Positions 1 to 64,000 of a stretch of 64,000 nt of DNA are shown one piece after another. Positions within the stretch are counted from its first letter, which is position 1; each line of letters starts with the position of its first letter. The notes beneath the pieces are model-generated. The model was not told the origin of the DNA. It did no database searches and was given only the letters and a program-made list of their open reading frames with translations. Made by a program: the position numbers and the translations under genes. The DNA lies in NCBI GenBank assembly GCA_949290515.1, contig CASERZ010000007.1:1-64000 (forward strand), read 5' to 3'. This stretch comes from an uncultured Christensenella sp. (GTDB taxonomy: Bacteria > Bacillota > Clostridia > Christensenellales > UBA3700).

Positions 1-230
1 ACTAGTAAAAAGTGTAGATTAAAATTTTGTATTAGATAAGAGTATCATAAGAGGATAATAGAACAGTAAGCAAGAAGTTTGATAAAAGATTTGTTTTTTT
101 AGAGTTTCATACAAAGAGTATAGAATTTGTAGGCTAAGACGTTTGATAAAATATTTGTTTTTTATGGCATATCTAAAGAGGATTTTTGAATAAAGCACAA
201 AGAGGTTTGATTAAATTACATTCAATGCGC
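1..230. repeat. Degenerate 64-bp tandem repeat, about 3.5 copies
   Basis: An AT-rich motif of the form GTTTGATAAAAnATTTGTTTTTT recurs with a 64-bp period. The clearest copies start at 77 and 141. Weaker copies start near 13 and at 205, so the shared GAT core falls at 17, 81, 145 and 209. The downstream part (CAT followed by AAAGAG) is also partly conserved with small indels. The array may continue beyond the left edge. No open frame runs through it. Function unknown. Confidence 0.55.
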
Positions 231-834
231 ACATATTTATTATGCGATTTTGTTGCCGAGCGGAGTATGTTGCTTTCATTAGTAAGTCCTTTTTTTTGTG
301 TTATAGTGCAAAGCGAACGCAGGGCAGTTGATGCTGCGGTCAGTATTTTCTTATATCGGTTTCTTTTGCGGCATCGAACGAAGCGGATATTGTCGGGCGG
401 TACGGTACGGTATAGTATACGCACCAAAATTTGCGATATGACTTGTCCGAAAAAAAAGAAATTTATCTGAGTGAACGAGATTGTTTTTATGAAGTCAAGT
501 TGGTATGTTTTAATTATTCAAAGTCAAAATTTAAGCACATTTTTAAGTCTTGTGTAAGGTGTTTTAAGCGGTTAAGTGCGGAATAAAATATTTATGGCTA
601 AATCGACATATAATGCATTTTTTTAATTTTTTCCAAAATTTTCCCAAATTCACAAAATTTTCAATAAAAGTAATGAAATATTGCTTTAGATTTTGAAAAA
701 AAACAGATTTTGAAAGTAATTTTGACAAAGTTTAATAAAATGCAGAAAATTTATTATATATAATATATAATATTTAGTTTTTAATTGGTTTTGGGAAATT
801 TTTTTGCATTTTGGGTAAAAAATGGAAAAAATGT
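231..834. other. Intergenic region upstream of the dcw cluster, no convincing gene
   Basis: About 600 bases of mostly AT-rich sequence. Overlapping open frames of 84 and 94 codons occur on both strands near 173-470, but neither has a Shine-Dalgarno or a recognisable protein family. A short GGTAC-rich tandem (about 394-412) lies inside. The stretch 600-780 is very AT-rich, with long A and T tracts that may be intrinsically curved. No tRNA, terminator hairpin or coding gene could be supported. Confidence 0.5.
791..825 (+). promoter_or_regulatory. Possible MraZ operator repeats
   Basis: TTGGG occurs at 791-795 and 811-815, and TGGA at 823-826, just upstream of the mraZ promoter. In other bacteria MraZ represses its own operon by binding several TGGG-type repeats spaced about one helical turn apart. 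The spacing here (about 20 and 11 bp) is only roughly compatible, so this is a tentative call. Confidence 0.3.
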
Positions 835-835
835 A

Positions 836-864
836 TTGACAAATTTTGCTTTAGCAATTATAAT
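836..864 (+). promoter_or_regulatory. SigA promoter of mraZ-rsmH
   Basis: A perfect housekeeping promoter: TTGACA at 836-841, a 17-bp spacer and TATAAT at 859-864. Transcription is predicted to start near 871, giving a leader of about 24 nt with the GGAGGTG Shine-Dalgarno at 884-890. Confidence 0.9.
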
Positions 865-894
865 GAATGTGTAAAATAATTTTGGAGGTGTGCT

Positions 895-1344
895 ATGAAG
901 CCTGTTTTCGGATTGATAAACATTCAAGCTGACGAGCGTGGAAGAATCAGAATTCCTGCTTTGTATCGCACTTCTTTGGGCGAGACGAGAATCTACGCTT
1001 ACAAAAACAAAAAAGGCAATTACCTCAGCCTCTTCGGTGAAGATACGCTCGAGAGCTTGCTCAGCAAACTCAGCACCGGTATCGACGTAGAGGAAGACGA
1101 GGCAGTCGAAGATATCCGTGACATCTATATGAACATCTTCGAAATCGTCGAGGACAAGCAGGGGAGATTTACCATTCCCCAATACCTGAGAGACGAACTC
1201 AAACTTTCCAAAGATATCGTCTTCATAGGTATGGGCAAGAAAATAGAAATGTGGGACAAAGCCGCGCACGACGAATACGTGCAGTCCAGACGTCAGAAAT
1301 CGGGCGTAGTTACCACGGCAGACGGCAAACCTCTCACTTACTGA
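895..1344 (+). CDS. mraZ: Transcriptional regulator MraZ
   Basis: 149 residues, close to the family's usual 140-150. Two SpoVT/AbrB-like half domains are visible, each with the family signature: DERGRIRIPALYR near residues 13-25 and DKQGRFTIPQYLR near 87-99. MraZ is a nucleoid-associated DNA-binding repressor of the dcw operon and forms ring-shaped oligomers. It is first in the cluster, as usual, behind a consensus promoter and a strong Shine-Dalgarno. rsmH begins two bases after its stop, so the two are translationally coupled. Confidence 0.95.
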   Translation: MKPVFGLINIQADERGRIRIPALYRTSLGETRIYAYKNKKGNYLSLFGEDTLESLLSKLSTGIDVEEDEAVEDIRDIYMNIFEIVEDKQGRFTIPQYLRDELKLSKDIVFIGMGKKIEMWDKAAHDEYVQSRRQKSGVVTTADGKPLTY

Positions 1345-1345
1345 T

Positions 1346-2278
1346 ATGGAATTCAGACACGTACCCGTACTGCTCGATGAATGTATAGAGGGTCTCGACA
1401 TAAAGCCCGACGGACTGTATCTCGATTGTACTCTCGGCGGAGGAGGTCACAGTCTCGAGATAGTCAAAAGACTTAAAAACGGCAGACTCTTCGCGGTAGA
1501 TAAAGACAAAGAGGCACTCGCAAGTGCAAGTCAAAGATTGAGCGCATACGAAGATAAAATCACGTATATACACGATGACTTTAAAAACGCGCTTGAAAAA
1601 CTGGACGAGTTGGGTGTGGACAAGCTTGACGGAGTACTCATAGATTTAGGAGTTTCTTCGTATCAACTCGACAACGGACAGAGAGGTTTTTCCTACAACA
1701 CCGACGCGCCGCTCGATATGCGTATGGATACTGACCAGTACCTGAGCGCATACAACGTAGTAAACGAGTACGACGAACATACGCTTGCGGATATAATATG
1801 GCAGTACGGAGAGGACAAGCTCTCCAGAAGAATAGCAAAAAACATTGTCGATTACAGACAAAAACAAGAGATAAGGACGACGGGTCAGCTTGCGAAAATA
1901 ATAGAGGAGAGTTATCCTGCAAAGCTGAGATGGAAATTCGGAAACCCGTGCAAACGTACCTTTCAGGCAATACGCATAGAAGTCAACGGTGAACTAAAAG
2001 ACCTCGATAAAGCGGTTACGGAGCTAAGCCTCAGACTCAAAGAGGGCGGTAGAATTTGTATAATTACATTCCACTCGCTCGAGGACAGAATAGTAAAAAG
2101 AGCTTTTGTAGAGCTTAACAAAGATTGCATTTGTCCTCCTCATCAGCCCGTATGTACTTGCAATAAAAGAAGAGAGGTAGAAATACTGACTAAAAAGCCG
2201 ATTACGGCAGACGATAAAGAGCTTGCTGAAAACAGCAGAGCGGCAAGCGCAAAATTGAGAATAGCTGAACGGGTATGA
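1346..2278 (+). CDS. rsmH: 16S rRNA (cytosine(1402)-N4)-methyltransferase RsmH (MraW)
   Basis: 310 residues, normal family length. The SAM-binding glycine loop LDCTLGGGGHS lies near residues 27-37. DAPLDMRMD near 122-130 and IITFHSLEDR near 228-237 are signatures of this methyltransferase. It N4-methylates C1402 in the 16S rRNA P-site region, acting with RsmI. The ATG follows the mraZ stop by one base and has no good Shine-Dalgarno of its own, so it probably depends on translation of mraZ. Confidence 0.96.
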   Translation: MEFRHVPVLLDECIEGLDIKPDGLYLDCTLGGGGHSLEIVKRLKNGRLFAVDKDKEALASASQRLSAYEDKITYIHDDFKNALEKLDELGVDKLDGVLIDLGVSSYQLDNGQRGFSYNTDAPLDMRMDTDQYLSAYNVVNEYDEHTLADIIWQYGEDKLSRRIAKNIVDYRQKQEIRTTGQLAKIIEESYPAKLRWKFGNPCKRTFQAIRIEVNGELKDLDKAVTELSLRLKEGGRICIITFHSLEDRIVKRAFVELNKDCICPPHQPVCTCNKRREVEILTKKPITADDKELAENSRAASAKLRIAERV

Positions 2279-2296
2279 GTTCAGGGAGGTGTAAAT

Positions 2297-3088
2297 ATGG
2301 GACTTTTGACCAGAGAAAGAAAAAAGCAGAAAGAGCAGTACGCTAATTACGAGCAACAGGCTCCCGAAAGAGAGTTGTTCTACAGACAGGCTATGCCTGC
2401 CGATATGAACTCCTATGCTCAGTACGGCAATTTCAATGCACCTCAATATCCCGTAGCACCCTATAACTCTGCTCCCGCACAGCCTGTTCAGAACGTGAAC
2501 GTACAGCCTATTCAAAACAATATGCCTGTTCAAAACGATATTCCCGTACAAAGACAGCAGCCTATCCAGAGCAGTGTTCCTCAACAGCAAATGCAGCCCC
2601 CTCAATTCGTTGCTAGCTTTTATCAGAATCAGGCAAGTCAATATCTTAACAACGGTTGGGTTGCGCCTCAGCAGAATTTCGAAGGTAATTACAACTATCA
2701 ACAAGAGCAGTATCAAAACGATATGCTCATAAATCAAAATTACAATTATCTCGACCAGACAAGACGTATTGTCGACCAACGCACGGGTGTTGCGAGCAAA
2801 AAGAAGAATGTTAATGCCGACGTAATCAAAATCGTCGTTACCATTATGGTAGTTGCTCTTGCTATATGCGGTATGTTGATTGCAAATCAATTCATCACAG
2901 GTACCGAAGTTGCGGCTTCGAGCGGAGTAGCAAATACGGTTGATACTGCTACTGTGGCAAATGCGGTTACTTCAAACGGAACCGAAGTAATCGACCAAAC
3001 CTCTTATACTATACCTGCATACGAGTACGAGGAAAGTACAAACTGGTTTGACAGATTTTGCGACTTCTTGGGCGGCAAACTTAAATAA
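2297..3088 (+). CDS. Q/P/N-rich single-pass membrane protein in the ftsL position
   Basis: 263 residues with Shine-Dalgarno GGGAGGTG upstream. A short basic start (residues 1-14) is followed by a long low-complexity N-terminal region rich in Gln, Pro, Asn and Tyr, with repeated PVQ/PIQ units around 62-92. One hydrophobic segment lies near 175-199 (DVIKIVVTIMVVALAICG), followed by a roughly 60-residue outer tail. The position between rsmH and the transpeptidase is that of ftsL, and the single-pass type II topology fits. FtsL is normally only 90-130 residues with an extracytoplasmic coiled coil, and I see no leucine-zipper periodicity here. It may be a highly diverged divisome protein or a replacement; the function is not proven. 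Confidence 0.6.
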   Translation: MGLLTRERKKQKEQYANYEQQAPERELFYRQAMPADMNSYAQYGNFNAPQYPVAPYNSAPAQPVQNVNVQPIQNNMPVQNDIPVQRQQPIQSSVPQQQMQPPQFVASFYQNQASQYLNNGWVAPQQNFEGNYNYQQEQYQNDMLINQNYNYLDQTRRIVDQRTGVASKKKNVNADVIKIVVTIMVVALAICGMLIANQFITGTEVAASSGVANTVDTATVANAVTSNGTEVIDQTSYTIPAYEYEESTNWFDRFCDFLGGKLK

Positions 3089-3125
3089 GACTTTCACACA
3101 CTCCATCTTAATATATTCAACAACG

Positions 3126-3150
3126 AAAAAGCGGTCTAAGCCGCTTTTTT
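3126..3150 (+). terminator. Intrinsic terminator after the mraZ-rsmH-ftsL-like unit
   Basis: AAAAAGCGG (3126-3134), loop TCTAAG, then CCGCTTTTT (3141-3149) and more T. A 9-bp stem with a U tract. It separates the first three dcw genes from the transpeptidase gene. Confidence 0.88.
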
Positions 3151-3479
3151 GTTTGTCTTTTTTGAGTTAAGTTTTTTCTTTTTTCTGTTGAGCTAGTTTT
3201 TTCTGTCGGGCTCTTTTGTTTTTTTAATGAGTTATTCGGTAGTTTTATCGTATGACATAAGTTTTTTTGTTAGTTATATTGTATTTGGCAGGACTACAGG
3301 CGGTATCACAAACAATTTATTATTTTTACGAATTGCAAGTTCAGATTTTAACGGATTAAGGCAAATTATTTAGCTAAACTTCAAATCAGCATATAGGCTT
3401 TAGACTTATACCGTATTTTTCGCTGTATGAGCGGTATCTAGAATAAATCGCGAGATTGTCCAATAAACTATTGTGTAAA
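3151..3479. other. Intergenic gap before spoVD
   Basis: About 330 bases between the terminator and the Shine-Dalgarno of the transpeptidase gene, beginning with T-rich sequence. No gene, tRNA or consensus SigA promoter was found, although a promoter is expected because the upstream unit is terminated. A small inverted repeat ATACCG/CGGTAT lies near 3408-3434. In Bacillus subtilis spoVD is transcribed by SigE, so a sporulation-type promoter is possible but I could not identify one. Confidence 0.4.
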
Positions 3480-3489
3480 GAGGTGACAA

Positions 3490-5391
3490 GTGGAAAAAAT
3501 CTCGCATTTTGACGTAAAAAAAAGAATTATCATCATTATCGTTTTGATAGCATTCGTATTTGCTTTGTTGTTCGGAAGACTTTTTTATTTGCAAGTTGTA
3601 TGGAGTGAGGGATTGCAATATCTTGCGTATGACCAGTGGACGAGAGAGCTTCCTTTCAGAGCGGACAGAGGAGATATCGTAGACGTAAACGGCGTGGTGC
3701 TGGCAAAGAGCGGTACCGTTTATACGCTGTATGCGCGCCCCAACGAAATAGATGACAAAGAATACATAGCAAAAAGCATATCGGGAATTATCGGCGTAGA
3801 CAGTCAAAGTCTCGTGCAGAAACTCTCTAAGACGGGTGTAAGCGAGATTACCGTAGCAAAAAATCTTACTAAAGAACAGATGCTCAAGCTGATAGCAACG
3901 GATATCCAAGGACTGTATCTGACGGCTGATAGCAGCAGATATTACAGTTACGGCAATTTTTTGACGCAGGTGCTGGGCTTTACCAACAGCGACGGTATAG
4001 GACAAAGCGGTATTGAGCTGTTTTATGAAGAATATCTGAAGGGAGTTGACGGAGCTTCATATACAGAAACAGACCTTATAGGCAGAGAACTGGATACAAA
4101 CCGTACCGTATACGTCGATTCGATAAAGGGTATGACCACAAGGCTGACGATAGATTATTATATTCAGTCTTTTGCCGAAAAAGCAGTAAGCGACGCCCAG
4201 TTAAAATACAATTCCAAATCGGCAAGCTGTATCGTGATGAGTGCGAATACGGGAGCGGTACTTGCTATGGCAAGCGCGCCTACTTACGACCTCAACGACA
4301 TTCCCAGGGACGATATGGACCTGTTGCTTCAGGGGTCACGCAATCTTTTGGTTACGGACGTTTATGAACCCGGCTCGACTTTTAAGATTCTTACCTCAGC
4401 CATAGGTATGGAAACGGGGGCTATAAAAAAATCGTATTATTGCGGTGGCGGCTCTGTCGTAGACGGACAACGCATTAAATGCTGGAGAAGTATAGGACAC
4501 GGCAGTCAGAATTTCCAAGAGGGCATACAAAACTCTTGCAACTGTGTATTTATGGACGTTGCGCTGACGGTAGGCAAAGAAACGATGTACGATTATTTTG
4601 AAAAGTTCGGACTAGGAAGCAAAACGGGAGTGGATATTACGGGAGAGGCAAGCGGTATTATGCTGGCGGAAAAGAGAGTGCAAAACGTGGATATCGCGCG
4701 CATAGGTTTCGGGCAGGCGATAGCAGTTACTCCTATTCAGTTGGCAAGCGCGGTATGTTCTGTCGTCAACGGCGGTAAACTTTATACCCCCTACGTAGTG
4801 CAGGATATCGTCGACGTTAACGGTAACGTAGCGTATTCGCATACTTCCGCCGTAAAGAATAACACGATAAGCAAATCTACTAGCGATACTCTGAAAGAGT
4901 ATCTTTACAGCGTAGTTTCCGAAGGAAGCGGTAAAAACGCTTACGTTGCCGGGTACGAGATAGGCGGTAAGACGGGTACGGCTCAAAAATACGAAAACGG
5001 CGCGATAGCCTCGGGTAAATATATTTCTTCGTTTATAGGTTTCAGTGACGTGGGAGACGATACTTTGGTTTGTCTTATGCTCGTAGACGAGCCGCAAGGG
5101 TACGTATATTACGGCAGTATTGTTGCCGCGCCTTACGTAGGAGAGATATTCTCGAGTATTTTCGCTTATAAAAATATAGCTCCCGAATATACCGATGACG
5201 AAAAACCCGATTACGTAGAAGTTACGATGCCCGACCTTACGGATATGAGTATCGCCGATGCCATAGTAGCACTTAAAAAAGCGGGACTTGATTACGAATT
5301 CGCGGGAGAAAGCGGTAAGGTAATATATCAGTTTCCCGTTGCGGGACAGAAAGTGCGAAGCAATCAGATAGTATATTTCAGCACCGAATAG
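3490..5391 (+). CDS. spoVD: SpoVD/FtsI-type penicillin-binding protein (transpeptidase with PASTA)
   Basis: 633 residues, GTG start behind GAGGTGA. One N-terminal membrane segment (about 13-37), a PBP dimerisation domain, and a transpeptidase domain with all three active-site motifs: STFK at Ser296-Lys299, SCN at 349-351 and KTG at 494-496. One PASTA domain lies at the C terminus (about 575-633). It crosslinks septal peptidoglycan on the outer face of the membrane. A single PASTA and this length resemble SpoVD of B. subtilis more than PBP2B. It is the only class B PBP in this cluster, so it may serve vegetative division (FtsI role), the spore cortex, or both. Confidence 0.88.
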   Translation: MEKISHFDVKKRIIIIIVLIAFVFALLFGRLFYLQVVWSEGLQYLAYDQWTRELPFRADRGDIVDVNGVVLAKSGTVYTLYARPNEIDDKEYIAKSISGIIGVDSQSLVQKLSKTGVSEITVAKNLTKEQMLKLIATDIQGLYLTADSSRYYSYGNFLTQVLGFTNSDGIGQSGIELFYEEYLKGVDGASYTETDLIGRELDTNRTVYVDSIKGMTTRLTIDYYIQSFAEKAVSDAQLKYNSKSASCIVMSANTGAVLAMASAPTYDLNDIPRDDMDLLLQGSRNLLVTDVYEPGSTFKILTSAIGMETGAIKKSYYCGGGSVVDGQRIKCWRSIGHGSQNFQEGIQNSCNCVFMDVALTVGKETMYDYFEKFGLGSKTGVDITGEASGIMLAEKRVQNVDIARIGFGQAIAVTPIQLASAVCSVVNGGKLYTPYVVQDIVDVNGNVAYSHTSAVKNNTISKSTSDTLKEYLYSVVSEGSGKNAYVAGYEIGGKTGTAQKYENGAIASGKYISSFIGFSDVGDDTLVCLMLVDEPQGYVYYGSIVAAPYVGEIFSSIFAYKNIAPEYTDDEKPDYVEVTMPDLTDMSIADAIVALKKAGLDYEFAGESGKVIYQFPVAGQKVRSNQIVYFSTE

Positions 5392-5557
5392 TCAATCAAA
5401 AATAATGGAATTATGCCGAATTTTGCGGGGCTATAACGACGGTAAATGCTCTTTTGTACTATTATATCGGGATAATGTCGAAGATTGTTAGGGCTATTGT
5501 AAATCGCCTTTGGAGAGAATAATATATATACGCATTAATTTAAGGCAGGAGAAGGGT

Positions 5558-6988
5558 ATGTTGTTGAAAGAACTTTTGAAAGGTATCAAGGCAGAGATTA
5601 CGGGAGACGAAAATACTGAGATAAAAAATATCAAAATCAATTCTGCGCAAGTGGAAACGGGGGACTGCTTTATTTGTCTTGCGGGCAGTAAAAGCAACGG
5701 ACACGATTTTGCTGACGAAGCGGTGGCAAAGGGTGCGGCGGCTGTAATATGCGAAAGCGAATACGTCAATCCTCTCGTTACTGTGGCGAAAGTCAAGAGT
5801 ACGCGCAGAGCTTACAGCTTAACCGAGTCGAATTTTTACAATAATCCGTCTGAAAGTCTGAAAATCGTCACCGTAGTCGGTACCAACGGCAAATCGACTA
5901 CCGCTTATCTTATCAAAGAACTTCTCGAGCGCAACGGAATATCTTGCGGACTTATAGGTACTATGTATTACGAATACGCCGGTAAACGTATTTCGTCCTC
6001 GCTTACGACGCCTGACCCTGCTCAGTTGCATAAGCTTTTCAGGGATATGGTTGAGTGCGGCGTAAAGTACGTGGTTATGGAATTGTCGGCGCACGCGATA
6101 TATCTCGAAAAACTTTACGGAGTAAAGAGCGAAATCAGCGTTTTCACTAATTTATCGCAAGACCATCTGGACTTTTTCGGTAATATGAGTGACTATGCGG
6201 CGTGTAAGAAGAGTTATTTTTGTAAGGAAAATACAAAGCTTGCCGTAGTCAATATAGACGATGCGTTGGGATTGGAAATTGCGCGCGAAGAAAAAATACC
6301 TGTTGTTACGTACGGACTGGAAAATCCTAGCGATGCGTTTGCCATAAACATTGCTTCGCATAGCGAAGGAGAAAGCTTTGTCGCAAACGTAACGGACGAT
6401 ATTCTCGACATACACACAAAACTTTTCGGAACGTTTAACGTATACAATATGCTTGCAGCACTTGTAGTTGCAAAGAAATTAGGACTTACCAACGCGCAGA
6501 TAATGCAGACGGTATCGGACATACCCTCTCCCGAGGGCAGATTCAACGTTGTCAGAAAAGACGGAGTAACTTACGTGGTCGATTTTGCTCATACTCCCGA
6601 CGGATTGTTCAATCTTCTCAAAGAGGGCAGAAATATGGCGCAGAACAGAGTTATCACGGTGTTCGGTTGTGGAGGAGACAGAGACGTATCCAAACGCCCT
6701 GTAATGGGAAAAATCGCTAGCGAGATGAGCGATATAGTTATCCTCACTTCCGATAATCCCCGTACCGAAAGCAGAGAGGCCATAGCGGGAGACGTACTTG
6801 CGGGTGTTAATCCCAAAGGACAACTGTACGTGGAGCTTGACAGGTCTAAAGCTATCGGATTGAGTATGGAACTTGCGGACAAAGGAGACGTTGTCTTCAT
6901 AGCCGGTAAGGGAAGCGAAAACTATATAGACGAAAACAATATCAAGACGCCTTACAGCGATATGGGCGAGGTAATGAGCAGATTGTAA
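5558..6988 (+). CDS. murE: UDP-MurNAc-tripeptide synthetase MurE (meso-DAP type)
   Basis: 476 residues. I chose the ATG at 5558 (MLLKELLKG) because AGGAGAAGG lies just upstream; an in-frame TTG at 5510 would add 16 residues. The ATP-binding loop GTNGKST is at 108-114. DNPR at 399-402 is the signature of enzymes that add meso-diaminopimelate rather than lysine, so the peptidoglycan is predicted to be DAP type. It is a cytoplasmic ligase adding the third stem residue. murF, normally next, is missing; mraY follows after 12 bases. Confidence 0.95.
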   Translation: MLLKELLKGIKAEITGDENTEIKNIKINSAQVETGDCFICLAGSKSNGHDFADEAVAKGAAAVICESEYVNPLVTVAKVKSTRRAYSLTESNFYNNPSESLKIVTVVGTNGKSTTAYLIKELLERNGISCGLIGTMYYEYAGKRISSSLTTPDPAQLHKLFRDMVECGVKYVVMELSAHAIYLEKLYGVKSEISVFTNLSQDHLDFFGNMSDYAACKKSYFCKENTKLAVVNIDDALGLEIAREEKIPVVTYGLENPSDAFAINIASHSEGESFVANVTDDILDIHTKLFGTFNVYNMLAALVVAKKLGLTNAQIMQTVSDIPSPEGRFNVVRKDGVTYVVDFAHTPDGLFNLLKEGRNMAQNRVITVFGCGGDRDVSKRPVMGKIASEMSDIVILTSDNPRTESREAIAGDVLAGVNPKGQLYVELDRSKAIGLSMELADKGDVVFIAGKGSENYIDENNIKTPYSDMGEVMSRL

Positions 6989-7000
6989 TCGGAGAACACA

Positions 7001-8008
7001 ATGAGCGTAGAGTTGAAATTGATACTGGCGGTAACAACCGCTTGCGTAGCGGGATTATTGCTTTCACCGCTCGTAATAAGAGTTATGAAAGCCCTCAAAG
7101 CGGGGCAACCCATACTCGAGTACGTGGACAAGCACGAGGGAAAGAGTGGTACGCCTACTATGGGCGGACTGATATTTCTCGTGCCTATGGCTGTCGTTAC
7201 GCTGATTTTCGATATCGGAGGCGAGCGTAGCGGCATAGTGGCTATGGCAGTTACGTTGAGTTACGGCGGAGTAGGACTTCTGGACGATTTTCTCAAAGTA
7301 AAACTTCATCGCAATATGGGTTTGAAAGCTTATCAGAAAATAATAGGACAAGTGGGTATAGCCGTTATAGCAACAGTGTATTGTTACAGGAATTTCTTTA
7401 TAGGGACTCAGGTGGCGATACCTTTTACGGATATTACCGTCGAACTGCAGTGGTGGTATATTCCGCTTTGTCTTATCGTCTATATTGCCACTACCAACGC
7501 GGTAAATCTTACCGACGGACTTGACGGTCTGGTGGCTAAGTCTTCATCCGTTAATTTTCTTTTTCTGCTGCTCATATTGTACGTATTGTATTACGAAGCA
7601 AACCTTATGGGGCAGACTTTTTATGCAAAGCATCTCGAATCGCTGAGTTATTTTACGGCGGCTATGCTGGGCGGTATGCTGGCTTTTTTGTGGCAAAATA
7701 ATTATCCCGCTAAAATTTTTATGGGGGATACAGGCTCGCTTGCCGTCGGTGGTGCGCTGGCTTGCGTGGCGTTGTTTTCTTCTCAGCCGTTTATTCTTCT
7801 TTTCGTAGGCATAATGTATATAGTCTCTTGCATATCAGTAATAATGCAGGTGATTAGTTTTAAGGTCAGAAAAAAACGTATTTTCTTGATTGCGCCTTAT
7901 CACCATCACCTCGAATATAAAGGTGTGCACGAGAACAGAATTACGGGCTTTTATGCTTTGATTACCTTTTTGATGAGCGGAGTAGCGTTGATATCTGTCC
8001 TCGTATAG
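7001..8008 (+). CDS. mraY: Phospho-N-acetylmuramoyl-pentapeptide transferase MraY
   Basis: 335 residues, polytopic membrane protein with about ten transmembrane segments. Family motifs are present: NLTDGLDGLV with the Mg-binding aspartates, GDTGSLAVGG, and the histidine-rich loop PYHHHLEYKG near the C terminus. It transfers phospho-MurNAc-pentapeptide to undecaprenyl phosphate, making lipid I at the inner face of the membrane. It has Shine-Dalgarno GGAGA and close spacing to both neighbours. Confidence 0.96.
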   Translation: MSVELKLILAVTTACVAGLLLSPLVIRVMKALKAGQPILEYVDKHEGKSGTPTMGGLIFLVPMAVVTLIFDIGGERSGIVAMAVTLSYGGVGLLDDFLKVKLHRNMGLKAYQKIIGQVGIAVIATVYCYRNFFIGTQVAIPFTDITVELQWWYIPLCLIVYIATTNAVNLTDGLDGLVAKSSSVNFLFLLLILYVLYYEANLMGQTFYAKHLESLSYFTAAMLGGMLAFLWQNNYPAKIFMGDTGSLAVGGALACVALFSSQPFILLFVGIMYIVSCISVIMQVISFKVRKKRIFLIAPYHHHLEYKGVHENRITGFYALITFLMSGVALISVLV

Positions 8009-8016
8009 GAGGATTT

Positions 8017-9327
8017 GTGAAAAAGGTACTTGTCGTAGGTTACGGCATAAGCGGAAGAGGCGCGGCAAAACTTCTCAAAGAAAAGGGCTATACCGTAAGC
8101 GTATATTCGGATAAGCCTCTCGACGCCCTGAACGAGGACGTTACGGACGTAAGCTCTCTAACCGAGTTCGAAGCGGTTGCTGACAAGGAATTCGTAGTCG
8201 TAAGCCCCGGTGTGGATTGCGAGCATAAAATAGTAAGATATGCGGCACGCATAGGCGTTCCCGTGATAGGAGAGCTGGAGCTCGGGTACAGATATTGCAA
8301 GGGCAAAATCGTAGCCGTAACGGGAACCAACGGAAAGACGACGACAACCAAACTCTTAGGAGAGATTGTCGCGGCTAGCGGATTAAAGACTTTTACTCTA
8401 GGCAATATCGGCAATTCTTTTTGCGAATACGTCTCGGATATTTCCGCCGACGGTGTTGCCGTGCTGGAGGTTTCTTCTTTTCAACTCGAAACAATAAAAG
8501 ATTTCTGTCCTCGCGTGGCGGCGTGTTTGAATATTACGCCCGACCACTACGAGCGGCACAAAAATTTTGAGAATTATTCACTTCAGAAGTTTAAAATTTT
8601 TATCAATCAAAAAGATTCGGATTTTGCCGTATTGAATTACGATGACCCGACGGTAAGAGACTTTTGCGACGGCATAAAGTCACAGGTTTATTTTGTAAGT
8701 ACCAAAATGAAAGTCAGAGGATGCTATATAGAGGACGGAAAGATTATGGTAAATATCAACGATACATACGCGCTTATGGGCTTGGAGGACGTACCGCTCA
8801 AAGGCGATTACAATTATCAGAACGTTTTGACTGCCGTGGCGGCTTCCAAACTCATAGGAGTTGACGACGATGCCGTTGTTGCGGCTGTCAAGGATTTCAG
8901 ACTTCCCAGATTCCGCAACGAATTGATTGCAACCGTTGACGGCAAAAACTATTTTAACGATTCCAAAGCTACTAATATCGACAGTACGCTCAAGGCTTGC
9001 GCTTCTATGTCAGGTGATACCGCACTAATAGTAGGCGGTTACGACAAGGGAATATCCTATGAGGGATTTTTCTCCAAATTACCCGCGTGCATAAAACATA
9101 TCGTTGCTACGGGTGACAATGTCTACACTATGATGTCGTTTTTGCCTTCGTACAGAGAGTATACCTTCGAGATAACCTCATCTCTAGAAAGAGCGGTAGA
9201 GCTTGCGTCGCAAAAACAAGTGGAAAACGTGCTTTTTTCTCCCACTACTTCCAGCTTCGACAGATATTCGGGATACGAAGAGAGAGGAGAGCATTTCGAT
9301 ATGATAGTTAAAAGCATTTCAAAGTGA
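8017..9327 (+). CDS. murD: UDP-N-acetylmuramoylalanine--D-glutamate ligase MurD
   Basis: 436 residues, GTG start behind AGGAGGA. An N-terminal Rossmann-like UDP-binding domain (VLVVGYGISGRG, residues 4-15), the central ATPase loop TGTNGKTTTTK (102-112) and a C-terminal ligase domain. It adds D-glutamate to UDP-MurNAc-L-Ala in the cytoplasm. The gene lies 8 bases after mraY and 8 bases before ftsW. Confidence 0.95.
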   Translation: MKKVLVVGYGISGRGAAKLLKEKGYTVSVYSDKPLDALNEDVTDVSSLTEFEAVADKEFVVVSPGVDCEHKIVRYAARIGVPVIGELELGYRYCKGKIVAVTGTNGKTTTTKLLGEIVAASGLKTFTLGNIGNSFCEYVSDISADGVAVLEVSSFQLETIKDFCPRVAACLNITPDHYERHKNFENYSLQKFKIFINQKDSDFAVLNYDDPTVRDFCDGIKSQVYFVSTKMKVRGCYIEDGKIMVNINDTYALMGLEDVPLKGDYNYQNVLTAVAASKLIGVDDDAVVAAVKDFRLPRFRNELIATVDGKNYFNDSKATNIDSTLKACASMSGDTALIVGGYDKGISYEGFFSKLPACIKHIVATGDNVYTMMSFLPSYREYTFEITSSLERAVELASQKQVENVLFSPTTSSFDRYSGYEERGEHFDMIVKSISK

Positions 9328-9335
9328 GGTAAGGG

Positions 9336-10451
9336 GTGAAAAGAAAACTCAGTGCTGAAGGCATAGGCGTAATCGTATGCGCTTTCGTACTTGCGTCGAT
9401 AGGGCTTGTGATGCAGTACAGCGCAAGCTGTTATGTTGCGAGTACGCAATTCGGAGACGCTTTTTACTACGTAAAAAAACAGGCAATCGCTCTTGTTGCG
9501 GCTACGGCGGCTGTGATAGGCGCGCGTTTTCTCGACACCTCGGTTTTGTACAAGCTGAGGCACGTAATACTCGTGACCTCGTGCATATTGCTCGCTTTAG
9601 TATTTGTGCCGGGGTTGGGGGTGGAAAATTACGGCGCGACAAGATGGATAAATCTCGGGTTTACGACTTTTCAGCCGTCCGATATAGCCAAATTCGGCTT
9701 GGTCATATACATAGCCGCCTGTCTTGACAAGAAGAGCGCGTTGACTTTCAAAAATATGCTTCCCATACTTTTTGCTACGCTCATAGTATGCGTGCTGATA
9801 ATGCTTGAACCGAATATGTCCGTAACTATGTGCGTGGGGCTTACGGTGATAATAATGCTTTTTGCGGGCGGTTGCAGTATCAGACATTTTGCGGTTATGG
9901 CGGTACCTGTTGCAATAGGAGTGGTCGCTTTGATTTTTATGGAGCCTTACAGGCTAAAGCGTCTTATGGCTTTCGTCGACCCGTGGGCTTCACCTCTAGG
10001 TGAAGGGTATCAGCTTATACAGTCCTATTATGCGCTCGGAAGCGGCGGATTGTTCGGACTAGGACTATTCAATTCGAGGCAAAAATATCTCTTTCTTACT
10101 TTTTCGGAAAGCGATTTTATTCTCTCTGTCATAGGCGAAGAATTGGGGTGGGTCGGTGTAGTATCGGTACTTGCGATATTTGTAGTTATGGTCGTATTCG
10201 GAGCGCGTATAGCAATGCGCGCAAATGATAGATTCGATTCGTATCTCGCTTTGGGTATCACCGCGGTGATAGCGGTACAGACTCTTCTCAATGCGGCGGT
10301 GGTGTCGGGAAGCATACCGCCTACGGGCATTCCTCTTCCTTTTGTCAGCAACGGCGGTACTTCTCTCGTGTGTTTTATGGCAGGAGCGGGCGTACTTCTC
10401 AACGTAGACGCAAAATCACAAAGAAGTTTTTGCAATCATAAAATGTATTGA
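9336..10451 (+). CDS. ftsW: SEDS peptidoglycan polymerase FtsW/SpoVE
   Basis: 371 residues, GTG start. A polytopic SEDS-family protein with about ten membrane segments. Recognisable parts are GLGVENYGATRWINLG, the FQPSDIAKFG segment, the large extracytoplasmic loop around FVDPWASPLGEGYQ, and GIPLPFVSNGGTS near the C terminus. It polymerises lipid II at the septum with the class B PBP encoded upstream. In B. subtilis the gene at this position is spoVE; sequence alone does not separate the vegetative and sporulation paralogues. murG, usually next, is absent. Confidence 0.93.
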   Translation: MKRKLSAEGIGVIVCAFVLASIGLVMQYSASCYVASTQFGDAFYYVKKQAIALVAATAAVIGARFLDTSVLYKLRHVILVTSCILLALVFVPGLGVENYGATRWINLGFTTFQPSDIAKFGLVIYIAACLDKKSALTFKNMLPILFATLIVCVLIMLEPNMSVTMCVGLTVIIMLFAGGCSIRHFAVMAVPVAIGVVALIFMEPYRLKRLMAFVDPWASPLGEGYQLIQSYYALGSGGLFGLGLFNSRQKYLFLTFSESDFILSVIGEELGWVGVVSVLAIFVVMVVFGARIAMRANDRFDSYLALGITAVIAVQTLLNAAVVSGSIPPTGIPLPFVSNGGTSLVCFMAGAGVLLNVDAKSQRSFCNHKMY

Positions 10452-10502
10452 CGACGCTTTGTTGAAAAAGCGCACCCGGGTATATTACGACAGGAGAGAA
10501 AT

Positions 10503-11756
10503 ATGAAAGAATACATAATTGAAGGAGGCTTGCCGCTTGACGGTCAGGTGGATGTTTGCGCCGCGAAAAATAGCGTACTTCCGCTTATGGCGGCGAGTAT
10601 TTTGACAGACGAAATCATTGTATTGCACGATTGCCCAGATATAAGCGACGTGGATAATATGATAAAGATACTGGAGGGACTGGGAAGTAAAATCATAAAG
10701 AACGGACGGGATATCGTCATAGACAATTCGGGGGTCAACAATGCACAGATACCCGTAAGTCTTGCAAAAGAATTGCGTTCGTCTATTTTTTTGCTAGGCT
10801 CGCTTCTGTCCCGACTTAAACAGGCAAAGGTGGCTTACCCAGGAGGTTGCGACATAGGGCTGAGACCTATAGACATACATATCGCGGGACTCAGGGAACT
10901 GGGTATTGACATACAGGAACAGGGGGGATACATAGTCTGTAATTCGCAGAATGCGAGGTGTGCCGACGTGGTGCTCGATTTGCCGAGCGTAGGGGCAACC
11001 GAAAATCTTATGATGTCGGCTGTTTTCGTAAAAGGCCGTACCGTAATCCGTAATTGCGCCAAAGAACCTGAGATTTACGACCTGCAAAGATTTCTCAATG
11101 CTATGGGAGCCAAAGTTAAAGGGGCGGGCTCAAGCGTAATCGTGGTAGAGGGAACCGACAGACTTCACGGTACCGAATATACGCCTATTCCCGACAGAAT
11201 AGTGGCTGGAACCTATCTCATTTCGGCGGCTATGTGCGGTGGGAACGTCGAACTTGTCAACGTAAATCCTGAGCATATATCCTCGCTCATTTCTAAATTA
11301 TCCAAAACCACTTGCAAAATTTATATAAAAAATGATAGAATATTAATCAAGAGCAGAGGACGGCAAAAAAGTCTGGACTGTATAGAGACAATGTACTATC
11401 CCGGATTTCCTACCGACCTTCAATCGCAGATAATGGCTATGCAGTCGGTATCCAAAGGTACCAGTGTCATTGTGGAGAATATTTTCGAGACGCGTTTTAA
11501 GACTGCGGGCGAACTCAAGAAGCTCGGTGCCGATATCACGATTAAAGGAAGAGTGGCAATAGTCAGGGGAGTTCGCGAACTCGTAGGAGGCGAAGTGCTT
11601 GCTACGGATTTGAGAGGCGGTGCTTCTTTGGTTCTCGCGGGACTTGTCGCAAAAGGACAGACAATCGTAAAAGACATCCATCACATTGACAGAGGTTACG
11701 AGGATATGGCAAAAGTGCTATCGTCACTCGGAGCAAACATAAGAAGGATTGAATAA
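10503..11756 (+). CDS. murA: UDP-N-acetylglucosamine 1-carboxyvinyltransferase MurA
   Basis: 417 residues, normal length for this two-domain EPSP-synthase fold enzyme. Lys22 in AAKNSVLP and the catalytic Cys116 in PGGCDIGLRP are present; a cysteine here predicts fosfomycin sensitivity. It catalyses the first committed step of peptidoglycan synthesis in the cytoplasm. The Shine-Dalgarno is AGGAGA. divIB starts at the base after the stop codon. Confidence 0.95.
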   Translation: MKEYIIEGGLPLDGQVDVCAAKNSVLPLMAASILTDEIIVLHDCPDISDVDNMIKILEGLGSKIIKNGRDIVIDNSGVNNAQIPVSLAKELRSSIFLLGSLLSRLKQAKVAYPGGCDIGLRPIDIHIAGLRELGIDIQEQGGYIVCNSQNARCADVVLDLPSVGATENLMMSAVFVKGRTVIRNCAKEPEIYDLQRFLNAMGAKVKGAGSSVIVVEGTDRLHGTEYTPIPDRIVAGTYLISAAMCGGNVELVNVNPEHISSLISKLSKTTCKIYIKNDRILIKSRGRQKSLDCIETMYYPGFPTDLQSQIMAMQSVSKGTSVIVENIFETRFKTAGELKKLGADITIKGRVAIVRGVRELVGGEVLATDLRGGASLVLAGLVAKGQTIVKDIHHIDRGYEDMAKVLSSLGANIRRIE

Positions 11757-12485
11757 ATGCACAAAAGGCTTTTGATTATTTTCGGAATAATTGCCAGCGT
11801 AGTTTTGTTGGCGGTATTGCTGTATATCGTTTTTGCCGTAGGCAGCGTAAGCGTCAATACTACCAACAACATTTCGCTCACTCCTCAGCAGGAGTCGGAT
11901 ATAATCGAGCTTAGCGGCATAAAAGGCGGCAACAACATCTTTGCGATAGACGAAGACATTGCCATTCAAAACATAGAAATCAGTTATCCCAAACTGAAAG
12001 TGCTTTCAATCGAACGTAAATTCCCCAACAACGTTTACATATACGTAACCGACCGCACGGGTGTATTCTCGTTAAAACTTGCGGACGGTAGATTTGCCGT
12101 ACTTGACAGAGAATTCAAGGTTATCGACATTCTTTTTGAAAACGACGAGACGCTTTGCGTGCTTGACGGCGTGGCTACCGACAACGTACGTACAGGGTAC
12201 GTACTCGACAATTCTGCCGTGCTTCTCACGATGATGAAGGGGGCAGAGAAGTGTTCGTTTATCAATGCGAGATACTATTCGTTTATCAGAAAGACGCAGG
12301 TATTCGAAAATGAGATATGGCTCACGACTAATACCGGGGTGATACTTTGTCTTCCTGTTTCTTCAAACATAGACCAGAGTATGATAAACGCTTACGGGTA
12401 CTATATTAAGTATACCAGCGAAAGCGGAAAATCTCAGGGCAAAATTGTGCTTACCGACGACGGTTGGGACTGGCAAAATTCCTGA
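11757..12485 (+). CDS. divIB: Cell division protein DivIB/FtsQ
   Basis: 242 residues. An N-terminal membrane anchor (about 4-25) is followed by an extracytoplasmic POTRA-like region beginning VGSVSVNTTNNISL and a beta domain containing LADGRFAVLDREFKVID. It is a septal scaffold that binds FtsL and DivIC at the outer membrane face. The ATG directly abuts the murA stop, so it is probably coupled. Sequence divergence is normal for this family; position and architecture support the call. Confidence 0.85.
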   Translation: MHKRLLIIFGIIASVVLLAVLLYIVFAVGSVSVNTTNNISLTPQQESDIIELSGIKGGNNIFAIDEDIAIQNIEISYPKLKVLSIERKFPNNVYIYVTDRTGVFSLKLADGRFAVLDREFKVIDILFENDETLCVLDGVATDNVRTGYVLDNSAVLLTMMKGAEKCSFINARYYSFIRKTQVFENEIWLTTNTGVILCLPVSSNIDQSMINAYGYYIKYTSESGKSQGKIVLTDDGWDWQNS

Positions 12486-12503
12486 AAAGTCCGCTTTTCG
12501 GTT

Positions 12504-12530
12504 AAAAAGCATAGGTTTTGTATGCTTTTT
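12504..12530 (+). terminator. Intrinsic terminator after divIB
   Basis: AAAAAGCATA (12504-12513), a 7-nt loop, then TATGCTTTTT (12521-12530): a perfect 10-bp stem ending in a U tract. It ends the spoVD-murE-mraY-murD-ftsW-murA-divIB unit before the separate ftsA promoter. Confidence 0.9.
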
Positions 12531-12583
12531 GAAAAAAGTTAGACATATTTTTACGTATTTTTCTCAAATTTCTTTTATAATTC

Positions 12584-12612
12584 TTGACAGGCTATTATTA
12601 TAATATTATAAT
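12584..12612 (+). promoter_or_regulatory. SigA promoter of ftsA-ftsZ (predicted leaderless)
   Basis: TTGACA at 12584-12589, a 17-bp spacer and TATAAT at 12607-12612. The hexamer ends 6 nt before the ftsA ATG at 12619, which puts the predicted +1 on the A of the start codon. No Shine-Dalgarno is present. Confidence 0.88.
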
Positions 12613-12618
12613 AAAATT

Positions 12619-13812
12619 ATGAGAGAAGAAATTGCTGTTTTGGACATAGGCTCTGGCAAAATCGTTTTCGTTGTAGGACAAAAGTCTTCCGATGATATGT
12701 TCAACGTCAAAAATTTTGCATCGGTGCAGTATCCCGGTTATTACAAAGGCGAGTGGGTAGACAAGGATTCTCTTGCTTCCTATATTGCCGAAGCCGTAAC
12801 CAAAAGCAACTATAATCTCAAATGCAAGACCCTCTACGTGTCCGTACCTTCAGAGTTTACTCTCGTCAAGACAAACGGACTTCTTACTAATCTCAAGAAG
12901 AGAAAGACTATCGGCGAGGGTATGATAAAAGATATACACAACAAGGCAGACAGTCTAAAAGTCGCAGATTACAGCGTTTTGTGCTCGTCGGCAATCGAAT
13001 ACGTGCTTGACGGCGAAAATCATACTATATCTCCGATAGGAGAAAGTGCGGTAAGCATATACGCCAATATGTCTTATATCTTTTGCAAAAACGACTTTAT
13101 CCGTACTGTTTGCGATATAGCGGCTAGGATAGGTTTCAAGCACGTCAAGTTTATCGACGGAGTATGGGCAGAGGGTACTCAGCTCATCGAAGCGGAATCC
13201 AGAATAAACGGAGCAGTGCTTATCGACGTAGGGTATGCTTCCACAACCTTCGCTTTCGTCAAAGGCGACGGAATAAAATACAAAAACAGCGCATCATTCG
13301 GATACGGTTTTATGGTGGATGCACTGGCTAAAGCCCTCAACGTTAATTACTATGTGGCTGAAAAGATGCTCTCTCAAATCACTCTCAATATCGACAGCGA
13401 CGAGACGAGCACTTACCAGTATATGAACGGCAACGTGCAGTACGAATGCAGAGCAAGAGATATCAACAACCTTTTGCATTGCCTTATTGCCGACAACCTT
13501 GTTGACTTCGTCAATTCCAACGTCTACGCAATCAAAGAAATGGACGATTTGACGAATTCGCGTTCGGGCTATTCGGGTAATCCCGTAAGCTCCATAAACT
13601 ACCTTACTGAATTCTGTCTCACCGGCGGCGGATTGAGCGAAATCAGAGGAGCGGTAAAATATTTTGAGCGACTTTTGGCAAAAGAAGTCGTTATGCTCAA
13701 AGGCAATACGGCAGGTTGGGACAAGCCCTACTTTGCGTCGGCGTTCGCAACGCTTGAAGTCGCGGACAAACTCAATACGAAAAACAGTTTATTACAAAAA
13801 ATATTTGGTTAA
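12619..13812 (+). CDS. ftsA: Divergent FtsA-like actin-family division protein
   Basis: 397 residues. It begins with the actin-fold phosphate-1 motif AVLDIGSGKIVFVVG (6-20). A phosphate-2-like segment GAVLIDVGYASTTFAFV lies near 193-210, and a glycine-rich LTGGGLSEIRG near 334-344. It ends in a short amphipathic NSLLQKIFG, a plausible but minimal membrane-targeting helix. FtsA tethers FtsZ polymers to the membrane. Position directly before ftsZ supports the call, though it is clearly diverged from textbook FtsA. Its only plausible start codon sits 6 nt after a perfect -10 box, so the mRNA is probably leaderless. Confidence 0.82.
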   Translation: MREEIAVLDIGSGKIVFVVGQKSSDDMFNVKNFASVQYPGYYKGEWVDKDSLASYIAEAVTKSNYNLKCKTLYVSVPSEFTLVKTNGLLTNLKKRKTIGEGMIKDIHNKADSLKVADYSVLCSSAIEYVLDGENHTISPIGESAVSIYANMSYIFCKNDFIRTVCDIAARIGFKHVKFIDGVWAEGTQLIEAESRINGAVLIDVGYASTTFAFVKGDGIKYKNSASFGYGFMVDALAKALNVNYYVAEKMLSQITLNIDSDETSTYQYMNGNVQYECRARDINNLLHCLIADNLVDFVNSNVYAIKEMDDLTNSRSGYSGNPVSSINYLTEFCLTGGGLSEIRGAVKYFERLLAKEVVMLKGNTAGWDKPYFASAFATLEVADKLNTKNSLLQKIFG

Positions 13813-13827
13813 GCGGAGGTGCAGACA

Positions 13828-15081
13828 ATGCCAGAGGATTACAAGTTGCAGACGGCAACGAAAATTAAAGTAGTAGGTGTAGGCGGCTGTGGCGCAAACG
13901 CAGTCAACAGTATGATTGACTTCGGCGTTAGCGACGTTGATTTTTACGTAGTAAATACCGACCTTCAACATCTCAATATGTCAAAAGTCGACGAAGACAA
14001 GAGAATACAGATAGGCATCGAGCTCACTAGGGGACAGGGCGCGGGTGCAAAACCCGAAATCGGTGAAAAAGCTGCAGAAGAGTCCAGAAAAACTCTTATG
14101 GATATGCTCGAGAACACCGACCTTCTCTTTATTGCGGCAGGTATGGGCGGCGGTACCGGAACGGGTGCTTCTCCCATAATTGCAAAACTCGCAAGAGAAC
14201 TTAATCCCGAGATGCTCATTATTGCTATCGTTACCAAGCCTTTCAGATTCGAAGCAGGCAAGATGGCAGTTGCCGAAGCGGGTATCGAAAAACTCAAGCA
14301 GTATGTCGATTCGCTTATCGTAATTCCCAATCAGAAACTTCTCGAATACGACAAGAATATTCTTATGACCGAGGCTTACTCCAAAGCCAACGAAATTCTT
14401 AAAAACTCCATCAAGAGCATAAGCGACCTTATCAATTATCCCAGCCTTGTCAATCTTGACTTTGCAGATATCAAGACGATAATGAAGGGCAAAGGATACT
14501 CCCATATGGGTATAGGCGAGTGCGAAGGAGACAGCTCTTCGGACAGAATGCTCAAAGCAGTCAAAATGGCAGCAAATGCAGATATACTCAATACGAGCAT
14601 TGCAGGAGCTACCGGTATCATCTTCAGTATTCAGACGGGTTACGATTTGACCAACGGCGAACTCGAAGACGCAAACAACTATATATCCAGCCTTATCTCT
14701 AAGGACGTAACTTATATTTTCGGTCACAGCTTCGACAAGAATATGACCAATAAAGTAGTTGTTACGTTGATTGCTACGGGATGCAAGGCGGATAACATAC
14801 CTCAGCAAAATATGCAGCAAAATCCTCAGATGCAGGGACAGGTGAGACCTAATTTTGCTAATATGGCTCAACAGCAAGTAAGACCCCGCATTTATGAAAA
14901 TCAACAGGCAATGCAGGGCGGTCAAAACGTGCCTCCTATCGGACAAAGACCCGCTATGCCTTCTCAGCCTGTACAGCAACAGCCTGTTCAACCCAGAATA
15001 GACTCGATGCCCAAACAGCAGGATAACAATCCCGAGCCCCCTTCGTTTATGAAGAGACTCTTCGGCAAGAGAAACGGCTGA
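13828..15081 (+). CDS. ftsZ: Cell division GTPase FtsZ
   Basis: 417 residues from the ATG at 13828. GGAGGTG at 13815-13821 marks this start over the in-frame GTG at 13819, which lies inside the Shine-Dalgarno. The tubulin signature GGGTGTG is at 107-113 and the nucleotide-binding GVGGCGANAVN at 17-27. After the GTPase core comes a Q/P/M-rich linker of about 90 residues and a C-terminal PPSFMKRLFGKRNG, the likely conserved tail that binds FtsA and other tethers. It forms the cytokinetic ring. The last gene before the sporulation block. Confidence 0.97.
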   Translation: MPEDYKLQTATKIKVVGVGGCGANAVNSMIDFGVSDVDFYVVNTDLQHLNMSKVDEDKRIQIGIELTRGQGAGAKPEIGEKAAEESRKTLMDMLENTDLLFIAAGMGGGTGTGASPIIAKLARELNPEMLIIAIVTKPFRFEAGKMAVAEAGIEKLKQYVDSLIVIPNQKLLEYDKNILMTEAYSKANEILKNSIKSISDLINYPSLVNLDFADIKTIMKGKGYSHMGIGECEGDSSSDRMLKAVKMAANADILNTSIAGATGIIFSIQTGYDLTNGELEDANNYISSLISKDVTYIFGHSFDKNMTNKVVVTLIATGCKADNIPQQNMQQNPQMQGQVRPNFANMAQQQVRPRIYENQQAMQGGQNVPPIGQRPAMPSQPVQQQPVQPRIDSMPKQQDNNPEPPSFMKRLFGKRNG

Positions 15082-15098
15082 TAATTTTAGCTTTGCAA

Positions 15099-15142
15099 CG
15101 TTTGTTTTATGCGGTACAATGTCGCATTGAGAATAACAAACG
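15099..15142 (+). repeat. Nested inverted repeat in the ftsZ 3' region
   Basis: An outer 8-bp perfect inverted repeat, CGTTTGTT (15099-15106) and AACAAACG (15135-15142), encloses CAATG-TCG-CATTG (15117-15129). It lies between the ftsZ stop and its terminator and has no U tract. It could be an RNA stability element or a protein-binding site upstream of spoIIGA. Confidence 0.5.
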
Positions 15143-15172
15143 AATCAGATTCTTTTCTTAAAACAATAACGG

Positions 15173-15208
15173 AAAAAGTTTCAATCGACAAGATTGGAAC
15201 TTTTTTTT
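15173..15208 (+). terminator. Intrinsic terminator of ftsA-ftsZ
   Basis: AAAAAGTTTCAATC (15173-15186), loop GACAA, then GATTGGAACTTTTT (15192-15205) followed by more T. The stem has 14 pairs with one wobble. Its 3' arm overlaps the -35 region of the spoIIGA promoter. Confidence 0.92.
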
Positions 15209-15227
15209 ATTTGAATAAAATTATAAT
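15184..15227 (+). promoter_or_regulatory. spoIIGA-sigE promoter with a possible Spo0A box
   Basis: TATAAT at 15222-15227 ends 6 nt before the spoIIGA ATG, so the transcript is predicted to be leaderless. There is no -35 at 17 bp, but TTGGAA lies at 15194-15199, 22 bp upstream. That recalls the abnormally spaced, Spo0A-activated spoIIG promoter of B. subtilis. ATCGACAAG at 15184-15192 matches 7 of 9 bases of the reverse-complement Spo0A box. The same bases form the loop of the ftsZ terminator, so coincidence is possible. Confidence 0.5.
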
Positions 15228-15233
15228 ACAGCT

Positions 15234-16007
15234 ATGCAAGTGTATATCGAATACGTAGTACTTAATAATCTTGTAATCAACGCGCTGGTATTAGTGCTTG
15301 CGCTGAGATTTTGCAGATGGAAAATCGACAAGATTGCAGTGTTTTTTGCATCTGCAATAGGTACCGTATACGCAGTATTTTTACCTCTTGCGGACTATCT
15401 AGGCATATTTGCTTTCAAAATAGTATTGTCCGCCGTTATGGTTGCCATAGTTACGGGCAAATGTACTCTGAAAAAATACGCTTCCGTATATGCCGTTTTC
15501 CTTGCGCTTACTTTTGCGTTAGGCGGCATTACTACGGGAATGCAAAACGTATTCGGATTCGATACGGATACCAATGCTTCGCTAGTACCTTTTTTCGTAG
15601 GAATAGGCGGACTTGTACTTGTGTGTGCCGAAAAACTGCTTTACAAGTACATAGTACTTGCGAGAAGAAAGCACCTTTACGTTAGTGAAATAGAAATTGC
15701 CGCCAACGGCAAAACAGTAAAATGCAAAGCCTATTTTGACAGCGGAAACAAACTCTATTACCGAAACAAACCTACCGTAATAGTCGATAAAAGCGTTGCA
15801 CTGGAGTTTTACGGCAAGGACGGATACGAAAATATACAAAACGATACGTACGTGGGTACGGTAGCGGGACAAAAAAAAGTAAAAGTCTTTCCGCTCGAAT
15901 ATCTCAGCGTAGAGGGTACTCAAGACAAAATTTACGGTGTTATGGCGGCGGTATCCAACCATATAGGCGGGGAGTGTAAAGTCGTATTGCACTGTGATTT
16001 GCAGTAG
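15234..16007 (+). CDS. spoIIGA: Sigma-E processing peptidase SpoIIGA
   Basis: 257 residues. The N-terminal half has about five membrane segments (to about residue 145). The C-terminal half is the aspartic protease domain, with the catalytic motif DSGN at 169-172 inside KAYFDSGNKLYY. It cleaves the pro-sequence of sigma-E in the mother cell after a signal from the forespore. It lies directly upstream of sigE, 12 bases apart, as in other spore formers. The start has no Shine-Dalgarno. Confidence 0.93.
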   Translation: MQVYIEYVVLNNLVINALVLVLALRFCRWKIDKIAVFFASAIGTVYAVFLPLADYLGIFAFKIVLSAVMVAIVTGKCTLKKYASVYAVFLALTFALGGITTGMQNVFGFDTDTNASLVPFFVGIGGLVLVCAEKLLYKYIVLARRKHLYVSEIEIAANGKTVKCKAYFDSGNKLYYRNKPTVIVDKSVALEFYGKDGYENIQNDTYVGTVAGQKKVKVFPLEYLSVEGTQDKIYGVMAAVSNHIGGECKVVLHCDLQ

Positions 16008-16019
16008 TCGGGAGGCACT

Positions 16020-16721
16020 ATGTGGGAAAAACTCAAAAGACTTTTGTCCAAAATCTTCAATATCGAGGATAAAACGGTAGACTTTATCGGAGGGGGCGAG
16101 GCTTTGCCTGAGCCGCTTAACCCCGAAGAAGAAAAAGCTCTTGTTGCAAAGTACGTGCAGGGCGATACCAACGCGCGCACAAAACTAATCGAGCACAATT
16201 TGCGCCTCGTGGTCTATATCGCAAAAAAATTCGAGAATACAAACGTCGATATAGAGGACCTTATTTCCGTAGGTACGATAGGACTAATTAAAGCCGTAAA
16301 TTCTTTTGACGAGGCTAAGCAGATTAAACTTGCAACCTATGCCAGCCGCTGTATCGAAAACGAGATTCTTATGCACCTCAGAAAAGTAGTCAAAACGAGA
16401 AACGAGCTTTCTCTCGACGAGCCTCTTAACGTGGACGGAGAGGGTAATGTGCTCTTGTTGTCCGACGTATTAGGTACCGAAAGCGACGTGATATACAAGG
16501 ACCTCGAGAGTGACGTCGAAAAAGATATTCTTATCGCTTCTTTCAACAAATTACCGCCTCGCGAAAGACAAATAGTCAAACTCCGTTTCGGTATACTGGG
16601 TTCTCCACAGAAAACTCAAAAAGAGATTGCCGATATGTTCGGAATATCTCAGTCTTACATATCGCGTCTTGAGAAAAAAGTCATTAACAAACTAAAAAAA
16701 GAAATGTCGAAGATGGTTTGA
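16020..16721 (+). CDS. sigE: RNA polymerase sporulation sigma factor SigE (pro-form)
   Basis: 233 residues, Shine-Dalgarno GGGAGG. The N terminus [13 protein letters not shown] is the membrane-associated pro-sequence, with a likely SpoIIGA cleavage zone before [10 protein letters not shown] (about 24-33). Region 2 ([44 protein letters not shown]) and region 4.2 ([22 protein letters not shown]) are intact. It directs mother-cell transcription after septation. Confidence 0.96.
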
Positions 16722-16725
16722 TTGT

Positions 16726-16862
16726 GGTACCGCCTCGAAGGGGTGCTCACTGTCTGTAAGCGTGTCTTTTCCGCGCTTTTCAGTTCGGCGTCATCGTAAT
16801 ACGGCAAGTATTACTTCTTCCTTCTGCTTACAGCCTAGCTCGCACCCCTTCTCGGCGGTACT
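16726..16862 (+). repeat. 137-bp multi-stem inverted-repeat element, complete copy
   Basis: The termini GGTACCGCC (16726-16734) and GGCGGTACT (16854-16862) pair. After a 2-nt internal mismatch, GAAGGGGTGC (16737-16746) pairs perfectly with GCACCCCTTC (16842-16851). Inside, CTGTAAGC (16754-16761) pairs with GCTTACAG (16826-16833), and GTAATAC (16796-16802) with GTATTAC (16808-16814) around a 5-nt loop. The whole can fold as a long branched rod. It begins 5 bases after the sigE stop. It could be a structured RNA, a 3' element of the sigE mRNA, or a MITE-like repeat. No U tract follows. Confidence 0.75.
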
Positions 16863-16884
16863 GAGGTTATACTATATGTCAATT

Positions 16885-17011
16885 CTATGTTTCCGCGTTT
16901 TCCGGTTCGGCGTCCTCGAAATACATCCGGTATTACTTCGTCCTTCTCAAAGAAAATCAACACAAAATTCATAGTCCACAGCCTAGCTCGCAACCCTTCT
17001 CGGCGGTACTA
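16885..17011 (+). repeat. Second, partial copy of the sigE-sigG repeat element
   Basis: Repeats the interior of the upstream element: TTCCGCG, GTTCGGCGTC, GTATTACTTC and CCTTCTC blocks in the same order. It then repeats the right end almost exactly (CACAGCCTAGCTCGCA, then CCCTTCTCGGCGGTACT). The left arm is missing. A shorter inner stem CTATG (16885-16889) / CATAG (16970-16974) replaces CTGTAAGC/GCTTACAG, and about 22 extra bases lie before it. This suggests duplication followed by divergence with some structure retained. Confidence 0.65.
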
Positions 17012-17158
17012 CATTGTCTTATTTAGTTAGTGTAATTTTTTTATCAATTACTTTATAATTGAATTTACATAATTTTCTGCGTATATATTACAAAATTCTG
17101 CAAATAATACCATTAATCTCTCCTTGTCATTATTGTACATAGTAAATCGGAGGTTATT

Positions 17159-17923
17159 ATGCACAAGGTAGTGATAAACGGTATAGATACGCGTTCTCTT
17201 CCAAAACTTAAGCCGAAAGAGTGCGAAGAGTTGCTCGAATTGGTTAAGAAAGGCGATAAAGAAGCAAAGGACAAACTCGTAGTCGCTAATATCCGTCTGG
17301 TACTTTCCATCGTACAGCGTTTTTCAAACAGAGCAGGAAGCGACGACCTCTTTCAGTCGGGTATGATAGGACTTATGAAAGCTATCGACGGCTTCGACAG
17401 TAAGTTCAATGTGCGGTTTTCCACATACGCCGTTCCTATGATTTCGGGGGAAATAAGACGTTTCATAAAAGATTCTACAGGTATAAAGGTCAGCAGAAGT
17501 ATGCGCGATACTGCTTATAAAGCACTTAAAGCAAAAGAAATGCTGGAGTTGAAAAATTCTACTTCTCCTACAATGCTGGAGATTGCTTCAGAAATAGATA
17601 TTCCGCTCAAAGAAGTGGTGTGTGCGCTCGACGCAGTGAGTGAAACGGTATCGCTGCAAGAGTGTGTATACAATGACGGCGAAGACGGACTTTTGCTTAT
17701 GGAACAGATAGCAGACAGTACTCAAAACGAAGAAACCTGGTCTACTTCGCTTGCTCTCAGAGAGGGAATAAAATCTTTGCCCGAAAGAGAAAAAAGCGTG
17801 CTCGCAATGCGTTATTATCTGGGCAAGACTCAGACAGAAATATCAAAAAATATGGGCATCTCTCAAGCTCAGGTAAGCCGACTCGAAAAAAACGCTCTTG
17901 GAAAAATCAAAGAGTGTCTTTGA
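17159..17923 (+). CDS. sigG: RNA polymerase sporulation sigma factor SigG
   Basis: 254 residues, Shine-Dalgarno CGGAGG. The start VVINGIDTRSLPKLKPKE is typical of SigG, as is the absence of a pro-sequence. Regions 2 (VVANIRLVLSIVQRF, FQSGMIGLMKAIDGF), 3 and 4.2 (LGKTQTEISKNMGISQAQVSRLEK) are intact. It directs late forespore transcription after engulfment. The roughly 147 bases between the repeat element and the gene are AT-rich and could hold a SigF/SigG promoter; I could not assign one confidently. Confidence 0.95.
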   Translation: MHKVVINGIDTRSLPKLKPKECEELLELVKKGDKEAKDKLVVANIRLVLSIVQRFSNRAGSDDLFQSGMIGLMKAIDGFDSKFNVRFSTYAVPMISGEIRRFIKDSTGIKVSRSMRDTAYKALKAKEMLELKNSTSPTMLEIASEIDIPLKEVVCALDAVSETVSLQECVYNDGEDGLLLMEQIADSTQNEETWSTSLALREGIKSLPEREKSVLAMRYYLGKTQTEISKNMGISQAQVSRLEKNALGKIKECL

Positions 17924-17977
17924 AAATATCCGTCATATTATCTCTTATCGTGAATATTCTATACAAGAGAGGTAAAT

Positions 17978-18262
17978 ATGGCGGATTTATCATTTTGTAC
18001 TTTGAGAGAAAAAGTCGTCGTCAACGTATGCGACGGCAAAAGATTGGGGCATATCATAGATATCAACTTCAATTCACACGGTCAAATACTTGGAATGATA
18101 GTGCCGGGTGACAGAAAGTTTATGAAAAGTCTTTCGGCAGGAGACAGTATCTATATTCCGTGGAGATGTATAGTCAAGATAGGTGAGGATACGGTACTGG
18201 TCGAACTTAAAGGCGAAATGGTGCCTTCGGGCGGGAAAATCTGTTCGGGAAGCTGTAGATAA
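17978..18262 (+). CDS. YlmC/YmxH family PRC-barrel sporulation protein
   Basis: 94 residues, Shine-Dalgarno GAGAGG. A small beta-barrel of the PRC type: LREKVVVNVCDGKRLGHIIDI (about 8-28), then LGMIVPGD and a conserved YIPWRCIVKIGEDTVLVEL. It is found next to sigG in many spore formers; its biochemical role is unknown. The final residues (about 85-94, GGKICSGSCR) carry two cysteines. Probably in one operon with sigG (54-bp gap). Confidence 0.85.
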   Translation: MADLSFCTLREKVVVNVCDGKRLGHIIDINFNSHGQILGMIVPGDRKFMKSLSAGDSIYIPWRCIVKIGEDTVLVELKGEMVPSGGKICSGSCR

Positions 18263-18277
18263 CACAATATATTGTTG
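18262..18277 (+). promoter_or_regulatory. Candidate NrdR box upstream of nrdR
   Basis: ACACAATATATTGTTG matches the published NrdR-box pattern acaCwAtATaTwGtgt at 14 of 16 positions. It overlaps the last base of the preceding stop codon and lies 27 bp upstream of the nrdR -35. This suggests autoregulation. NrdR usually binds pairs of boxes at ribonucleotide reductase genes, and only one box is seen here. Confidence 0.55.
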
Positions 18278-18304
18278 TTTTAAGCAAAAAATTGCCTCAA
18301 AGCG

Positions 18305-18333
18305 TAGACAAAATTATCCGTATGTAATATAAT
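18305..18333 (+). promoter_or_regulatory. SigA promoter of nrdR
   Basis: TAGACA at 18305-18310, a 17-bp spacer and TATAAT at 18328-18333. Transcription is predicted to start near 18340, giving a short leader with the GGAGG Shine-Dalgarno before the ATG at 18363. Confidence 0.82.
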
Positions 18334-18362
18334 CGAAGTAGAAATGACGGAGGTTTACGCAA

Positions 18363-18845
18363 ATGAAGTGTAGCTTTTGCGGGTGTCTTGACAGCAAAGT
18401 AGTCGATAGCAGACAAAACGAAGAGGGTACGTCCATAAGAAGACGTCGCGAATGTATGAATTGCGGCAAGAGATTTACCACCTACGAGACTATTGAAACC
18501 ACTCCCGTAATGGTTGTAAAGAAAAACGGCGGACGTCAGCAATTCTCCGCTACTAAACTCAAAGCGGGTATTTTGAGAGCGTGTGAAAAGCGTCCCGTAC
18601 CGATGATGCTGATTGACAAGCTGGTAGAGGATATAGAGCGCAAGATTGCCAACAACCTTTCGCAAGAAGTTACGTCCAAGCAGATAGGCGAGTACGTAAT
18701 GGAAGGACTTAAGAAAATAGACGAGGTAGCATACGTAAGATTTGCAGCCGTTTACAGAGAATTCAAGGATATCGAAAGCTGGCTGAGCGAAATCAATACT
18801 ATTCTCAAAGACAAAAACGAAGCCGAAAAAAAAGAGAATAACTGA
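18363..18845 (+). CDS. nrdR: Transcriptional repressor NrdR
   Basis: 160 residues, normal length. The N-terminal zinc ribbon has CxxC pairs at Cys3/Cys6 and Cys31/Cys34 (MKCSFCGC and ECMNCGKRF). The ATP-cone domain follows (about 49-139). It senses dATP/ATP and represses ribonucleotide reductase genes. It has its own consensus promoter and a possible NrdR box. Followed by a strong terminator. Confidence 0.96.
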   Translation: MKCSFCGCLDSKVVDSRQNEEGTSIRRRRECMNCGKRFTTYETIETTPVMVVKKNGGRQQFSATKLKAGILRACEKRPVPMMLIDKLVEDIERKIANNLSQEVTSKQIGEYVMEGLKKIDEVAYVRFAAVYREFKDIESWLSEINTILKDKNEAEKKENN

Positions 18846-18884
18846 AGTTCTATTTGTATTCAAGAACTAATCGAATAAACATAG

Positions 18885-18917
18885 AAAGAGAAGGAGCAAT
18901 AATTCCTTCTCTTTTAT
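18885..18917 (+). terminator. Intrinsic terminator of nrdR
   Basis: AAAGAGAAGGA (18885-18895), an 8-nt loop, then TCCTTCTCTTT (18904-18914) and a short T run. A perfect 11-bp stem. Confidence 0.88.
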
Positions 18918-19113
18918 TATTTTATATTGAATTATTCGGTATTCGTAGTGCATTTATATGATTATAAAAAAGTCAAAATAATAAAAGAGTGTGCCAATAA
19001 AACTTTAATTATCGGCTTTAATGCCGTAGATATAAAACACTGATTTAATTTAATGGTATTATTCGACCTTTTTCAACATAAAATTTAGCGTATCAAAAAC
19101 AGGAGACAGATTT

Positions 19114-19815
19114 ATGTTGTTATCGGGACTTTTGGCAATACTCAGCAATATTTTATTTTTCAGCGGCTATATTCACAACGCAAACGCTTTTCCTAAACCG
19201 CTTTCTCCCGAGAGAGAAAAACAGCTTCTCGAAGAGATGTTCAACGGAAGCAAATCGGCAAAAGAAGAACTTGCCAAACACAATATGCGGCTTGTAGTGC
19301 ATATCGTTAAAAAATATTCCAACTTCAACGATAACGACGAACTTATAAGCGTAGGCTCGATAGGACTTGTCAAAGCTCTCAACAGTTATTCTCAGGACAA
19401 GGGCACTCAATTTGCGACCTATGCCGCAAGATGTATCGAAAATGAAATACTGATGACCTTGCGCGCCAACAAAAAGAATATGAACAACAAATCGCTTTAC
19501 GAGCCGATTAGTTTTGACAAAGAGGGCAACGAAGTTACTTTGATAGACTTGATAGGGCAGGACGAGGAGAGCGTGATAGGCATAGTCGAGAATAAGTTTG
19601 CTACGCAAAAACTTATGGAGGTTATTAAGACGCAGCTTAACGAACGCGAATATAAAATTATCTCTATGCGCTACGGGCTTGACGGAAGCGAGCCTATGAC
19701 GCAAAAGCAAGTAGCTCAAAAATTCGAAATATCCCGCTCGTACGTTTCGCGTATAGAAACAAAAGTACTTGCCAAGCTCAAAGCATATATGATTAAGGAA
19801 AAAATGTTTTTCTGA
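19114..19815 (+). CDS. sigK: RNA polymerase sporulation sigma factor SigK (pro-form)
   Basis: 233 residues, Shine-Dalgarno AGGAGA. The hydrophobic pro-sequence MLLSGLLAILSNILFFSGY runs into NANAFPKPLS, the usual SigK start where SpoIVFB cleaves (about residue 20-25). Regions 2 (HNMRLVVHIVKKYSN, LISVGSIGLVKAL) and 4.2 (TQKQVAQKFEISRSYVSRIE) are intact. It directs late mother-cell transcription. The gene is continuous, not split by a skin element. About 190 bp of AT-rich sequence separate it from the upstream terminator. Confidence 0.94.
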   Translation: MLLSGLLAILSNILFFSGYIHNANAFPKPLSPEREKQLLEEMFNGSKSAKEELAKHNMRLVVHIVKKYSNFNDNDELISVGSIGLVKALNSYSQDKGTQFATYAARCIENEILMTLRANKKNMNNKSLYEPISFDKEGNEVTLIDLIGQDEESVIGIVENKFATQKLMEVIKTQLNEREYKIISMRYGLDGSEPMTQKQVAQKFEISRSYVSRIETKVLAKLKAYMIKEKMFF

Positions 19816-19821
19816 TTGAGT

Positions 19822-19850
19822 TTGACAAGACGCAGCGCGTATGCTATAAT
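19822..19850 (+). promoter_or_regulatory. SigA promoter of rnpB
   Basis: TTGACA at 19822-19827, a 17-bp spacer and an extended TGCTATAAT with the hexamer at 19845-19850. The predicted start, about 19857, coincides with the first base of the RNase P RNA P1 stem. Confidence 0.93.
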
Positions 19851-19856
19851 CTTTTG

Positions 19857-20179
19857 GCAAGACAGCCAGACTATCGCAGACCGCAAGGGATGAGGAAAGT
19901 CCGAGCACCATAAGGCAGAGTGCTGGCTAACTACCAGTCAGGGTGACCTGAAGGAAAGTGCAACAGAAATAGACCGCCTGCTTTGCAGGTAAGGATGGAA
20001 AGGCGAGGTAAGAGCTCACCGTCCCTTCGGCGACGAGGGGAGCCCTGTAAACCCCACTCGGTGCAAGAGAAATCGACTATAAGTAGCCTGCTTGTCGTAA
20101 AATCGCTTGAGCATAACGGCAACGTTATGCCTAGACAGATGATAGTCTAATACAGAACTCGGCTTACAGACTGTCTTGC
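19857..20179 (+). ncRNA. rnpB: RNase P RNA (probably type A)
   Basis: About 323 nt. The ends pair as the P1 helix: GCAAGACAG (19857-19865) with CTGTCTTGC (20171-20179). Universal core blocks are present: GAGGAAAGTCCGAGC near 19892-19906, GTGCAACAGAAA near 19957-19968 and AGAACTCGGCTTACAG near 20155-20170. The helix pattern after the first block resembles the common type A ancestor rather than the Bacillus type B; this was judged by eye. It processes the 5' ends of pre-tRNAs with RnpA. It has its own promoter and terminator. Confidence 0.95.
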
Positions 20180-20192
20180 AAAAGAATTAAAT

Positions 20193-20213
20193 CCGCTTTC
20201 GGGCGGTTTTTTT
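20193..20213 (+). terminator. Intrinsic terminator of rnpB
   Basis: CCGC (20193-20196), loop TTTCGG, then GCGG (20203-20206) followed by seven T. A short but GC-rich stem, about 13 nt after the end of the P1 helix. Confidence 0.8.
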
Positions 20214-20219
20214 ATTTTC

Positions 20220-20289
20220 GGACATATTCTATTAGGGACATATTCCGTATCGCTTTTTATGATTAAATTTTTTTATATGCGTCTATAAT
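20220..20289 (+). promoter_or_regulatory. Regulated promoter region of the glucan synthase gene (predicted leaderless)
   Basis: TATAAT at 20284-20289 ends 6 nt before the ATG at 20296. The -35 position (GATTAA, 20261-20266) is a poor match. Upstream lie two direct repeats of GGACATATTC at 20220-20229 and 20236-20245, 16 bp apart. A weak -35 with upstream direct repeats suggests an activator-dependent promoter. Confidence 0.6.
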
Positions 20290-20295
20290 CAAGAT

Positions 20296-23200
20296 ATGTT
20301 GTACGCTATTATCGCTGTATTATTCGTAATACTTATTATTTTGATTTTGTTGGCAAAAAGACCCTACAAAAGAGAGGATATGCTCTCTCAAATGAGTGAC
20401 AAAGATATCGAGGACAATATCAAACGTCTTGCAATCAGTCTCAGAAGCGGAGAAGTCGTAGGCAATATCCCCGTTATTTCGCGATACCTCAGAAGAATAA
20501 AAAAAGCATACAAAATTACTCTTGAAAAAGTCAGAGCAAAAGAACAACTGTACGAGTGCGAAAGATGGTTGTATGAGAATTACTATGCCGTGACTTTAGG
20601 AGTAAAGCAAAGCGATTATAAAAATTTTGCCCGACTGACGCACAAGAAAAACGTAGTGAGAATAATAGAACTCGCGCGTTTTGTCGTTGCCGCGACAAAC
20701 TGTAATATAAATAAAGAGAACGTAGAAAAAACGATAAAGGAGTTTAACTCGTACACTCCTTTGCATTGCGATGAAGTGCAAAACCTCGACAAGGCTTTTA
20801 CCTATGCACTTATTGAACGGATTGCGGAGATATGCCGTCAGATAGTGCTTTTGTCAAAGCTGAAAGCGCACGCAGAAGGAGATGCCGAGCCGGTAAAGAG
20901 GCTGTGCAAATTTGATGCGTATCTCTATTTTTACAAACATACGGGAAAGTATCTGGACGAAAAATATTTTTACAAAATCAACGATATCAATCCTGACAAT
21001 ATCGACTTGACGTTTACTGACAATCTTGTTGATTACGGAGTAGTGATAGGTAATTGCATTAATTCGGCAAAATCAATACCCGAAGTATTCAAAAGTCAAT
21101 TTGTACTGACTCTTTGTTCGGTATACGATATAATGAGCGAAGACGAGATATATCTCAACAGCGATTTGTGTTCGCAGTATGCGTATATCAATGCCGTAGA
21201 AAAGCTTTCTTCTCTTTACGGAGCGAGCGAGCGTTCGATTGCGCAAATCGCACTTAAACTAGCCAAAGCTTACGGCGTGCATTTCGGAGAAATAATCTAC
21301 GATTACCGCTATGCAATCAAAGGCTATCTCCATTCCTTTACGCCTCAGGTGCTCAAAAAACCTACTACAAAAGTCGACCAGAGGCTTTACGGCACTGTCA
21401 TAGCATTGCTGTCCTTTGCGTTTGCTACGTTGAGTACGCTCGTATTTTTGCCGGACGTATTATTGTGCGTCTTATCGGGAGTATTGACATTATTTGCGTC
21501 TGTGCCGTTGTCAAGATTTATCGTCAGACTTATAGTCGGGAAGATATTACCCGAGCGCAGTGTCGCCAGAATGAATTACGAGAAATTGCCCGAGGAGGGC
21601 AAGACTCTCTGCGTAGTCAGCGAATTTATATGCGACGGGGCGCAAGCAAGAGAAGCGATATCCAACATACGCGCTCTCGCGTCAGTAAACAAAGACGAGA
21701 TGATTAAATTTGCCGTTTTGACTGACTTTAAGCCCTCTTCTAAGCAAATTGACGATACGGACGAGAGTTTGATTGAAGAGATGAAAAACTTGCTTAAAGG
21801 AAGCGAAATCGCGCTTTTGGTAAGAAAACGCGAATATATAAACGGCAAATGGATGGCAAAGGAGCGCAAAAGAGGTGCGATACAAGCCCTCAACGAAGCT
21901 TTGTTGACAGGAAACTTTCAAGAATTCGGATACGCGTCTGAGGTTTTGGAAAAGCCGTCTTTCGTTTTGCTTTTGGACGATGACGACAGACTTTTGCCGG
22001 GAAGTGTAAAGCAGGCAGTCAACACTATGCTTCATCCTCTCAATGCAAAGTATCCTATGCTGGCGTTTGATTGCAAATACAGTCTGTCGTCGCTTAATAC
22101 CTACTGGGCAAAAACAGGTATCGACGACAGCGGAGTAGACGAGTATTGCAATTACGGAGATTTTTATTACAAGCTCACAGGGATGTCGATTTTTTGCGGT
22201 AAGGGAATATACCGTCTAAAAGAATTCAACGACGCTTTGAGGGGTAAATTGCCTGACGGTAGAATACTCAGTCACGATATAATCGAAGGGGCAATATGCG
22301 AGTGCGGAAGCCTTGGTATAACAACATACGAAGACGCTCCCGACAGTTTTGTAAGCTATGCCGAAAGGCAAAACAGATGGCAAAGAGGAGATTTGCTTTT
22401 GTTGCCTTACGTCTTTAAAAAAGACGTAAAACAGCCATTTTATAAATACGTTATGTTTTTTAACGTACTGTCGGCTGTTGTGCCTTTAGTCAATTTCGCG
22501 CTTTTGTTTGCGCTGTTATATACGAAAAACGTTTTGTTTTTCGTGCCATTCGGACTGTGTTTTTTGGGTATTCCTCTCATAAGGTACGGACTGTGTCTCA
22601 ATGCGCTCAATTACGATAAAAGAATGAGATACGTACTCAGAGCTTTTTCAATGGAATTATTGAAGACTGCCTATGACTTTATCACTTTGCCGTATTATGC
22701 CGTAAATGCTGTTCTGTTATGGGCGGGTACTTTATACAGACTTATTTTTGCAAAATCGCGGCTTACTGAGTGGAAGACTTTCTATTCATCGCAGCGAAAG
22801 GGAAGTGCGGGCAGACATTTTGCGCTGATTTTGCCGTCAGTCGCGGTGTCAGTTGCACTGTGCGCGATTACGCTCGATTTGGCGGTATGCATTTATCTGG
22901 GGGTATACGCATTGACGGCTTGCTCGATATACTGTTTGTCGGCACGCGTCGATAGAAAACGAAAAGATTTTTCTAAATCGGACAGGAAATTTTTGCAAAA
23001 CGTAGCAAACAGGACAATGCGTTATTTTGAAGTAAATTTGCAGGATAATTGCCTTATTTGCGACAATTATCAGGCTTTTCCCAACAAACAAGCCAACAGT
23101 TTTACTTCTCCCACCAATATAGGATTTGCACTCTTGTCTCACGTGTCGGCATACGTATGCAAAAGAAAAAATCTCGATGAGTGTATGGACGGATTGTCCA

Positions 23201-26200
23201 AGTCGGTTGAGTTGATAGAAAGGTTGGAAAAGTACCGCGGACATCTCTACAACTGGTATTCGCTGGCTACTCACAAGCCTTTATCTCCATATTTTGTATC
23301 GAGTGTTGACAGCGGTAATTTTTCAGCTTGTCTTATATGTGCAAAACAATTCGTAAGACAGTTTGACGAAAAACTCGCTATGAGAATTCAGACATTGTTG
23401 GATAATACCGATTTTTCTGCATTGTTCGATGACAATGCAGGCAGATTTTATATAGGCTACAACAGACTTGACGACAGATTTGAGGGGCATTACGATATGA
23501 TGGCTTCGGAAGCCAGAATACTTTGCTATGTCGCAAGTTGCATAAGCGGTGACAGAAAATACTGGTCGGGTTTAGGCAAAAAAATAGTGGCACTCAAAGG
23601 TAACACTCTCTTATCCTGGTCGGGTACGGCATTCGAATATCTTATGCCTCAACTGTTTTTGCCGGATTGTGAAAACAGCATAATTACGCATAGCGTAAAA
23701 AATGCCGTAAAGTATATGAGCGCGTCAAAATGTTCAGGGCTGTGGGGCATAAGCGAAAGCGGATATTACGAATTCAACGAAGAGAATCATTACAAATACA
23801 AGGCTTTCGGATTGAGCGCACTCAGTCTCAGAGCGGCTGATGACAGATGTGTTATCGCTCCTTATGCAAGCGCGCTCGCATTGAGGTATGCACCGCAAAA
23901 AGCAATAGCCAATCTCAAGTCACTTGCAGACAGAAAAATGACGTCGTCTATGGGCTTTTACGAAGCATTGGATATGACAAAGGGCAAAGACGTGGTTGCA
24001 ATGCATATGTCGCACCATCAGGGTATGATACTTTGCGCTATTGTAAACGCGCTTTATGACGATTACTTTGTCAAGCTTTTCGACTCTTATGACGCTATGA
24101 GAGGCGGTAGGCTGTTGCTCGAAGAAAAAATACCGCAAATCAAAGCCAAAAAAAGAGAAAAAAGCGACTTTGTGTACGATGTCGCGAGCGAAAACTGTTA
24201 TCAATACGGAGGAGAGTGCAAGGGGGTACCGGTGGTCAATGCGCTTACAAACGGGCATTTTTCTACCGTAATCGATTCGTATGGCAACGGATATTCTTAT
24301 TCAAAAGGAAAATATCTCAATAGATTTACGGGCGATTTTTATAAGAATCAGGGCGGTTTTTTCTATATCCGTGACGATAAAGAGCTTTATTCTCCTACCT
24401 ATGCACCGTTTAGAAAGGACAGATGTACCTATACTTTCCGTCCATACGAAAGCGTATACGAAAATCTCGATAAAAACTGTAAAATGAGCGTGTATATTCC
24501 TCAGAATTCAAATTGCGAGATACGCAAAATAACCATATACAACAAAGAAAGTTATGCTAAAAAATTTGCGGTAGGTTATTGCGAAGAGACTTGTCTTGCC
24601 GATTTCGGCGGGGCGTTTTCTCATCCCGCGTTTGCGGATATGTTCGTTTCGTCGTCATACTATCTGCCTTTGGATACTCTCGTGCTCAAGCGGACAGCGC
24701 GAAGCTTTGCGGGAGACTGCTATTGTTCGCTCACCGTTACGGGAGTTGACAAACACGAGTATGAGAGTAATCTGTTCAATTTTATAGGCAGAGAAAGAGA
24801 TTTTGACAATCCCGTGATTTTTGACGTAAATACAGAGAGTGTGCCTCAAAAAGATTACCTCTCGATAGGGGATGTGCTAAATCCTTGTCTGGGATTTACA
24901 GGAGTAGTGGAGATTGCGCCTTTTTCGTCAAAAGAGATTTGTCTGATTAAGTTTTTCGATACAGATATAAATTCTCTTCACAGCTCTGTCAGAGAAGCTA
25001 CAAAAACAGACTTTGTTAAGTACGCTTACGAAAGTGCGCGTCTTACTCTTTTGTCAAAAACGTATAAGTACCAGCTTAACGACGACATAAGCGACGCTAT
25101 ATGCAAAACCGCTACAAATATTTTATACCGACCTTTTGACAGAGAAAAGCTGTCTGCTATGTTTGACAGAGTAGGCGAGCCTTTGCCTATGGGGCTTACG
25201 AAAAACGTAAAGTATATCTACTTTGAATACTACAATCAGGATAAAATGCTCAAAAATCTTGTGTATACGACGATATATCTCAACGTAGCTTCCGTAAAAT
25301 ATACTCTGGTGATTGCATACAAAGTTAAGGGCGGTGACAGAGAAGGAGTGTTAAAATCCTTTATAGATATTACAGGAGTAGCGGATATTCTCGAACTTGA
25401 ACAGATAAAATTTTTGCAACTTAACGGAGTTGACGAGGGCGTAGTAAGGGCAGTTAGAGACGGTGCTTTTATGACATTCGGCGGAAAACCCGCAAAAGGC
25501 GAAAGGTCGGACGAAAAACTGAACATTGTTCTGCCTGTGCTGACAGAACAGCAAAACGTTGTTCAAAAACAACCTTTGTTCGGCAAAACGGATTATGTAA
25601 CAGTAATGAAAAGCGGTAAGGGAGGCTTTGACGAAAAAGGAGATTACGTTATTGCTCAGAAGACGGATTTGCCTTACTCAAACGTAGTTTGCGGAGAATA
25701 CGGAGGCTTTGTCGTTACGGCAAACGGAGGCGGATTCGATTATTTCGGCAACAGTAACTTGTCGCGCGCTACCGTATGGCAGAATAATCCGGTATTTGAC
25801 ACTCCTTGCGAAGAGGTATATATATGTTCGGACGGGGTGATGAGAATAAACAAATTAGTAGAGGGCGGATATGTAAAACACGCCGTCGGATACAGCGAAT
25901 TCAGGGGTATTATCAACGGGATAAGCTATTCGCTCTTTGAGGGAATAATCGCTGACGGAAAAGGCAAATTATTGCAATTAAAATTAGATAAACCTACACA
26001 TAGTCGGGATTTTTGCATAATTTTTGCTATAAAAGCTATGTTGTCGGATTTGCCGTATACGCAAATGCTTTTCGATACCTCGATAGACGAGTTTACTGTA
26101 AAAGTGTCAAACGCAATCAACGGCAAAAGCGTTTATATACGCACCAATATGCCTTGCGAACTTATAGCCGACAAAGCCTTTTTGTACGGACTGGATAACA

Positions 26201-27864
26201 GCGTGCGACTGAGCGAAAGCAATACTTCTTTTTATAATCCCTCTCACGCGATAAGGATATTTTCCGATGCAAAGTCGACGCGCGATATAAGAATAATTAT
26301 CAGCGACGATTACGAATTTATCTCCAAGACCGATATGTCGAGAGCGGAAACGCGGGCAAGAGAATGCGCTTTGAAATTCTCAACTCTCAACAAATTTGAA
26401 CTATGTTCAAAAGATACAAGACTGGATTTGCTGTTCAATAAGTGGCTGCCTTATCAGGTAGTGTCTTCGAGACTCAACGGAAAGTGCGCTTATTATCAGG
26501 CGGGCGGAGCTACGGGTTTCAGAGACCAGCTTCAGGATTGCCTTACGATGCTTTATATCGACAAAGACAGAGTAAGGAAGCATATTCTTGACTGTGCCGC
26601 GCATCAATATCTAGAAGGAGACGTACAGCATTGGTGGCACCCCGAACGATACGGTGTGCGGACTCATATTACCGACGACAGACTGTTTTTGCCTTTTCTC
26701 GCATTTGAATATGCGGATTTTACGGGAGACGAGAGTATATTTGACGAAAGAGAAAGATATTTGGTTTCTCCTCCTCTCAACGCTCTGGACGAAGGAAGAC
26801 TGGAAGTCCCCGATATCGGCAAGATGAGCGAAAGCCTTCTCGGACATATTAAGAGAGCTATAGATTCCGTGCTGAATTACGGAGAAGACGGACTTTTGCT
26901 TATAGGAGGGGGCGACTGGAACGACGCGCTCAACGAAATAGGCATACGAGAAAAAGGTCAAAGCGTATGGCTTAGTATGTTTGCCGTATACGTTATGCGA
27001 AAATATGTAAAATACGTCGATTATGAACAGAGAAGGATATATCTCAACCATATAGATAACCTCTCTAAGGCTCTTGAAAACTCTTTTAAAGACGGATACT
27101 TTATGAGAGCCGTAACCGATGACAAAGAAGAATTAGGAAGACTGAGCTGTAAACATTTTGCCATTGATTTGCTGTGTCAGAGTTGGAGCGTAATAGCAAA
27201 CGTTACTACCAAAAGCAAGCAAAAATCCGCTATGCAAAAAGCGGCGTCTTTAATCGACGCGGAATACAGAATTATCAAATTATTGTCTCCGGCTCAGACA
27301 AAACTTCATTATTACGGATATATTTCTTCTTATCCCGAAGGCGTGAGAGAAAACGGCGGTCAATATACGCACGCCGCCGTATGGTACGCAAAGGCACTTG
27401 CGATATTGCGCGAAAGCGTTGAGAAGGACGGCAAAACGTACGACGCTACCGATATTCTGAATATGCTCAATCCAATAATAAGAGGACAGGACGTTGCGCT
27501 GGATAGGGCATACAAGGGCGAGCCTTACGTTTTGGCAGGAGACATATATTCTAACCGAGACAACTATGGAAGAATGGGGTGGAGCTGGTATACCGGGTCG
27601 GCATCTATATTGTACGATACGATAATCCGCGATTTTCTCGGCATAAGAATATACGGAGACAGAATGGTATTTTCAAAACCCGCGCTGAGAAACTGGGAGG
27701 GGACTCAACTGACCTATACCGACAACGGCACCGTATACGAAATAACCTTTGTGAAAAGTCGCGAAAACGCAATAAAAATCGACGGGCTTACGTTAAAAGG
27801 AGAGATGTCTATGAGATTGAAACCCGACAAGGGAAAATGTCAGGTACTGGTGTCTTTTAGATAA
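20296..27864 (+). CDS. Cyclic/linear beta-1,2-glucan synthase-like protein (NdvB/ChvB type, GT84-GH94)
   Basis: 2522 residues, the largest gene here. In order: an N-terminal membrane helix (1-20); a long cytoplasmic region; a membrane pair near 362-415; a glycosyltransferase domain with DDDD at 561-564 and QNRW at 692-695 (the QxxRW motif); more membrane helices (about 710-900); a glycoamylase-like domain with SPTNIGFALLS near 938-948; beta-sandwich regions; and a C-terminal GH94 phosphorylase-type domain with GATGFRDQLQD, DVQHWWHPERYGVRTH and GGGDWND at 2204-2210 (Asp2207 the likely catalytic acid). This matches proteobacterial cyclic beta-1,2-glucan synthases. The product could be cyclic or linear beta-1,2-glucan; I cannot tell which. 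No neighbouring glucan exporter is obvious, although an ABC exporter lies downstream of rarA. Confidence 0.87.
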   Translation: MLYAIIAVLFVILIILILLAKRPYKREDMLSQMSDKDIEDNIKRLAISLRSGEVVGNIPVISRYLRRIKKAYKITLEKVRAKEQLYECERWLYENYYAVTLGVKQSDYKNFARLTHKKNVVRIIELARFVVAATNCNINKENVEKTIKEFNSYTPLHCDEVQNLDKAFTYALIERIAEICRQIVLLSKLKAHAEGDAEPVKRLCKFDAYLYFYKHTGKYLDEKYFYKINDINPDNIDLTFTDNLVDYGVVIGNCINSAKSIPEVFKSQFVLTLCSVYDIMSEDEIYLNSDLCSQYAYINAVEKLSSLYGASERSIAQIALKLAKAYGVHFGEIIYDYRYAIKGYLHSFTPQVLKKPTTKVDQRLYGTVIALLSFAFATLSTLVFLPDVLLCVLSGVLTLFASVPLSRFIVRLIVGKILPERSVARMNYEKLPEEGKTLCVVSEFICDGAQAREAISNIRALASVNKDEMIKFAVLTDFKPSSKQIDDTDESLIEEMKNLLKGSEIALLVRKREYINGKWMAKERKRGAIQALNEALLTGNFQEFGYASEVLEKPSFVLLLDDDDRLLPGSVKQAVNTMLHPLNAKYPMLAFDCKYSLSSLNTYWAKTGIDDSGVDEYCNYGDFYYKLTGMSIFCGKGIYRLKEFNDALRGKLPDGRILSHDIIEGAICECGSLGITTYEDAPDSFVSYAERQNRWQRGDLLLLPYVFKKDVKQPFYKYVMFFNVLSAVVPLVNFALLFALLYTKNVLFFVPFGLCFLGIPLIRYGLCLNALNYDKRMRYVLRAFSMELLKTAYDFITLPYYAVNAVLLWAGTLYRLIFAKSRLTEWKTFYSSQRKGSAGRHFALILPSVAVSVALCAITLDLAVCIYLGVYALTACSIYCLSARVDRKRKDFSKSDRKFLQNVANRTMRYFEVNLQDNCLICDNYQAFPNKQANSFTSPTNIGFALLSHVSAYVCKRKNLDECMDGLSKSVELIERLEKYRGHLYNWYSLATHKPLSPYFVSSVDSGNFSACLICAKQFVRQFDEKLAMRIQTLLDNTDFSALFDDNAGRFYIGYNRLDDRFEGHYDMMASEARILCYVASCISGDRKYWSGLGKKIVALKGNTLLSWSGTAFEYLMPQLFLPDCENSIITHSVKNAVKYMSASKCSGLWGISESGYYEFNEENHYKYKAFGLSALSLRAADDRCVIAPYASALALRYAPQKAIANLKSLADRKMTSSMGFYEALDMTKGKDVVAMHMSHHQGMILCAIVNALYDDYFVKLFDSYDAMRGGRLLLEEKIPQIKAKKREKSDFVYDVASENCYQYGGECKGVPVVNALTNGHFSTVIDSYGNGYSYSKGKYLNRFTGDFYKNQGGFFYIRDDKELYSPTYAPFRKDRCTYTFRPYESVYENLDKNCKMSVYIPQNSNCEIRKITIYNKESYAKKFAVGYCEETCLADFGGAFSHPAFADMFVSSSYYLPLDTLVLKRTARSFAGDCYCSLTVTGVDKHEYESNLFNFIGRERDFDNPVIFDVNTESVPQKDYLSIGDVLNPCLGFTGVVEIAPFSSKEICLIKFFDTDINSLHSSVREATKTDFVKYAYESARLTLLSKTYKYQLNDDISDAICKTATNILYRPFDREKLSAMFDRVGEPLPMGLTKNVKYIYFEYYNQDKMLKNLVYTTIYLNVASVKYTLVIAYKVKGGDREGVLKSFIDITGVADILELEQIKFLQLNGVDEGVVRAVRDGAFMTFGGKPAKGERSDEKLNIVLPVLTEQQNVVQKQPLFGKTDYVTVMKSGKGGFDEKGDYVIAQKTDLPYSNVVCGEYGGFVVTANGGGFDYFGNSNLSRATVWQNNPVFDTPCEEVYICSDGVMRINKLVEGGYVKHAVGYSEFRGIINGISYSLFEGIIADGKGKLLQLKLDKPTHSRDFCIIFAIKAMLSDLPYTQMLFDTSIDEFTVKVSNAINGKSVYIRTNMPCELIADKAFLYGLDNSVRLSESNTSFYNPSHAIRIFSDAKSTRDIRIIISDDYEFISKTDMSRAETRARECALKFSTLNKFELCSKDTRLDLLFNKWLPYQVVSSRLNGKCAYYQAGGATGFRDQLQDCLTMLYIDKDRVRKHILDCAAHQYLEGDVQHWWHPERYGVRTHITDDRLFLPFLAFEYADFTGDESIFDERERYLVSPPLNALDEGRLEVPDIGKMSESLLGHIKRAIDSVLNYGEDGLLLIGGGDWNDALNEIGIREKGQSVWLSMFAVYVMRKYVKYVDYEQRRIYLNHIDNLSKALENSFKDGYFMRAVTDDKEELGRLSCKHFAIDLLCQSWSVIANVTTKSKQKSAMQKAASLIDAEYRIIKLLSPAQTKLHYYGYISSYPEGVRENGGQYTHAAVWYAKALAILRESVEKDGKTYDATDILNMLNPIIRGQDVALDRAYKGEPYVLAGDIYSNRDNYGRMGWSWYTGSASILYDTIIRDFLGIRIYGDRMVFSKPALRNWEGTQLTYTDNGTVYEITFVKSRENAIKIDGLTLKGEMSMRLKPDKGKCQVLVSFR

Positions 27865-27870
27865 ATGTAA

Positions 27871-27899
27871 TTGACTTATAAACGCGTGTGCGATATAAT
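27871..27899 (+). promoter_or_regulatory. SigA promoter of rarA (predicted leaderless)
   Basis: TTGACT at 27871-27876, a 17-bp spacer and TATAAT at 27894-27899. The hexamer ends 6 nt before the ATG at 27906. No Shine-Dalgarno precedes that ATG. Confidence 0.85.
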
Positions 27900-27905
27900 C
27901 GAATT

Positions 27906-29213
27906 ATGGATTTATTCGATTTGATTAACAAAGACAAAGCTCCTTTGGCACAGCGTATGCGTCCTAAAACTCTGGACGATTTTGTAGGTCAAAGTCATAT
28001 TGTCGGCAAAAACAGTCTTTTGCGAAGAGCTATCCTTACGGATACTCTGGGAAGCTGTATATTCTACGGCGCTCCCGGATGCGGAAAGACTACTTTGGCA
28101 AACATAATTGCCAATACTACGCACTCAAATTTCGTCAAGCTCAATGCTGTTTCGTCCGGCATATCCGATGCAAAGAAAGTAATCGAAGACGCCAAACTCG
28201 AAAAGGAAAGATACGGTATCAAAACGTATTTGCTTCTCGATGAATGTCACCGCTGGAATAAGGCACAGTCGGACTGTATGCTCGAAGCTATCGAAAAGGG
28301 AGATATAATATTTATCGGCTCGACTACCGAAAATCCTTTTGTTTCGATGACGAGGGCTATCGTTTCGCGTTGTAGAATTTTCGAATTCAAACCTTTGAGT
28401 GACGATGACGTAAAAAAGACTCTTATAAGAGCAATCAACGATAAAGAAAACGGACTGGGTAATTATAATCTAAAGGTCAGCGATGAAGCTCTCAACCATT
28501 TTGTATGGGCAAGCGACGGTGATTTGCGCAACGCGCTCAACGCTCTCGAACTTGCTTGTATGAGTACCGAAGCGGACAAAGACGGCGTTATCGACGTGGA
28601 CCTTACCGTGGCAGAGCAGTCGGCTCAGAAGAAGTCTATGAGCATCGACGAAAGTATGTACTACGATATGATTTCGGCATTTTGCAAATCTTTGCGTGGC
28701 AGCGACAGCGATGCGGCATTGTACTGGGCGGAAAGACTTATTCAGGCAGGTTGCGACCCTATGCTGATATTCAGAAGGCTCATAGTGCACAGCAGCGAAG
28801 ACGTAGGTATGGCTGACCCTCAGGCTCTCGTAGTAGCTACTTCTGCAATGACGGCTTTTCAGAATATAGGTTTACCCGAGGGTAAAATACCTATGTTCAA
28901 CGCTATTATTTATGTGTGTGAAGCTCCCAAGTCCAACAGCGTAGTTGAGGCGAAATACGCAGTTGAACGGATTGTTTCGGAGAAAAAGGACGACGTAGTA
29001 CCCGTTTATCTTCGCGATGCCAACTATAAAGCGGAGAAAATTCAGGGCTACAAGTATCCGCACGACTTCGGCGGGTGGGTAGAACAGCAATATTTGCCCG
29101 ATTCTCTTAAAGACGAAAGATTTTACAAGCCGTCAAACAACGGTTTTGAAAAATATCTCGTCAGAGCAAAGGATATTAAGGCGAATAAGCAGGAAAACAA
29201 AAAACGCGACTGA
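27906..29213 (+). CDS. rarA: Replication-associated recombination protein RarA (MgsA, AAA+ ATPase)
   Basis: 435 residues from the ATG at 27906. An in-frame ATG at 27888 lies upstream of the -10 box and is not used in this model. Walker A GAPGCGKTT is at 55-63 and Walker B LLLDECHRWNKAQSD near 109-123. The C-terminal half has the RarA/MgsA tetramerisation region with RRLIVHSSEDVGMADPQAL and KYPHDFGGWVEQQYLP. It acts at stalled replication forks. No terminator separates it from the glucan synthase gene, so read-through is possible. Confidence 0.93.
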   Translation: MDLFDLINKDKAPLAQRMRPKTLDDFVGQSHIVGKNSLLRRAILTDTLGSCIFYGAPGCGKTTLANIIANTTHSNFVKLNAVSSGISDAKKVIEDAKLEKERYGIKTYLLLDECHRWNKAQSDCMLEAIEKGDIIFIGSTTENPFVSMTRAIVSRCRIFEFKPLSDDDVKKTLIRAINDKENGLGNYNLKVSDEALNHFVWASDGDLRNALNALELACMSTEADKDGVIDVDLTVAEQSAQKKSMSIDESMYYDMISAFCKSLRGSDSDAALYWAERLIQAGCDPMLIFRRLIVHSSEDVGMADPQALVVATSAMTAFQNIGLPEGKIPMFNAIIYVCEAPKSNSVVEAKYAVERIVSEKKDDVVPVYLRDANYKAEKIQGYKYPHDFGGWVEQQYLPDSLKDERFYKPSNNGFEKYLVRAKDIKANKQENKKRD

Positions 29214-29326
29214 TGATATCGCGAAATGCGGACGGAACGTGTATGCGCTTTGCCTGCTTTTTGTTATAAACTGCAATATAATTAATGAAAAGGAAGACTT
29301 AAAAGCCTGTTTTTATGTAAAATATA

Positions 29327-29388
29327 CACGATTTTGCTGAATTTAGCAAAATTCAGATATTGATAAATCGTGAACGGATATGTATAAT
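29327..29388 (+). promoter_or_regulatory. ABC exporter promoter with nested palindromic operator
   Basis: TTGATA at 29360-29365, a 17-bp spacer and TATAAT at 29383-29388. A nested perfect inverted repeat surrounds the -35: outer CACGATTT (29327-29334) / AAATCGTG (29365-29372), inner CTGAATTT (29337-29344) / AAATTCAG (29349-29356) around AGCA. The outer right arm starts on the last base of the -35, so a bound protein would block polymerase. Confidence 0.75.
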
Positions 29389-29434
29389 CAATGTAAAGGA
29401 GTTGCAATTCCTAAAACAATAAAAAGGAGTTATT

Positions 29435-30235
29435 ATGTCAAATTCGATATTGACTATAAACAATTTAAGCAAGAAATACAGAGGCAACGAAAATTACTCG
29501 GTCAAAGACTTGTCTTTTGAAGTCAAAGAGGGAGAACTGTACGCTTTTTTAGGACCTAACGGCGCAGGAAAGAGTACTACGATAAAATGTATTACGGGTG
29601 CGCTTCCGTATACGGAAGGGGATATATACGTGTGCGGTCACAATATGCACGACAATCCCGTAGAAGCAAAGAAAAATATAGGATACGTTCCCGACAATCA
29701 CTTTTTGTACGAGGGTATGACCGCCAACGAATACATTGATTTTATGGCGGATATTTACGGAGTGGGAGTCAACGACCGAAACGAGAGAAGAAAAAAATAC
29801 GTCGAACTGTTTTCTTTAGGTGACGCTGTCAACAAACCTCTCAGCAGTTTTTCTCACGGTATGAAACAAAAAGTCTGCGTTATCGGCGCGCTTATTCACA
29901 ATCCCAAACTGTGGATTCTCGACGAGCCTTTGACAGGTCTTGACCCTATGTCGGCTTACAACTTAAAAGAACTTATGAAAGAGCATTGCAAAGAAGGAAA
30001 CAGCGTTTTCTTTTCCTCGCATATCATAGAAGTAGTTGAAAAGCTTTGCGACAAGGTCGCAATTATAGACAAAGGCAAGCTTTTGGTCAGCGGAAGTATG
30101 GAAGAAATCCGCGCAAAGGACGACGACCACAGCCTAGAAGACTTCTTTATATCCGTTACTCAGAAAGAGAAAGAAACGGAAAAAGTGGCTTCTTTGGGTA
30201 TCGACGAAGTCAAAACGGACGAGTTCAGCGAATAA
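29435..30235 (+). CDS. ABC-2 type exporter ATP-binding protein
   Basis: 266 residues, Shine-Dalgarno AAAGGAG. Walker A GPNGAGKST at 40-48, signature SSFSHGMKQK near 140-149, Walker B LWILDEPLTGLD near 163-174, and an SHIIEVVEKL switch-His segment. It belongs to the exporter branch of ABC ATPases and is paired with the permease 12 bases downstream. The substrate is unknown; candidates are lipids, peptides or polysaccharide precursors. Expression is probably controlled by the palindrome in its promoter. Confidence 0.92.
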   Translation: MSNSILTINNLSKKYRGNENYSVKDLSFEVKEGELYAFLGPNGAGKSTTIKCITGALPYTEGDIYVCGHNMHDNPVEAKKNIGYVPDNHFLYEGMTANEYIDFMADIYGVGVNDRNERRKKYVELFSLGDAVNKPLSSFSHGMKQKVCVIGALIHNPKLWILDEPLTGLDPMSAYNLKELMKEHCKEGNSVFFSSHIIEVVEKLCDKVAIIDKGKLLVSGSMEEIRAKDDDHSLEDFFISVTQKEKETEKVASLGIDEVKTDEFSE

Positions 30236-30247
30236 CGGGAGATAAAT

Positions 30248-31969
30248 ATGAGTACGTTTTTAAGTCTTACGAAAAGGTTGGCAAAAAATACGCTTAAGCC
30301 CACTTTCGCAGACGATAAAGAAAAAAGAAAATACATTATCTCAGTTGTTGCGCTGGTGGTCTGTCTGGGTATTCCCGTAATATTAAGCGTAGTGGGCGCG
30401 TACGGCCTAATTAAAGCGTCCGTTGAACTCGGGTATATCGAAGAAATATTTTCGATGATATTCCTTTCCGCGCAGGTCGTTACGGTATTTTTCGGACTGT
30501 TTGCCTACGTCAACGTAATGTATTTCAGCAAAGACAACGAGTTTTTATTCACTCTTCCGGTAAGGAGCGTAACGGTATTTTGGGCAAAACTGCTGGTAGT
30601 CTTTATATATGAGTTGTTTTTCTCGGCTATCATAGTATTGCCTATGTGCATAGTCGGCGCGGTAGCTATCGTAATGAGCGGACTTTCTCTCAGCGCGGCA
30701 TATTTTGTTATGATGATTTTGTCCGTGTTTACGCTGCCTCTTATGGCTATACTGATTGTTGCGTTGTTGTCTTATCCGTTATTGTACGTATTTAAGTTTT
30801 TCAAAAAACATCCTACGGTCGGCGCGGTAATTATTATGGTGCTGGTAGTCGGATTTTATATGGCTATTTATATGCCTATACTGCTCAATACTCAGAGCGC
30901 GAGCACGGGTGCAGACGTTTCGGGTGACGTGAGCGGAGACGTAAGCGGAGAGGTGCAGACAGACGATGATTTTGACCCCAACGAGCTTTATGCCGAGATT
31001 TTGCCGGGGCTTACGACTGTGGGAAAATATTCTTATCACACTTTGTTTCTTGCAAATTCTATGCTGAGCGGAGACGGTCTGAGGGCATTCGGTTATGCTA
31101 TGGCATATTTGGGAATAGTCGCGGGACTTGCTCTTATTGGCTCGCTCTGTGCGGTGCTTATGTATAAGAAACTTGCTTATTCCGTACTCGAAGGAGGCGG
31201 GGGAGCAAGTGCCAAAAAACAAAACAAACCGACCGTACAGCTGAGTTCGGACAAGGCGATGTTCAAACGCGAAGTCAACAGCGTATTCAAAAATACGACC
31301 TTGCTTATTCAAGCGGGTATGATAACGCTTTTGCCTCCTATACTGGTATTTTTCTTGTGTCAGATAAATTTTGCCGCCGCCGAACAATCGACTTATTCGG
31401 CATTTGTAGCGGTAGGAATAGCCGAAATGCTAATCAAGCTGATGGGAGTATCTAATCTGTCGGCAACGATAGCTATATCCAGAGAGGGCGAAGGTATATT
31501 TATGCTAAAGACTTATCCCGTCGACTATGAAAAAATAATTGCTATAAAACTGCGTTTTGCCAATATAATGTCGTGGGTTACGGTAGGCTTGTCGACGGTA
31601 GCTTTTATGCTTACGGGAGTCGCAAACATCGTAGCGGTTATCGGACTTTTCGTGGGAAATATGCTGTATATGTCGGCTATGAACCGATACTCTTTGTACC
31701 GCGACCTCAAAAAGCCTAAAGTACACTGGAAAAATATCGTAGAGATTACCAACAACAATATATCTACGCTGATACCTCTGCTTGTTGGAAGCGCGGGCGG
31801 AGTATTCGTTATGATAGCATCGGTAGTTGTCGCGCTTTTGCCGATAAACACCTATCTCGTTGCTTTGATTTACTTCGTTATTACCGTAGCCGTCAGCCTT
31901 GTATATTACTTCTCGATAAAGGCAAAGACTAAAGACGATATCACGCAATTGTTTGAGCGCATCGAATAA
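30248..31969 (+). CDS. ABC-2 type exporter permease
   Basis: 573 residues, Shine-Dalgarno CGGGAG. About twelve hydrophobic segments in two halves. Between them is a hydrophilic loop (about 220-250) with a short DVSGDVSGDVSGEVQ repeat and an acidic stretch, probably extracytoplasmic. A soluble cytoplasmic segment near 310-345 links to the second half. It forms the membrane part of the exporter with the ATPase encoded just upstream. Substrate not predictable. Confidence 0.82.
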   Translation: MSTFLSLTKRLAKNTLKPTFADDKEKRKYIISVVALVVCLGIPVILSVVGAYGLIKASVELGYIEEIFSMIFLSAQVVTVFFGLFAYVNVMYFSKDNEFLFTLPVRSVTVFWAKLLVVFIYELFFSAIIVLPMCIVGAVAIVMSGLSLSAAYFVMMILSVFTLPLMAILIVALLSYPLLYVFKFFKKHPTVGAVIIMVLVVGFYMAIYMPILLNTQSASTGADVSGDVSGDVSGEVQTDDDFDPNELYAEILPGLTTVGKYSYHTLFLANSMLSGDGLRAFGYAMAYLGIVAGLALIGSLCAVLMYKKLAYSVLEGGGGASAKKQNKPTVQLSSDKAMFKREVNSVFKNTTLLIQAGMITLLPPILVFFLCQINFAAAEQSTYSAFVAVGIAEMLIKLMGVSNLSATIAISREGEGIFMLKTYPVDYEKIIAIKLRFANIMSWVTVGLSTVAFMLTGVANIVAVIGLFVGNMLYMSAMNRYSLYRDLKKPKVHWKNIVEITNNNISTLIPLLVGSAGGVFVMIASVVVALLPINTYLVALIYFVITVAVSLVYYFSIKAKTKDDITQLFERIE

Positions 31970-31988
31970 ACTCTCCAAGCGCAAAGAC

Positions 31989-32017
31989 TTGACAAAAGCG
32001 CAATGATTTAGGATAAT
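31989..32017 (+). promoter_or_regulatory. SigA promoter of ruvX (predicted leaderless)
   Basis: TTGACA at 31989-31994, a 17-bp spacer and GATAAT at 32012-32017. The hexamer ends 6 nt before the ATG at 32024. The nearby AGGA overlaps the -10 box and would not be in the transcript. Confidence 0.82.
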
Positions 32018-32023
32018 TTAGAT

Positions 32024-32428
32024 ATGAAGTATTTAGCAATAGATTTAGGCGACAGCCGCACGGGAATTGCCATAAGCGAAAGCGGTATAATCGCAAGCGG
32101 TTACGAGACATACAAAAGAGTCGATATGCAAAAGGACCTTGAGCATATAGCCGAGCTTGTCAAGCAATTCAAAATCGACGTAGTCGTATTCGGACTTCCT
32201 CTCAATATGGACGGTACGAAGGGTGACAGAGTGCAGAAAACTTACGATTTTGCCGAGGCTCTCAAACCCCTTATAGACGCTAAGATTGACTATGAGGACG
32301 AAAGACTTACTACGGTGGTCGCGGAAGAAATGCTTATCGACAGCGGTATGAGGAGAGATAAACGCAAAAAGGTTATCGACAAAATTGCCGCAACCATTAT
32401 ACTGCAGGCATATCTTGACAGACAATAA
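32024..32428 (+). CDS. ruvX: Putative pre-16S rRNA nuclease RuvX (YqgF)
   Basis: 134 residues, normal length. It has the RNase H-like fold start YLAIDLGDSRTGIAIS (3-18), the motif VVFGLPLNMDGTKGDR near 54-69 and YEDERLTT near 91-98, carrying the conserved acidic residues. YqgF family members are linked to maturation of the 16S rRNA 5' end and resemble Holliday-junction resolvases. It has its own promoter and no Shine-Dalgarno, and is followed by a terminator. Confidence 0.93.
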   Translation: MKYLAIDLGDSRTGIAISESGIIASGYETYKRVDMQKDLEHIAELVKQFKIDVVVFGLPLNMDGTKGDRVQKTYDFAEALKPLIDAKIDYEDERLTTVVAEEMLIDSGMRRDKRKKVIDKIAATIILQAYLDRQ

Positions 32429-32460
32429 TGCTTTGCAAACTAATATTGTTTTAACAAAAG

Positions 32461-32486
32461 AGCGGGCGCGAAAGCGTCCGCTTTTT
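32461..32486 (+). terminator. Intrinsic terminator of ruvX
   Basis: AGCGGGCGC (32461-32469), GAAA tetraloop, then GCGTCCGCT (32474-32482) and TTTT. A 9-bp stem with one wobble pair. Confidence 0.9.
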
Positions 32487-32514
32487 AATTTGAGTTATTG
32501 CGGTAGAAAAACAC

Positions 32515-32543
32515 TTGCAAATTCTTATTAAATAATATAAAAT
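32515..32543 (+). promoter_or_regulatory. SigA-type promoter of yebC-proA-ruvC
   Basis: TTGCAA at 32515-32520, a 17-bp spacer and TAAAAT at 32538-32543. An overlapping TATAAA gives a 15-bp spacer. The leader is about 40 nt with CGGAGG before the ATG at 32589. Confidence 0.65.
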
Positions 32544-32588
32544 ACTTATGTAAATATTTGTAATTTTTATTTTTTTTCGGAGGTAGTT

Positions 32589-33332
32589 ATGTCAGGTCAC
32601 AGCAAATGGGCTAACATCAAAAACAAAAAAGGAAAGAGCGACGCTAAAAGAGCGAGCATCTTTACAAAAATAGGCAGAGAGATTGCCGTAGCGGTAAAAC
32701 AGGGCGGTCCCGACCCCAACTCCAACTCGAGATTGAGGGACGTTATCGCAAAGGCAAAAGCCAACAATATGCCCAATGACAATATCGAAAGAGGTATCAA
32801 AAAAGCCAGCGGAGAATTGGGTGCAGTCAATTACGAAGAAAACGTTTACGAAGGTTATGCAGCCGGCGGAGTAGCCGTAATCGTCGAAACCCTTACCGAT
32901 AACAAAAACCGTACCGCGGGCGACGTAAGACATATATTCGACAAATGCGGCGGCTCTATGGGAACTACGGGTTGCGTATCTTATATGTTCGACACTAAGG
33001 GCGTAATAGTAGTAGACGCAGAGGGCGTTGACGAAGACGAACTTATGATGATAGCTCTCGATTGCGGAGCAGAAGATATCTCCAACGAGGGAGACGTATT
33101 CGAGATTTATACCGACCCCAACAGCGTAGGTCAGGTAAGAGAAGAACTGGAAAAACAGAAGTCTCTCAAGATATTGTCCGCAGAAGTAGACAGAATCCCC
33201 AGCAATACCGTAAAGCCCGACCCCGAAACTCAGGCAAAGGTAATAAGACTTCTCGATATGCTCGAGGATAACGACGACGTTCAGAATACTTATCATAATG
33301 CAGAACTCGACGAGGAAGAGGAAGATGATTGA
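32589..33332 (+). CDS. yebC: YebC/PmpR family protein
   Basis: 247 residues. It begins [20 protein letters not shown], the invariant start of this family, and includes [21 protein letters not shown] in the second domain. YebC proteins act in translation (resolving ribosome stalling at proline-rich sequences has been reported) and were earlier described as transcription regulators. It ends in an acidic tail. It overlaps proA by 8 bases. Adjacency to ruvCAB is common in bacteria. Confidence 0.95.
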
Positions 33333-34569
33333 TTTGAAAGGAATTTGCCTTAAGGCAAAGAATGCGTCTTACAGACTGGCATTTACGTCAAGTGAAGACA
33401 AAAACAAAATGTTGAATGCTATCGCAGATAAGATTCTTGCAGAAAGACAACTTATCAAAGACGCTAACGCTGTTGATATCAAAAACGCGCAAGGCGTGCT
33501 TTCCAATGCAATGATAGACAGACTTACAATGACTGACGCGAGAATCGACCTTATGGCTGAGGGCGTCAGACAGGTAGCTGAGTTGGATGACCCCGTGGGT
33601 AAAGTCGTCAACAGCTGGACAACTCCCAACGGTTTGCAATTCAGGAAGGTAAGAGCGCCTTTGGGCGTAATTGCCGTTATCTACGAATCTCGCCCCAACG
33701 TAACCATCGACGTAGCAAGTCTTTGCATTAAGTCGGGCAACTGCGTGATACTAAAGGGCGGTAAAGAAGCTATCAATTCCAACAGAGCGCTTTTCAATAT
33801 AATCCAAAGCGCGCTCGAAGAAAACGGCTACGATAAGGAAGTAGTGGGTTTTGTAGATGACGTAACGAGAGAGGCTACCTACGAACTTTTGCAGCAGTCG
33901 CAGTATATCGACGTAATTATCCCTAGGGGTAGCGATACGCTTAAAAAGTTTATTCTCACAAATTCGCAGATACCCGTCATCGCATCTTCCGGCGGCAATT
34001 GCCACGTATACGTGGAAAAGACAGCTGACCTTAAAATAGCTGAAGACATTCTTTACAATGCTAAGATGCAAAGACCTTCTACCTGCAACGCTTGCGAGCA
34101 ACTTTTGGTAGATAAGGATATAGCGGATAAGTTTTTGCCTCACGCACTAAAAAGACTTATGGACGATAAATGCGTAGTTCTCGGTTGTGAGCGTACGAAA
34201 GCAATCGTACCCGAAGTTACTCCCGCAAAGGAAGAGGATTTCAAGACCGAAAAGAGCGATTATATTCTCACTGTCAAAGTAGTTGACGACTACAAGCAGG
34301 CTATAGATATAATTAATGCCAACAGTACTCATCACAGCGAAGCCATAATCTCACAAGACGAAAAGATTATCGATACCTTTGACAAAATGGTAGACAGCGG
34401 TTGCGTATATACCAACACTTCCACGAGATTTACCGACGGTTTCGAATTCGGTTTCGGCGCGGAGATAGGCATCTCTACACAAAAGCTTCACGCAAGAGGT
34501 CCTTTGGGACTCGAGCAACTCACGAGCGAAAAATACCTCATAAGAGGCAACGGACAACTGAGAAAATGA
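33325..34569 (+). CDS. proA: Glutamate-5-semialdehyde dehydrogenase (gamma-glutamyl phosphate reductase) ProA
   Basis: 414 residues from the ATG at 33325, which overlaps the yebC stop and follows the GGAAGAGGAAG purine run; a further upstream in-frame start is possible but would overlap yebC more. The aldehyde-dehydrogenase-like fold has the catalytic cysteine in [10 protein letters not shown] (about 250-259). [20 protein letters not shown] and [21 protein letters not shown] are family typical. It reduces gamma-glutamyl phosphate in proline synthesis. proB is not adjacent. Its place between yebC and ruvC, with overlaps at both ends, is unusual. Confidence 0.94.
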
Positions 34570-35060
34570 TAATTCTAGGCATTGACCCCGGACTTGCTAT
34601 CGTAGGCTACGGCGTAATCAATACTCAAAAGGGCAACAGCAGCGTTGTAGATTACGGAGTAATCAACACGCCTAAAGAGGACAGCGTCCCCGTACGTCTT
34701 GAGAAGATTTACAACGGTATGATAAGCCTTGTAGAGAAGTACAATCCCGATTGCATAGCAATCGAAGAATTGTTTTTCAATACGAATACCACTACGGGTA
34801 TCAACGTGGCGCAGGCGAGAGGCGTGATTCTATTGGTTTGTCAGCAAAAGAAGCTGAAGATGTACGAATATACGCCCTTGCAGATAAAGCAGGCACTTAC
34901 TGGTTACGGCAAAGCCGAGAAAAAACAAATACAGTTTATGGTCGCAAGACTTCTTCAACTCAAAGCCGTACCTAAACCCGACGATGCCGCCGACGGTCTG
35001 GCGGTCGCGCTGACTCACGCGCAGACAGCGAGACTGGGAGGGCTGTTCAGTATACGTTGA
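34566..35060 (+). CDS. ruvC: Holliday junction resolvase RuvC
   Basis: 164 residues from the ATG at 34566, which overlaps the proA stop as ATGA. The RNase H fold has the catalytic Asp in ILGIDPGLAIVGYG (3-16), the second acidic site in CIAIEELFFNTNTTTG (about 64-79) and DDAADGLAVALTHA near the C terminus. It resolves Holliday junctions produced by RuvAB branch migration. ruvA follows after 84 bases. Confidence 0.95.
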   Translation: MIILGIDPGLAIVGYGVINTQKGNSSVVDYGVINTPKEDSVPVRLEKIYNGMISLVEKYNPDCIAIEELFFNTNTTTGINVAQARGVILLVCQQKKLKMYEYTPLQIKQALTGYGKAEKKQIQFMVARLLQLKAVPKPDDAADGLAVALTHAQTARLGGLFSIR

Positions 35061-35144
35061 TAAAGTCAGTATGATTTTATAGCTCAAATAACATAAAAGT
35101 TCGCTAAAAGCATACACGGGCTAAGACAATCAAAGGAAAAGTTT

Positions 35145-35750
35145 ATGTATTATTCTATTACCGGCAAAGTGGCGTTTTACGAAGAGGGAAGACTTGTCGT
35201 TGAGAACAACGGCATAGGATATGACCTCGGCGTATCCGCAAATACTCTTGCCAAATTTGCAAAAAAAGGAGAAACCGTAACCGTCTATACGTATCTTCAC
35301 GTACAGGAAGACGCGCTTAGACTTTTCGGTTTTGCGACTAAAGAAGAAAAAGCGATGTTCATCAACCTTATCGGCATTAGCGGAGTAGGTCCTAAAATCG
35401 CGCTTCAGATTTTGTCGGGAATAGATTTGCAAAGACTTGCGATATGCATAGTCAACAGCGATGTGAAAACTTTGGCTAAAGTCAAAGGTATAGGAAGAAA
35501 AACTGCAGAGAGAGTTATTCTCGAACTCAAAGAAAAAATCGACCTCGAAAGCAACGAGGACGATTCGTTCTTCGGACTTATCGGAGGAGGCGCACAACTT
35601 ACGGACGATACGTCAAACGATGCCGTACTCGCTCTTGTCAGTCTGGGTATATCCAAGACTGAAGCAATCAAAGCGGTTACGTCAGCAAGACAGAAGAGCT
35701 CTAAGCTCGAAGATATAATCACCATAGCTTTAAGGAGTTTTGACAGATAA
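35145..35750 (+). CDS. ruvA: Holliday junction branch-migration protein RuvA
   Basis: 201 residues, Shine-Dalgarno AAGGAAA. An N-terminal OB-like domain ([20 protein letters not shown]), two helix-hairpin-helix motifs ([16 protein letters not shown] near 73-88, [16 protein letters not shown] near 108-123) and the C-terminal RuvB-binding domain. It tetramerises on four-way junctions. Its TAA shares one base with the ruvB ATG. Confidence 0.95.
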
Positions 35751-36802
35751 TGGAATTTGAAGACGAAGAGCGTTTTATGTCCTCTATGGAGGGCTTAGCC
35801 GACAGCGAAAACGAAAATACGCTACGCCCTAAAACTATGGCGGATTACGTCGGACAGGAAAAAATCAAGGAAAATCTCGAAGTTTATATCAAAGCCGCTG
35901 TCGCGAGAGACGAGGCTTTGGACCACGTTTTGCTTTACGGTCCTCCCGGTTTGGGTAAGACCACGCTTGCGCATATTATTGCGGGAGAGATGAATTCTCA
36001 GATAAGAATCACTTCGGGACCCGCTATCGAAAAGGCTGCCGATTTGGCTGCTATACTAACTAATCTCAATGAAAAAGACGTGCTTTTCATTGACGAAATT
36101 CACAGACTTAACCGCAACGTAGAGGAAGTTTTGTATCCCGCAATGGAAGACTATGCGCTCGATTTTATGGTGGGCAAGGGACCCAGTGCGAGAAGCATAC
36201 GTCTATCGCTTCCTAAATTCACGCTTATCGGTGCGACTACGAAAGCGGGTATGCTGACGTCTCCTTTGAGAGACAGATTCGGCGTAAACTGCAGACTGGA
36301 AATGTATACTCCCGACGAACTTGCAAAAATCGTCAAGAGAAGCGCAGGACTTCTCAACGTGGAAATCAGCGAAGACGGCGCATACGAGATAGCGAGAAGA
36401 AGCAGAGGTACTCCCAGAATTGCCAACAGAATACTCAAGAGAGTGCGTGACTACAGCGAAGTGCTGGGCAAAAAAGTCATTGACGCTCAGGTAGCGGATC
36501 ACGCTCTCGGCAAAATGGAGATAGACAAACTCGGATTGGATTCTATCGACAGAAAACTTATATTGACCATAATAGACAAATTCAACGGCGGTCCCGTAGG
36601 TCTGGACACTCTTGCCGCTTCGATAGGCGAAGACGCGGGTACTATTGAAGACGTGTACGAACCTTATCTTATGCAGATTACTTTTATCGCGCGTACTCCC
36701 AGAGGCAGAATATGCCTTCCCGACGCATATAAGCATTTCGGAAGAAAAGCCACGGTACTCGCATACGAACAGCTTTCTATGCTCGAAGAGGACGATAAGT
36801 AA
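35750..36802 (+). CDS. ruvB: Holliday junction branch-migration ATPase RuvB
   Basis: 350 residues. Walker [10 protein letters not shown] at 64-72, Walker [13 protein letters not shown] near 111-122, an arginine-finger region around [12 protein letters not shown], and a C-terminal winged helix. This AAA+ motor drives branch migration with RuvA. It overlaps ruvA by one base and is followed immediately by queA. Confidence 0.97.
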
Positions 36803-37837
36803 ATGAATACGAGCGATTTTTACTACGATTTGCCAAAGGAGCTTATAGCTCAAACGCCTCTCGAGCCGAGAGATTCCTCGAGAATGCTTGTCTATCACAA
36901 AGATAACGGACATATAGAGCACAGACATTTTTACGATTTGTGCGATTATCTCAAAAAAGGCGACGTACTGGTTATCAATAATACAAAGGTTATTCCCGCG
37001 AGAATTTTCGCTACCAGACTTCCTCGGACAGAAAAAACGCAGGAACACAATACCGAAGTGCTTTTGCTCAAGCGTTTGGATTACGATACGTGGGAATGTA
37101 TTACGCGTCCCGCAAAAAAACTTAAAATCGGCACGAAACTCGACTTCGGAAAGATGACGGGTGAAGTCACAGACTTCAAAGACGAGGGAATCCGCAATAT
37201 AAAATTTACTTTTGACGGCGTCTTTGAAAATATTCTCGAAGAGATAGGAAATATGCCTCTCCCTCCTTATATCACTAAAAAGCTCGAGGATAAAAACAGA
37301 TATCAGACTGTCTACAGTAAAATCAACGGCTCGGCAGCCGCGCCTACGGCTGGACTTCATTTTACTCCCGAACTTTTGAAGAAAGTAGAGGATATGGGCG
37401 TAGAGATTGCAAAAGTGTTGTTGCACGTAGGGCTGGGTACTTTCAGACCCGTCAAAGAAACCGACGTGCTCAAACATAAGATGCACAGCGAATACTATGA
37501 GGTTGACGAAGAGAATGCCGAAAAAATAAACCGCGCGATAAAAGAGGACAGGCGCGTAATATGCGTAGGTACTACGTCTGTGCGCGTAGTCGAAAGCGCA
37601 AGCGACGATGACGGTATGATAAAACCTTGTAAGGGAGATACTCAGATATTTATATATCCCGGTTACAAGTTTAAGGTCGTCAAAGGACTTATTACGAATT
37701 TTCATTTACCCGAATCAACTCTCATTATGCTTGTAAGCGCGTTTATAGGCAGAGAAGAAACTCTCAGAATGTATAATCTTGCCGTTAAAGAAAAATACAG
37801 ATTTTTCTCTTTCGGCGACGCGACTTTGCTGATATAA
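36803..37837 (+). CDS. queA: S-adenosylmethionine:tRNA ribosyltransferase-isomerase QueA
   Basis: 344 residues, normal length. It begins FYYDLPKELIAQTPLEPRDSSRML, typical of QueA, and has AAPTAGLHFT, VLLHVGLGTFRPV and NFHLPESTLIMLV. It transfers the ribosyl group of SAM to preQ1-modified tRNA, giving epoxyqueuosine. The ATG directly follows the ruvB stop. The ruvA-ruvB-queA-tgt order is widely conserved. Confidence 0.96.
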   Translation: MNTSDFYYDLPKELIAQTPLEPRDSSRMLVYHKDNGHIEHRHFYDLCDYLKKGDVLVINNTKVIPARIFATRLPRTEKTQEHNTEVLLLKRLDYDTWECITRPAKKLKIGTKLDFGKMTGEVTDFKDEGIRNIKFTFDGVFENILEEIGNMPLPPYITKKLEDKNRYQTVYSKINGSAAAPTAGLHFTPELLKKVEDMGVEIAKVLLHVGLGTFRPVKETDVLKHKMHSEYYEVDEENAEKINRAIKEDRRVICVGTTSVRVVESASDDDGMIKPCKGDTQIFIYPGYKFKVVKGLITNFHLPESTLIMLVSAFIGREETLRMYNLAVKEKYRFFSFGDATLLI

Positions 37838-37881
37838 TACAGAAAAACTTATTCAAGTTGCGGATATCGGATAACATATTT

Positions 37882-39069
<1,188 letters not shown>

Positions 39070-39145
39070 TTACAGAAAAATTTCTGCCAAAAATTGAATT
39101 TTTTTGTAAATTGTAGTTAAATTTAATAAAAATCCATATAAATAC

Positions 39146-39174
39146 TTGATATTTGCGGATAAATTATATAAAAT
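39146..39174 (+). promoter_or_regulatory. SigA-type promoter of yajC
   Basis: TTGATA at 39146-39151, a 17-bp spacer and TAAAAT at 39169-39174 (overlapping TATAAA). It resembles the yebC promoter, including the TATAAAAT stretch. The leader carries AAAGGAG before the ATG. Confidence 0.6.
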
Positions 39175-39225
39175 TTAAGAAGTCGATTGTCAGCACGGAC
39201 AACGGCGTATATAAAAGGAGAATTT

Positions 39226-39738
39226 ATGACAAACGTATTAATGGCTGCTCTCGACGGCGGCACGATAGGAATGGTTGTAGTACTTGTAGTGATGATGGTT
39301 GCGATGTTTGCTCTTTCCATCATACCTCAGAAAAAGCGTCAGAAGAAGGCTCAGGAAATGATGAACAGCATAAGCGTCGGCACTAAGGTTAAGACGATAG
39401 GCGGCTTTGTAGGCGAAGTAAAGAAGATTGACAATATGTCCAACACTTTCACTCTCGACATCAGTGCAGAAGGCGACGGAAGCACTTTGGTAGTTATTGA
39501 CAGACAAGCTATCTACACCGTTATGGAAATGACCAAGAATGCTGAAGGCGAAGCTACTTTGCAGGAAAAACCCGAAGTAACTGCTATGGACGATATCGAA
39601 GCAGACAAGGTTGCTGAAGAAAAGAAGGCTGCAAAGAAGTCCAAGAAGGGAGAAGCTAAGGTTGAAAAGACGGAAGAGGAAGTAAAGACAGAAGATTCTT
39701 TGACCAAGACCGACAGCGAAACTCTTCTTAAAGACTAA
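39226..39738 (+). CDS. yajC: Preprotein translocase subunit YajC
   Basis: 170 residues from the ATG at 39226, which follows AAAAGGAG; an in-frame start at 39187 would precede that site. One membrane helix (about 10-31) is followed by the signature FALSIIPQKKRQKKAQEMMNS (about 29-49) and VGTKVKTIGGFVGEV. A Lys/Glu-rich tail of about 70 residues follows and is longer than usual for YajC. It associates with SecDF in protein export; no secDF follows here. Confidence 0.9.
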   Translation: MTNVLMAALDGGTIGMVVVLVVMMVAMFALSIIPQKKRQKKAQEMMNSISVGTKVKTIGGFVGEVKKIDNMSNTFTLDISAEGDGSTLVVIDRQAIYTVMEMTKNAEGEATLQEKPEVTAMDDIEADKVAEEKKAAKKSKKGEAKVEKTEEEVKTEDSLTKTDSETLLKD

Positions 39739-39761
39739 TAGGATAAGAAACATTACAGGAT

Positions 39762-39790
39762 AAAAAGAAGGCGAAAGCCTTCTTTTTTTA
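39762..39790 (+). terminator. Intrinsic terminator of yajC
   Basis: AAAAAGAAGGC (39762-39772), GAAA loop, then GCCTTCTTTTT (39777-39787) with more T. A perfect 11-bp stem. Confidence 0.92.
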
Positions 39791-39899
39791 ATTGATTTGT
39801 TAGCAATACGGCGTTTTTACGGCGGTTTTGACTTGCAAAATAAAGGCATTAAACATAATTCGTTATGCGACTTCATATTCTCTATTAGAGAGGTGAAGT

Positions 39900-40295
39900 A
39901 TGGCAGTAAAACTCAATAAAAAAGATTTTTTCGAGATATTCAAAGGAGTAATTTTTTCTCTTATCATATCTGTCTTAACTGTTATTGTATTTGCAATAAT
40001 AGTCAAATTTGCCAATTTATCGTCAAAGACGGTCGAAATCGTAAATATCGCTTTGAAAATTATAAGTATTTTGACAGGTACGCTTCTGGCTGTAGGGTCG
40101 GGAAGACAAGGTTTGTTTAAAGGCGGAATAATAGGTTTGCTTTTCGTACTTGTCAGTTATCTTGTGTTTTCTCTCATCAACGGCTCATTTTCTGTAAATC
40201 CTTTGACTGCTTTCGACGTTATTTTTTGTCTAGTGGCAGGACTTTTGAGCGGTGTATTTGCCGTAAACGTAAGAAAGGGCAAAGAGAGCGCGTGA
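39900..40295 (+). CDS. TIGR04086 family membrane protein
   Basis: 131 residues, Shine-Dalgarno GAGAGGTGA. Four predicted membrane helices (about 14-38, 48-66, 73-94, 101-121) with basic ends (KLNKKDFFEIFKG, VRKGKESA). It matches by architecture and context the small membrane proteins that sit between yajC and the SCIFF genes in many Clostridia. Function unknown; a role linked to SCIFF is only inferred from synteny. Confidence 0.75.
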   Translation: MAVKLNKKDFFEIFKGVIFSLIISVLTVIVFAIIVKFANLSSKTVEIVNIALKIISILTGTLLAVGSGRQGLFKGGIIGLLFVLVSYLVFSLINGSFSVNPLTAFDVIFCLVAGLLSGVFAVNVRKGKESA

Positions 40296-40383
40296 GAGTT
40301 TTTGACATATCACACTAAACGGTATAATTAAAGGCTTTTTGCGTTCTTATAATTCCGATATATCAATTTATATTCAAAAACAG

Positions 40384-40412
40384 TTGCCAAAATCCGTATT
40401 TTATTATATTAT
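40384..40412 (+). promoter_or_regulatory. Candidate promoter of scfA
   Basis: TTGCCA at 40384-40389, a 17-bp spacer and TATTAT at 40407-40412, giving a leader of about 25 nt with CGGAGGA. A second candidate further upstream, TTGACA (40302-40307) and TATAAT (40323-40328), has perfect hexamers but only a 15-bp spacer. Confidence 0.55.
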
Positions 40413-40443
40413 ATAGATAATAATACGACTATTCGGAGGAAGT

Positions 40444-40617
40444 ATGAAACATATCAACAGTATTGTTACCAATTCTATGAAAAAATGCGGCAACATCGGT
40501 TGCGGCGAGTGTCAGTCCAGCTGTCAATCCGCTTGCAAGACTTCTTGCACCGTAGGCAATCAGAGCTGCAAAAATCGCGACGAGAAAATCAACGCTACCA
40601 GAAAACCTTTGATTTAA
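40444..40617 (+). CDS. scfA: SCIFF ranthipeptide precursor (six-cysteines-in-forty-five family), extended variant
   Basis: 57 residues, too short for ordinary gene callers. It begins MKHINSIVTNSMKKC and contains the family core CGECQSSCQSACKTSCTVGN. Cysteines are at 15, 20, 23, 27, 31, 35 and 42; the last six are the canonical set, so Cys15 is extra. The peptide also continues about 15 residues past the last cysteine (KNRDEKINATRKPLI), whereas typical members end soon after it. It is modified by the radical SAM enzyme encoded next, which makes sulfur-to-carbon thioether links. Strong Shine-Dalgarno CGGAGGA. Confidence 0.92.
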   Translation: MKHINSIVTNSMKKCGNIGCGECQSSCQSACKTSCTVGNQSCKNRDEKINATRKPLI

Positions 40618-40651
40618 TCGACACATATCCTAAAAATATAATATTTACAGA

Positions 40652-42016
40652 ATGGTACACGCTTTTAGTTTTAATTATCACTCAAGAGCTTATCATTTTA
40701 TTTGGGACAATGAAAGTGGCAGTCTGCATAATGTGGATTATGTCGCTTTTTTGTATGCCAAAGTCAAATACAATCAGCCTTTGACAGACGAGGAAAAGGC
40801 GGATTTTGACAAAATCGATAAGCAAGAAATTCAACAAATGGAAGAGGAGTTTTCTCAACTTGAAAAAGAGGGAGTCCTCAATTCTCCTTGCGGAAAATAT
40901 CCTACTAGTAAGAAAATAGGCGAAATAAAGGCTCTTTGTCTGCATATTTGCAACGATTGTAATTTGCGTTGTCGCTATTGTTTTGCAGACGAAGGCACTT
41001 ATCACACGACAGAAAGAGCCTATATGAGCGAAGAAGTAGGTAAGAGAGCTATTGATTTTCTTATTGCCAACTCGGGCAAAAGACACAATCTCGAAGTGGA
41101 CTTTTTCGGAGGCGAACCTCTTATGAATCTCGGCGTCGTAAAAGCTATAGTTGCGTATGCGCGTCAAAGAGAGAAAGAGAGCGGTAAAGAATTTCATTTT
41201 ACGATGACTACCAACTGCGTGCTTCTCAACGACGATACCATAAAATGGCTGAACGATGAGATGTACAACGTGGTTTTGAGTATAGACGGTAGGGAGTGCG
41301 TGCATAATGCGGTCAGAAAAACCGTTAACGGTAAGGACTGTTATTCGCTGATTGCTGCCAACGCGTTAAAGTTTGCAAAGGCGCGCGGTGATAAATCTTA
41401 CTATGTAAGAGGTACTTTTACCGCTAAAAATCTCGACTTTGCGTCCGACGTGCTGGCTCTTAACGATATGGGCTTTGACCAGATATCAGTCGAACCCGTA
41501 GTAACGGAGATTGCTGACCTTAAGATTACAAAAGAGCATCTTCCTGCCATACTCAAAGAGTATGACAGGCTTGCCCAAAATTATATCGACAGAAGAAAGA
41601 CGGATAAATGGTTTAACTTTTTCCATTTTATGATAGATTTGGAAGGCGGACCTTGTCTCGTAAAGAGATTGACGGGCTGCGGTTCGGGCTGTGAATATCT
41701 TGCCGTAACACCTACAGGCGGAATTTATCCTTGTCACCAGTTTGCGGAAAACAAAGATTATTATATGGGCAATGTATTCGAGGGAAAAATCAATCTCGAT
41801 ATATCCAAAGAATTTGCCAAAAACATAGTTACCAACAAACCCGACTGTGCAAACTGTATGGCAAAATACTATTGCAGCGGCGGATGCGCGGCTAACAATC
41901 TTAATTACGCGGGCAGTATGGACAAGCCTTACGATATATCTTGCGAAATGATGAGAAGACGACTCGAACTTTCTCTTGCCATCAATGCAATCGAAGGCGC
42001 CGAACAGAACAATTGA
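40652..42016 (+). CDS. scfB: SCIFF radical SAM maturase (SPASM domain)
   Basis: 454 residues. An N-terminal peptide-recognition region (MVHAFSFNYHSRAYHF), then the radical SAM cluster motif CxxxCxxC at Cys103, Cys107 and Cys110 (NDCNLRCRYCFADEG), the GGEP motif in DFFGGEPLMNLG, and a C-terminal SPASM/twitch region with many cysteines (GCGSGC, YPCHQF, CANCMAKYYCSGGCAANN, SCEMM) for two auxiliary clusters. It installs thioether crosslinks in the ScfA peptide. It starts 34 bases after scfA with no clear Shine-Dalgarno, so it may be translated at a lower level than the precursor. Confidence 0.95.
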   Translation: MVHAFSFNYHSRAYHFIWDNESGSLHNVDYVAFLYAKVKYNQPLTDEEKADFDKIDKQEIQQMEEEFSQLEKEGVLNSPCGKYPTSKKIGEIKALCLHICNDCNLRCRYCFADEGTYHTTERAYMSEEVGKRAIDFLIANSGKRHNLEVDFFGGEPLMNLGVVKAIVAYARQREKESGKEFHFTMTTNCVLLNDDTIKWLNDEMYNVVLSIDGRECVHNAVRKTVNGKDCYSLIAANALKFAKARGDKSYYVRGTFTAKNLDFASDVLALNDMGFDQISVEPVVTEIADLKITKEHLPAILKEYDRLAQNYIDRRKTDKWFNFFHFMIDLEGGPCLVKRLTGCGSGCEYLAVTPTGGIYPCHQFAENKDYYMGNVFEGKINLDISKEFAKNIVTNKPDCANCMAKYYCSGGCAANNLNYAGSMDKPYDISCEMMRRRLELSLAINAIEGAEQNN

Positions 42017-42123
42017 CCTCATACTTCGGTTAAAACGAATTGACTTTGTACTGTTTTGATATGAATATCCGCATTATTTTGCGTATTTTATAGCTAAAAT
42101 ATATTATTTATAGTGAAAATCGT

Positions 42124-42152
42124 TTGCCAAAGGCGGTTTTTTATGATAGAAT
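42124..42152 (+). promoter_or_regulatory. SigA promoter of rpsB-tsf
   Basis: TTGCCA at 42124-42129, a 17-bp spacer and TAGAAT at 42147-42152. The predicted start near 42159 gives a 107-nt leader with structured sequence before rpsB. Confidence 0.75.
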
Positions 42153-42171
42153 ATCATTCGGTTAATAAACA

Positions 42172-42235
42172 CCCGAGGTCAGCTCAGGCAGTTGCCTGTT
42201 TGCCAACAGGTTGCCGATAAGCGCAAACTTCGGGG
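42172..42235 (+). promoter_or_regulatory. Structured rpsB mRNA leader (candidate autoregulatory element)
   Basis: An outer helix CCCGAGGT (42172-42179) pairs with ACTTCGGG (42227-42234), with one wobble. Inside are two overlapping hairpins: CAGGC/GCCTG (42185-42189 with 42194-42198) and CCTGTT/AACAGG (42195-42200 with 42205-42210). They share bases and cannot both form. Mutually exclusive stems ahead of a ribosomal-protein gene fit feedback control by S2, but this is inferred. Confidence 0.55.
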
Positions 42236-42265
42236 AAGAATAAACAAAAAAAGGAGAATTTTAAA

Positions 42266-43033
42266 ATGGCAGTTGTAACAATGAAAAGCCTCTTGGAGGC
42301 AGGTGTACACTTCGGACACCAAACAAAAAAATGGAACCCTAAGATGGCTAAGTACATCTATGCGGCTAGAAACGACATTCACATCATCGACCTTCAGATT
42401 TCCGTTGAGCAGGTAGAAAAAGCTTACGCTTTCGTAAGAGACGTAGCTAAGTCCGGCAAGAGCATTTTGTTTGTCGGTACCAAGAAGCAGGCTCAGGACG
42501 CTATCAAGGAAGAAGCTACCCGTTGCGGTATGTACTATATGAATCAAAGATGGCTCGGCGGTACGCTCACCAACTTCTCTACCATCAGAAGCCGTATCGA
42601 AAAGCTCAACAAAATCAACCAGATGGAACTTATCGGTCAGTTCGAACTTTTGCCTAAGAAAGAGGTAGCTATGCTCAAGGCAGAAAGAGACAAGCTCGAG
42701 GCTAACCTCGGCGGTATCAAGGATATGACTCAGCTTCCCGGTTGTATGTTCGTAGTAGATATCAACAATGAAGATATAGCAGTTAAAGAAGCTCGCAAGC
42801 TCGGTATCCCCGTAGTAGGTCTCGTAGATACCAACTGCAATCCCGAACTCGTAGATTACGTAATCCCCGGCAACGATGACGCTATCCGCGCTATCAAACT
42901 TATCGCAAGCATTATCGCTAACGCAGTTATCGAAGCTAACGAGGGTATCACTTTCTCCGTAGAGGAAGAGAGCGAAGAAGAAAACAAAGAGGCTGCTCCC
43001 GCTGAGGAAGTTGCCGCTCCCGTAGAAGAATAA
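42266..43033 (+). CDS. rpsB: 30S ribosomal protein S2
   Basis: 255 residues, Shine-Dalgarno AAAGGAG. Family motifs: [22 protein letters not shown] (split here as [11 protein letters not shown] and KKWNPKM), [16 protein letters not shown] and [12 protein letters not shown]. It ends in an acidic Glu/Ala-rich tail. tsf follows after 19 bases, the universal order. Confidence 0.97.
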
Positions 43034-43052
43034 TTTTGGAGGATAACCACAA

Positions 43053-43928
43053 ATGGCATTTACTAACAAAGACGTAATGGATTTGCGTGCAAAGACCGGC
43101 GTAGGTATGATGGACTGCAAAAAGGCTCTTACCGAAGCTGACGGAGATATGGAAAAGGCAATCGAAATCCTCAGAGAAAAAGGTATGGCTACCAGCGCAA
43201 AGCGTGCAGGTAAGATTGCATCTCAGGGTATCGTAGAGGCATACAGCGACGGAAAGTACGCAGTACTCGTAGAAGTAAACTGTGAATCCGACTTCGTTGC
43301 TCGCGGAGAACAGTACAAGGCTTTCGTTAACGAAGTAGCTAAGTATATCGCAGAAAACGACGTTAAGACCGCTGAAGAAGTTACCGAAGGTATGAGCGTA
43401 GCTCTTGCTGAGGCAGTAGCTAAAATCGGTGAAAAAATCGCTATCAGAAGATTTGTCAAGTACGAAGTTAAGGACAATACTCTCGAGAGCTATATCCATA
43501 TGGGCGGTAAAATCGGCGTGCTCGTAGAGCTTAGTGCAGGTTGCAACAAGGAAGTAGCTCACGACGTTGCAATGCAAATCGCTGCTGCTAATCCTTCTTA
43601 CGTAAAGATTGACGAAGTTCCTAAGGAAGAAGTCGAGAAAGAAAAGGAAATCCTCAAGGCTCAGGCACTCAACGAGGATAAGCCCAAGCCCCTCAACATT
43701 ATCGAAAAGATGATTGAAGGACGTATCAATAAATATTATAAGGAAGTTTGTCTTGTAGAGCAGCCTTTCGTTAAGGACCCCGACAAGACTATCAAGGCAT
43801 TGCTTAAAGAAAACGGTGCAGACGTCAAGAAGTTTACCCGTTTCGTAATGGGCGAAGGTCTTGAAAAGAAAGAAGAAAATCTCGCGGACGAAGTACAGGC
43901 ACAGATAGCAAGTGCTAAGAAAGCGTAA
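43053..43928 (+). CDS. tsf: Elongation factor Ts
   Basis: 291 residues, Shine-Dalgarno TGGAGGA. The N-terminal UBA-like domain has LRAKTGVGMMDCKKALTEA, and the core contains VNCESDFVARGEQY. It is the nucleotide-exchange factor for EF-Tu. Slightly longer than the compact thermophile forms and close to the E. coli length. Followed by a strong terminator. Confidence 0.97.
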   Translation: MAFTNKDVMDLRAKTGVGMMDCKKALTEADGDMEKAIEILREKGMATSAKRAGKIASQGIVEAYSDGKYAVLVEVNCESDFVARGEQYKAFVNEVAKYIAENDVKTAEEVTEGMSVALAEAVAKIGEKIAIRRFVKYEVKDNTLESYIHMGGKIGVLVELSAGCNKEVAHDVAMQIAAANPSYVKIDEVPKEEVEKEKEILKAQALNEDKPKPLNIIEKMIEGRINKYYKEVCLVEQPFVKDPDKTIKALLKENGADVKKFTRFVMGEGLEKKEENLADEVQAQIASAKKA

Positions 43929-43935
43929 TTGATTT

Positions 43936-43967
43936 AAAAAGGAAAACAGTTTTGTTTTCCTTTTTTT
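43936..43967 (+). terminator. Intrinsic terminator of rpsB-tsf
   Basis: AAAAAGGAAAAC (43936-43947), a 6-nt loop, then GTTTTCCTTTTT (43954-43965) and T. A 12-bp AT-rich stem. pyrH starts only 32 bases later without a visible promoter, so partial read-through probably feeds pyrH. Confidence 0.85.
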
Positions 43968-43986
43968 CAAAGAAAAACAGAGTTAA

Positions 43987-44700
<714 letters not shown>

Positions 44701-44742
44701 CAGGATAATAGTCTTTAAAACTTAGATAAAATACTTTGTGAG

Positions 44743-44770
44743 AGGATATACTTCGGTATATCCTTTTTTT
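44743..44770 (+). terminator. Intrinsic terminator of pyrH
   Basis: AGGATATAC (44743-44751), a TTCG tetraloop, then GTATATCCT (44756-44764) followed by six more T. A perfect 9-bp stem. Confidence 0.92.
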
Positions 44771-44845
44771 ACGCAAATTTTATCGAATATTTTGTATATA
44801 CGGTCGGGTATGCACATAATTATATAAAAATATAATAAAAAAGCA

Positions 44846-44874
44846 TTGTATTTGATTGTTTCTTTTGGTATAAT
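44846..44874 (+). promoter_or_regulatory. SigA-type promoter of frr
   Basis: TTGTAT at 44846-44851, a 17-bp spacer and TATAAT at 44869-44874. The leader is about 24 nt with AAGGAG before the ATG. It is consistent with the terminator upstream. Confidence 0.75.
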
Positions 44875-44903
44875 TATTGTAGCAAATTGCAAGGAGAATA
44901 ATT

Positions 44904-45479
44904 ATGGCATACGAACTTATGGAAGTATTGGAAGTTTTCGACGAGTTTGAAACTAAAATGAGCAAGAGCGTCGCAAGTCTTCAGTATGAGTTCAACAATA
45001 TGAAAGCAGGCAGAGCAAACCCTCATTTGCTCGACAAGATTACCGTAGACTATTACGGCACCCCTACGCCTCTCAAGCAGATAGGCAACGTACAGACGCC
45101 CGAAGCAAGAATGCTTATGATAACTGTATGGGATACGTCTATACTCAAAGAGGTCGAAAAGGCTATTATTGCGGCTAATATCGGCATTACTCCCAACAAC
45201 GACGGCAAGGTCATCAGACTTGTATTCCCCGAGTTGACTGAAGAGAGAAGAAAAGAGCTTTGCAAGAGTATCAAGGCACTTGCCGAAAATACCAAAGTCG
45301 CTTTGAGAAATGCCAGAAGAGATATCAACGACAGTATCAAAAAATTCAAAAAGGACAATCTCATTAGTGAAGACGAAGTCGGCGTATACGAAAAAGACGT
45401 TGATAAAAAACTCGCTGAACAAGTTGATATTGTCGACAAAATGACCAAGGAAAAGGAACAGGAAGTTCTTTCGGTTTGA
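44904..45479 (+). CDS. frr: Ribosome recycling factor
   Basis: 191 residues, near the family's 185. Conserved LQYEFNNMKAGRANPHLLDKI (about 25-45; read as NNMKAGRANP), VDYYGTPTPLKQIGNV, and VALRNARRDINDSIKKF. It dissociates post-termination ribosomes with EF-G. It has its own promoter and Shine-Dalgarno. Confidence 0.96.
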   Translation: MAYELMEVLEVFDEFETKMSKSVASLQYEFNNMKAGRANPHLLDKITVDYYGTPTPLKQIGNVQTPEARMLMITVWDTSILKEVEKAIIAANIGITPNNDGKVIRLVFPELTEERRKELCKSIKALAENTKVALRNARRDINDSIKKFKKDNLISEDEVGVYEKDVDKKLAEQVDIVDKMTKEKEQEVLSV

Positions 45480-45488
45480 TTAAATACG

Positions 45489-45514
45489 CAAGTCGGCGGC
45501 AAAAAGCCGACTTG
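45489..45514 (+). terminator. Hairpin after frr, weak terminator
   Basis: CAAGTCGGC (45489-45497), an 8-nt A-rich loop, then GCCGACTTG (45506-45514) followed by TTTGTC. The stem is strong but the U tract is broken, so termination is probably partial before uppS. Confidence 0.6.
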
Positions 45515-45532
45515 TTTGTCTAAGGGCGGTTT

Positions 45533-46228
45533 ATGGCTACAGAATTGAAAATACCACGTCATATAGCTTTTATTATGGACGGCAACGGCAGATGGGCTGC
45601 GGCAAGAGGATTGGCACGCAGCGAAGGACACCGTGAAGGCGCAGAAGCACTCAAAAGAGTGCTTGCCGCTTGCGCGCAAAAAGGAGTACAGGTAGTTTCC
45701 GTATATGCCTTTTCGTGCGAAAATTGGTCAAGACCTCAGGCGGAGATTAAGTTTTTGTTTTCTCTTATCTCGCAATTTGCGAAAAAAGAGCTCAAAAAAT
45801 ATGCAGAAATGGGTTACAGAGTAACATTTAGCGGAGACCTGACTCAGTTGCCTAAAAGCACCAACAACGCTATAAAAAAAGTCGTTGACGCAAGCAAAAA
45901 CAATACCGGGATGATAGTTAATATTGCTCTGAATTACGGCGCAAGACAGGAAATTGTCAGAGCGGTTAATCTTATTTTGCAATCGGGAATAAGACAGGTT
46001 GACGAGCAGATGTTTGAAGACTGTCTTTATACTGCAGGTTTTCCCGCATTGGACCTTGTTGTGCGCTCAAGCGGAGAAAAACGCCTTAGTAATTTTATGC
46101 TGTGGCAGTGCGCATACAGCGAGTTTATTTTTACGGATAAGTTTTGGCCTGATTTTGACGAGAATACTATAGAAGAAATACTCAAAGAGTATTCCTCTCG
46201 CGACAGGCGTTTTGGAGGGATTAAATAA
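45533..46228 (+). CDS. uppS: Undecaprenyl diphosphate synthase
   Basis: 231 residues. It carries HIAFIMDGNGRWAAARGL with the Mg-binding Asp16, GHREGAEAL, and the C-terminal DLVVRSSGEKRLSNFMLWQ. It makes C55 undecaprenyl diphosphate, the lipid carrier used by MraY. Its TAA overlaps the cdsA ATG by one base. Confidence 0.96.
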   Translation: MATELKIPRHIAFIMDGNGRWAAARGLARSEGHREGAEALKRVLAACAQKGVQVVSVYAFSCENWSRPQAEIKFLFSLISQFAKKELKKYAEMGYRVTFSGDLTQLPKSTNNAIKKVVDASKNNTGMIVNIALNYGARQEIVRAVNLILQSGIRQVDEQMFEDCLYTAGFPALDLVVRSSGEKRLSNFMLWQCAYSEFIFTDKFWPDFDENTIEEILKEYSSRDRRFGGIK

Positions 46229-47109
46229 TGTTAAAAAGAATACTGACGGCTTCGGTTTTGCTCGTGCTCGTATTCGGCACGATTCTCGGCCTCAGACAGA
46301 TATTCGTAGAGTTTGCCGACGTAGTCGGAATACTTATTTGCTGTCTCGGAGTTTACGAAATGGCGGGAGCCTTCAAAAAGGCAGAATACAATCCTATGAA
46401 ATCGGGATTGATAACGGGTTGTATACTGATATATCCGCTTACGCTGATTTTCGAAAGGTTTCTCGGTAAAGGAGAGGTCGGTATTGTCGCAACTCTCGCT
46501 TTCAGCGTAATGATTTGCATTATAGAGTTTACTTTTGTACATAAATACGAACTCAAAGACTTGCTATCTACGATATTTATACTTATCTATCCTTTGGCAA
46601 TGTTTGCAATATTCTTCGTTGTCAACCACAGCAACTACGGATTGCTCGGTATATTCCTTACGTTGCTTATACCTGTTATGTCCGATACTATGGCATATTT
46701 TACAGGCATTACCTTTAAAGGTAAAAAACTCTGTCCGGAGATTAGCCCCAAAAAGACGATAAGCGGAGCAATCGGCGGTCTTTTGGGCGGTATTATCGGC
46801 GCAATGCTCGTATACGTACTCTTTGACGTTACGGGACTTTTCGTCAACTTCAACAATGTCGGTATAATGCATCTGACCGACAGTCTGTTGTCTTCGGCAT
46901 TCGTATATCTTGCGATAGGTCTTGTCGGCGGCGTGCTCAGCGAAGTAGGCGATTTGGGCGCAAGCTGGATTAAGAGAAAAGCGGGAATTAAAGACTTCGG
47001 CAAAATTTTCCCCGGTCACGGCGGAATGATGGACAGACTTGACAGCATACTTTTCGTGCTTCCTCTGGTCTATCTCGTAATCAACGTAGTAAGTGCTGTA
47101 AACGCATAA
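46228..47109 (+). CDS. cdsA: Phosphatidate cytidylyltransferase CdsA
   Basis: 293 residues with about eight membrane helices. The C-terminal signature is present: SPKKTISGAIGGLLGG, then VGDLGASWIKRKAGIKDFG in its conserved context, followed by GHGGMMDRLDSILF. It makes CDP-diacylglycerol for phospholipid synthesis. uppS-cdsA-dxr-rseP is a common bacterial order. Confidence 0.94.
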   Translation: MLKRILTASVLLVLVFGTILGLRQIFVEFADVVGILICCLGVYEMAGAFKKAEYNPMKSGLITGCILIYPLTLIFERFLGKGEVGIVATLAFSVMICIIEFTFVHKYELKDLLSTIFILIYPLAMFAIFFVVNHSNYGLLGIFLTLLIPVMSDTMAYFTGITFKGKKLCPEISPKKTISGAIGGLLGGIIGAMLVYVLFDVTGLFVNFNNVGIMHLTDSLLSSAFVYLAIGLVGGVLSEVGDLGASWIKRKAGIKDFGKIFPGHGGMMDRLDSILFVLPLVYLVINVVSAVNA

Positions 47110-47125
47110 ATAAAAAGGATTAGAA

Positions 47126-48259
47126 ATGAAAGAGATTTGTATTTTAGGCAGTACGGGGTCGATAGGTACTCAGGCTTTGGAGGTCGTGGACAAATATCCC
47201 GACAAATTCAAAGTCAAGGCACTTTCGTGCAATTCAAACGTACTGATAAAAGAGCAAATCCGAAAATATATGCCTGAGTATGCAGCGGTTTGCGACGCTG
47301 AACTCGCGGACGATTTGGAAAAAAACTTTCCCGATTTGACGGTGCTCAGAGGCTGTGAAGGTATATGCGAACTTGCCGATAAAAAATACGACTTGCTTCT
47401 TAATGCATTGGTCGGAATAAGCGGTCTTAAGCCTACGTTGAGAGCTATAAAGGCTCATACTACCATAGCTTTGGCAAACAAAGAAACGTTAGTTGCGGGC
47501 GGAGACATCGTTATGCCTCTTGCAAAGCAAGAGGGTGTTGATATATTGCCCGTAGACAGCGAACACAGCGCGATATGGCAATCGCTTACGGCAAAGAACG
47601 TATCACGGTTGCTTCTTACGGCAAGCGGCGGCGCGTTCAGAGATAAGTCAAAAGAGGAACTTAAGTCGGCTAAAGCGGCAGATGCACTCAAACACCCCAA
47701 CTGGGATATGGGCGCAAAAGTTACGATAGACAGCGCGACTTTGATGAATAAAGGGCTTGAAATAATAGAAGCTATGCATCTTTTCGGCGTCGATAGCGAG
47801 GATATAAAAGTACTCGTTCACCGTCAGAGCGTAGTCCACAGTATGGTAGAGTACGCAGACGGAAGCGTCATTGCTCAGCTCAGTTATCCCGATATGCGTC
47901 TTCCTATTCAAATTGCAATGCTTTATCCCGAAAGAGGTGATTACGCATTCAAAAAATACGATTTCGTAGGAAAGTCGTTTACTTTCGAGGACGCGGACGA
48001 AGACAGGTTTCCTTGTCTGAGAATTGCAAAATATTGCGCAAAAGAAAGAGGACTTGCCCCCGTAATAATGAACGGCGCAAACGAAGTGCTCGTAAAAGCT
48101 TATTTGGATAATAAAATCGGCTTTTACGACATACCATATTTTATAGAGAAAGCTCTCGCTGAGTTTTATCACGGAGAAAGAGCAGAGAGCGAACAGATGA
48201 TTTACGATACGGATTCTGACGTGAGAAAGTATGTCGAAGACCTTATCCTGTCGAGGTGA
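47126..48259 (+). CDS. dxr: 1-deoxy-D-xylulose 5-phosphate reductoisomerase
   Basis: 377 residues. NADPH site GSTGSIGTQALEVV (8-21), ANKETLVAGGDIVMP near 119-133, active-site loop VDSEHSAIWQSL near 147-158 and DSATLMNKGLEIIEA. It commits deoxyxylulose phosphate to the MEP isoprenoid pathway, which feeds uppS. ispG downstream belongs to the same pathway. Confidence 0.97.
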   Translation: MKEICILGSTGSIGTQALEVVDKYPDKFKVKALSCNSNVLIKEQIRKYMPEYAAVCDAELADDLEKNFPDLTVLRGCEGICELADKKYDLLLNALVGISGLKPTLRAIKAHTTIALANKETLVAGGDIVMPLAKQEGVDILPVDSEHSAIWQSLTAKNVSRLLLTASGGAFRDKSKEELKSAKAADALKHPNWDMGAKVTIDSATLMNKGLEIIEAMHLFGVDSEDIKVLVHRQSVVHSMVEYADGSVIAQLSYPDMRLPIQIAMLYPERGDYAFKKYDFVGKSFTFEDADEDRFPCLRIAKYCAKERGLAPVIMNGANEVLVKAYLDNKIGFYDIPYFIEKALAEFYHGERAESEQMIYDTDSDVRKYVEDLILSR

Positions 48260-48261
48260 AA

Positions 48262-49455
48262 ATGATATTTTGTTTGGCAGTAAGCGCAGTAGAAGTTTTT
48301 AAATGGATAGGCTATTTTATAGTAGCTTTGCTATGCCTTATGCTGATGATAATGTTGCACGAGTTGGGGCATTATACGTTCGGCAAGATTTTTAAATTTA
48401 AAATAAACGAGTTTTCAATAGGCTTCGGTCCTAAGATTTTCAGTAAAACGAATTCAAAAACAGGAGAAGTTTTTTCAATAAGGTGCGTACCTTTGGGAGG
48501 TTATTGCGCTTTTGCGGGAGAAGATGAAGAGGTTCCTGATGAAAGCGAATTGTCCGAAGAGGAAGACAAAGAAAAGTATAAATACTACTTCAACAAGCGT
48601 CCCGTATGGCAGAGAATAATAGTATTGTTTGCGGGAGCGGGGTTCAACTTTATTTCCGCACTTATCGTTATTACTATTTTCTTTGCGGGATACGGAGAGT
48701 ATTTCCCAGTAGTAGGCGACGTGTATCAACACGTTGAATACAATAAAGACGGCACTTACGAGGTTATCGAGGGCTCTCAACAGCTTCAGCAAGGCGACGT
48801 AATCTATTCTGTCAACGGCAAGTATTGTTACAGTTTGCTGGAATTCAACAGACTCAATAAGCTTGTGGCAGAGGGCGGAGATACGCTCGACCTAGTAGTT
48901 TTGCGCGACGGCGAGGCGGTAAACGTTAAACTTGAAAAGAATTACTACCTTACGTGCGTAGAAGGTGAGGAAACGGATGAGGAAGGAAATCCCGTAAAGG
49001 TACCCGCTGTAAGCCAGAGTAAGGGTATAGGTATGTCTTTGGCTACGTTCAGCGTAGAAAAACTGCCTTTCGGCAGAGCTTTGGGACACGGCTTTACTTT
49101 CGGCTACGATATTCTCAGGGTTACATTCACGACTTTGGGACAGGTGTTTACGGGGCAAGCCGCAGTCAGCGATTCGCTCGGCGGAACGGCTACCGCGATA
49201 TATTCGCTTGCTCAACTCGTTCAGGCGGGTATACCGGCGATTATATACGGTTTCTGTCTGTTGTCGATATCAATCGGCATAATGAATATTTTGCCTCTTC
49301 CCGCACTTGACGGTTCGAGAATAGTATTTGCTATTATCGAAGGCATCAGAAGAAAACCGCTCAACCGAAAAGTCGAGGGAATGATACATTTTGTCGGCAT
49401 TATAGTATTGTTTGCATTGGCTATCATACTGGATTTGGTACATTTCTTCGGTTAG
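48262..49455 (+). CDS. rseP: Site-2 metalloprotease RseP family
   Basis: 397 residues from the ATG at 48262, placed 5 nt after GAGG. An in-frame GTG at 48256, which overlaps the dxr stop, would add two residues. Membrane protease with the HELGH zinc motif at about 33-37 in the first helix, a PDZ domain (about 160-230) and the second catalytic motif PALDGSRIVF in a late helix. It performs intramembrane proteolysis of regulatory proteins. Confidence 0.95.
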   Translation: MIFCLAVSAVEVFKWIGYFIVALLCLMLMIMLHELGHYTFGKIFKFKINEFSIGFGPKIFSKTNSKTGEVFSIRCVPLGGYCAFAGEDEEVPDESELSEEEDKEKYKYYFNKRPVWQRIIVLFAGAGFNFISALIVITIFFAGYGEYFPVVGDVYQHVEYNKDGTYEVIEGSQQLQQGDVIYSVNGKYCYSLLEFNRLNKLVAEGGDTLDLVVLRDGEAVNVKLEKNYYLTCVEGEETDEEGNPVKVPAVSQSKGIGMSLATFSVEKLPFGRALGHGFTFGYDILRVTFTTLGQVFTGQAAVSDSLGGTATAIYSLAQLVQAGIPAIIYGFCLLSISIGIMNILPLPALDGSRIVFAIIEGIRRKPLNRKVEGMIHFVGIIVLFALAIILDLVHFFG

Positions 49456-49562
49456 TATAAATACGATAGTGCCGCTCAGTATTTTATCGGCGGAATTCAA
49501 AGGAGATAAACCGTAGTTTCGCAGTCTTTATATCGACAAAGGCGCGTAATTGTGAGGTGAAT

Positions 49563-50609
49563 ATGTCAAATAAAAGAATAGTTGAAGTGGGCGGGGTGTC
49601 TATAGGCAACGGCAAAATAACCGTGCAGTCTATGACAAATACCAAGACAAGCGATATCGACGCGACTATAGAGCAGATTTTAAAACTCGAAAAAGCGGGC
49701 TGCGAACTTGTCAGGAGCTCTGTTCCCGACGAGGAGAGTGCAATCGCACTCAAAGAAATAATAAAAAATATTCATATTCCTATGATAGCCGACATTCATT
49801 TTTCGCACAAACTCGCGCTTATGTCGGCGGACGCAGGGGTACACAAAATAAGGATAAATCCCGGAAATATAGGCGGTGTAGACAAAGCAAAATATCTGGC
49901 GGATTATCTCAAAGAGAGGAAAATTGCCTTGCGTATAGGCGTAAACGGCGGTTCGCTGGACGCGAAATACAAAGGTATGCCGCTAGCTCAAGCTATGTGC
50001 AACAGTGCGCTCGAATACGTATCCGTACTGGAAAAATGCAATTTTTACGATATAGTAATATCTGCAAAATCGTCTGACGTTAAGACTATGGTCGACGCAT
50101 ACCGCCTTATAGACAAGGCGTGCGATTATCCTTTGCATCTAGGTGTAACAGAGGCGGGTATATACCATACGGGACTTGTTAAGTCCGCAGTAGGAATAGG
50201 TACGTTGCTTTTGGACGGAATAGGAGATACTGTAAGAGTTTCTTTGAGCGACGACCCCGTAAAAGAAGTCGAAGCGGCAAAAGACATACTGAAAGCTTGC
50301 GGTAAATACGATAAACCTTATTGCGAGATTATATCTTGTCCTACGTGCGCACGCACCAATATCAGCGTAAAAGAACTTGCAGAACAGGTAGAGAAACTCT
50401 GCGAAGGTATAGAAAAACCGCTTAAGGTTGCCGTTATGGGTTGTGTAGTAAACGGTATCGGAGAATCTCAGGGAGCAAATCTCGGAGTAGCGGGAGGTAA
50501 GGACAAATCGGCTATTTTTGTGGACGGAAAATATGTCTGCAACGTATCCAACGAAGACATTCTTCCCACTCTGAAAAAATATATCTTGGAATATCAAATA
50601 AAAAAATAA
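49563..50609 (+). CDS. ispG: 4-hydroxy-3-methylbut-2-enyl diphosphate synthase (flavodoxin) IspG
   Basis: 348 residues from the ATG at 49563, after GAGGTGA. TIM barrel with VQSMTNTKTSD and IRINPGNIGG, then the [4Fe-4S] domain with Cys259 and Cys262 (SCPTCART) and Cys294 (MGCVVNGIGES). It catalyses the penultimate MEP-pathway step. Shorter than proteobacterial enzymes, as is usual in Firmicutes. Confidence 0.96.
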   Translation: MSNKRIVEVGGVSIGNGKITVQSMTNTKTSDIDATIEQILKLEKAGCELVRSSVPDEESAIALKEIIKNIHIPMIADIHFSHKLALMSADAGVHKIRINPGNIGGVDKAKYLADYLKERKIALRIGVNGGSLDAKYKGMPLAQAMCNSALEYVSVLEKCNFYDIVISAKSSDVKTMVDAYRLIDKACDYPLHLGVTEAGIYHTGLVKSAVGIGTLLLDGIGDTVRVSLSDDPVKEVEAAKDILKACGKYDKPYCEIISCPTCARTNISVKELAEQVEKLCEGIEKPLKVAVMGCVVNGIGESQGANLGVAGGKDKSAIFVDGKYVCNVSNEDILPTLKKYILEYQIKK

Positions 50610-50628
50610 TCGTCACATATCAAATAAA

Positions 50629-52224
50629 ATGCAATTTTTGGACAAGCTCAACGAAGCTACAAACAACAAGTATTCTTATCTCAGAATAAGCAATCTCAAT
50701 TTGGACATCGGTACCAATTCGCTGTCCGTTGTCTGTCTGTTGCCTCCTGAAATTACAGAAGACAAGTTTACGGACGACGATAAGAGAATAATAGAAGAAT
50801 TCTGCAGAGAGCAGGTCCCCGAACAATTCGACATAAAAATAGTTTTTATTAAAAACAGGCTCAATAAAGAAGCCATTCTCAAACAAGTGCTGACATTTAT
50901 GTCCTCCAGACACAAGACGCTTGCGGGACAGTACGATGCAGGTATGACCGAGGTGGAAATAGAGGATAAAAAAATAACCGTCAATCTGTTTATGACCAGT
51001 GCGGTAATAGATTATTGCGAAAGAAGCGGACTAAAGGATAATCTTGCGAAATTCTTATACTCGCAAAACTGTACTGATAAAGTAGTCGTCAAACTCAACG
51101 TATCGAGAGAAGTTGATTCTGAAAAATTGCTGGCAGACAGGGACCACGTAAGATACGTCGATATGGGTGAGATAGATATAATCGGCGAATATCATTATTA
51201 CGTAGGAAAAGATATTACAAAACGTCCCAGATACATAGAAAAGTACAAAAAAGAGATGGACGGAATATGCGTTTGCGGTACCGTCAAAGAACTCAAAACA
51301 ATCAATATCACCGATAAAAATTCTCCCGACAATAAAGTTAAAAAAGTGCTGTATAAGTTTGTTATCGACGATACGACGGGGAGTATGGACTGTATTTATT
51401 TTGCACGTACGAGAAAGCCCAAGAAGTACGAGGATAACAAAGCTTTCGTGACTTGTCTTGACGGATTGAGCGACGGAGACGACGTGGTTATTTTCGGCAA
51501 TTACAGAATGAGCGATTATTCGGGTAAGAATGAGTTGCTTGTGGTAAAACTTGCCAAGTGCCGTATCAACTACGAGGGACTGGACGAGAGGAGAGAAAAT
51601 ATCAAAAAAGCCAACAAAATCAAAGTTTTCCAAAAGCCTCAAACATATAAAGAGGAGATAAAAGACAATCTTTTCGATATTCTCGGACATTGCGATTACA
51701 TAATGAACAACAAATTCATAGTCTTCGATTTAGAGACTACGGGTACGAATATCGCTAGCGACGAAATAATCGAAATAGGCGCGGTAAAACTGGTAGAAGG
51801 TAAAATTACAGAGTATTATAATACTCTGGTAGACCCCGACAGGCATATTCCTGACGAGGCGTCAAAGGTAAATCATATTTATGACGAGGATGTAAAAAAC
51901 GCTCCTTATATCGAAGACGTTTTCCCCTTTTTTATGCAATATTGCAAAGGATATATCCTCATTGCTCACAACGGAAGCGGTTTTGACTTCAGGTTTTTGG
52001 AGAGGTATTGCAATAAATACGGTATACCTTTTGAAAACGAGCTTGTTGACTCTCTTACCGAAGCGCGGAAAATTCTTAAAAAACAGAGGTCGCACAGTCT
52101 TGCTTCTTTGTGCAGTTATTACAATATTGTCAATAAAAACGCGCACAGGGCATACGAGGACGCCGAGGCTACCGCAAAGGTATTCGTCAAGCTGATGGAC
52201 GAATTCTATCGAAAAGACGAATAA
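50629..52224 (+). CDS. PolC-derived protein: N-terminal and OB domains plus DEDDh exonuclease, no polymerase
   Basis: 531 residues against about 1,430 for complete PolC. Residues 1-200 resemble the PolC N-terminal region. An OB-fold lies at about 210-315 (CVCGTVKELK, DDTTGSMDCIYF). A complete DEDDh exonuclease follows at about 360-525: Asp367 and Glu369 (FDLETTG), Asp453 (HNGSGFDFRF), His506 and Asp511 (HRAYEDAEAT). The PHP halves that normally flank the exonuclease and the whole polymerase are missing. The frame ends cleanly in TAA, and the next 190 bases show no polymerase remnant. It sits between ispG and rimP, the usual polC locus. It may be a free-standing proofreading subunit. No Shine-Dalgarno is evident. 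Confidence 0.85.
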   Translation: MQFLDKLNEATNNKYSYLRISNLNLDIGTNSLSVVCLLPPEITEDKFTDDDKRIIEEFCREQVPEQFDIKIVFIKNRLNKEAILKQVLTFMSSRHKTLAGQYDAGMTEVEIEDKKITVNLFMTSAVIDYCERSGLKDNLAKFLYSQNCTDKVVVKLNVSREVDSEKLLADRDHVRYVDMGEIDIIGEYHYYVGKDITKRPRYIEKYKKEMDGICVCGTVKELKTINITDKNSPDNKVKKVLYKFVIDDTTGSMDCIYFARTRKPKKYEDNKAFVTCLDGLSDGDDVVIFGNYRMSDYSGKNELLVVKLAKCRINYEGLDERRENIKKANKIKVFQKPQTYKEEIKDNLFDILGHCDYIMNNKFIVFDLETTGTNIASDEIIEIGAVKLVEGKITEYYNTLVDPDRHIPDEASKVNHIYDEDVKNAPYIEDVFPFFMQYCKGYILIAHNGSGFDFRFLERYCNKYGIPFENELVDSLTEARKILKKQRSHSLASLCSYYNIVNKNAHRAYEDAEATAKVFVKLMDEFYRKDE

Positions 52225-52318
52225 GCGTGATTTTGTCGGTTTTTTGACGATTTTGAAGAAAATATGTCTTAAAATCCGACGCGTATAAATATAATTAAAT
52301 ATTTATTGTATAAAAAGG

Positions 52319-52347
52319 TTGCATATGACCGATAAATATGTTATATT
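52319..52347 (+). promoter_or_regulatory. SigA-type promoter of the rimP-nusA-infB operon
   Basis: TTGCAT at 52319-52324, a 17-bp spacer and TATATT at 52342-52347. The predicted start near 52354 gives a 62-nt leader containing a strong hairpin. Confidence 0.65.
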
Positions 52348-52369
52348 AATAGTGCAATAGTTGATACTA

Positions 52370-52395
52370 GAGCGACTGCAAAGAGCAGTCGCTCT
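52370..52395 (+). promoter_or_regulatory. Perfect hairpin in the rimP leader
   Basis: GAGCGACTGC (52370-52379), a 6-nt A-rich loop, then GCAGTCGCTC (52386-52395). The 10-bp stem is not followed by a U tract, so it is not a standard terminator. It ends 10 nt before the GAGAGG Shine-Dalgarno of rimP. It may stabilise the leader or serve regulation, for example by NusA. Confidence 0.7.
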
Positions 52396-52415
52396 CAAAC
52401 TATAAGAGAGGTTTT

Positions 52416-52889
52416 ATGTCAAAGATAACCGATTCCGTAAAAGAATTAGTCGAGCCTATTATTGAACAAAAGGGTATGGAACTCGTCGACGTAGAGTATA
52501 AAAAACTCTACGGACAGGATACTTTGATTGTCTATATAGACAAGACGGGTGGCGTAAGTCTCGACGATTGCGAACTTGTACACAATGCTATCGACGAGCC
52601 TTTGGACGAACTCGACCCTACGGAAGGCAAGCCTTACAATCTCAATGTTTCTTCGCCCGGTATAGACAGACCGCTAAAAACAGAAAAGGATTTTAACCGA
52701 AAAATGGGACTAGATGTGGAAGTTTCGCTTTATAAGCCCAGTCCCGAAATCGGAAAAAATAAAAAATTTACCGCAAAGCTTGTCGGATACGACAAAGAAA
52801 GCGGGGATATACAACTCGAATACAAAACTAAAAATATAAAACTTAATATCAAGGACGTGGCTCTGATAAGAGAAGCCATAGTCTTTTAG
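52416..52889 (+). CDS. rimP: Ribosome maturation factor RimP
   Basis: 157 residues, Shine-Dalgarno GAGAGG. Typical KGMELVDVEYKKLYGQDTLIVYID (parts at 22-45), the central DELDPTEGKPYNLNVSSPGIDRPL (in pieces), and a C-terminal SH3-like domain. It assists 30S subunit maturation. First gene of the rimP-nusA-ylxR-ylxQ-infB-rbfA operon, as in B. subtilis. Confidence 0.95.
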   Translation: MSKITDSVKELVEPIIEQKGMELVDVEYKKLYGQDTLIVYIDKTGGVSLDDCELVHNAIDEPLDELDPTEGKPYNLNVSSPGIDRPLKTEKDFNRKMGLDVEVSLYKPSPEIGKNKKFTAKLVGYDKESGDIQLEYKTKNIKLNIKDVALIREAIVF

Positions 52890-52898
52890 GAGGACAAA

Positions 52899-53978
52899 AT
52901 GTTAAACAAAGATTTCTTTGCTGCACTCGAAGCGCTGGAAAACGAAAAGAAAATCGAAAAGGCTCAGTATATCGAGTCTCTCGAAGCGGGACTTGCTGCC
53001 GCTTACAAAAAGGAGACGGGTGAAAACAGACCTGTTATGGTTGTGCTCAACCCTCAACGTTCGGAGATAAAGATATACGCTTACAAGACCGTAGTCGAAG
53101 AGGTTGTCGACAGCGAAAAGGAAATCTCTCTCGAAGACGCTAAGGCAATCAAATCCAGCTATAAGGTAGGAGATTTGGTAAAAGAGGAACTCAGCCCCAA
53201 GACCCTCAGCCGTATTTCCGCACAAAATGCAAAACAAGTCATTACGCAAAGAAACAACGAAATCGTCAAGGAACTCATCAAAGACGAGATGAACAATAAA
53301 GAAGGCGAAATCGTAAAAGGTATCGTCAGACGTGTAGAAAACGACACCGTATACCTCGAGATGGCAGGCACTCAGCTCGAAGGCGTTATGCTTCCTTCCG
53401 AACAGATTAAGGGAGAAAAGTACAACGTCAACGACGTAATCAACGTATACGTTAAAAACGTTCGCACTACGTTCAAGGGAAATACTCAGGTAATGGTTTC
53501 CAGAGCAAGCATAGGTTTCGTAAAGAAACTCTTTGAAATGGAAGTACCCGAAATCAAAGCAAATCTCGTCAATATAAAGAAAATCGTTAGAGAACCCGGT
53601 TACCGTACAAAGATGGCAGTTTATGCTGAAGACAGCTCTATCGACGCAGTTGGTAGCTGCATAGGTCAAAAGGGTATGCGTATCAACAGCGTGGTACAGG
53701 AACTCAACGGCGAGAAAATCGACATAATAGGTTACAGCAGCGATATGGGCGAGTATATCTCCAGAGCACTTTCTCCCGCTAAGGTTATCGCGGTTATGCT
53801 CAAACCCGAGGAAAAGAGCGCGAAAGCTATCGTCGAAGACGATAAACTCTCTCTCGCTATCGGTAAAGCCGGTCAAAACGTAAGACTTGCCGCTAAGCTT
53901 ACCGAATGGAAAATCGATGTAAAACCCTATTCGTCCATTGCGGGACAAGAAGGTATGGAAGATATTATTCAGGAATAA
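52899..53978 (+). CDS. nusA: Transcription termination/antitermination protein NusA
   Basis: 359 residues, Shine-Dalgarno TAGGAGG. N-terminal RNA-polymerase-binding domain (1-125), S1 domain (EIVKGIVRRVENDTVYLEM, about 131-150) and two KH domains (SSIDAVGSCIGQKGMRINSV; LSLAIGKAGQNVRLAAKLT). It lacks the C-terminal acidic repeats of proteobacterial NusA, normal for Firmicutes. It modulates pausing and termination. Confidence 0.96.
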   Translation: MLNKDFFAALEALENEKKIEKAQYIESLEAGLAAAYKKETGENRPVMVVLNPQRSEIKIYAYKTVVEEVVDSEKEISLEDAKAIKSSYKVGDLVKEELSPKTLSRISAQNAKQVITQRNNEIVKELIKDEMNNKEGEIVKGIVRRVENDTVYLEMAGTQLEGVMLPSEQIKGEKYNVNDVINVYVKNVRTTFKGNTQVMVSRASIGFVKKLFEMEVPEIKANLVNIKKIVREPGYRTKMAVYAEDSSIDAVGSCIGQKGMRINSVVQELNGEKIDIIGYSSDMGEYISRALSPAKVIAVMLKPEEKSAKAIVEDDKLSLAIGKAGQNVRLAAKLTEWKIDVKPYSSIAGQEGMEDIIQE

Positions 53979-53984
53979 TTTTCT

Positions 53985-54251
53985 ATGAAAAAACCGCCTG
54001 TAAGAATGTGCATCGCTTGTCGCGGTGCTTACGAAAAAAAACAGATGCTCAGAATAGTAAAAGACAAGGACGGTAATATATCCTTGGACTTTACGGGCAA
54101 AAAAGCGGGCAGAGGCGCATATATATGCGACAAGCCCGAATGTATAGAAAAATGCGTCAAAAACAAGATTTTGGGACGCGTATTCGAGCAAGAGATAAGC
54201 TCGGAGGTTTACGATGCGATTAAAAGACAATACGCCGATAAGCAAAATTGA
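53985..54251 (+). CDS. ylxR: YlxR family RNA-binding protein (RNase P modulator RnpM)
   Basis: 88 residues. It begins KKPPVRMCIACRGAYEKKQM, the family signature with CxxC (Cys9 and Cys12), followed by GRGAYICDKPECIEKC. In B. subtilis YlxR was reported to bind and modulate RNase P RNA. It overlaps the next gene by 38 bases. Confidence 0.92.
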   Translation: MKKPPVRMCIACRGAYEKKQMLRIVKDKDGNISLDFTGKKAGRGAYICDKPECIEKCVKNKILGRVFEQEISSEVYDAIKRQYADKQN

Positions 54252-54525
54252 CTGTTACGTACATTTTGCAGTAAGGTCGGGCAAGGTCCTATGGGGGGTC
54301 GACAGCCTCGTTAAAAGCAGAAAACCTGCAAAAATAGTTTTGTATGACTGTACTTTGGGACAAAACAGTAAAAAAGTGCTGGATAAACTCGTAGCCGAAA
54401 GAAATCTGTGTGTGCTCGAGGTTCCCGAGAATTATCTCAACGCATTGCTCAAAAGAGAAAACGTAAGAGTTTTGGCGATTACGGACTACTCGCTGGCAAA
54501 CGCAATACTCAGTTATTGCGAATAA
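54214..54525 (+). CDS. YlxQ-like L7Ae-family protein
   Basis: 103 residues. The ATG lies inside ylxR with its own GGAGG at about 54204. The segment AVRSGKVLWGVDSLVKSRKPAK followed by IVLYDCTLGQNSKKVLD (in pieces) matches the ribosomal L7Ae-like proteins usually found between ylxR and infB. The family binds kink-turn RNAs. It is diverged, and position supports the call strongly. Confidence 0.82.
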   Translation: MRLKDNTPISKIDCYVHFAVRSGKVLWGVDSLVKSRKPAKIVLYDCTLGQNSKKVLDKLVAERNLCVLEVPENYLNALLKRENVRVLAITDYSLANAILSYCE

Positions 54526-54547
54526 CATAACAATCGGAGGTGTTTTT

Positions 54548-57040
54548 GTGAGCAACAACGAAAACAAGAATGAACAGTTTAAAAATCTTAAGGAGATAGA
54601 AAGCTTCGTCAAGGATGTGTCCAGACCTTTTCTCGCTTCTTTAGCGCAAGAAAAATCCCGTATCAAAGAGATATTGGGTAAGATTGCCGCGCTTAAGCAA
54701 GAGAAAATACAAGCGGCTCTCGACTTGCCCGAAGAAGAGGAACAGGAAGAAGTGCCTCAGGCAGTTCAAGAGGTTGCTCCCGCTGAGCAGGCTCCCGCTA
54801 ATACGGAGACAAACGAGGCGGTAAAGAAGGTTGAAGAAGCGCCTAAGGCTCCCGAACAACCTGTATCTCAGCCTAAGGAGAGCACTACCACCACGACATA
54901 TATTAATCCCGAGATGATAAGACGTCCTCAGCAAAGACAAGACGGAGCTCGTCCTCAGCAGGGCTTTGATAGAAACAGACAAGGTGCTCCCAACAGAAAT
55001 ACCCCCCAGAAACCTTTCGGTATGAACAAGGGCAAGACGGAGGCAGTTGCACCTCCTCCCGCCGCTAACAACTTCAAGACCGACAAAAAGAAAAAAGACG
55101 CGGGAAAGGCTTTCTCCAAAGACGAAAACAAAAAGTCTTTGAGCAAGAGAGATTTGTTCAAGAAAGGTTATTCTTACGACACTACGCTCGAGAGCGATGA
55201 CGATATGGCAAGATACGTCAAGGTCAAGAAGGCAAAGAAGGAAAGCACTGCTCCTCAGTACGTCAAAATCGACCACGCCGTAATCAACAGTGAAAACATA
55301 TCTATTAAAGCGTTCAGTGAAAAAATAGGTAAATCGGCTACCGAAATCGTCAAGAAACTTTTCGATATGGGCAAGTTTGCGACCATAAACGACAGTATAA
55401 GTTTTGAAGAAGCCGAACTTGTAGCAGTCGATTACGATATCACGCTCGAACTCAAAGTAGACAAAACCGCAGAAGACAAGCTCAAGGATATTATCGCAGA
55501 TACCAAGGACGCTACAAAACTCGTAAAGAGACCTCCTATCGTTACGATTATGGGTCACGTTGACCACGGTAAGACTTCCTTGCTCGACTATATCAGAAAG
55601 ACAAACGTCGTCAAGAGCGAAGCGGGCGGTATAACTCAGCATATCGGTGCTTATACGATTGACCTCAACGGTGAGAAAATTACATTCCTCGATACTCCCG
55701 GACACGAAGCGTTTACCGCTATGAGACGCAGAGGCGCAAACGTTACGGATATTGCAATAATCGTTATTGCAGCCGATGACGGCATAATGCCTCAGACCGT
55801 AGAAGCAATAAATCACGCAAAAGAAGCAGGAGTTGCGATTATCGTTGCTGCCAATAAGATTGATAAGACTGACGGCAATCTCGACAAACTCAAACAGCAG
55901 ATGACCAACTACGATTTGCTTCCTGAAGACTGGGGCGGTGACGTAATGGTATGTCCTGTCAGCGCAAAGACCGGTCAAGGTGTTCAGGAACTTCTCGAAA
56001 ACGTACTGCTGGTTGCCGAAGTGCTTGACCTCAAGGCTAACAAAAAGTGTCCCGCAACCGGTTCTATTATCGAAGCGCGTCTTGACAAGGGTAAAGGTCC
56101 TGTCGCAACCGTACTCGTACAAAACGGTACTCTCAAAGTATCGGACTACGTAGTAGCAGGTACTGCTATCGGTAAGATAAGAGATATGACCGATTACTCG
56201 GGAAAGAGAGTAAAGGAAGCTTTCCCCTCGTATGCCGTACAGGTACAGGGATTTTCCGAAGTGCCCAATGCGGGTGATATAATGGTAGCGGTTAAGGACG
56301 AGAAACTTGCAAAGAAAGTAGCTCAGGAAAGAGCCGACAAGGAAAGGTCGGAGATGCAGGCTAGAAGCAACGCAAGAAGTCTCGACGATATGTTCAGAAA
56401 CGTAGACTCAAAGGATACGAAGGTATTGACGCTTATCGTCAAAGCAGACGTACAAGGCTCTGTCGAGGCAGTAAAACAGTCCTTGCTCAAACTCAATGAC
56501 GAGATGAAAGACGACAACGTCAAAATCAATATTATTCACGGAGCGGTCGGTGCAATCAACGAATCGGACGTTATGCTTGCAGACACTGCAAACGCGGTTA
56601 TTATCGCGTTCAACGTCAAGCCTGAACCCAAGGCGGCTACGCTTGCAGAAAGAAGCGGCATTGAAATCAAACAATATTCGATTATTTACGACGCTATCGA
56701 AGATATTACCAGAGCACTCAAAGGTATGCTCGAGCCTACGTATAAAGAAGTTGTTATCGGACACGCCGAAGTACGCGCAACCTTCAAGATATCCAATGTC
56801 GGAACAATTGCAGGTAGCTATGTAACCGACGGTAAGGTAGCCAGAAACTCCAAAGTAAGACTTATGAGAGGCAAGGATATAGTATACGAAGGCACGCTTT
56901 GCTCACTGAAGAGAGAGAAAGACGATGCTAAGGAAGTTGCAGCAGGATACGAGTGCGGTATAGGTCTTGAAAAATTCAACGACATTAAGGTCGGAGATAT
57001 CGTCGAGAGCTATATATTGGAGCGAGTAGAGAATGAATAG
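54548..57040 (+). CDS. infB: Translation initiation factor IF-2
   Basis: 830 residues, GTG start behind GGAGGTG. A low-complexity N-terminal region rich in Pro, Gln, Ala and Lys (about 50-230), an IF2_N domain, and the G domain with GHVDHGKT at 336-343, [12 protein letters not shown] and [10 protein letters not shown]. Domains II to IV follow, ending in the fMet-tRNA-binding barrel. It recruits initiator tRNA to the 30S subunit. Whether it also supports leaderless initiation here is an open question. Confidence 0.97.
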
Positions 57041-57389
57041 AATAGACAGAATCAACGCCGAGCTCAAAAAACAGCTTTCTATAGTATTGAGAGACGGCAT
57101 CAGCGACCCCAGAGTTGCGGGTAAAATGATATGCGTAACCGATTGCAGCGTAGACAGAGATTTGACTTTGGCTCAGGTCTATGTAAGCGTACTCGGAGTA
57201 GAAGAAAACAAACAACAGGAAGTACTTGACGGTCTTAACAGTGCGGAGGGGTATATAAAATCCTGTCTCAAGACGAAGATTAAGCTCAGAGCGATGCCTG
57301 CACTTAGATTTTTCTATGACAACAGCATCAATTACGGTATGAAAATCTCCAAGCTTATCGACGAAGTGAATTCAAAACAAAACGGTTAA
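57033..57389 (+). CDS. rbfA: Ribosome-binding factor A
   Basis: 118 residues. A KH-like fold protein with [18 protein letters not shown] at the start, then ISDPRVAGKMICVTD and a C-terminal YDNSINYGMKISKLI. It acts in late 30S maturation. Its ATG overlaps the end of infB by 8 bases. Confidence 0.95.
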   Translation: MNRIDRINAELKKQLSIVLRDGISDPRVAGKMICVTDCSVDRDLTLAQVYVSVLGVEENKQQEVLDGLNSAEGYIKSCLKTKIKLRAMPALRFFYDNSINYGMKISKLIDEVNSKQNG

Positions 57390-57406
57390 AATACTAGACG
57401 GTAAAA

Positions 57407-58372
57407 ATGTACAGAGATTTTATAGACGCAGTAAAAAAAGCAGAAATTATATCAATAATCAGTCATCAGAATCCCGACGGAGATACGTGCGGAAGCGCGC
57501 TCGCGCTCTACAGGGCATTGAAACTTTTCGGAAAGACTGTTTATATATATTGCGACAGCGATATAAAAGATTCTCTTACCGTACTCAAGGGATATGAAAA
57601 TTACAATGCGAGCGAGGTTGAAAAATGCGACCTCGCTATTGCGTGCGATTGCGCTGACGCCGAGCGTATGGGAAAATACCTCGATATGTACAGAAAAGCA
57701 AGGATAAAAGTAGATATCGACCATCACAAAACCAACACGGGCTACGGAAATATCAATATTATCGAAGCAGGAGTCAGCGCGACTTGCGAAGTAATGTACA
57801 AGGTTATTAAAGCACTCGACGGGGAAAAGCTTTGTTTTGACGATACGGTTGCCGAGCTACTGTACAGCGGACTTGTTACGGACAGCGGCGGATTTACTTT
57901 TTCGAGCGTATCGTCTCAGACTCACGCGATTGCTTCCGAGCTTGTCAAGTATAACTTCAATGCGTCAGCTATTTGCGAACACTTTCTTAAAAGCGTACCT
58001 TTCAATACTTTCAGATTAAGAGCGAAAGTGTGGTCAAACGCAAAATTCTTCTGCGACAATAAAATAGGTATGATAGTGTTTACGCAAGAAGATTTTAAAT
58101 CGACAGGCACTTCTCCCGACAATACCGAAGGCGCAATCAATTTTATAAGAGATATAAAAGGCGTGGAAGTGGCAGTAGCAATTACGGAGCTTGCCGCAAA
58201 TAACAGTTTTAAGGTAAGTATACGCACGAGCGATAACGTCGACGCGTCGAGAATAACAATGGTATTCGGCGGAGGCGGACATAAAAATGCCGCAGGCTGC
58301 AGGATATCGGGCTTTTTCGAGGACGTAAAAGACAGACTGCTCAAAGCTTGCCGAGACGAAATGGGAATATGA
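57407..58372 (+). CDS. nrnA: DHH/DHHA1 phosphoesterase (NrnA-type oligoribonuclease / pAp phosphatase)
   Basis: 321 residues. DHH-family metal motifs: HQNPDGDTCGS (His20, Asp25 region), DCADAER and DIDHHKTN (Asp105-His107). The C-terminal DHHA1 domain has GGGGHKNAAGCRI. It degrades nanoRNA and 3',5'-bisphosphate adenosine. Location between rbfA and truB is common in Firmicutes. Its TGA overlaps the truB ATG. Confidence 0.93.
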   Translation: MYRDFIDAVKKAEIISIISHQNPDGDTCGSALALYRALKLFGKTVYIYCDSDIKDSLTVLKGYENYNASEVEKCDLAIACDCADAERMGKYLDMYRKARIKVDIDHHKTNTGYGNINIIEAGVSATCEVMYKVIKALDGEKLCFDDTVAELLYSGLVTDSGGFTFSSVSSQTHAIASELVKYNFNASAICEHFLKSVPFNTFRLRAKVWSNAKFFCDNKIGMIVFTQEDFKSTGTSPDNTEGAINFIRDIKGVEVAVAITELAANNSFKVSIRTSDNVDASRITMVFGGGGHKNAAGCRISGFFEDVKDRLLKACRDEMGI

Positions 58373-59247
58373 ACGGATTTGCAGTTATCAACAAGCCTTC
58401 GGACATATCGTCCAGCAACGTAGTAATAAAGTGCAGAAACGCTTTATCCAAGACGATAGGAGAAAAAATCAAATGCGGACATATGGGCACGCTTGACCCT
58501 ATGGCAAGCGGAGTGCTGATAGTCGCTTTCGGAAATGCAACGCGTCTTTTCGACTATTTGCTGGAAAAAACAAAGACTTATCGCGCTGTTTTCGTTTTCG
58601 GAGAAGAGAGGGATACTCTCGACGCCGAAGGTGTGGTAACTTTTACGTCGACTTTGCCTGAATACGGAAAGCTTACTAAGGTAATACCTCAATTTATCGG
58701 TACTACAAGTCAGATTCCGCCCAAATACAGCGCGGTCAAAATCAACGGCAGAAAGGCGTACGATTTGGCAAGAGTGGGCAAAGATTTTGATATTAAAGCC
58801 AAAGAGATTTATATCAAAGATATAAAAGTGCTTGATAAGACGCTGATTGACAATAAATGCGAGAGAATTGAATTACTCGTCGAATGCGGTGGAGGCACAT
58901 ACATCAGAAGCCTTTGCAGAGATATTGCATATAAGGCAGACACTCTCGGCTATATGGCTTCGCTAGTACGTACGGAATGCGGAGGATACAATATCGACGA
59001 AGCAATAAATATGCAGGATTTTATTGATTCTCCGTCACAATTTGTAAGACCTTGCGAGCAACTTTTGGCAAAAATTATGCCTTTAGTCGATATGGACGGC
59101 AATCAATATAAAAAAATACGCAACGGTCAAACCGTCGAAGTTAAACTTGCCGACGGACTATACGGTGCAAAATTGCAGGATAAACTCTGTTTTATACTTA
59201 AAGTACAAGAAAATACCGCAAAATCGGTATGTTATTTGGAAGACTGA
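58369..59247 (+). CDS. truB: tRNA pseudouridine(55) synthase TruB
   Basis: 292 residues from the ATG at 58369, in an ATGA overlap with nrnA. NGFAVINKPSDISSSNVV at the start and GHMGTLDPMASGVL with catalytic Asp43; YGGTYIRSL-type core as CGGGTYIRSLCRDIA. It makes pseudouridine 55 in the T loop of tRNAs. Its stop overlaps the ribF start (TGATG). Confidence 0.96.
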   Translation: MNGFAVINKPSDISSSNVVIKCRNALSKTIGEKIKCGHMGTLDPMASGVLIVAFGNATRLFDYLLEKTKTYRAVFVFGEERDTLDAEGVVTFTSTLPEYGKLTKVIPQFIGTTSQIPPKYSAVKINGRKAYDLARVGKDFDIKAKEIYIKDIKVLDKTLIDNKCERIELLVECGGGTYIRSLCRDIAYKADTLGYMASLVRTECGGYNIDEAINMQDFIDSPSQFVRPCEQLLAKIMPLVDMDGNQYKKIRNGQTVEVKLADGLYGAKLQDKLCFILKVQENTAKSVCYLED

Positions 59248-60170
59248 TGAGCAGATGGAAAGGAATTAAAACAATAGAATACGGCACAGACTGCGAGGAT
59301 AACCTTGTAATAGGGCTGGGCTTTTTCGATTGTTTGCACATAGGACATATCAAACTTATAGGCGAGTGTAAAAGACTTGCCAACAAATACGCGTGCAAAA
59401 GCGCGATTTTTACCTTTGAAAACAGTCCTTTCGTAGTGCTGAATAAGGACGTAAAGCAAGTACTCGATTTTGAAGAAAGATTATTCAAACTTAACGAGCT
59501 TCAGGTCGATTACTGCATTAAAGCGCGTTTTGACAAAGAGTTTTCACAGCTTGGACCCGAGAAATTTTTAAACGGTTTTGTCAAAAACAAGAAAGTAAAA
59601 GCCCTTGTCGCGGGAAACGACTATACTTTCGGTAAAAACGGTGCAGGAGGAGTGGATTTTCTCAAAAAATGGTGCGACAAAGAGGGGATAGAGCTGTCTT
59701 TGGTTGAGTTTGCTACCGACAACGGTATCAAAATATCGTCTACTAGCGTAAGGAAGCTGCTTTCAGAAGGCAATCTCAAAAAAGCCAACGTATATCTAGG
59801 CGGTCACTATTTTGTAATCGGAAAGGTAGAAAAAGGCAGAAAAGAAGGAAAAAATATAGGTTTTGCTACGGCAAACCTTATATATCCCGACGAAAAAATA
59901 CGCATAAAAGAAGGCGTATATTATACGAGAGTGTTTGTCGACGGCGTGTGGTATAAAGCCGTAACAAACGTAGGCAATCATCCAACGTTCGATGACTACA
60001 ATTTTAATATAGAAAGTCATATTCTTTATTACGACAATATGCTTTACGGCAAAAAAATCGTAGTAAAATTTATTGAATACATAAGAGATATAATAAAGTT
60101 TTCTTCTAAAGAAGAACTTGCCGCTCAGATAGCAAAGGACGTAAAATTCGCGCTTGAGAGCAAGGAGTGA
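59247..60170 (+). CDS. ribF: Bifunctional riboflavin kinase/FAD synthetase RibF
   Basis: 307 residues from the ATG at 59247. An in-frame start at 59229 would lie inside truB. The N-terminal nucleotidyltransferase domain has the HIGH motif at 31-34 (in LGFFDCLHIGHIKL, a variant of the usual NFDGVHLGH), plus the VAGNDYTFGKNGAG and KISSTSVRKLLSEG segments. The C-terminal flavokinase domain has GRKEGKNIGFATANL and AVTNVGNHPTFDD. It makes FMN and FAD. Confidence 0.94.
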   Translation: MSRWKGIKTIEYGTDCEDNLVIGLGFFDCLHIGHIKLIGECKRLANKYACKSAIFTFENSPFVVLNKDVKQVLDFEERLFKLNELQVDYCIKARFDKEFSQLGPEKFLNGFVKNKKVKALVAGNDYTFGKNGAGGVDFLKKWCDKEGIELSLVEFATDNGIKISSTSVRKLLSEGNLKKANVYLGGHYFVIGKVEKGRKEGKNIGFATANLIYPDEKIRIKEGVYYTRVFVDGVWYKAVTNVGNHPTFDDYNFNIESHILYYDNMLYGKKIVVKFIEYIRDIIKFSSKEELAAQIAKDVKFALESKE

Positions 60171-60173
60171 TTT

Positions 60174-61025
60174 ATGATAAAATTCGGACCTAGCGGATTG
60201 TGTATGCAGTTTGCCGAACAAGGATACAAGCATACCGCGCAAGCTGCAGCCTGGCTAAAGGGATTAGGACTTGACTGCTTCGAATATTCTTTCGGCAGAG
60301 GAGTGCAAATCAAGACTGAAACGGCAGAAGAAATCGGAAAAGAGTTTGCCTTGTGCGGTATCGAACTCAGCGTACACGCGCCTTATTTTATAAATCTTGC
60401 TACGCAAGAGGAAGAAAAAGCGCAAAACAATCACCGCTATATATTCGATTCTTTAGCGGCTCTTAAGGCTTTCGGCGGTAAGAGATGCGTATTTCATCCC
60501 GGAAGCCCTCTTAAAATGCCCAGAGGCGAAGCCGTTACGCTTATGCTCAAACGCTTCGAAACGGTGATAAAGCTCAAAGAAGAATACGGATATTCGGATT
60601 TGTTGTTGTGTCCCGAAACTATGGGGAAAAAAGCGCAACTCGGTGACCTTGAAGAGATTATTCAGATGTGCAATTTGGGCGGAGAAGATATAGTGCCTTG
60701 TATAGACTTCGGTCATCTTAACAGCAGAGATTTGGGTATTTACCATACTAAGGACGATTACAAACGCACGATTGACAGACTTATCGAAGGCGTAGGAGAG
60801 AGTAAAACGGACAGAATGCACGTTCATTTTTCCAAAATACAATATACCGCCAACGGAGAACTCAGACATCTTACTTTTGACGACGATATATACGGACCCG
60901 ACTTCGAGCCTTTGATGGAAGTCTTTGCCGAATACAAACTCAATCCTTATATCGTATGCGAATCGGCAGGTACTCAGACGCGCGACGCGCTTATGATGAA
61001 AAAGTACTACGATAGCATAAAATAG
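60174..61025 (+). CDS. nfo: Endonuclease IV-type TIM-barrel protein (probable AP endonuclease)
   Basis: 283 residues, Shine-Dalgarno AAGGAG. It starts MIKFGPSGLCMQF and contains the metal-ligand segments SVHAPYFINLA, CVFHPGSPLK, LLCPETMGKKAQLG, PCIDFGHLNSR, HVHFSKIQY and VCESAGTQTRDALMM. These fit deoxyribonuclease IV, which cleaves DNA at abasic sites with three zinc ions. Sugar-phosphate isomerases share the fold, but the ETMGK-type motif favours the nuclease. It takes the place after ribF where rpsO-pnp is often found. Confidence 0.85.
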   Translation: MIKFGPSGLCMQFAEQGYKHTAQAAAWLKGLGLDCFEYSFGRGVQIKTETAEEIGKEFALCGIELSVHAPYFINLATQEEEKAQNNHRYIFDSLAALKAFGGKRCVFHPGSPLKMPRGEAVTLMLKRFETVIKLKEEYGYSDLLLCPETMGKKAQLGDLEEIIQMCNLGGEDIVPCIDFGHLNSRDLGIYHTKDDYKRTIDRLIEGVGESKTDRMHVHFSKIQYTANGELRHLTFDDDIYGPDFEPLMEVFAEYKLNPYIVCESAGTQTRDALMMKKYYDSIK

Positions 61026-61078
61026 GTTAATATTATAATAAAAAAGAGCCAAACGGCTTTGGTTAGCTGAATTTTGAC

Positions 61079-61107
61079 TTTACATATACTTAAAATTATG
61101 GTAGAAT
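61079..61107 (+). promoter_or_regulatory. SigA promoter of pepP (predicted leaderless)
   Basis: TTTACA at 61079-61084, a 17-bp spacer and TAGAAT at 61102-61107. The hexamer ends 6 nt before the ATG at 61114. No Shine-Dalgarno precedes the gene. Confidence 0.78.
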
Positions 61108-61113
61108 AACACT

Positions 61114-62148
61114 ATGGATATATGCAGAAAACTGTACGACTTGTGCAAAACGGACACAGTTATAGTGCTTTTGCCTTCGGACACCTTGTATTTATCGGGA
61201 TATTCTTCGACTAACTGTCAGATTATCCTCACAAAGTCAAAATCGTATTTTCTGACCGATATGAGATACTATCTCGAGGCAAAAGCTTCAATCGGAGACA
61301 GATTTGAAGTTATCTCGGGCTCATTAGAAGACAATAAGGACCTGATAGAAGGCTCATATATCGGTTTTGAAAAGGGAATAAGTTATACCGAATATCTGTA
61401 TCTTAAACAAATCTGCGATGAAAAACATTTGACGGACATCAGTGAGCAGATTAGCGAGTTGAGAGATATCAAATCGCAAGACGAGATAGACAAAATAATT
61501 TGCGCTCAAAAAGTTACGGAACTTGCTTTCAACGAGGCTTTATACTTCGTCAAAGAAGGAATAAGCGAATACGAACTTGCCGCATATATCGAATACGTTA
61601 TGCTTAAAAACGGTTGCGCGCTAGCATTCGACAGCATAGTGGCTTTCGGAGAGCATACCGCCAGCCCTCACGCACACAGAAGTGATAAAAAATTGGCTGC
61701 GGGCGACTTCATAACAATGGATATAGGCGCAAAGTATTGCGGATATTGCTCGGATATGACGCGTACGGTTTGCTTCGGCAATCCTTCGTCGGAGCAGACA
61801 GAGATATATCAGGCAGTCCTCAACGCTCAACTGAAGGCGCTCGACAACATAAAAGCGGGTATGACGGGAAGAGAGGGGGACGCGATTGCCAGAGATTACT
61901 TTGCGTCACTCAAACTCGACAAATACTTTACACATTCTTTGGGGCACGGGATTGGAATTGATATTCACGAGGGTACCGGAATGACCCCCAGAGAAAACAG
62001 AGTTTTGAAAAAGGGTATGGTCGTAAGCGTTGAACCGGGATTGTATCTGGATTCAAAGTTCGGCGTGCGTATCGAGGATATGGCACTAATTGAGGAGAAT
62101 TCAGTCAAATCATTGACTAATGCTAATAAACAACTAATTATTCTTTAA
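61114..62148 (+). CDS. pepP: Xaa-Pro aminopeptidase (M24 family, YqhT-like)
   Basis: 344 residues. An N-terminal creatinase-like domain (to about 120), then the pita-bread metalloprotease domain with the five metal ligands in [43 protein letters not shown] and [12 protein letters not shown]. It removes N-terminal residues before proline. The order pepP-efp-spoIIIAA mirrors yqhT-efp-yqhV-spoIIIA of B. subtilis. Predicted leaderless. Confidence 0.93.
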
Positions 62149-62167
62149 AACAAACCGGAGGTATTTT

Positions 62168-62734
62168 ATGGCTGATTTTGTATTGGCAGGAGATTTCAGA
62201 AAGGGCGTTACGTTTGAAATGGACGGCAAGGTTGTTACCGTAGTTGACTTCTTGCACGTAAAACCCGGAAAGGGCGCGGCATTCGTACGTACCAAATTGA
62301 GAGACGTTATCAACGGCGGTACCGTGGAAATGACTTTCAACCCTACTGCTAAATTCCAAACCGCTCACATTGAGCACAAAACAATGGTATATTCTTACAA
62401 TGACGGTGATTTGTACTACTTTATGGACCCCAACACTTTCGATATGTTGCCTATCAATAAAGAGTATGCTGAGGACGCATTGATGTACGTTATGGAAAAC
62501 GGCGAAGTAACCGTATCTTTCTACAACGGCAATCCTTTCGAAGTAGAAGCACCCAACTTTGTTGAGCTTCTCATTACGCACTGCGAGCCCGGCGCAAAGG
62601 GCAATACCGCTCAGGGCGCAACCAAACCCGCAACTCTCGAAACCGGTTACACTTTGCAAGTACCTTTGTTTGTAAACGAAGGCGATACCATAAGAGTCGA
62701 TACGCGTACCGGCTCGTATATGTCCAGAGTATAA
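62168..62734 (+). CDS. efp: Elongation factor P
   Basis: 188 residues, Shine-Dalgarno CGGAGG. KOW-like domain I with the tip loop [15 protein letters not shown] (Lys35 at the tip, the position modified in other bacteria), then two OB domains; the last contains [24 protein letters not shown] (in pieces). It relieves ribosome stalling at polyproline. Its adjacency to a Xaa-Pro peptidase is conserved. Confidence 0.97.
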
Positions 62735-62745
62735 TACCTTTAAAC

Positions 62746-62765
62746 GACGGCGGGAAACCGCCGTC
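62746..62765 (+). terminator. GC-rich GNRA hairpin after efp, possible terminator
   Basis: GACGGCGG (62746-62753), GAAA loop, then CCGCCGTC (62758-62765). The stem is very stable but followed by TTAGGGG rather than a U tract. It may protect the 3' end of efp mRNA or attenuate the next gene. Confidence 0.55.
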
Positions 62766-62786
62766 TTAGGGGTAAGATATGTCAAA

Positions 62787-63608
62787 GTGGCAAAAAAGAA
62801 ATTCGATTATTATTTTCTCAGATTAATATTGAGGGCAACGGTTTTCGTTGTCATCGTAGCTTTTACTCTTTACGAGATTATCACCAAAGACGAGATTTTC
62901 GGAATACGTCGCATTATCGATAGCAATGTAATTAAAGACGGCATATCGTCAGACGGATTTTGGAAAGGATTTTCACCTTTGCATATAGTATGGTCTTTTA
63001 TGATTATCTATATGTTATCTCATTTGATTAATTTTAAATTTGTGTCCAAAGGCAGTACTAAAAAGTTTGCAAGCCGTTTTGTAGACAGTACCAGAAATAA
63101 TCCTGAAGTTATCAGACTTACAAAGAAATTTTATCAGAAAGGCGCGATAAAGACAGCCGCGGTATACGGTGCGCTCAATCTGATTATTTTTGTTTTGTAT
63201 ATGATAGACACCTATTCCGAACATATGATTTTCGGCGGACACGGCGGGCAAATAATAATCATAATACAAATGTTTTTCTATTTGAGCGACTTTATCTGCA
63301 TAATCTTTTTCTGTCCTTTTCAGAAGTGGTTTATGCACAATAAATGCTGCAAGACTTGTCGTATTTACGACTGGGGCGCAATAATGATGCAGGCTCCTAT
63401 GTTTTATATTCCCAACTTCTACGCGATATCTCTGGCAGCGCTTTCGCTTGTGGTATTCATCAGATGGGAAGTAACGTACTATAAGCACCCCGAGAGATTT
63501 ATAGAATATACCAACTGTTCGCTCTCGTGCAAAAACTGCGACGAAGAGTGGTGCAGACTAAAGGGTAAGGTAATCAATCAGGAAAGAAAAGATTCGCATA
63601 TCTTGTAA
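62787..63608 (+). CDS. Uncharacterised cysteine-rich membrane protein
   Basis: 273 residues from a GTG; an ATG at 62779 is in another frame and stops after 15 codons. Five likely membrane helices: about 13-32, 63-82, 120-140, 155-177 and 205-226. Two cysteine groups flank the last helix: Cys176, Cys187, Cys188 and Cys191 (CPFQ, KCCKTCRIYDWG), and Cys244, Cys248, Cys251 and Cys256 (CSLSCKNCDEEWC). The second contains CxxxCxxC and could bind a metal or an Fe-S cluster. By topology both groups probably lie near the membrane; whether inside or outside is unclear. It occupies the place of yqhV between efp and spoIIIAA but is not that protein. Function unknown. Confidence 0.8.
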   Translation: MAKKKFDYYFLRLILRATVFVVIVAFTLYEIITKDEIFGIRRIIDSNVIKDGISSDGFWKGFSPLHIVWSFMIIYMLSHLINFKFVSKGSTKKFASRFVDSTRNNPEVIRLTKKFYQKGAIKTAAVYGALNLIIFVLYMIDTYSEHMIFGGHGGQIIIIIQMFFYLSDFICIIFFCPFQKWFMHNKCCKTCRIYDWGAIMMQAPMFYIPNFYAISLAALSLVVFIRWEVTYYKHPERFIEYTNCSLSCKNCDEEWCRLKGKVINQERKDSHIL

Positions 63609-63611
63609 TCT

Positions 63612-63635
63612 AACGCGCTTATAGCGCGTTTTTTT
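63612..63635 (+). terminator. Intrinsic terminator after the cysteine-rich membrane protein
   Basis: AACGCGC (63612-63618), loop TTATA, then GCGCGTT (63624-63630) and TTTTT. It ends the efp-side transcript. Confidence 0.9.
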
Positions 63636-63692
63636 ATTAAAATTTTCCTATATTTTATTCGTAAAGACGATATTTAGTTAAATATTTTTTGT

Positions 63693-63719
63693 TACGCCGT
63701 ATTCAACGGCGTATTTTTT
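63693..63719 (+). terminator. Second hairpin terminator before spoIIIAA
   Basis: TACGCCG (63693-63699), a 7-nt loop, then CGGCGTA (63707-63713) and TTTTTT. It lies 57 nt after the first terminator, giving tandem stops ahead of the sporulation operon. Confidence 0.82.
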
Positions 63720-63795
63720 ATTGTCGAAAAAAAGAGTTTTAATTGTATATTTGTGCAATCGGCATAGTACGGAAAAGCTCTAATAAATATATTGT

Positions 63796-64000
63796 ATGGA
63801 AAAGCCTTTGTCCAAGCTGTTGCCTATAAGGATTTATAACGAAATCGCTGCAGTATGCAGTGAGGACAAACTTACGGAAATCAGACTGAGAAAAGATAAA
63901 CCTCTGTCTTATGCCTGCGAGGGGATATACCGTATTTTGCCCGATGATATCACAGTATCCACCGATGATATAGCCTACGTGCTTGCGTGCGCAACTAAAT
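63796..64000 (+). CDS. spoIIIAA: Stage III sporulation protein AA (SpoIIIAA), N-terminal part
   Basis: Truncated by the window edge; 68 codons are visible from the ATG at 63796. The segment LTEIRLRKDKPLSYACEG near residues 26-43 and STDDIAYVLACATK near 55-68 match the start of SpoIIIAA, the AAA+ ATPase of the SpoIIIA-SpoIIQ channel between mother cell and forespore. The position after efp agrees with other spore formers. No Shine-Dalgarno is visible, and I could not assign the promoter, expected to be SigE type. Confidence 0.82.
   Translation, partial: MEKPLSKLLPIRIYNEIAAVCSEDKLTEIRLRKDKPLSYACEGIYRILPDDITVSTDDIAYVLACATK

Follow-up and report, generated by a model that had tools for sequence, protein, structure and literature searches.

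In streptococci, leaderless transcripts account for 8-9% of mRNAs and are mixed with genes led by a Shine-Dalgarno (SD) sequence, 81% of the S. pyogenes cases are common to S. agalactiae, and one leaderless mRNA has been found to be translated efficiently in S. pneumoniae (PMC4448216, PMC6431027, PMC6212727). In S. agalactiae, for example, ~8% of mRNAs are leaderless, all of these use AUG, and 90% start on A (PMC4448216). Zheng et al. (2011) detected a leaderless signal in 56 of 209 Firmicutes genomes, with the genes concerned mainly in Lactobacillales and Mycoplasma; Clostridia are unmentioned in the text of that study (PMC3160421). Mapped leaderless genes number 15 in Clostridioides difficile (PMC7438776) and 11 in Acetobacterium bakii (PMC6239172). 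The first-pass annotation of the DNA studied here had taken leaderless mRNAs to be minor in Firmicutes, a view that does not hold for the streptococci and does hold for the mapped Clostridia, where very few are known. Our literature search found no paper linking leaderless mRNAs with Christensenellaceae.

A useful point of comparison is the class of TA-led genes of Zheng et al. (2011; PMC3160421), in which a TANNNT core beginning ~12 bp before the start is read as the -10 box of a leaderless gene. The same signal is present in this genome, with a -10 box ~12-7 bp before the start at a fixed distance, no SD sequence, an AUG start, and a -35 box at canonical spacing. In the window, by which we mean the whole 64,000-nucleotide stretch of DNA analysed, six genes had been proposed to share an invariant -10-to-ATG distance:

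12584..12618, forward strand: predicted leaderless promoter of ftsA, with -35 TTGACA (12584-12589), a 17-bp spacer and -10 TATAAT (12607-12612)
12613-12618, forward strand: ftsA gap AAAATT, followed by the ATG at 12619
12619..13812, forward strand: ftsA coding sequence, predicted leaderless (Pfam PF14450 FtsA)
15170..15212, forward strand: terminator-like strong hairpin and then a U run, between ftsZ and the spoIIGA -10 box (-16.6 kcal/mol, z -7.3)
15222..15233, forward strand: spoIIGA -10 TATAAT (15222-15227) and gap ACAGCT (15228-15233), no consensus -35
15234..16007, forward strand: spoIIGA coding sequence, predicted leaderless (Pfam PF03419)
20284-20289 and 20290-20295, forward strand: -10 TATAAT and gap CAAGAT of a glucan-synthase-like gene of 2522 aa
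20296..27864, forward strand: the 2522-aa coding sequence, predicted leaderless ("glucan synthase" is the name given in the first-pass annotation)
27871..27905, forward strand: predicted leaderless promoter of rarA, with -35 TTGACT, a 17-bp spacer, -10 TATAAT (27894-27899) and gap CGAATT
27906..29213, forward strand: rarA (mgsA) coding sequence, predicted leaderless (Pfam PF12002, PF16193)
31989..32023, forward strand: predicted leaderless promoter of ruvX, with -35 TTGACA, a 17-bp spacer, -10 GATAAT (32012-32017) and gap TTAGAT
32024..32428, forward strand: ruvX (yqgF) coding sequence, predicted leaderless (Pfam PF03652, match from residue 1)
61079..61113, forward strand: predicted leaderless promoter of pepP, with -35 TTTACA, a 17-bp spacer, -10 TAGAAT (61102-61107) and gap AACACT
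61114..62148, forward strand: pepP-like M24 aminopeptidase gene, predicted leaderless (Pfam PF00557, PF01321)

On re-reading the sequence, the six -10 hexamers (four TATAAT, one GATAAT and one TAGAAT) and their 6-nt gaps matched the proposal exactly, and so did the -35 boxes of ftsA, rarA, ruvX, and pepP, each with its 17-bp spacer; spoIIGA and the glucan-synthase gene have no recognisable consensus -35. A gene caller blind to promoters picked all six ATGs as starts, and start codons are backed by N-terminal family matches (Pfam) and conserved N-termini. The proposed absence of an SD sequence held for the set and needed qualification for ruvX, which has an AGGA 10 nt upstream. Because this AGGA overlaps the -10 box, it would not be transcribed, and most leaderless ruvX orthologues are without it.

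The genome comprises 1.72 Mb in 19 contigs, with the window on contig C7, and spacing was assessed on 824 kb of it (48%, window included), from which 685 genes were called and 662 were usable. The caller used coding potential, start-codon type, and SD strength, promoter signal being excluded to avoid circularity. Over all called starts, TATAAT occurred at gaps of 0 to 12 nt in 2, 0, 0, 0, 0, 1, 13, 1, 1, 0, 0, 0, and 0 cases, respectively. All 13 gap-6 genes start with ATG and fall among the 115 non-SD genes, in which neighbouring spacings have counts of 0-1. None of the 415 strong-SD genes has TATAAT at gap 6, and in SD-led genes the hexamer is more distant, most often ~30 nt before the start. 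The expectation that the spacing would recur across the genome, and above shuffled upstream regions, was borne out: outside the window, 9 exact TATAAT hexamers lie at gap 6 in 100 non-SD genes, against a background mean of 0.14 at gaps 10-59 (Poisson P = 5e-14) and a mean of 0.21 (maximum 2) in 300 dinucleotide shuffles. The spacing is, then, a real observation well above chance. Allowing one mismatch gave 24 candidates at gap 6 (3.6% of genes), at least one of which, an in-operon gene with a weak SD (L023), is probably there by chance. Simple scaling extrapolates to about 50 leaderless genes per 1.7-Mb genome, and the layout is found in about 3-4% of all genes and about 6% of those whose upstream space is 40 nt or more.

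Two further features accompany the spacing. The 24 candidates were selected without any -35 requirement, and TTG lies at exactly 17 bp from the -10 box in 16 of them and at spacers of 11-16 or 18-21 bp in none; in two other families of the order, the 17-bp counts are 9/13 and 11/12. In addition, the gaps had been said all to end in T. An enrichment is indeed present (23/24 candidates versus 53/82 other non-SD genes, P = 0.002), although it is partly trivial, since T already occupies position -1 in 66% of SD genes, and since this genome has very little CATG (observed/expected 0.07), an avoidance that removes C from the base before ATG and makes the 23/24 weak by itself. The more telling comparison comes from genomes G146 and G167, in which CATG is not among the avoided words: a pyrimidine precedes the ATG in 25/25 leaderless starts compared with 335/550 other starts (P = 7e-6), as transcription starting on the A of the ATG predicts.

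The 824-kb sample as a whole strongly avoids GATC (observed/expected 0.03), CATG (0.07), and GGCC (0.12), a pattern that suggests restriction-modification pressure. A D12-type (Dam-like) methyltransferase was not found in the genome.

We consider it very likely that sigma-A promoters begin these mRNAs on the A of the ATG and so yield leaderless transcripts, as the first-pass annotation had proposed. This is a prediction, and it is by far the best reading of the single spacing, the 17-bp -35, the -1 pyrimidine, the missing SD, and the conservation described below. With a sigma-A-type -10 box ending 6 nt before the ATG, RNA polymerase would start on the A; the resulting mRNA would have no 5' untranslated region; and its 5'-terminal AUG would initiate translation through 70S ribosomes, free of SD pairing, by analogy with other bacteria. 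The promoter geometry, SD absence, initiator base, and clade conservation were obtained directly from sequence, whereas the positions of the 5' ends and initiation by 70S ribosomes are inferences.

Gene-level histograms show the same gap-6 peak in G146 (59% GC) and G167 (57% GC), which represent two other families of the order, and the gap-6 start is ATG in 13/14 and 12/13 cases in these relatives. The peak is absent from G200 and G191, a small outgroup sample of two genomes from other orders of the class. In 15 of 20 stretches from relatives, an ATG placed 6 nt after TTGAC-N18-TATAAT begins an ORF of 100 codons or more. The layout has the look of an old trait of this Clostridia order, maintained by selection.

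Two other signals in the relatives were set aside. A possible second class with TATAAT 4 nt before ATG was rejected, as TTG and GTG are about as common as ATG at that position, only 3/20 of the ATGs open a long ORF, and most have an SD-led gene just downstream; the signal comes from the preference that ordinary promoters have for starting at T(-1)G(+1). Whole-genome counts of TTGAC-N18-TATAAT-N6-ATG (mean 2.5 per genome in the order and 1.64 in other orders) were likewise rejected as a measure of leaderless genes outside the order, where the same preference makes them misleading: G191 has 9 hits and no gene-level peak.

Comparison of orthologues across the clade, which the first-pass annotation had called for, showed that rarA, ftsA, pepP, and spoIIGA keep the placement of their promoters while the flanking sequence diverges. 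Of the 76 orthologous rarA loci, 65 have a -35/-10 pair that ends 6-10 nt from the start (6 nt in 42, 7 nt in 10, 8 nt in 8, 9 nt in 4, and 10 nt in 1), and none has one at 3-5 nt; among the remaining loci are clear cases led by an SD, whose promoter lies at a greater distance. A longer GTG-initiated rarA ORF at 27888 was rejected as the start, since aligned starts show that the ATG fits the conserved N-terminus M-D-L-F-D. The RarA protein is 100% identical to that of an uncultured Christensenellaceae MAG, and the nearest relatives are uncultured Clostridia and Christensenella-like MAGs. At four rarA loci (L098, L102, L104, and L105), TATAAT is followed ~7 nt later by an additional in-frame ATG upstream, which adds a few residues to RarA (ATGGAACAG...), as if the start codon had tracked the promoter.

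Almost all members of the genus, and most of the family, have the 6-nt distance at ftsA; SD-led orthologues occur in four cases in other families and in one within the same family. At 12597-12612 the ftsA promoter also contains a palindromic tandem repeat, ATTATAAT-ATTATAAT, which takes in the -10 box and is conserved in nearly all of the genus; it could serve as an operator or as duplicated -10 boxes. For spoIIGA, gap 6 is kept in 11/11 orthologues recovered. The hairpin at 15170-15212 immediately precedes the spoIIGA -10 box, and no consensus -35 is seen there; by analogy with Bacillus, the first candidate for this promoter would be a Spo0A-type activator. Genus members have a -10-like box (TAGAAT, TAAAAT, or TAAACT) at gap 6 before pepP, and several family members have it at gap 7-8. 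Gap 6 is present upstream of ruvX in 14/16 genus members and absent from the other two and from 14/14 loci outside the genus, which mostly have an SD; ruvX thus appears, from these upstream sequences, to be leaderless only inside the genus, with SD-led copies in relatives.

The orthologues bear on the rival explanation that survives best, in which the promoters are real and the principal mRNA carries a 1-4 nt leader, or most of the translated mRNA comes from an extra upstream promoter. The rarA loci with gaps of 7-10 nt (23 of the 65) and the pepP loci at 7-8 nt fit such a short leader, and for orthologues with these gaps it is possible; an individual gene may also have a second promoter further upstream that makes a longer mRNA. 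In this genome, however, the peak lies at 6 nt precisely and the A follows a pyrimidine, and a longer mRNA would have no SD to use. As a general account, we regard this explanation as improbable. Less likely still, and by some way, is that the A/T-rich box is no -10 box but a translational enhancer (an S1-type or A/U-rich leader element): in other phyla, A/U-rich biases ahead of non-SD starts may be S1 sites (PMC5397173), but an enhancer needs neither TATAAT at one spacing nor TTG at exactly 17 bp. Chance matches combined with wrongly called starts can be given almost no credence, for although the genome is AT-rich, TATAAT is common in it, and raw TATAAT-N6-ATG over all DNA is only mildly raised, the peak survives shuffling and exclusion of the window, is present at 57-59% GC, and comes with a fixed -35 and orthologue conservation that already contradict this account.

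The genes that use the layout are less clearly a class. The first-pass annotation had suggested two initiation modes split by gene class, and in partial agreement 10/21 leaderless genes versus 0/30 SD-led controls (random genes with their own upstream space, from one genome) fall in DNA-maintenance or RNA-modification families (P = 3e-5, for a category defined after the list was seen); ftsA, spoIIGA, and pepP lie outside that category. The genes in question encode RarA, RuvX, UvrC, a DinB-type polymerase, a XerS-like recombinase, a dGTPase, TilS, TrmN6-like and RlmB-like methyltransferases, and a U32 tRNA-hydroxylase-like protein. In G146 and G167 the leaderless set includes PolA (twice), KsgA, a TtcA-like protein, a Xer-like recombinase, an RlmI-like protein, and a Ham1 protein. 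We treat this bias as a tentative lead and not as a result. It is tempting to speculate that in this order leaderless initiation forms a conserved class linked to function, and places low-level genes of DNA maintenance and RNA modification (rarA, uvrC, dinB, polA, a Xer-type recombinase, dGTPase, tilS, trmN6, and ksgA) under separate translational control, but we think it rather doubtful. If true, translation of these genes could be controlled apart from that of SD-led genes, for instance under stress or at altered IF3/70S levels.

Leaderless genes themselves are a known kind; what is new here is the clade, in which they had not been anticipated, the conservation, and, tentatively, the functional bias. 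The prediction extends leaderless initiation to an order of Clostridia that is large and mostly uncultured, and in which the mode appears to be old and to have been retained by selection at certain genes. For ~50 genes per genome the layout also predicts exactly where the start codon and the promoter lie; annotation software that looks for an SD may put these in the wrong place. Moreover, ruvX, rarA, ftsA, and pepP offer natural switches from leaderless to SD-led between close relatives, and with them a testbed for the effects of the leaderless state.

Compared with known systems, C. difficile and A. bakii, from the same broad group, have 15 and 11 leaderless genes against the ~50 extrapolated here. 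The streptococcal leaderless mRNAs belong to a different Firmicutes class and have been mapped experimentally, whereas those described here are predicted from sequence. The features found in this genome match those of the leaderless mRNAs of S. agalactiae, with AUG as the only start codon and a predicted transcript start on A (PMC4448216).
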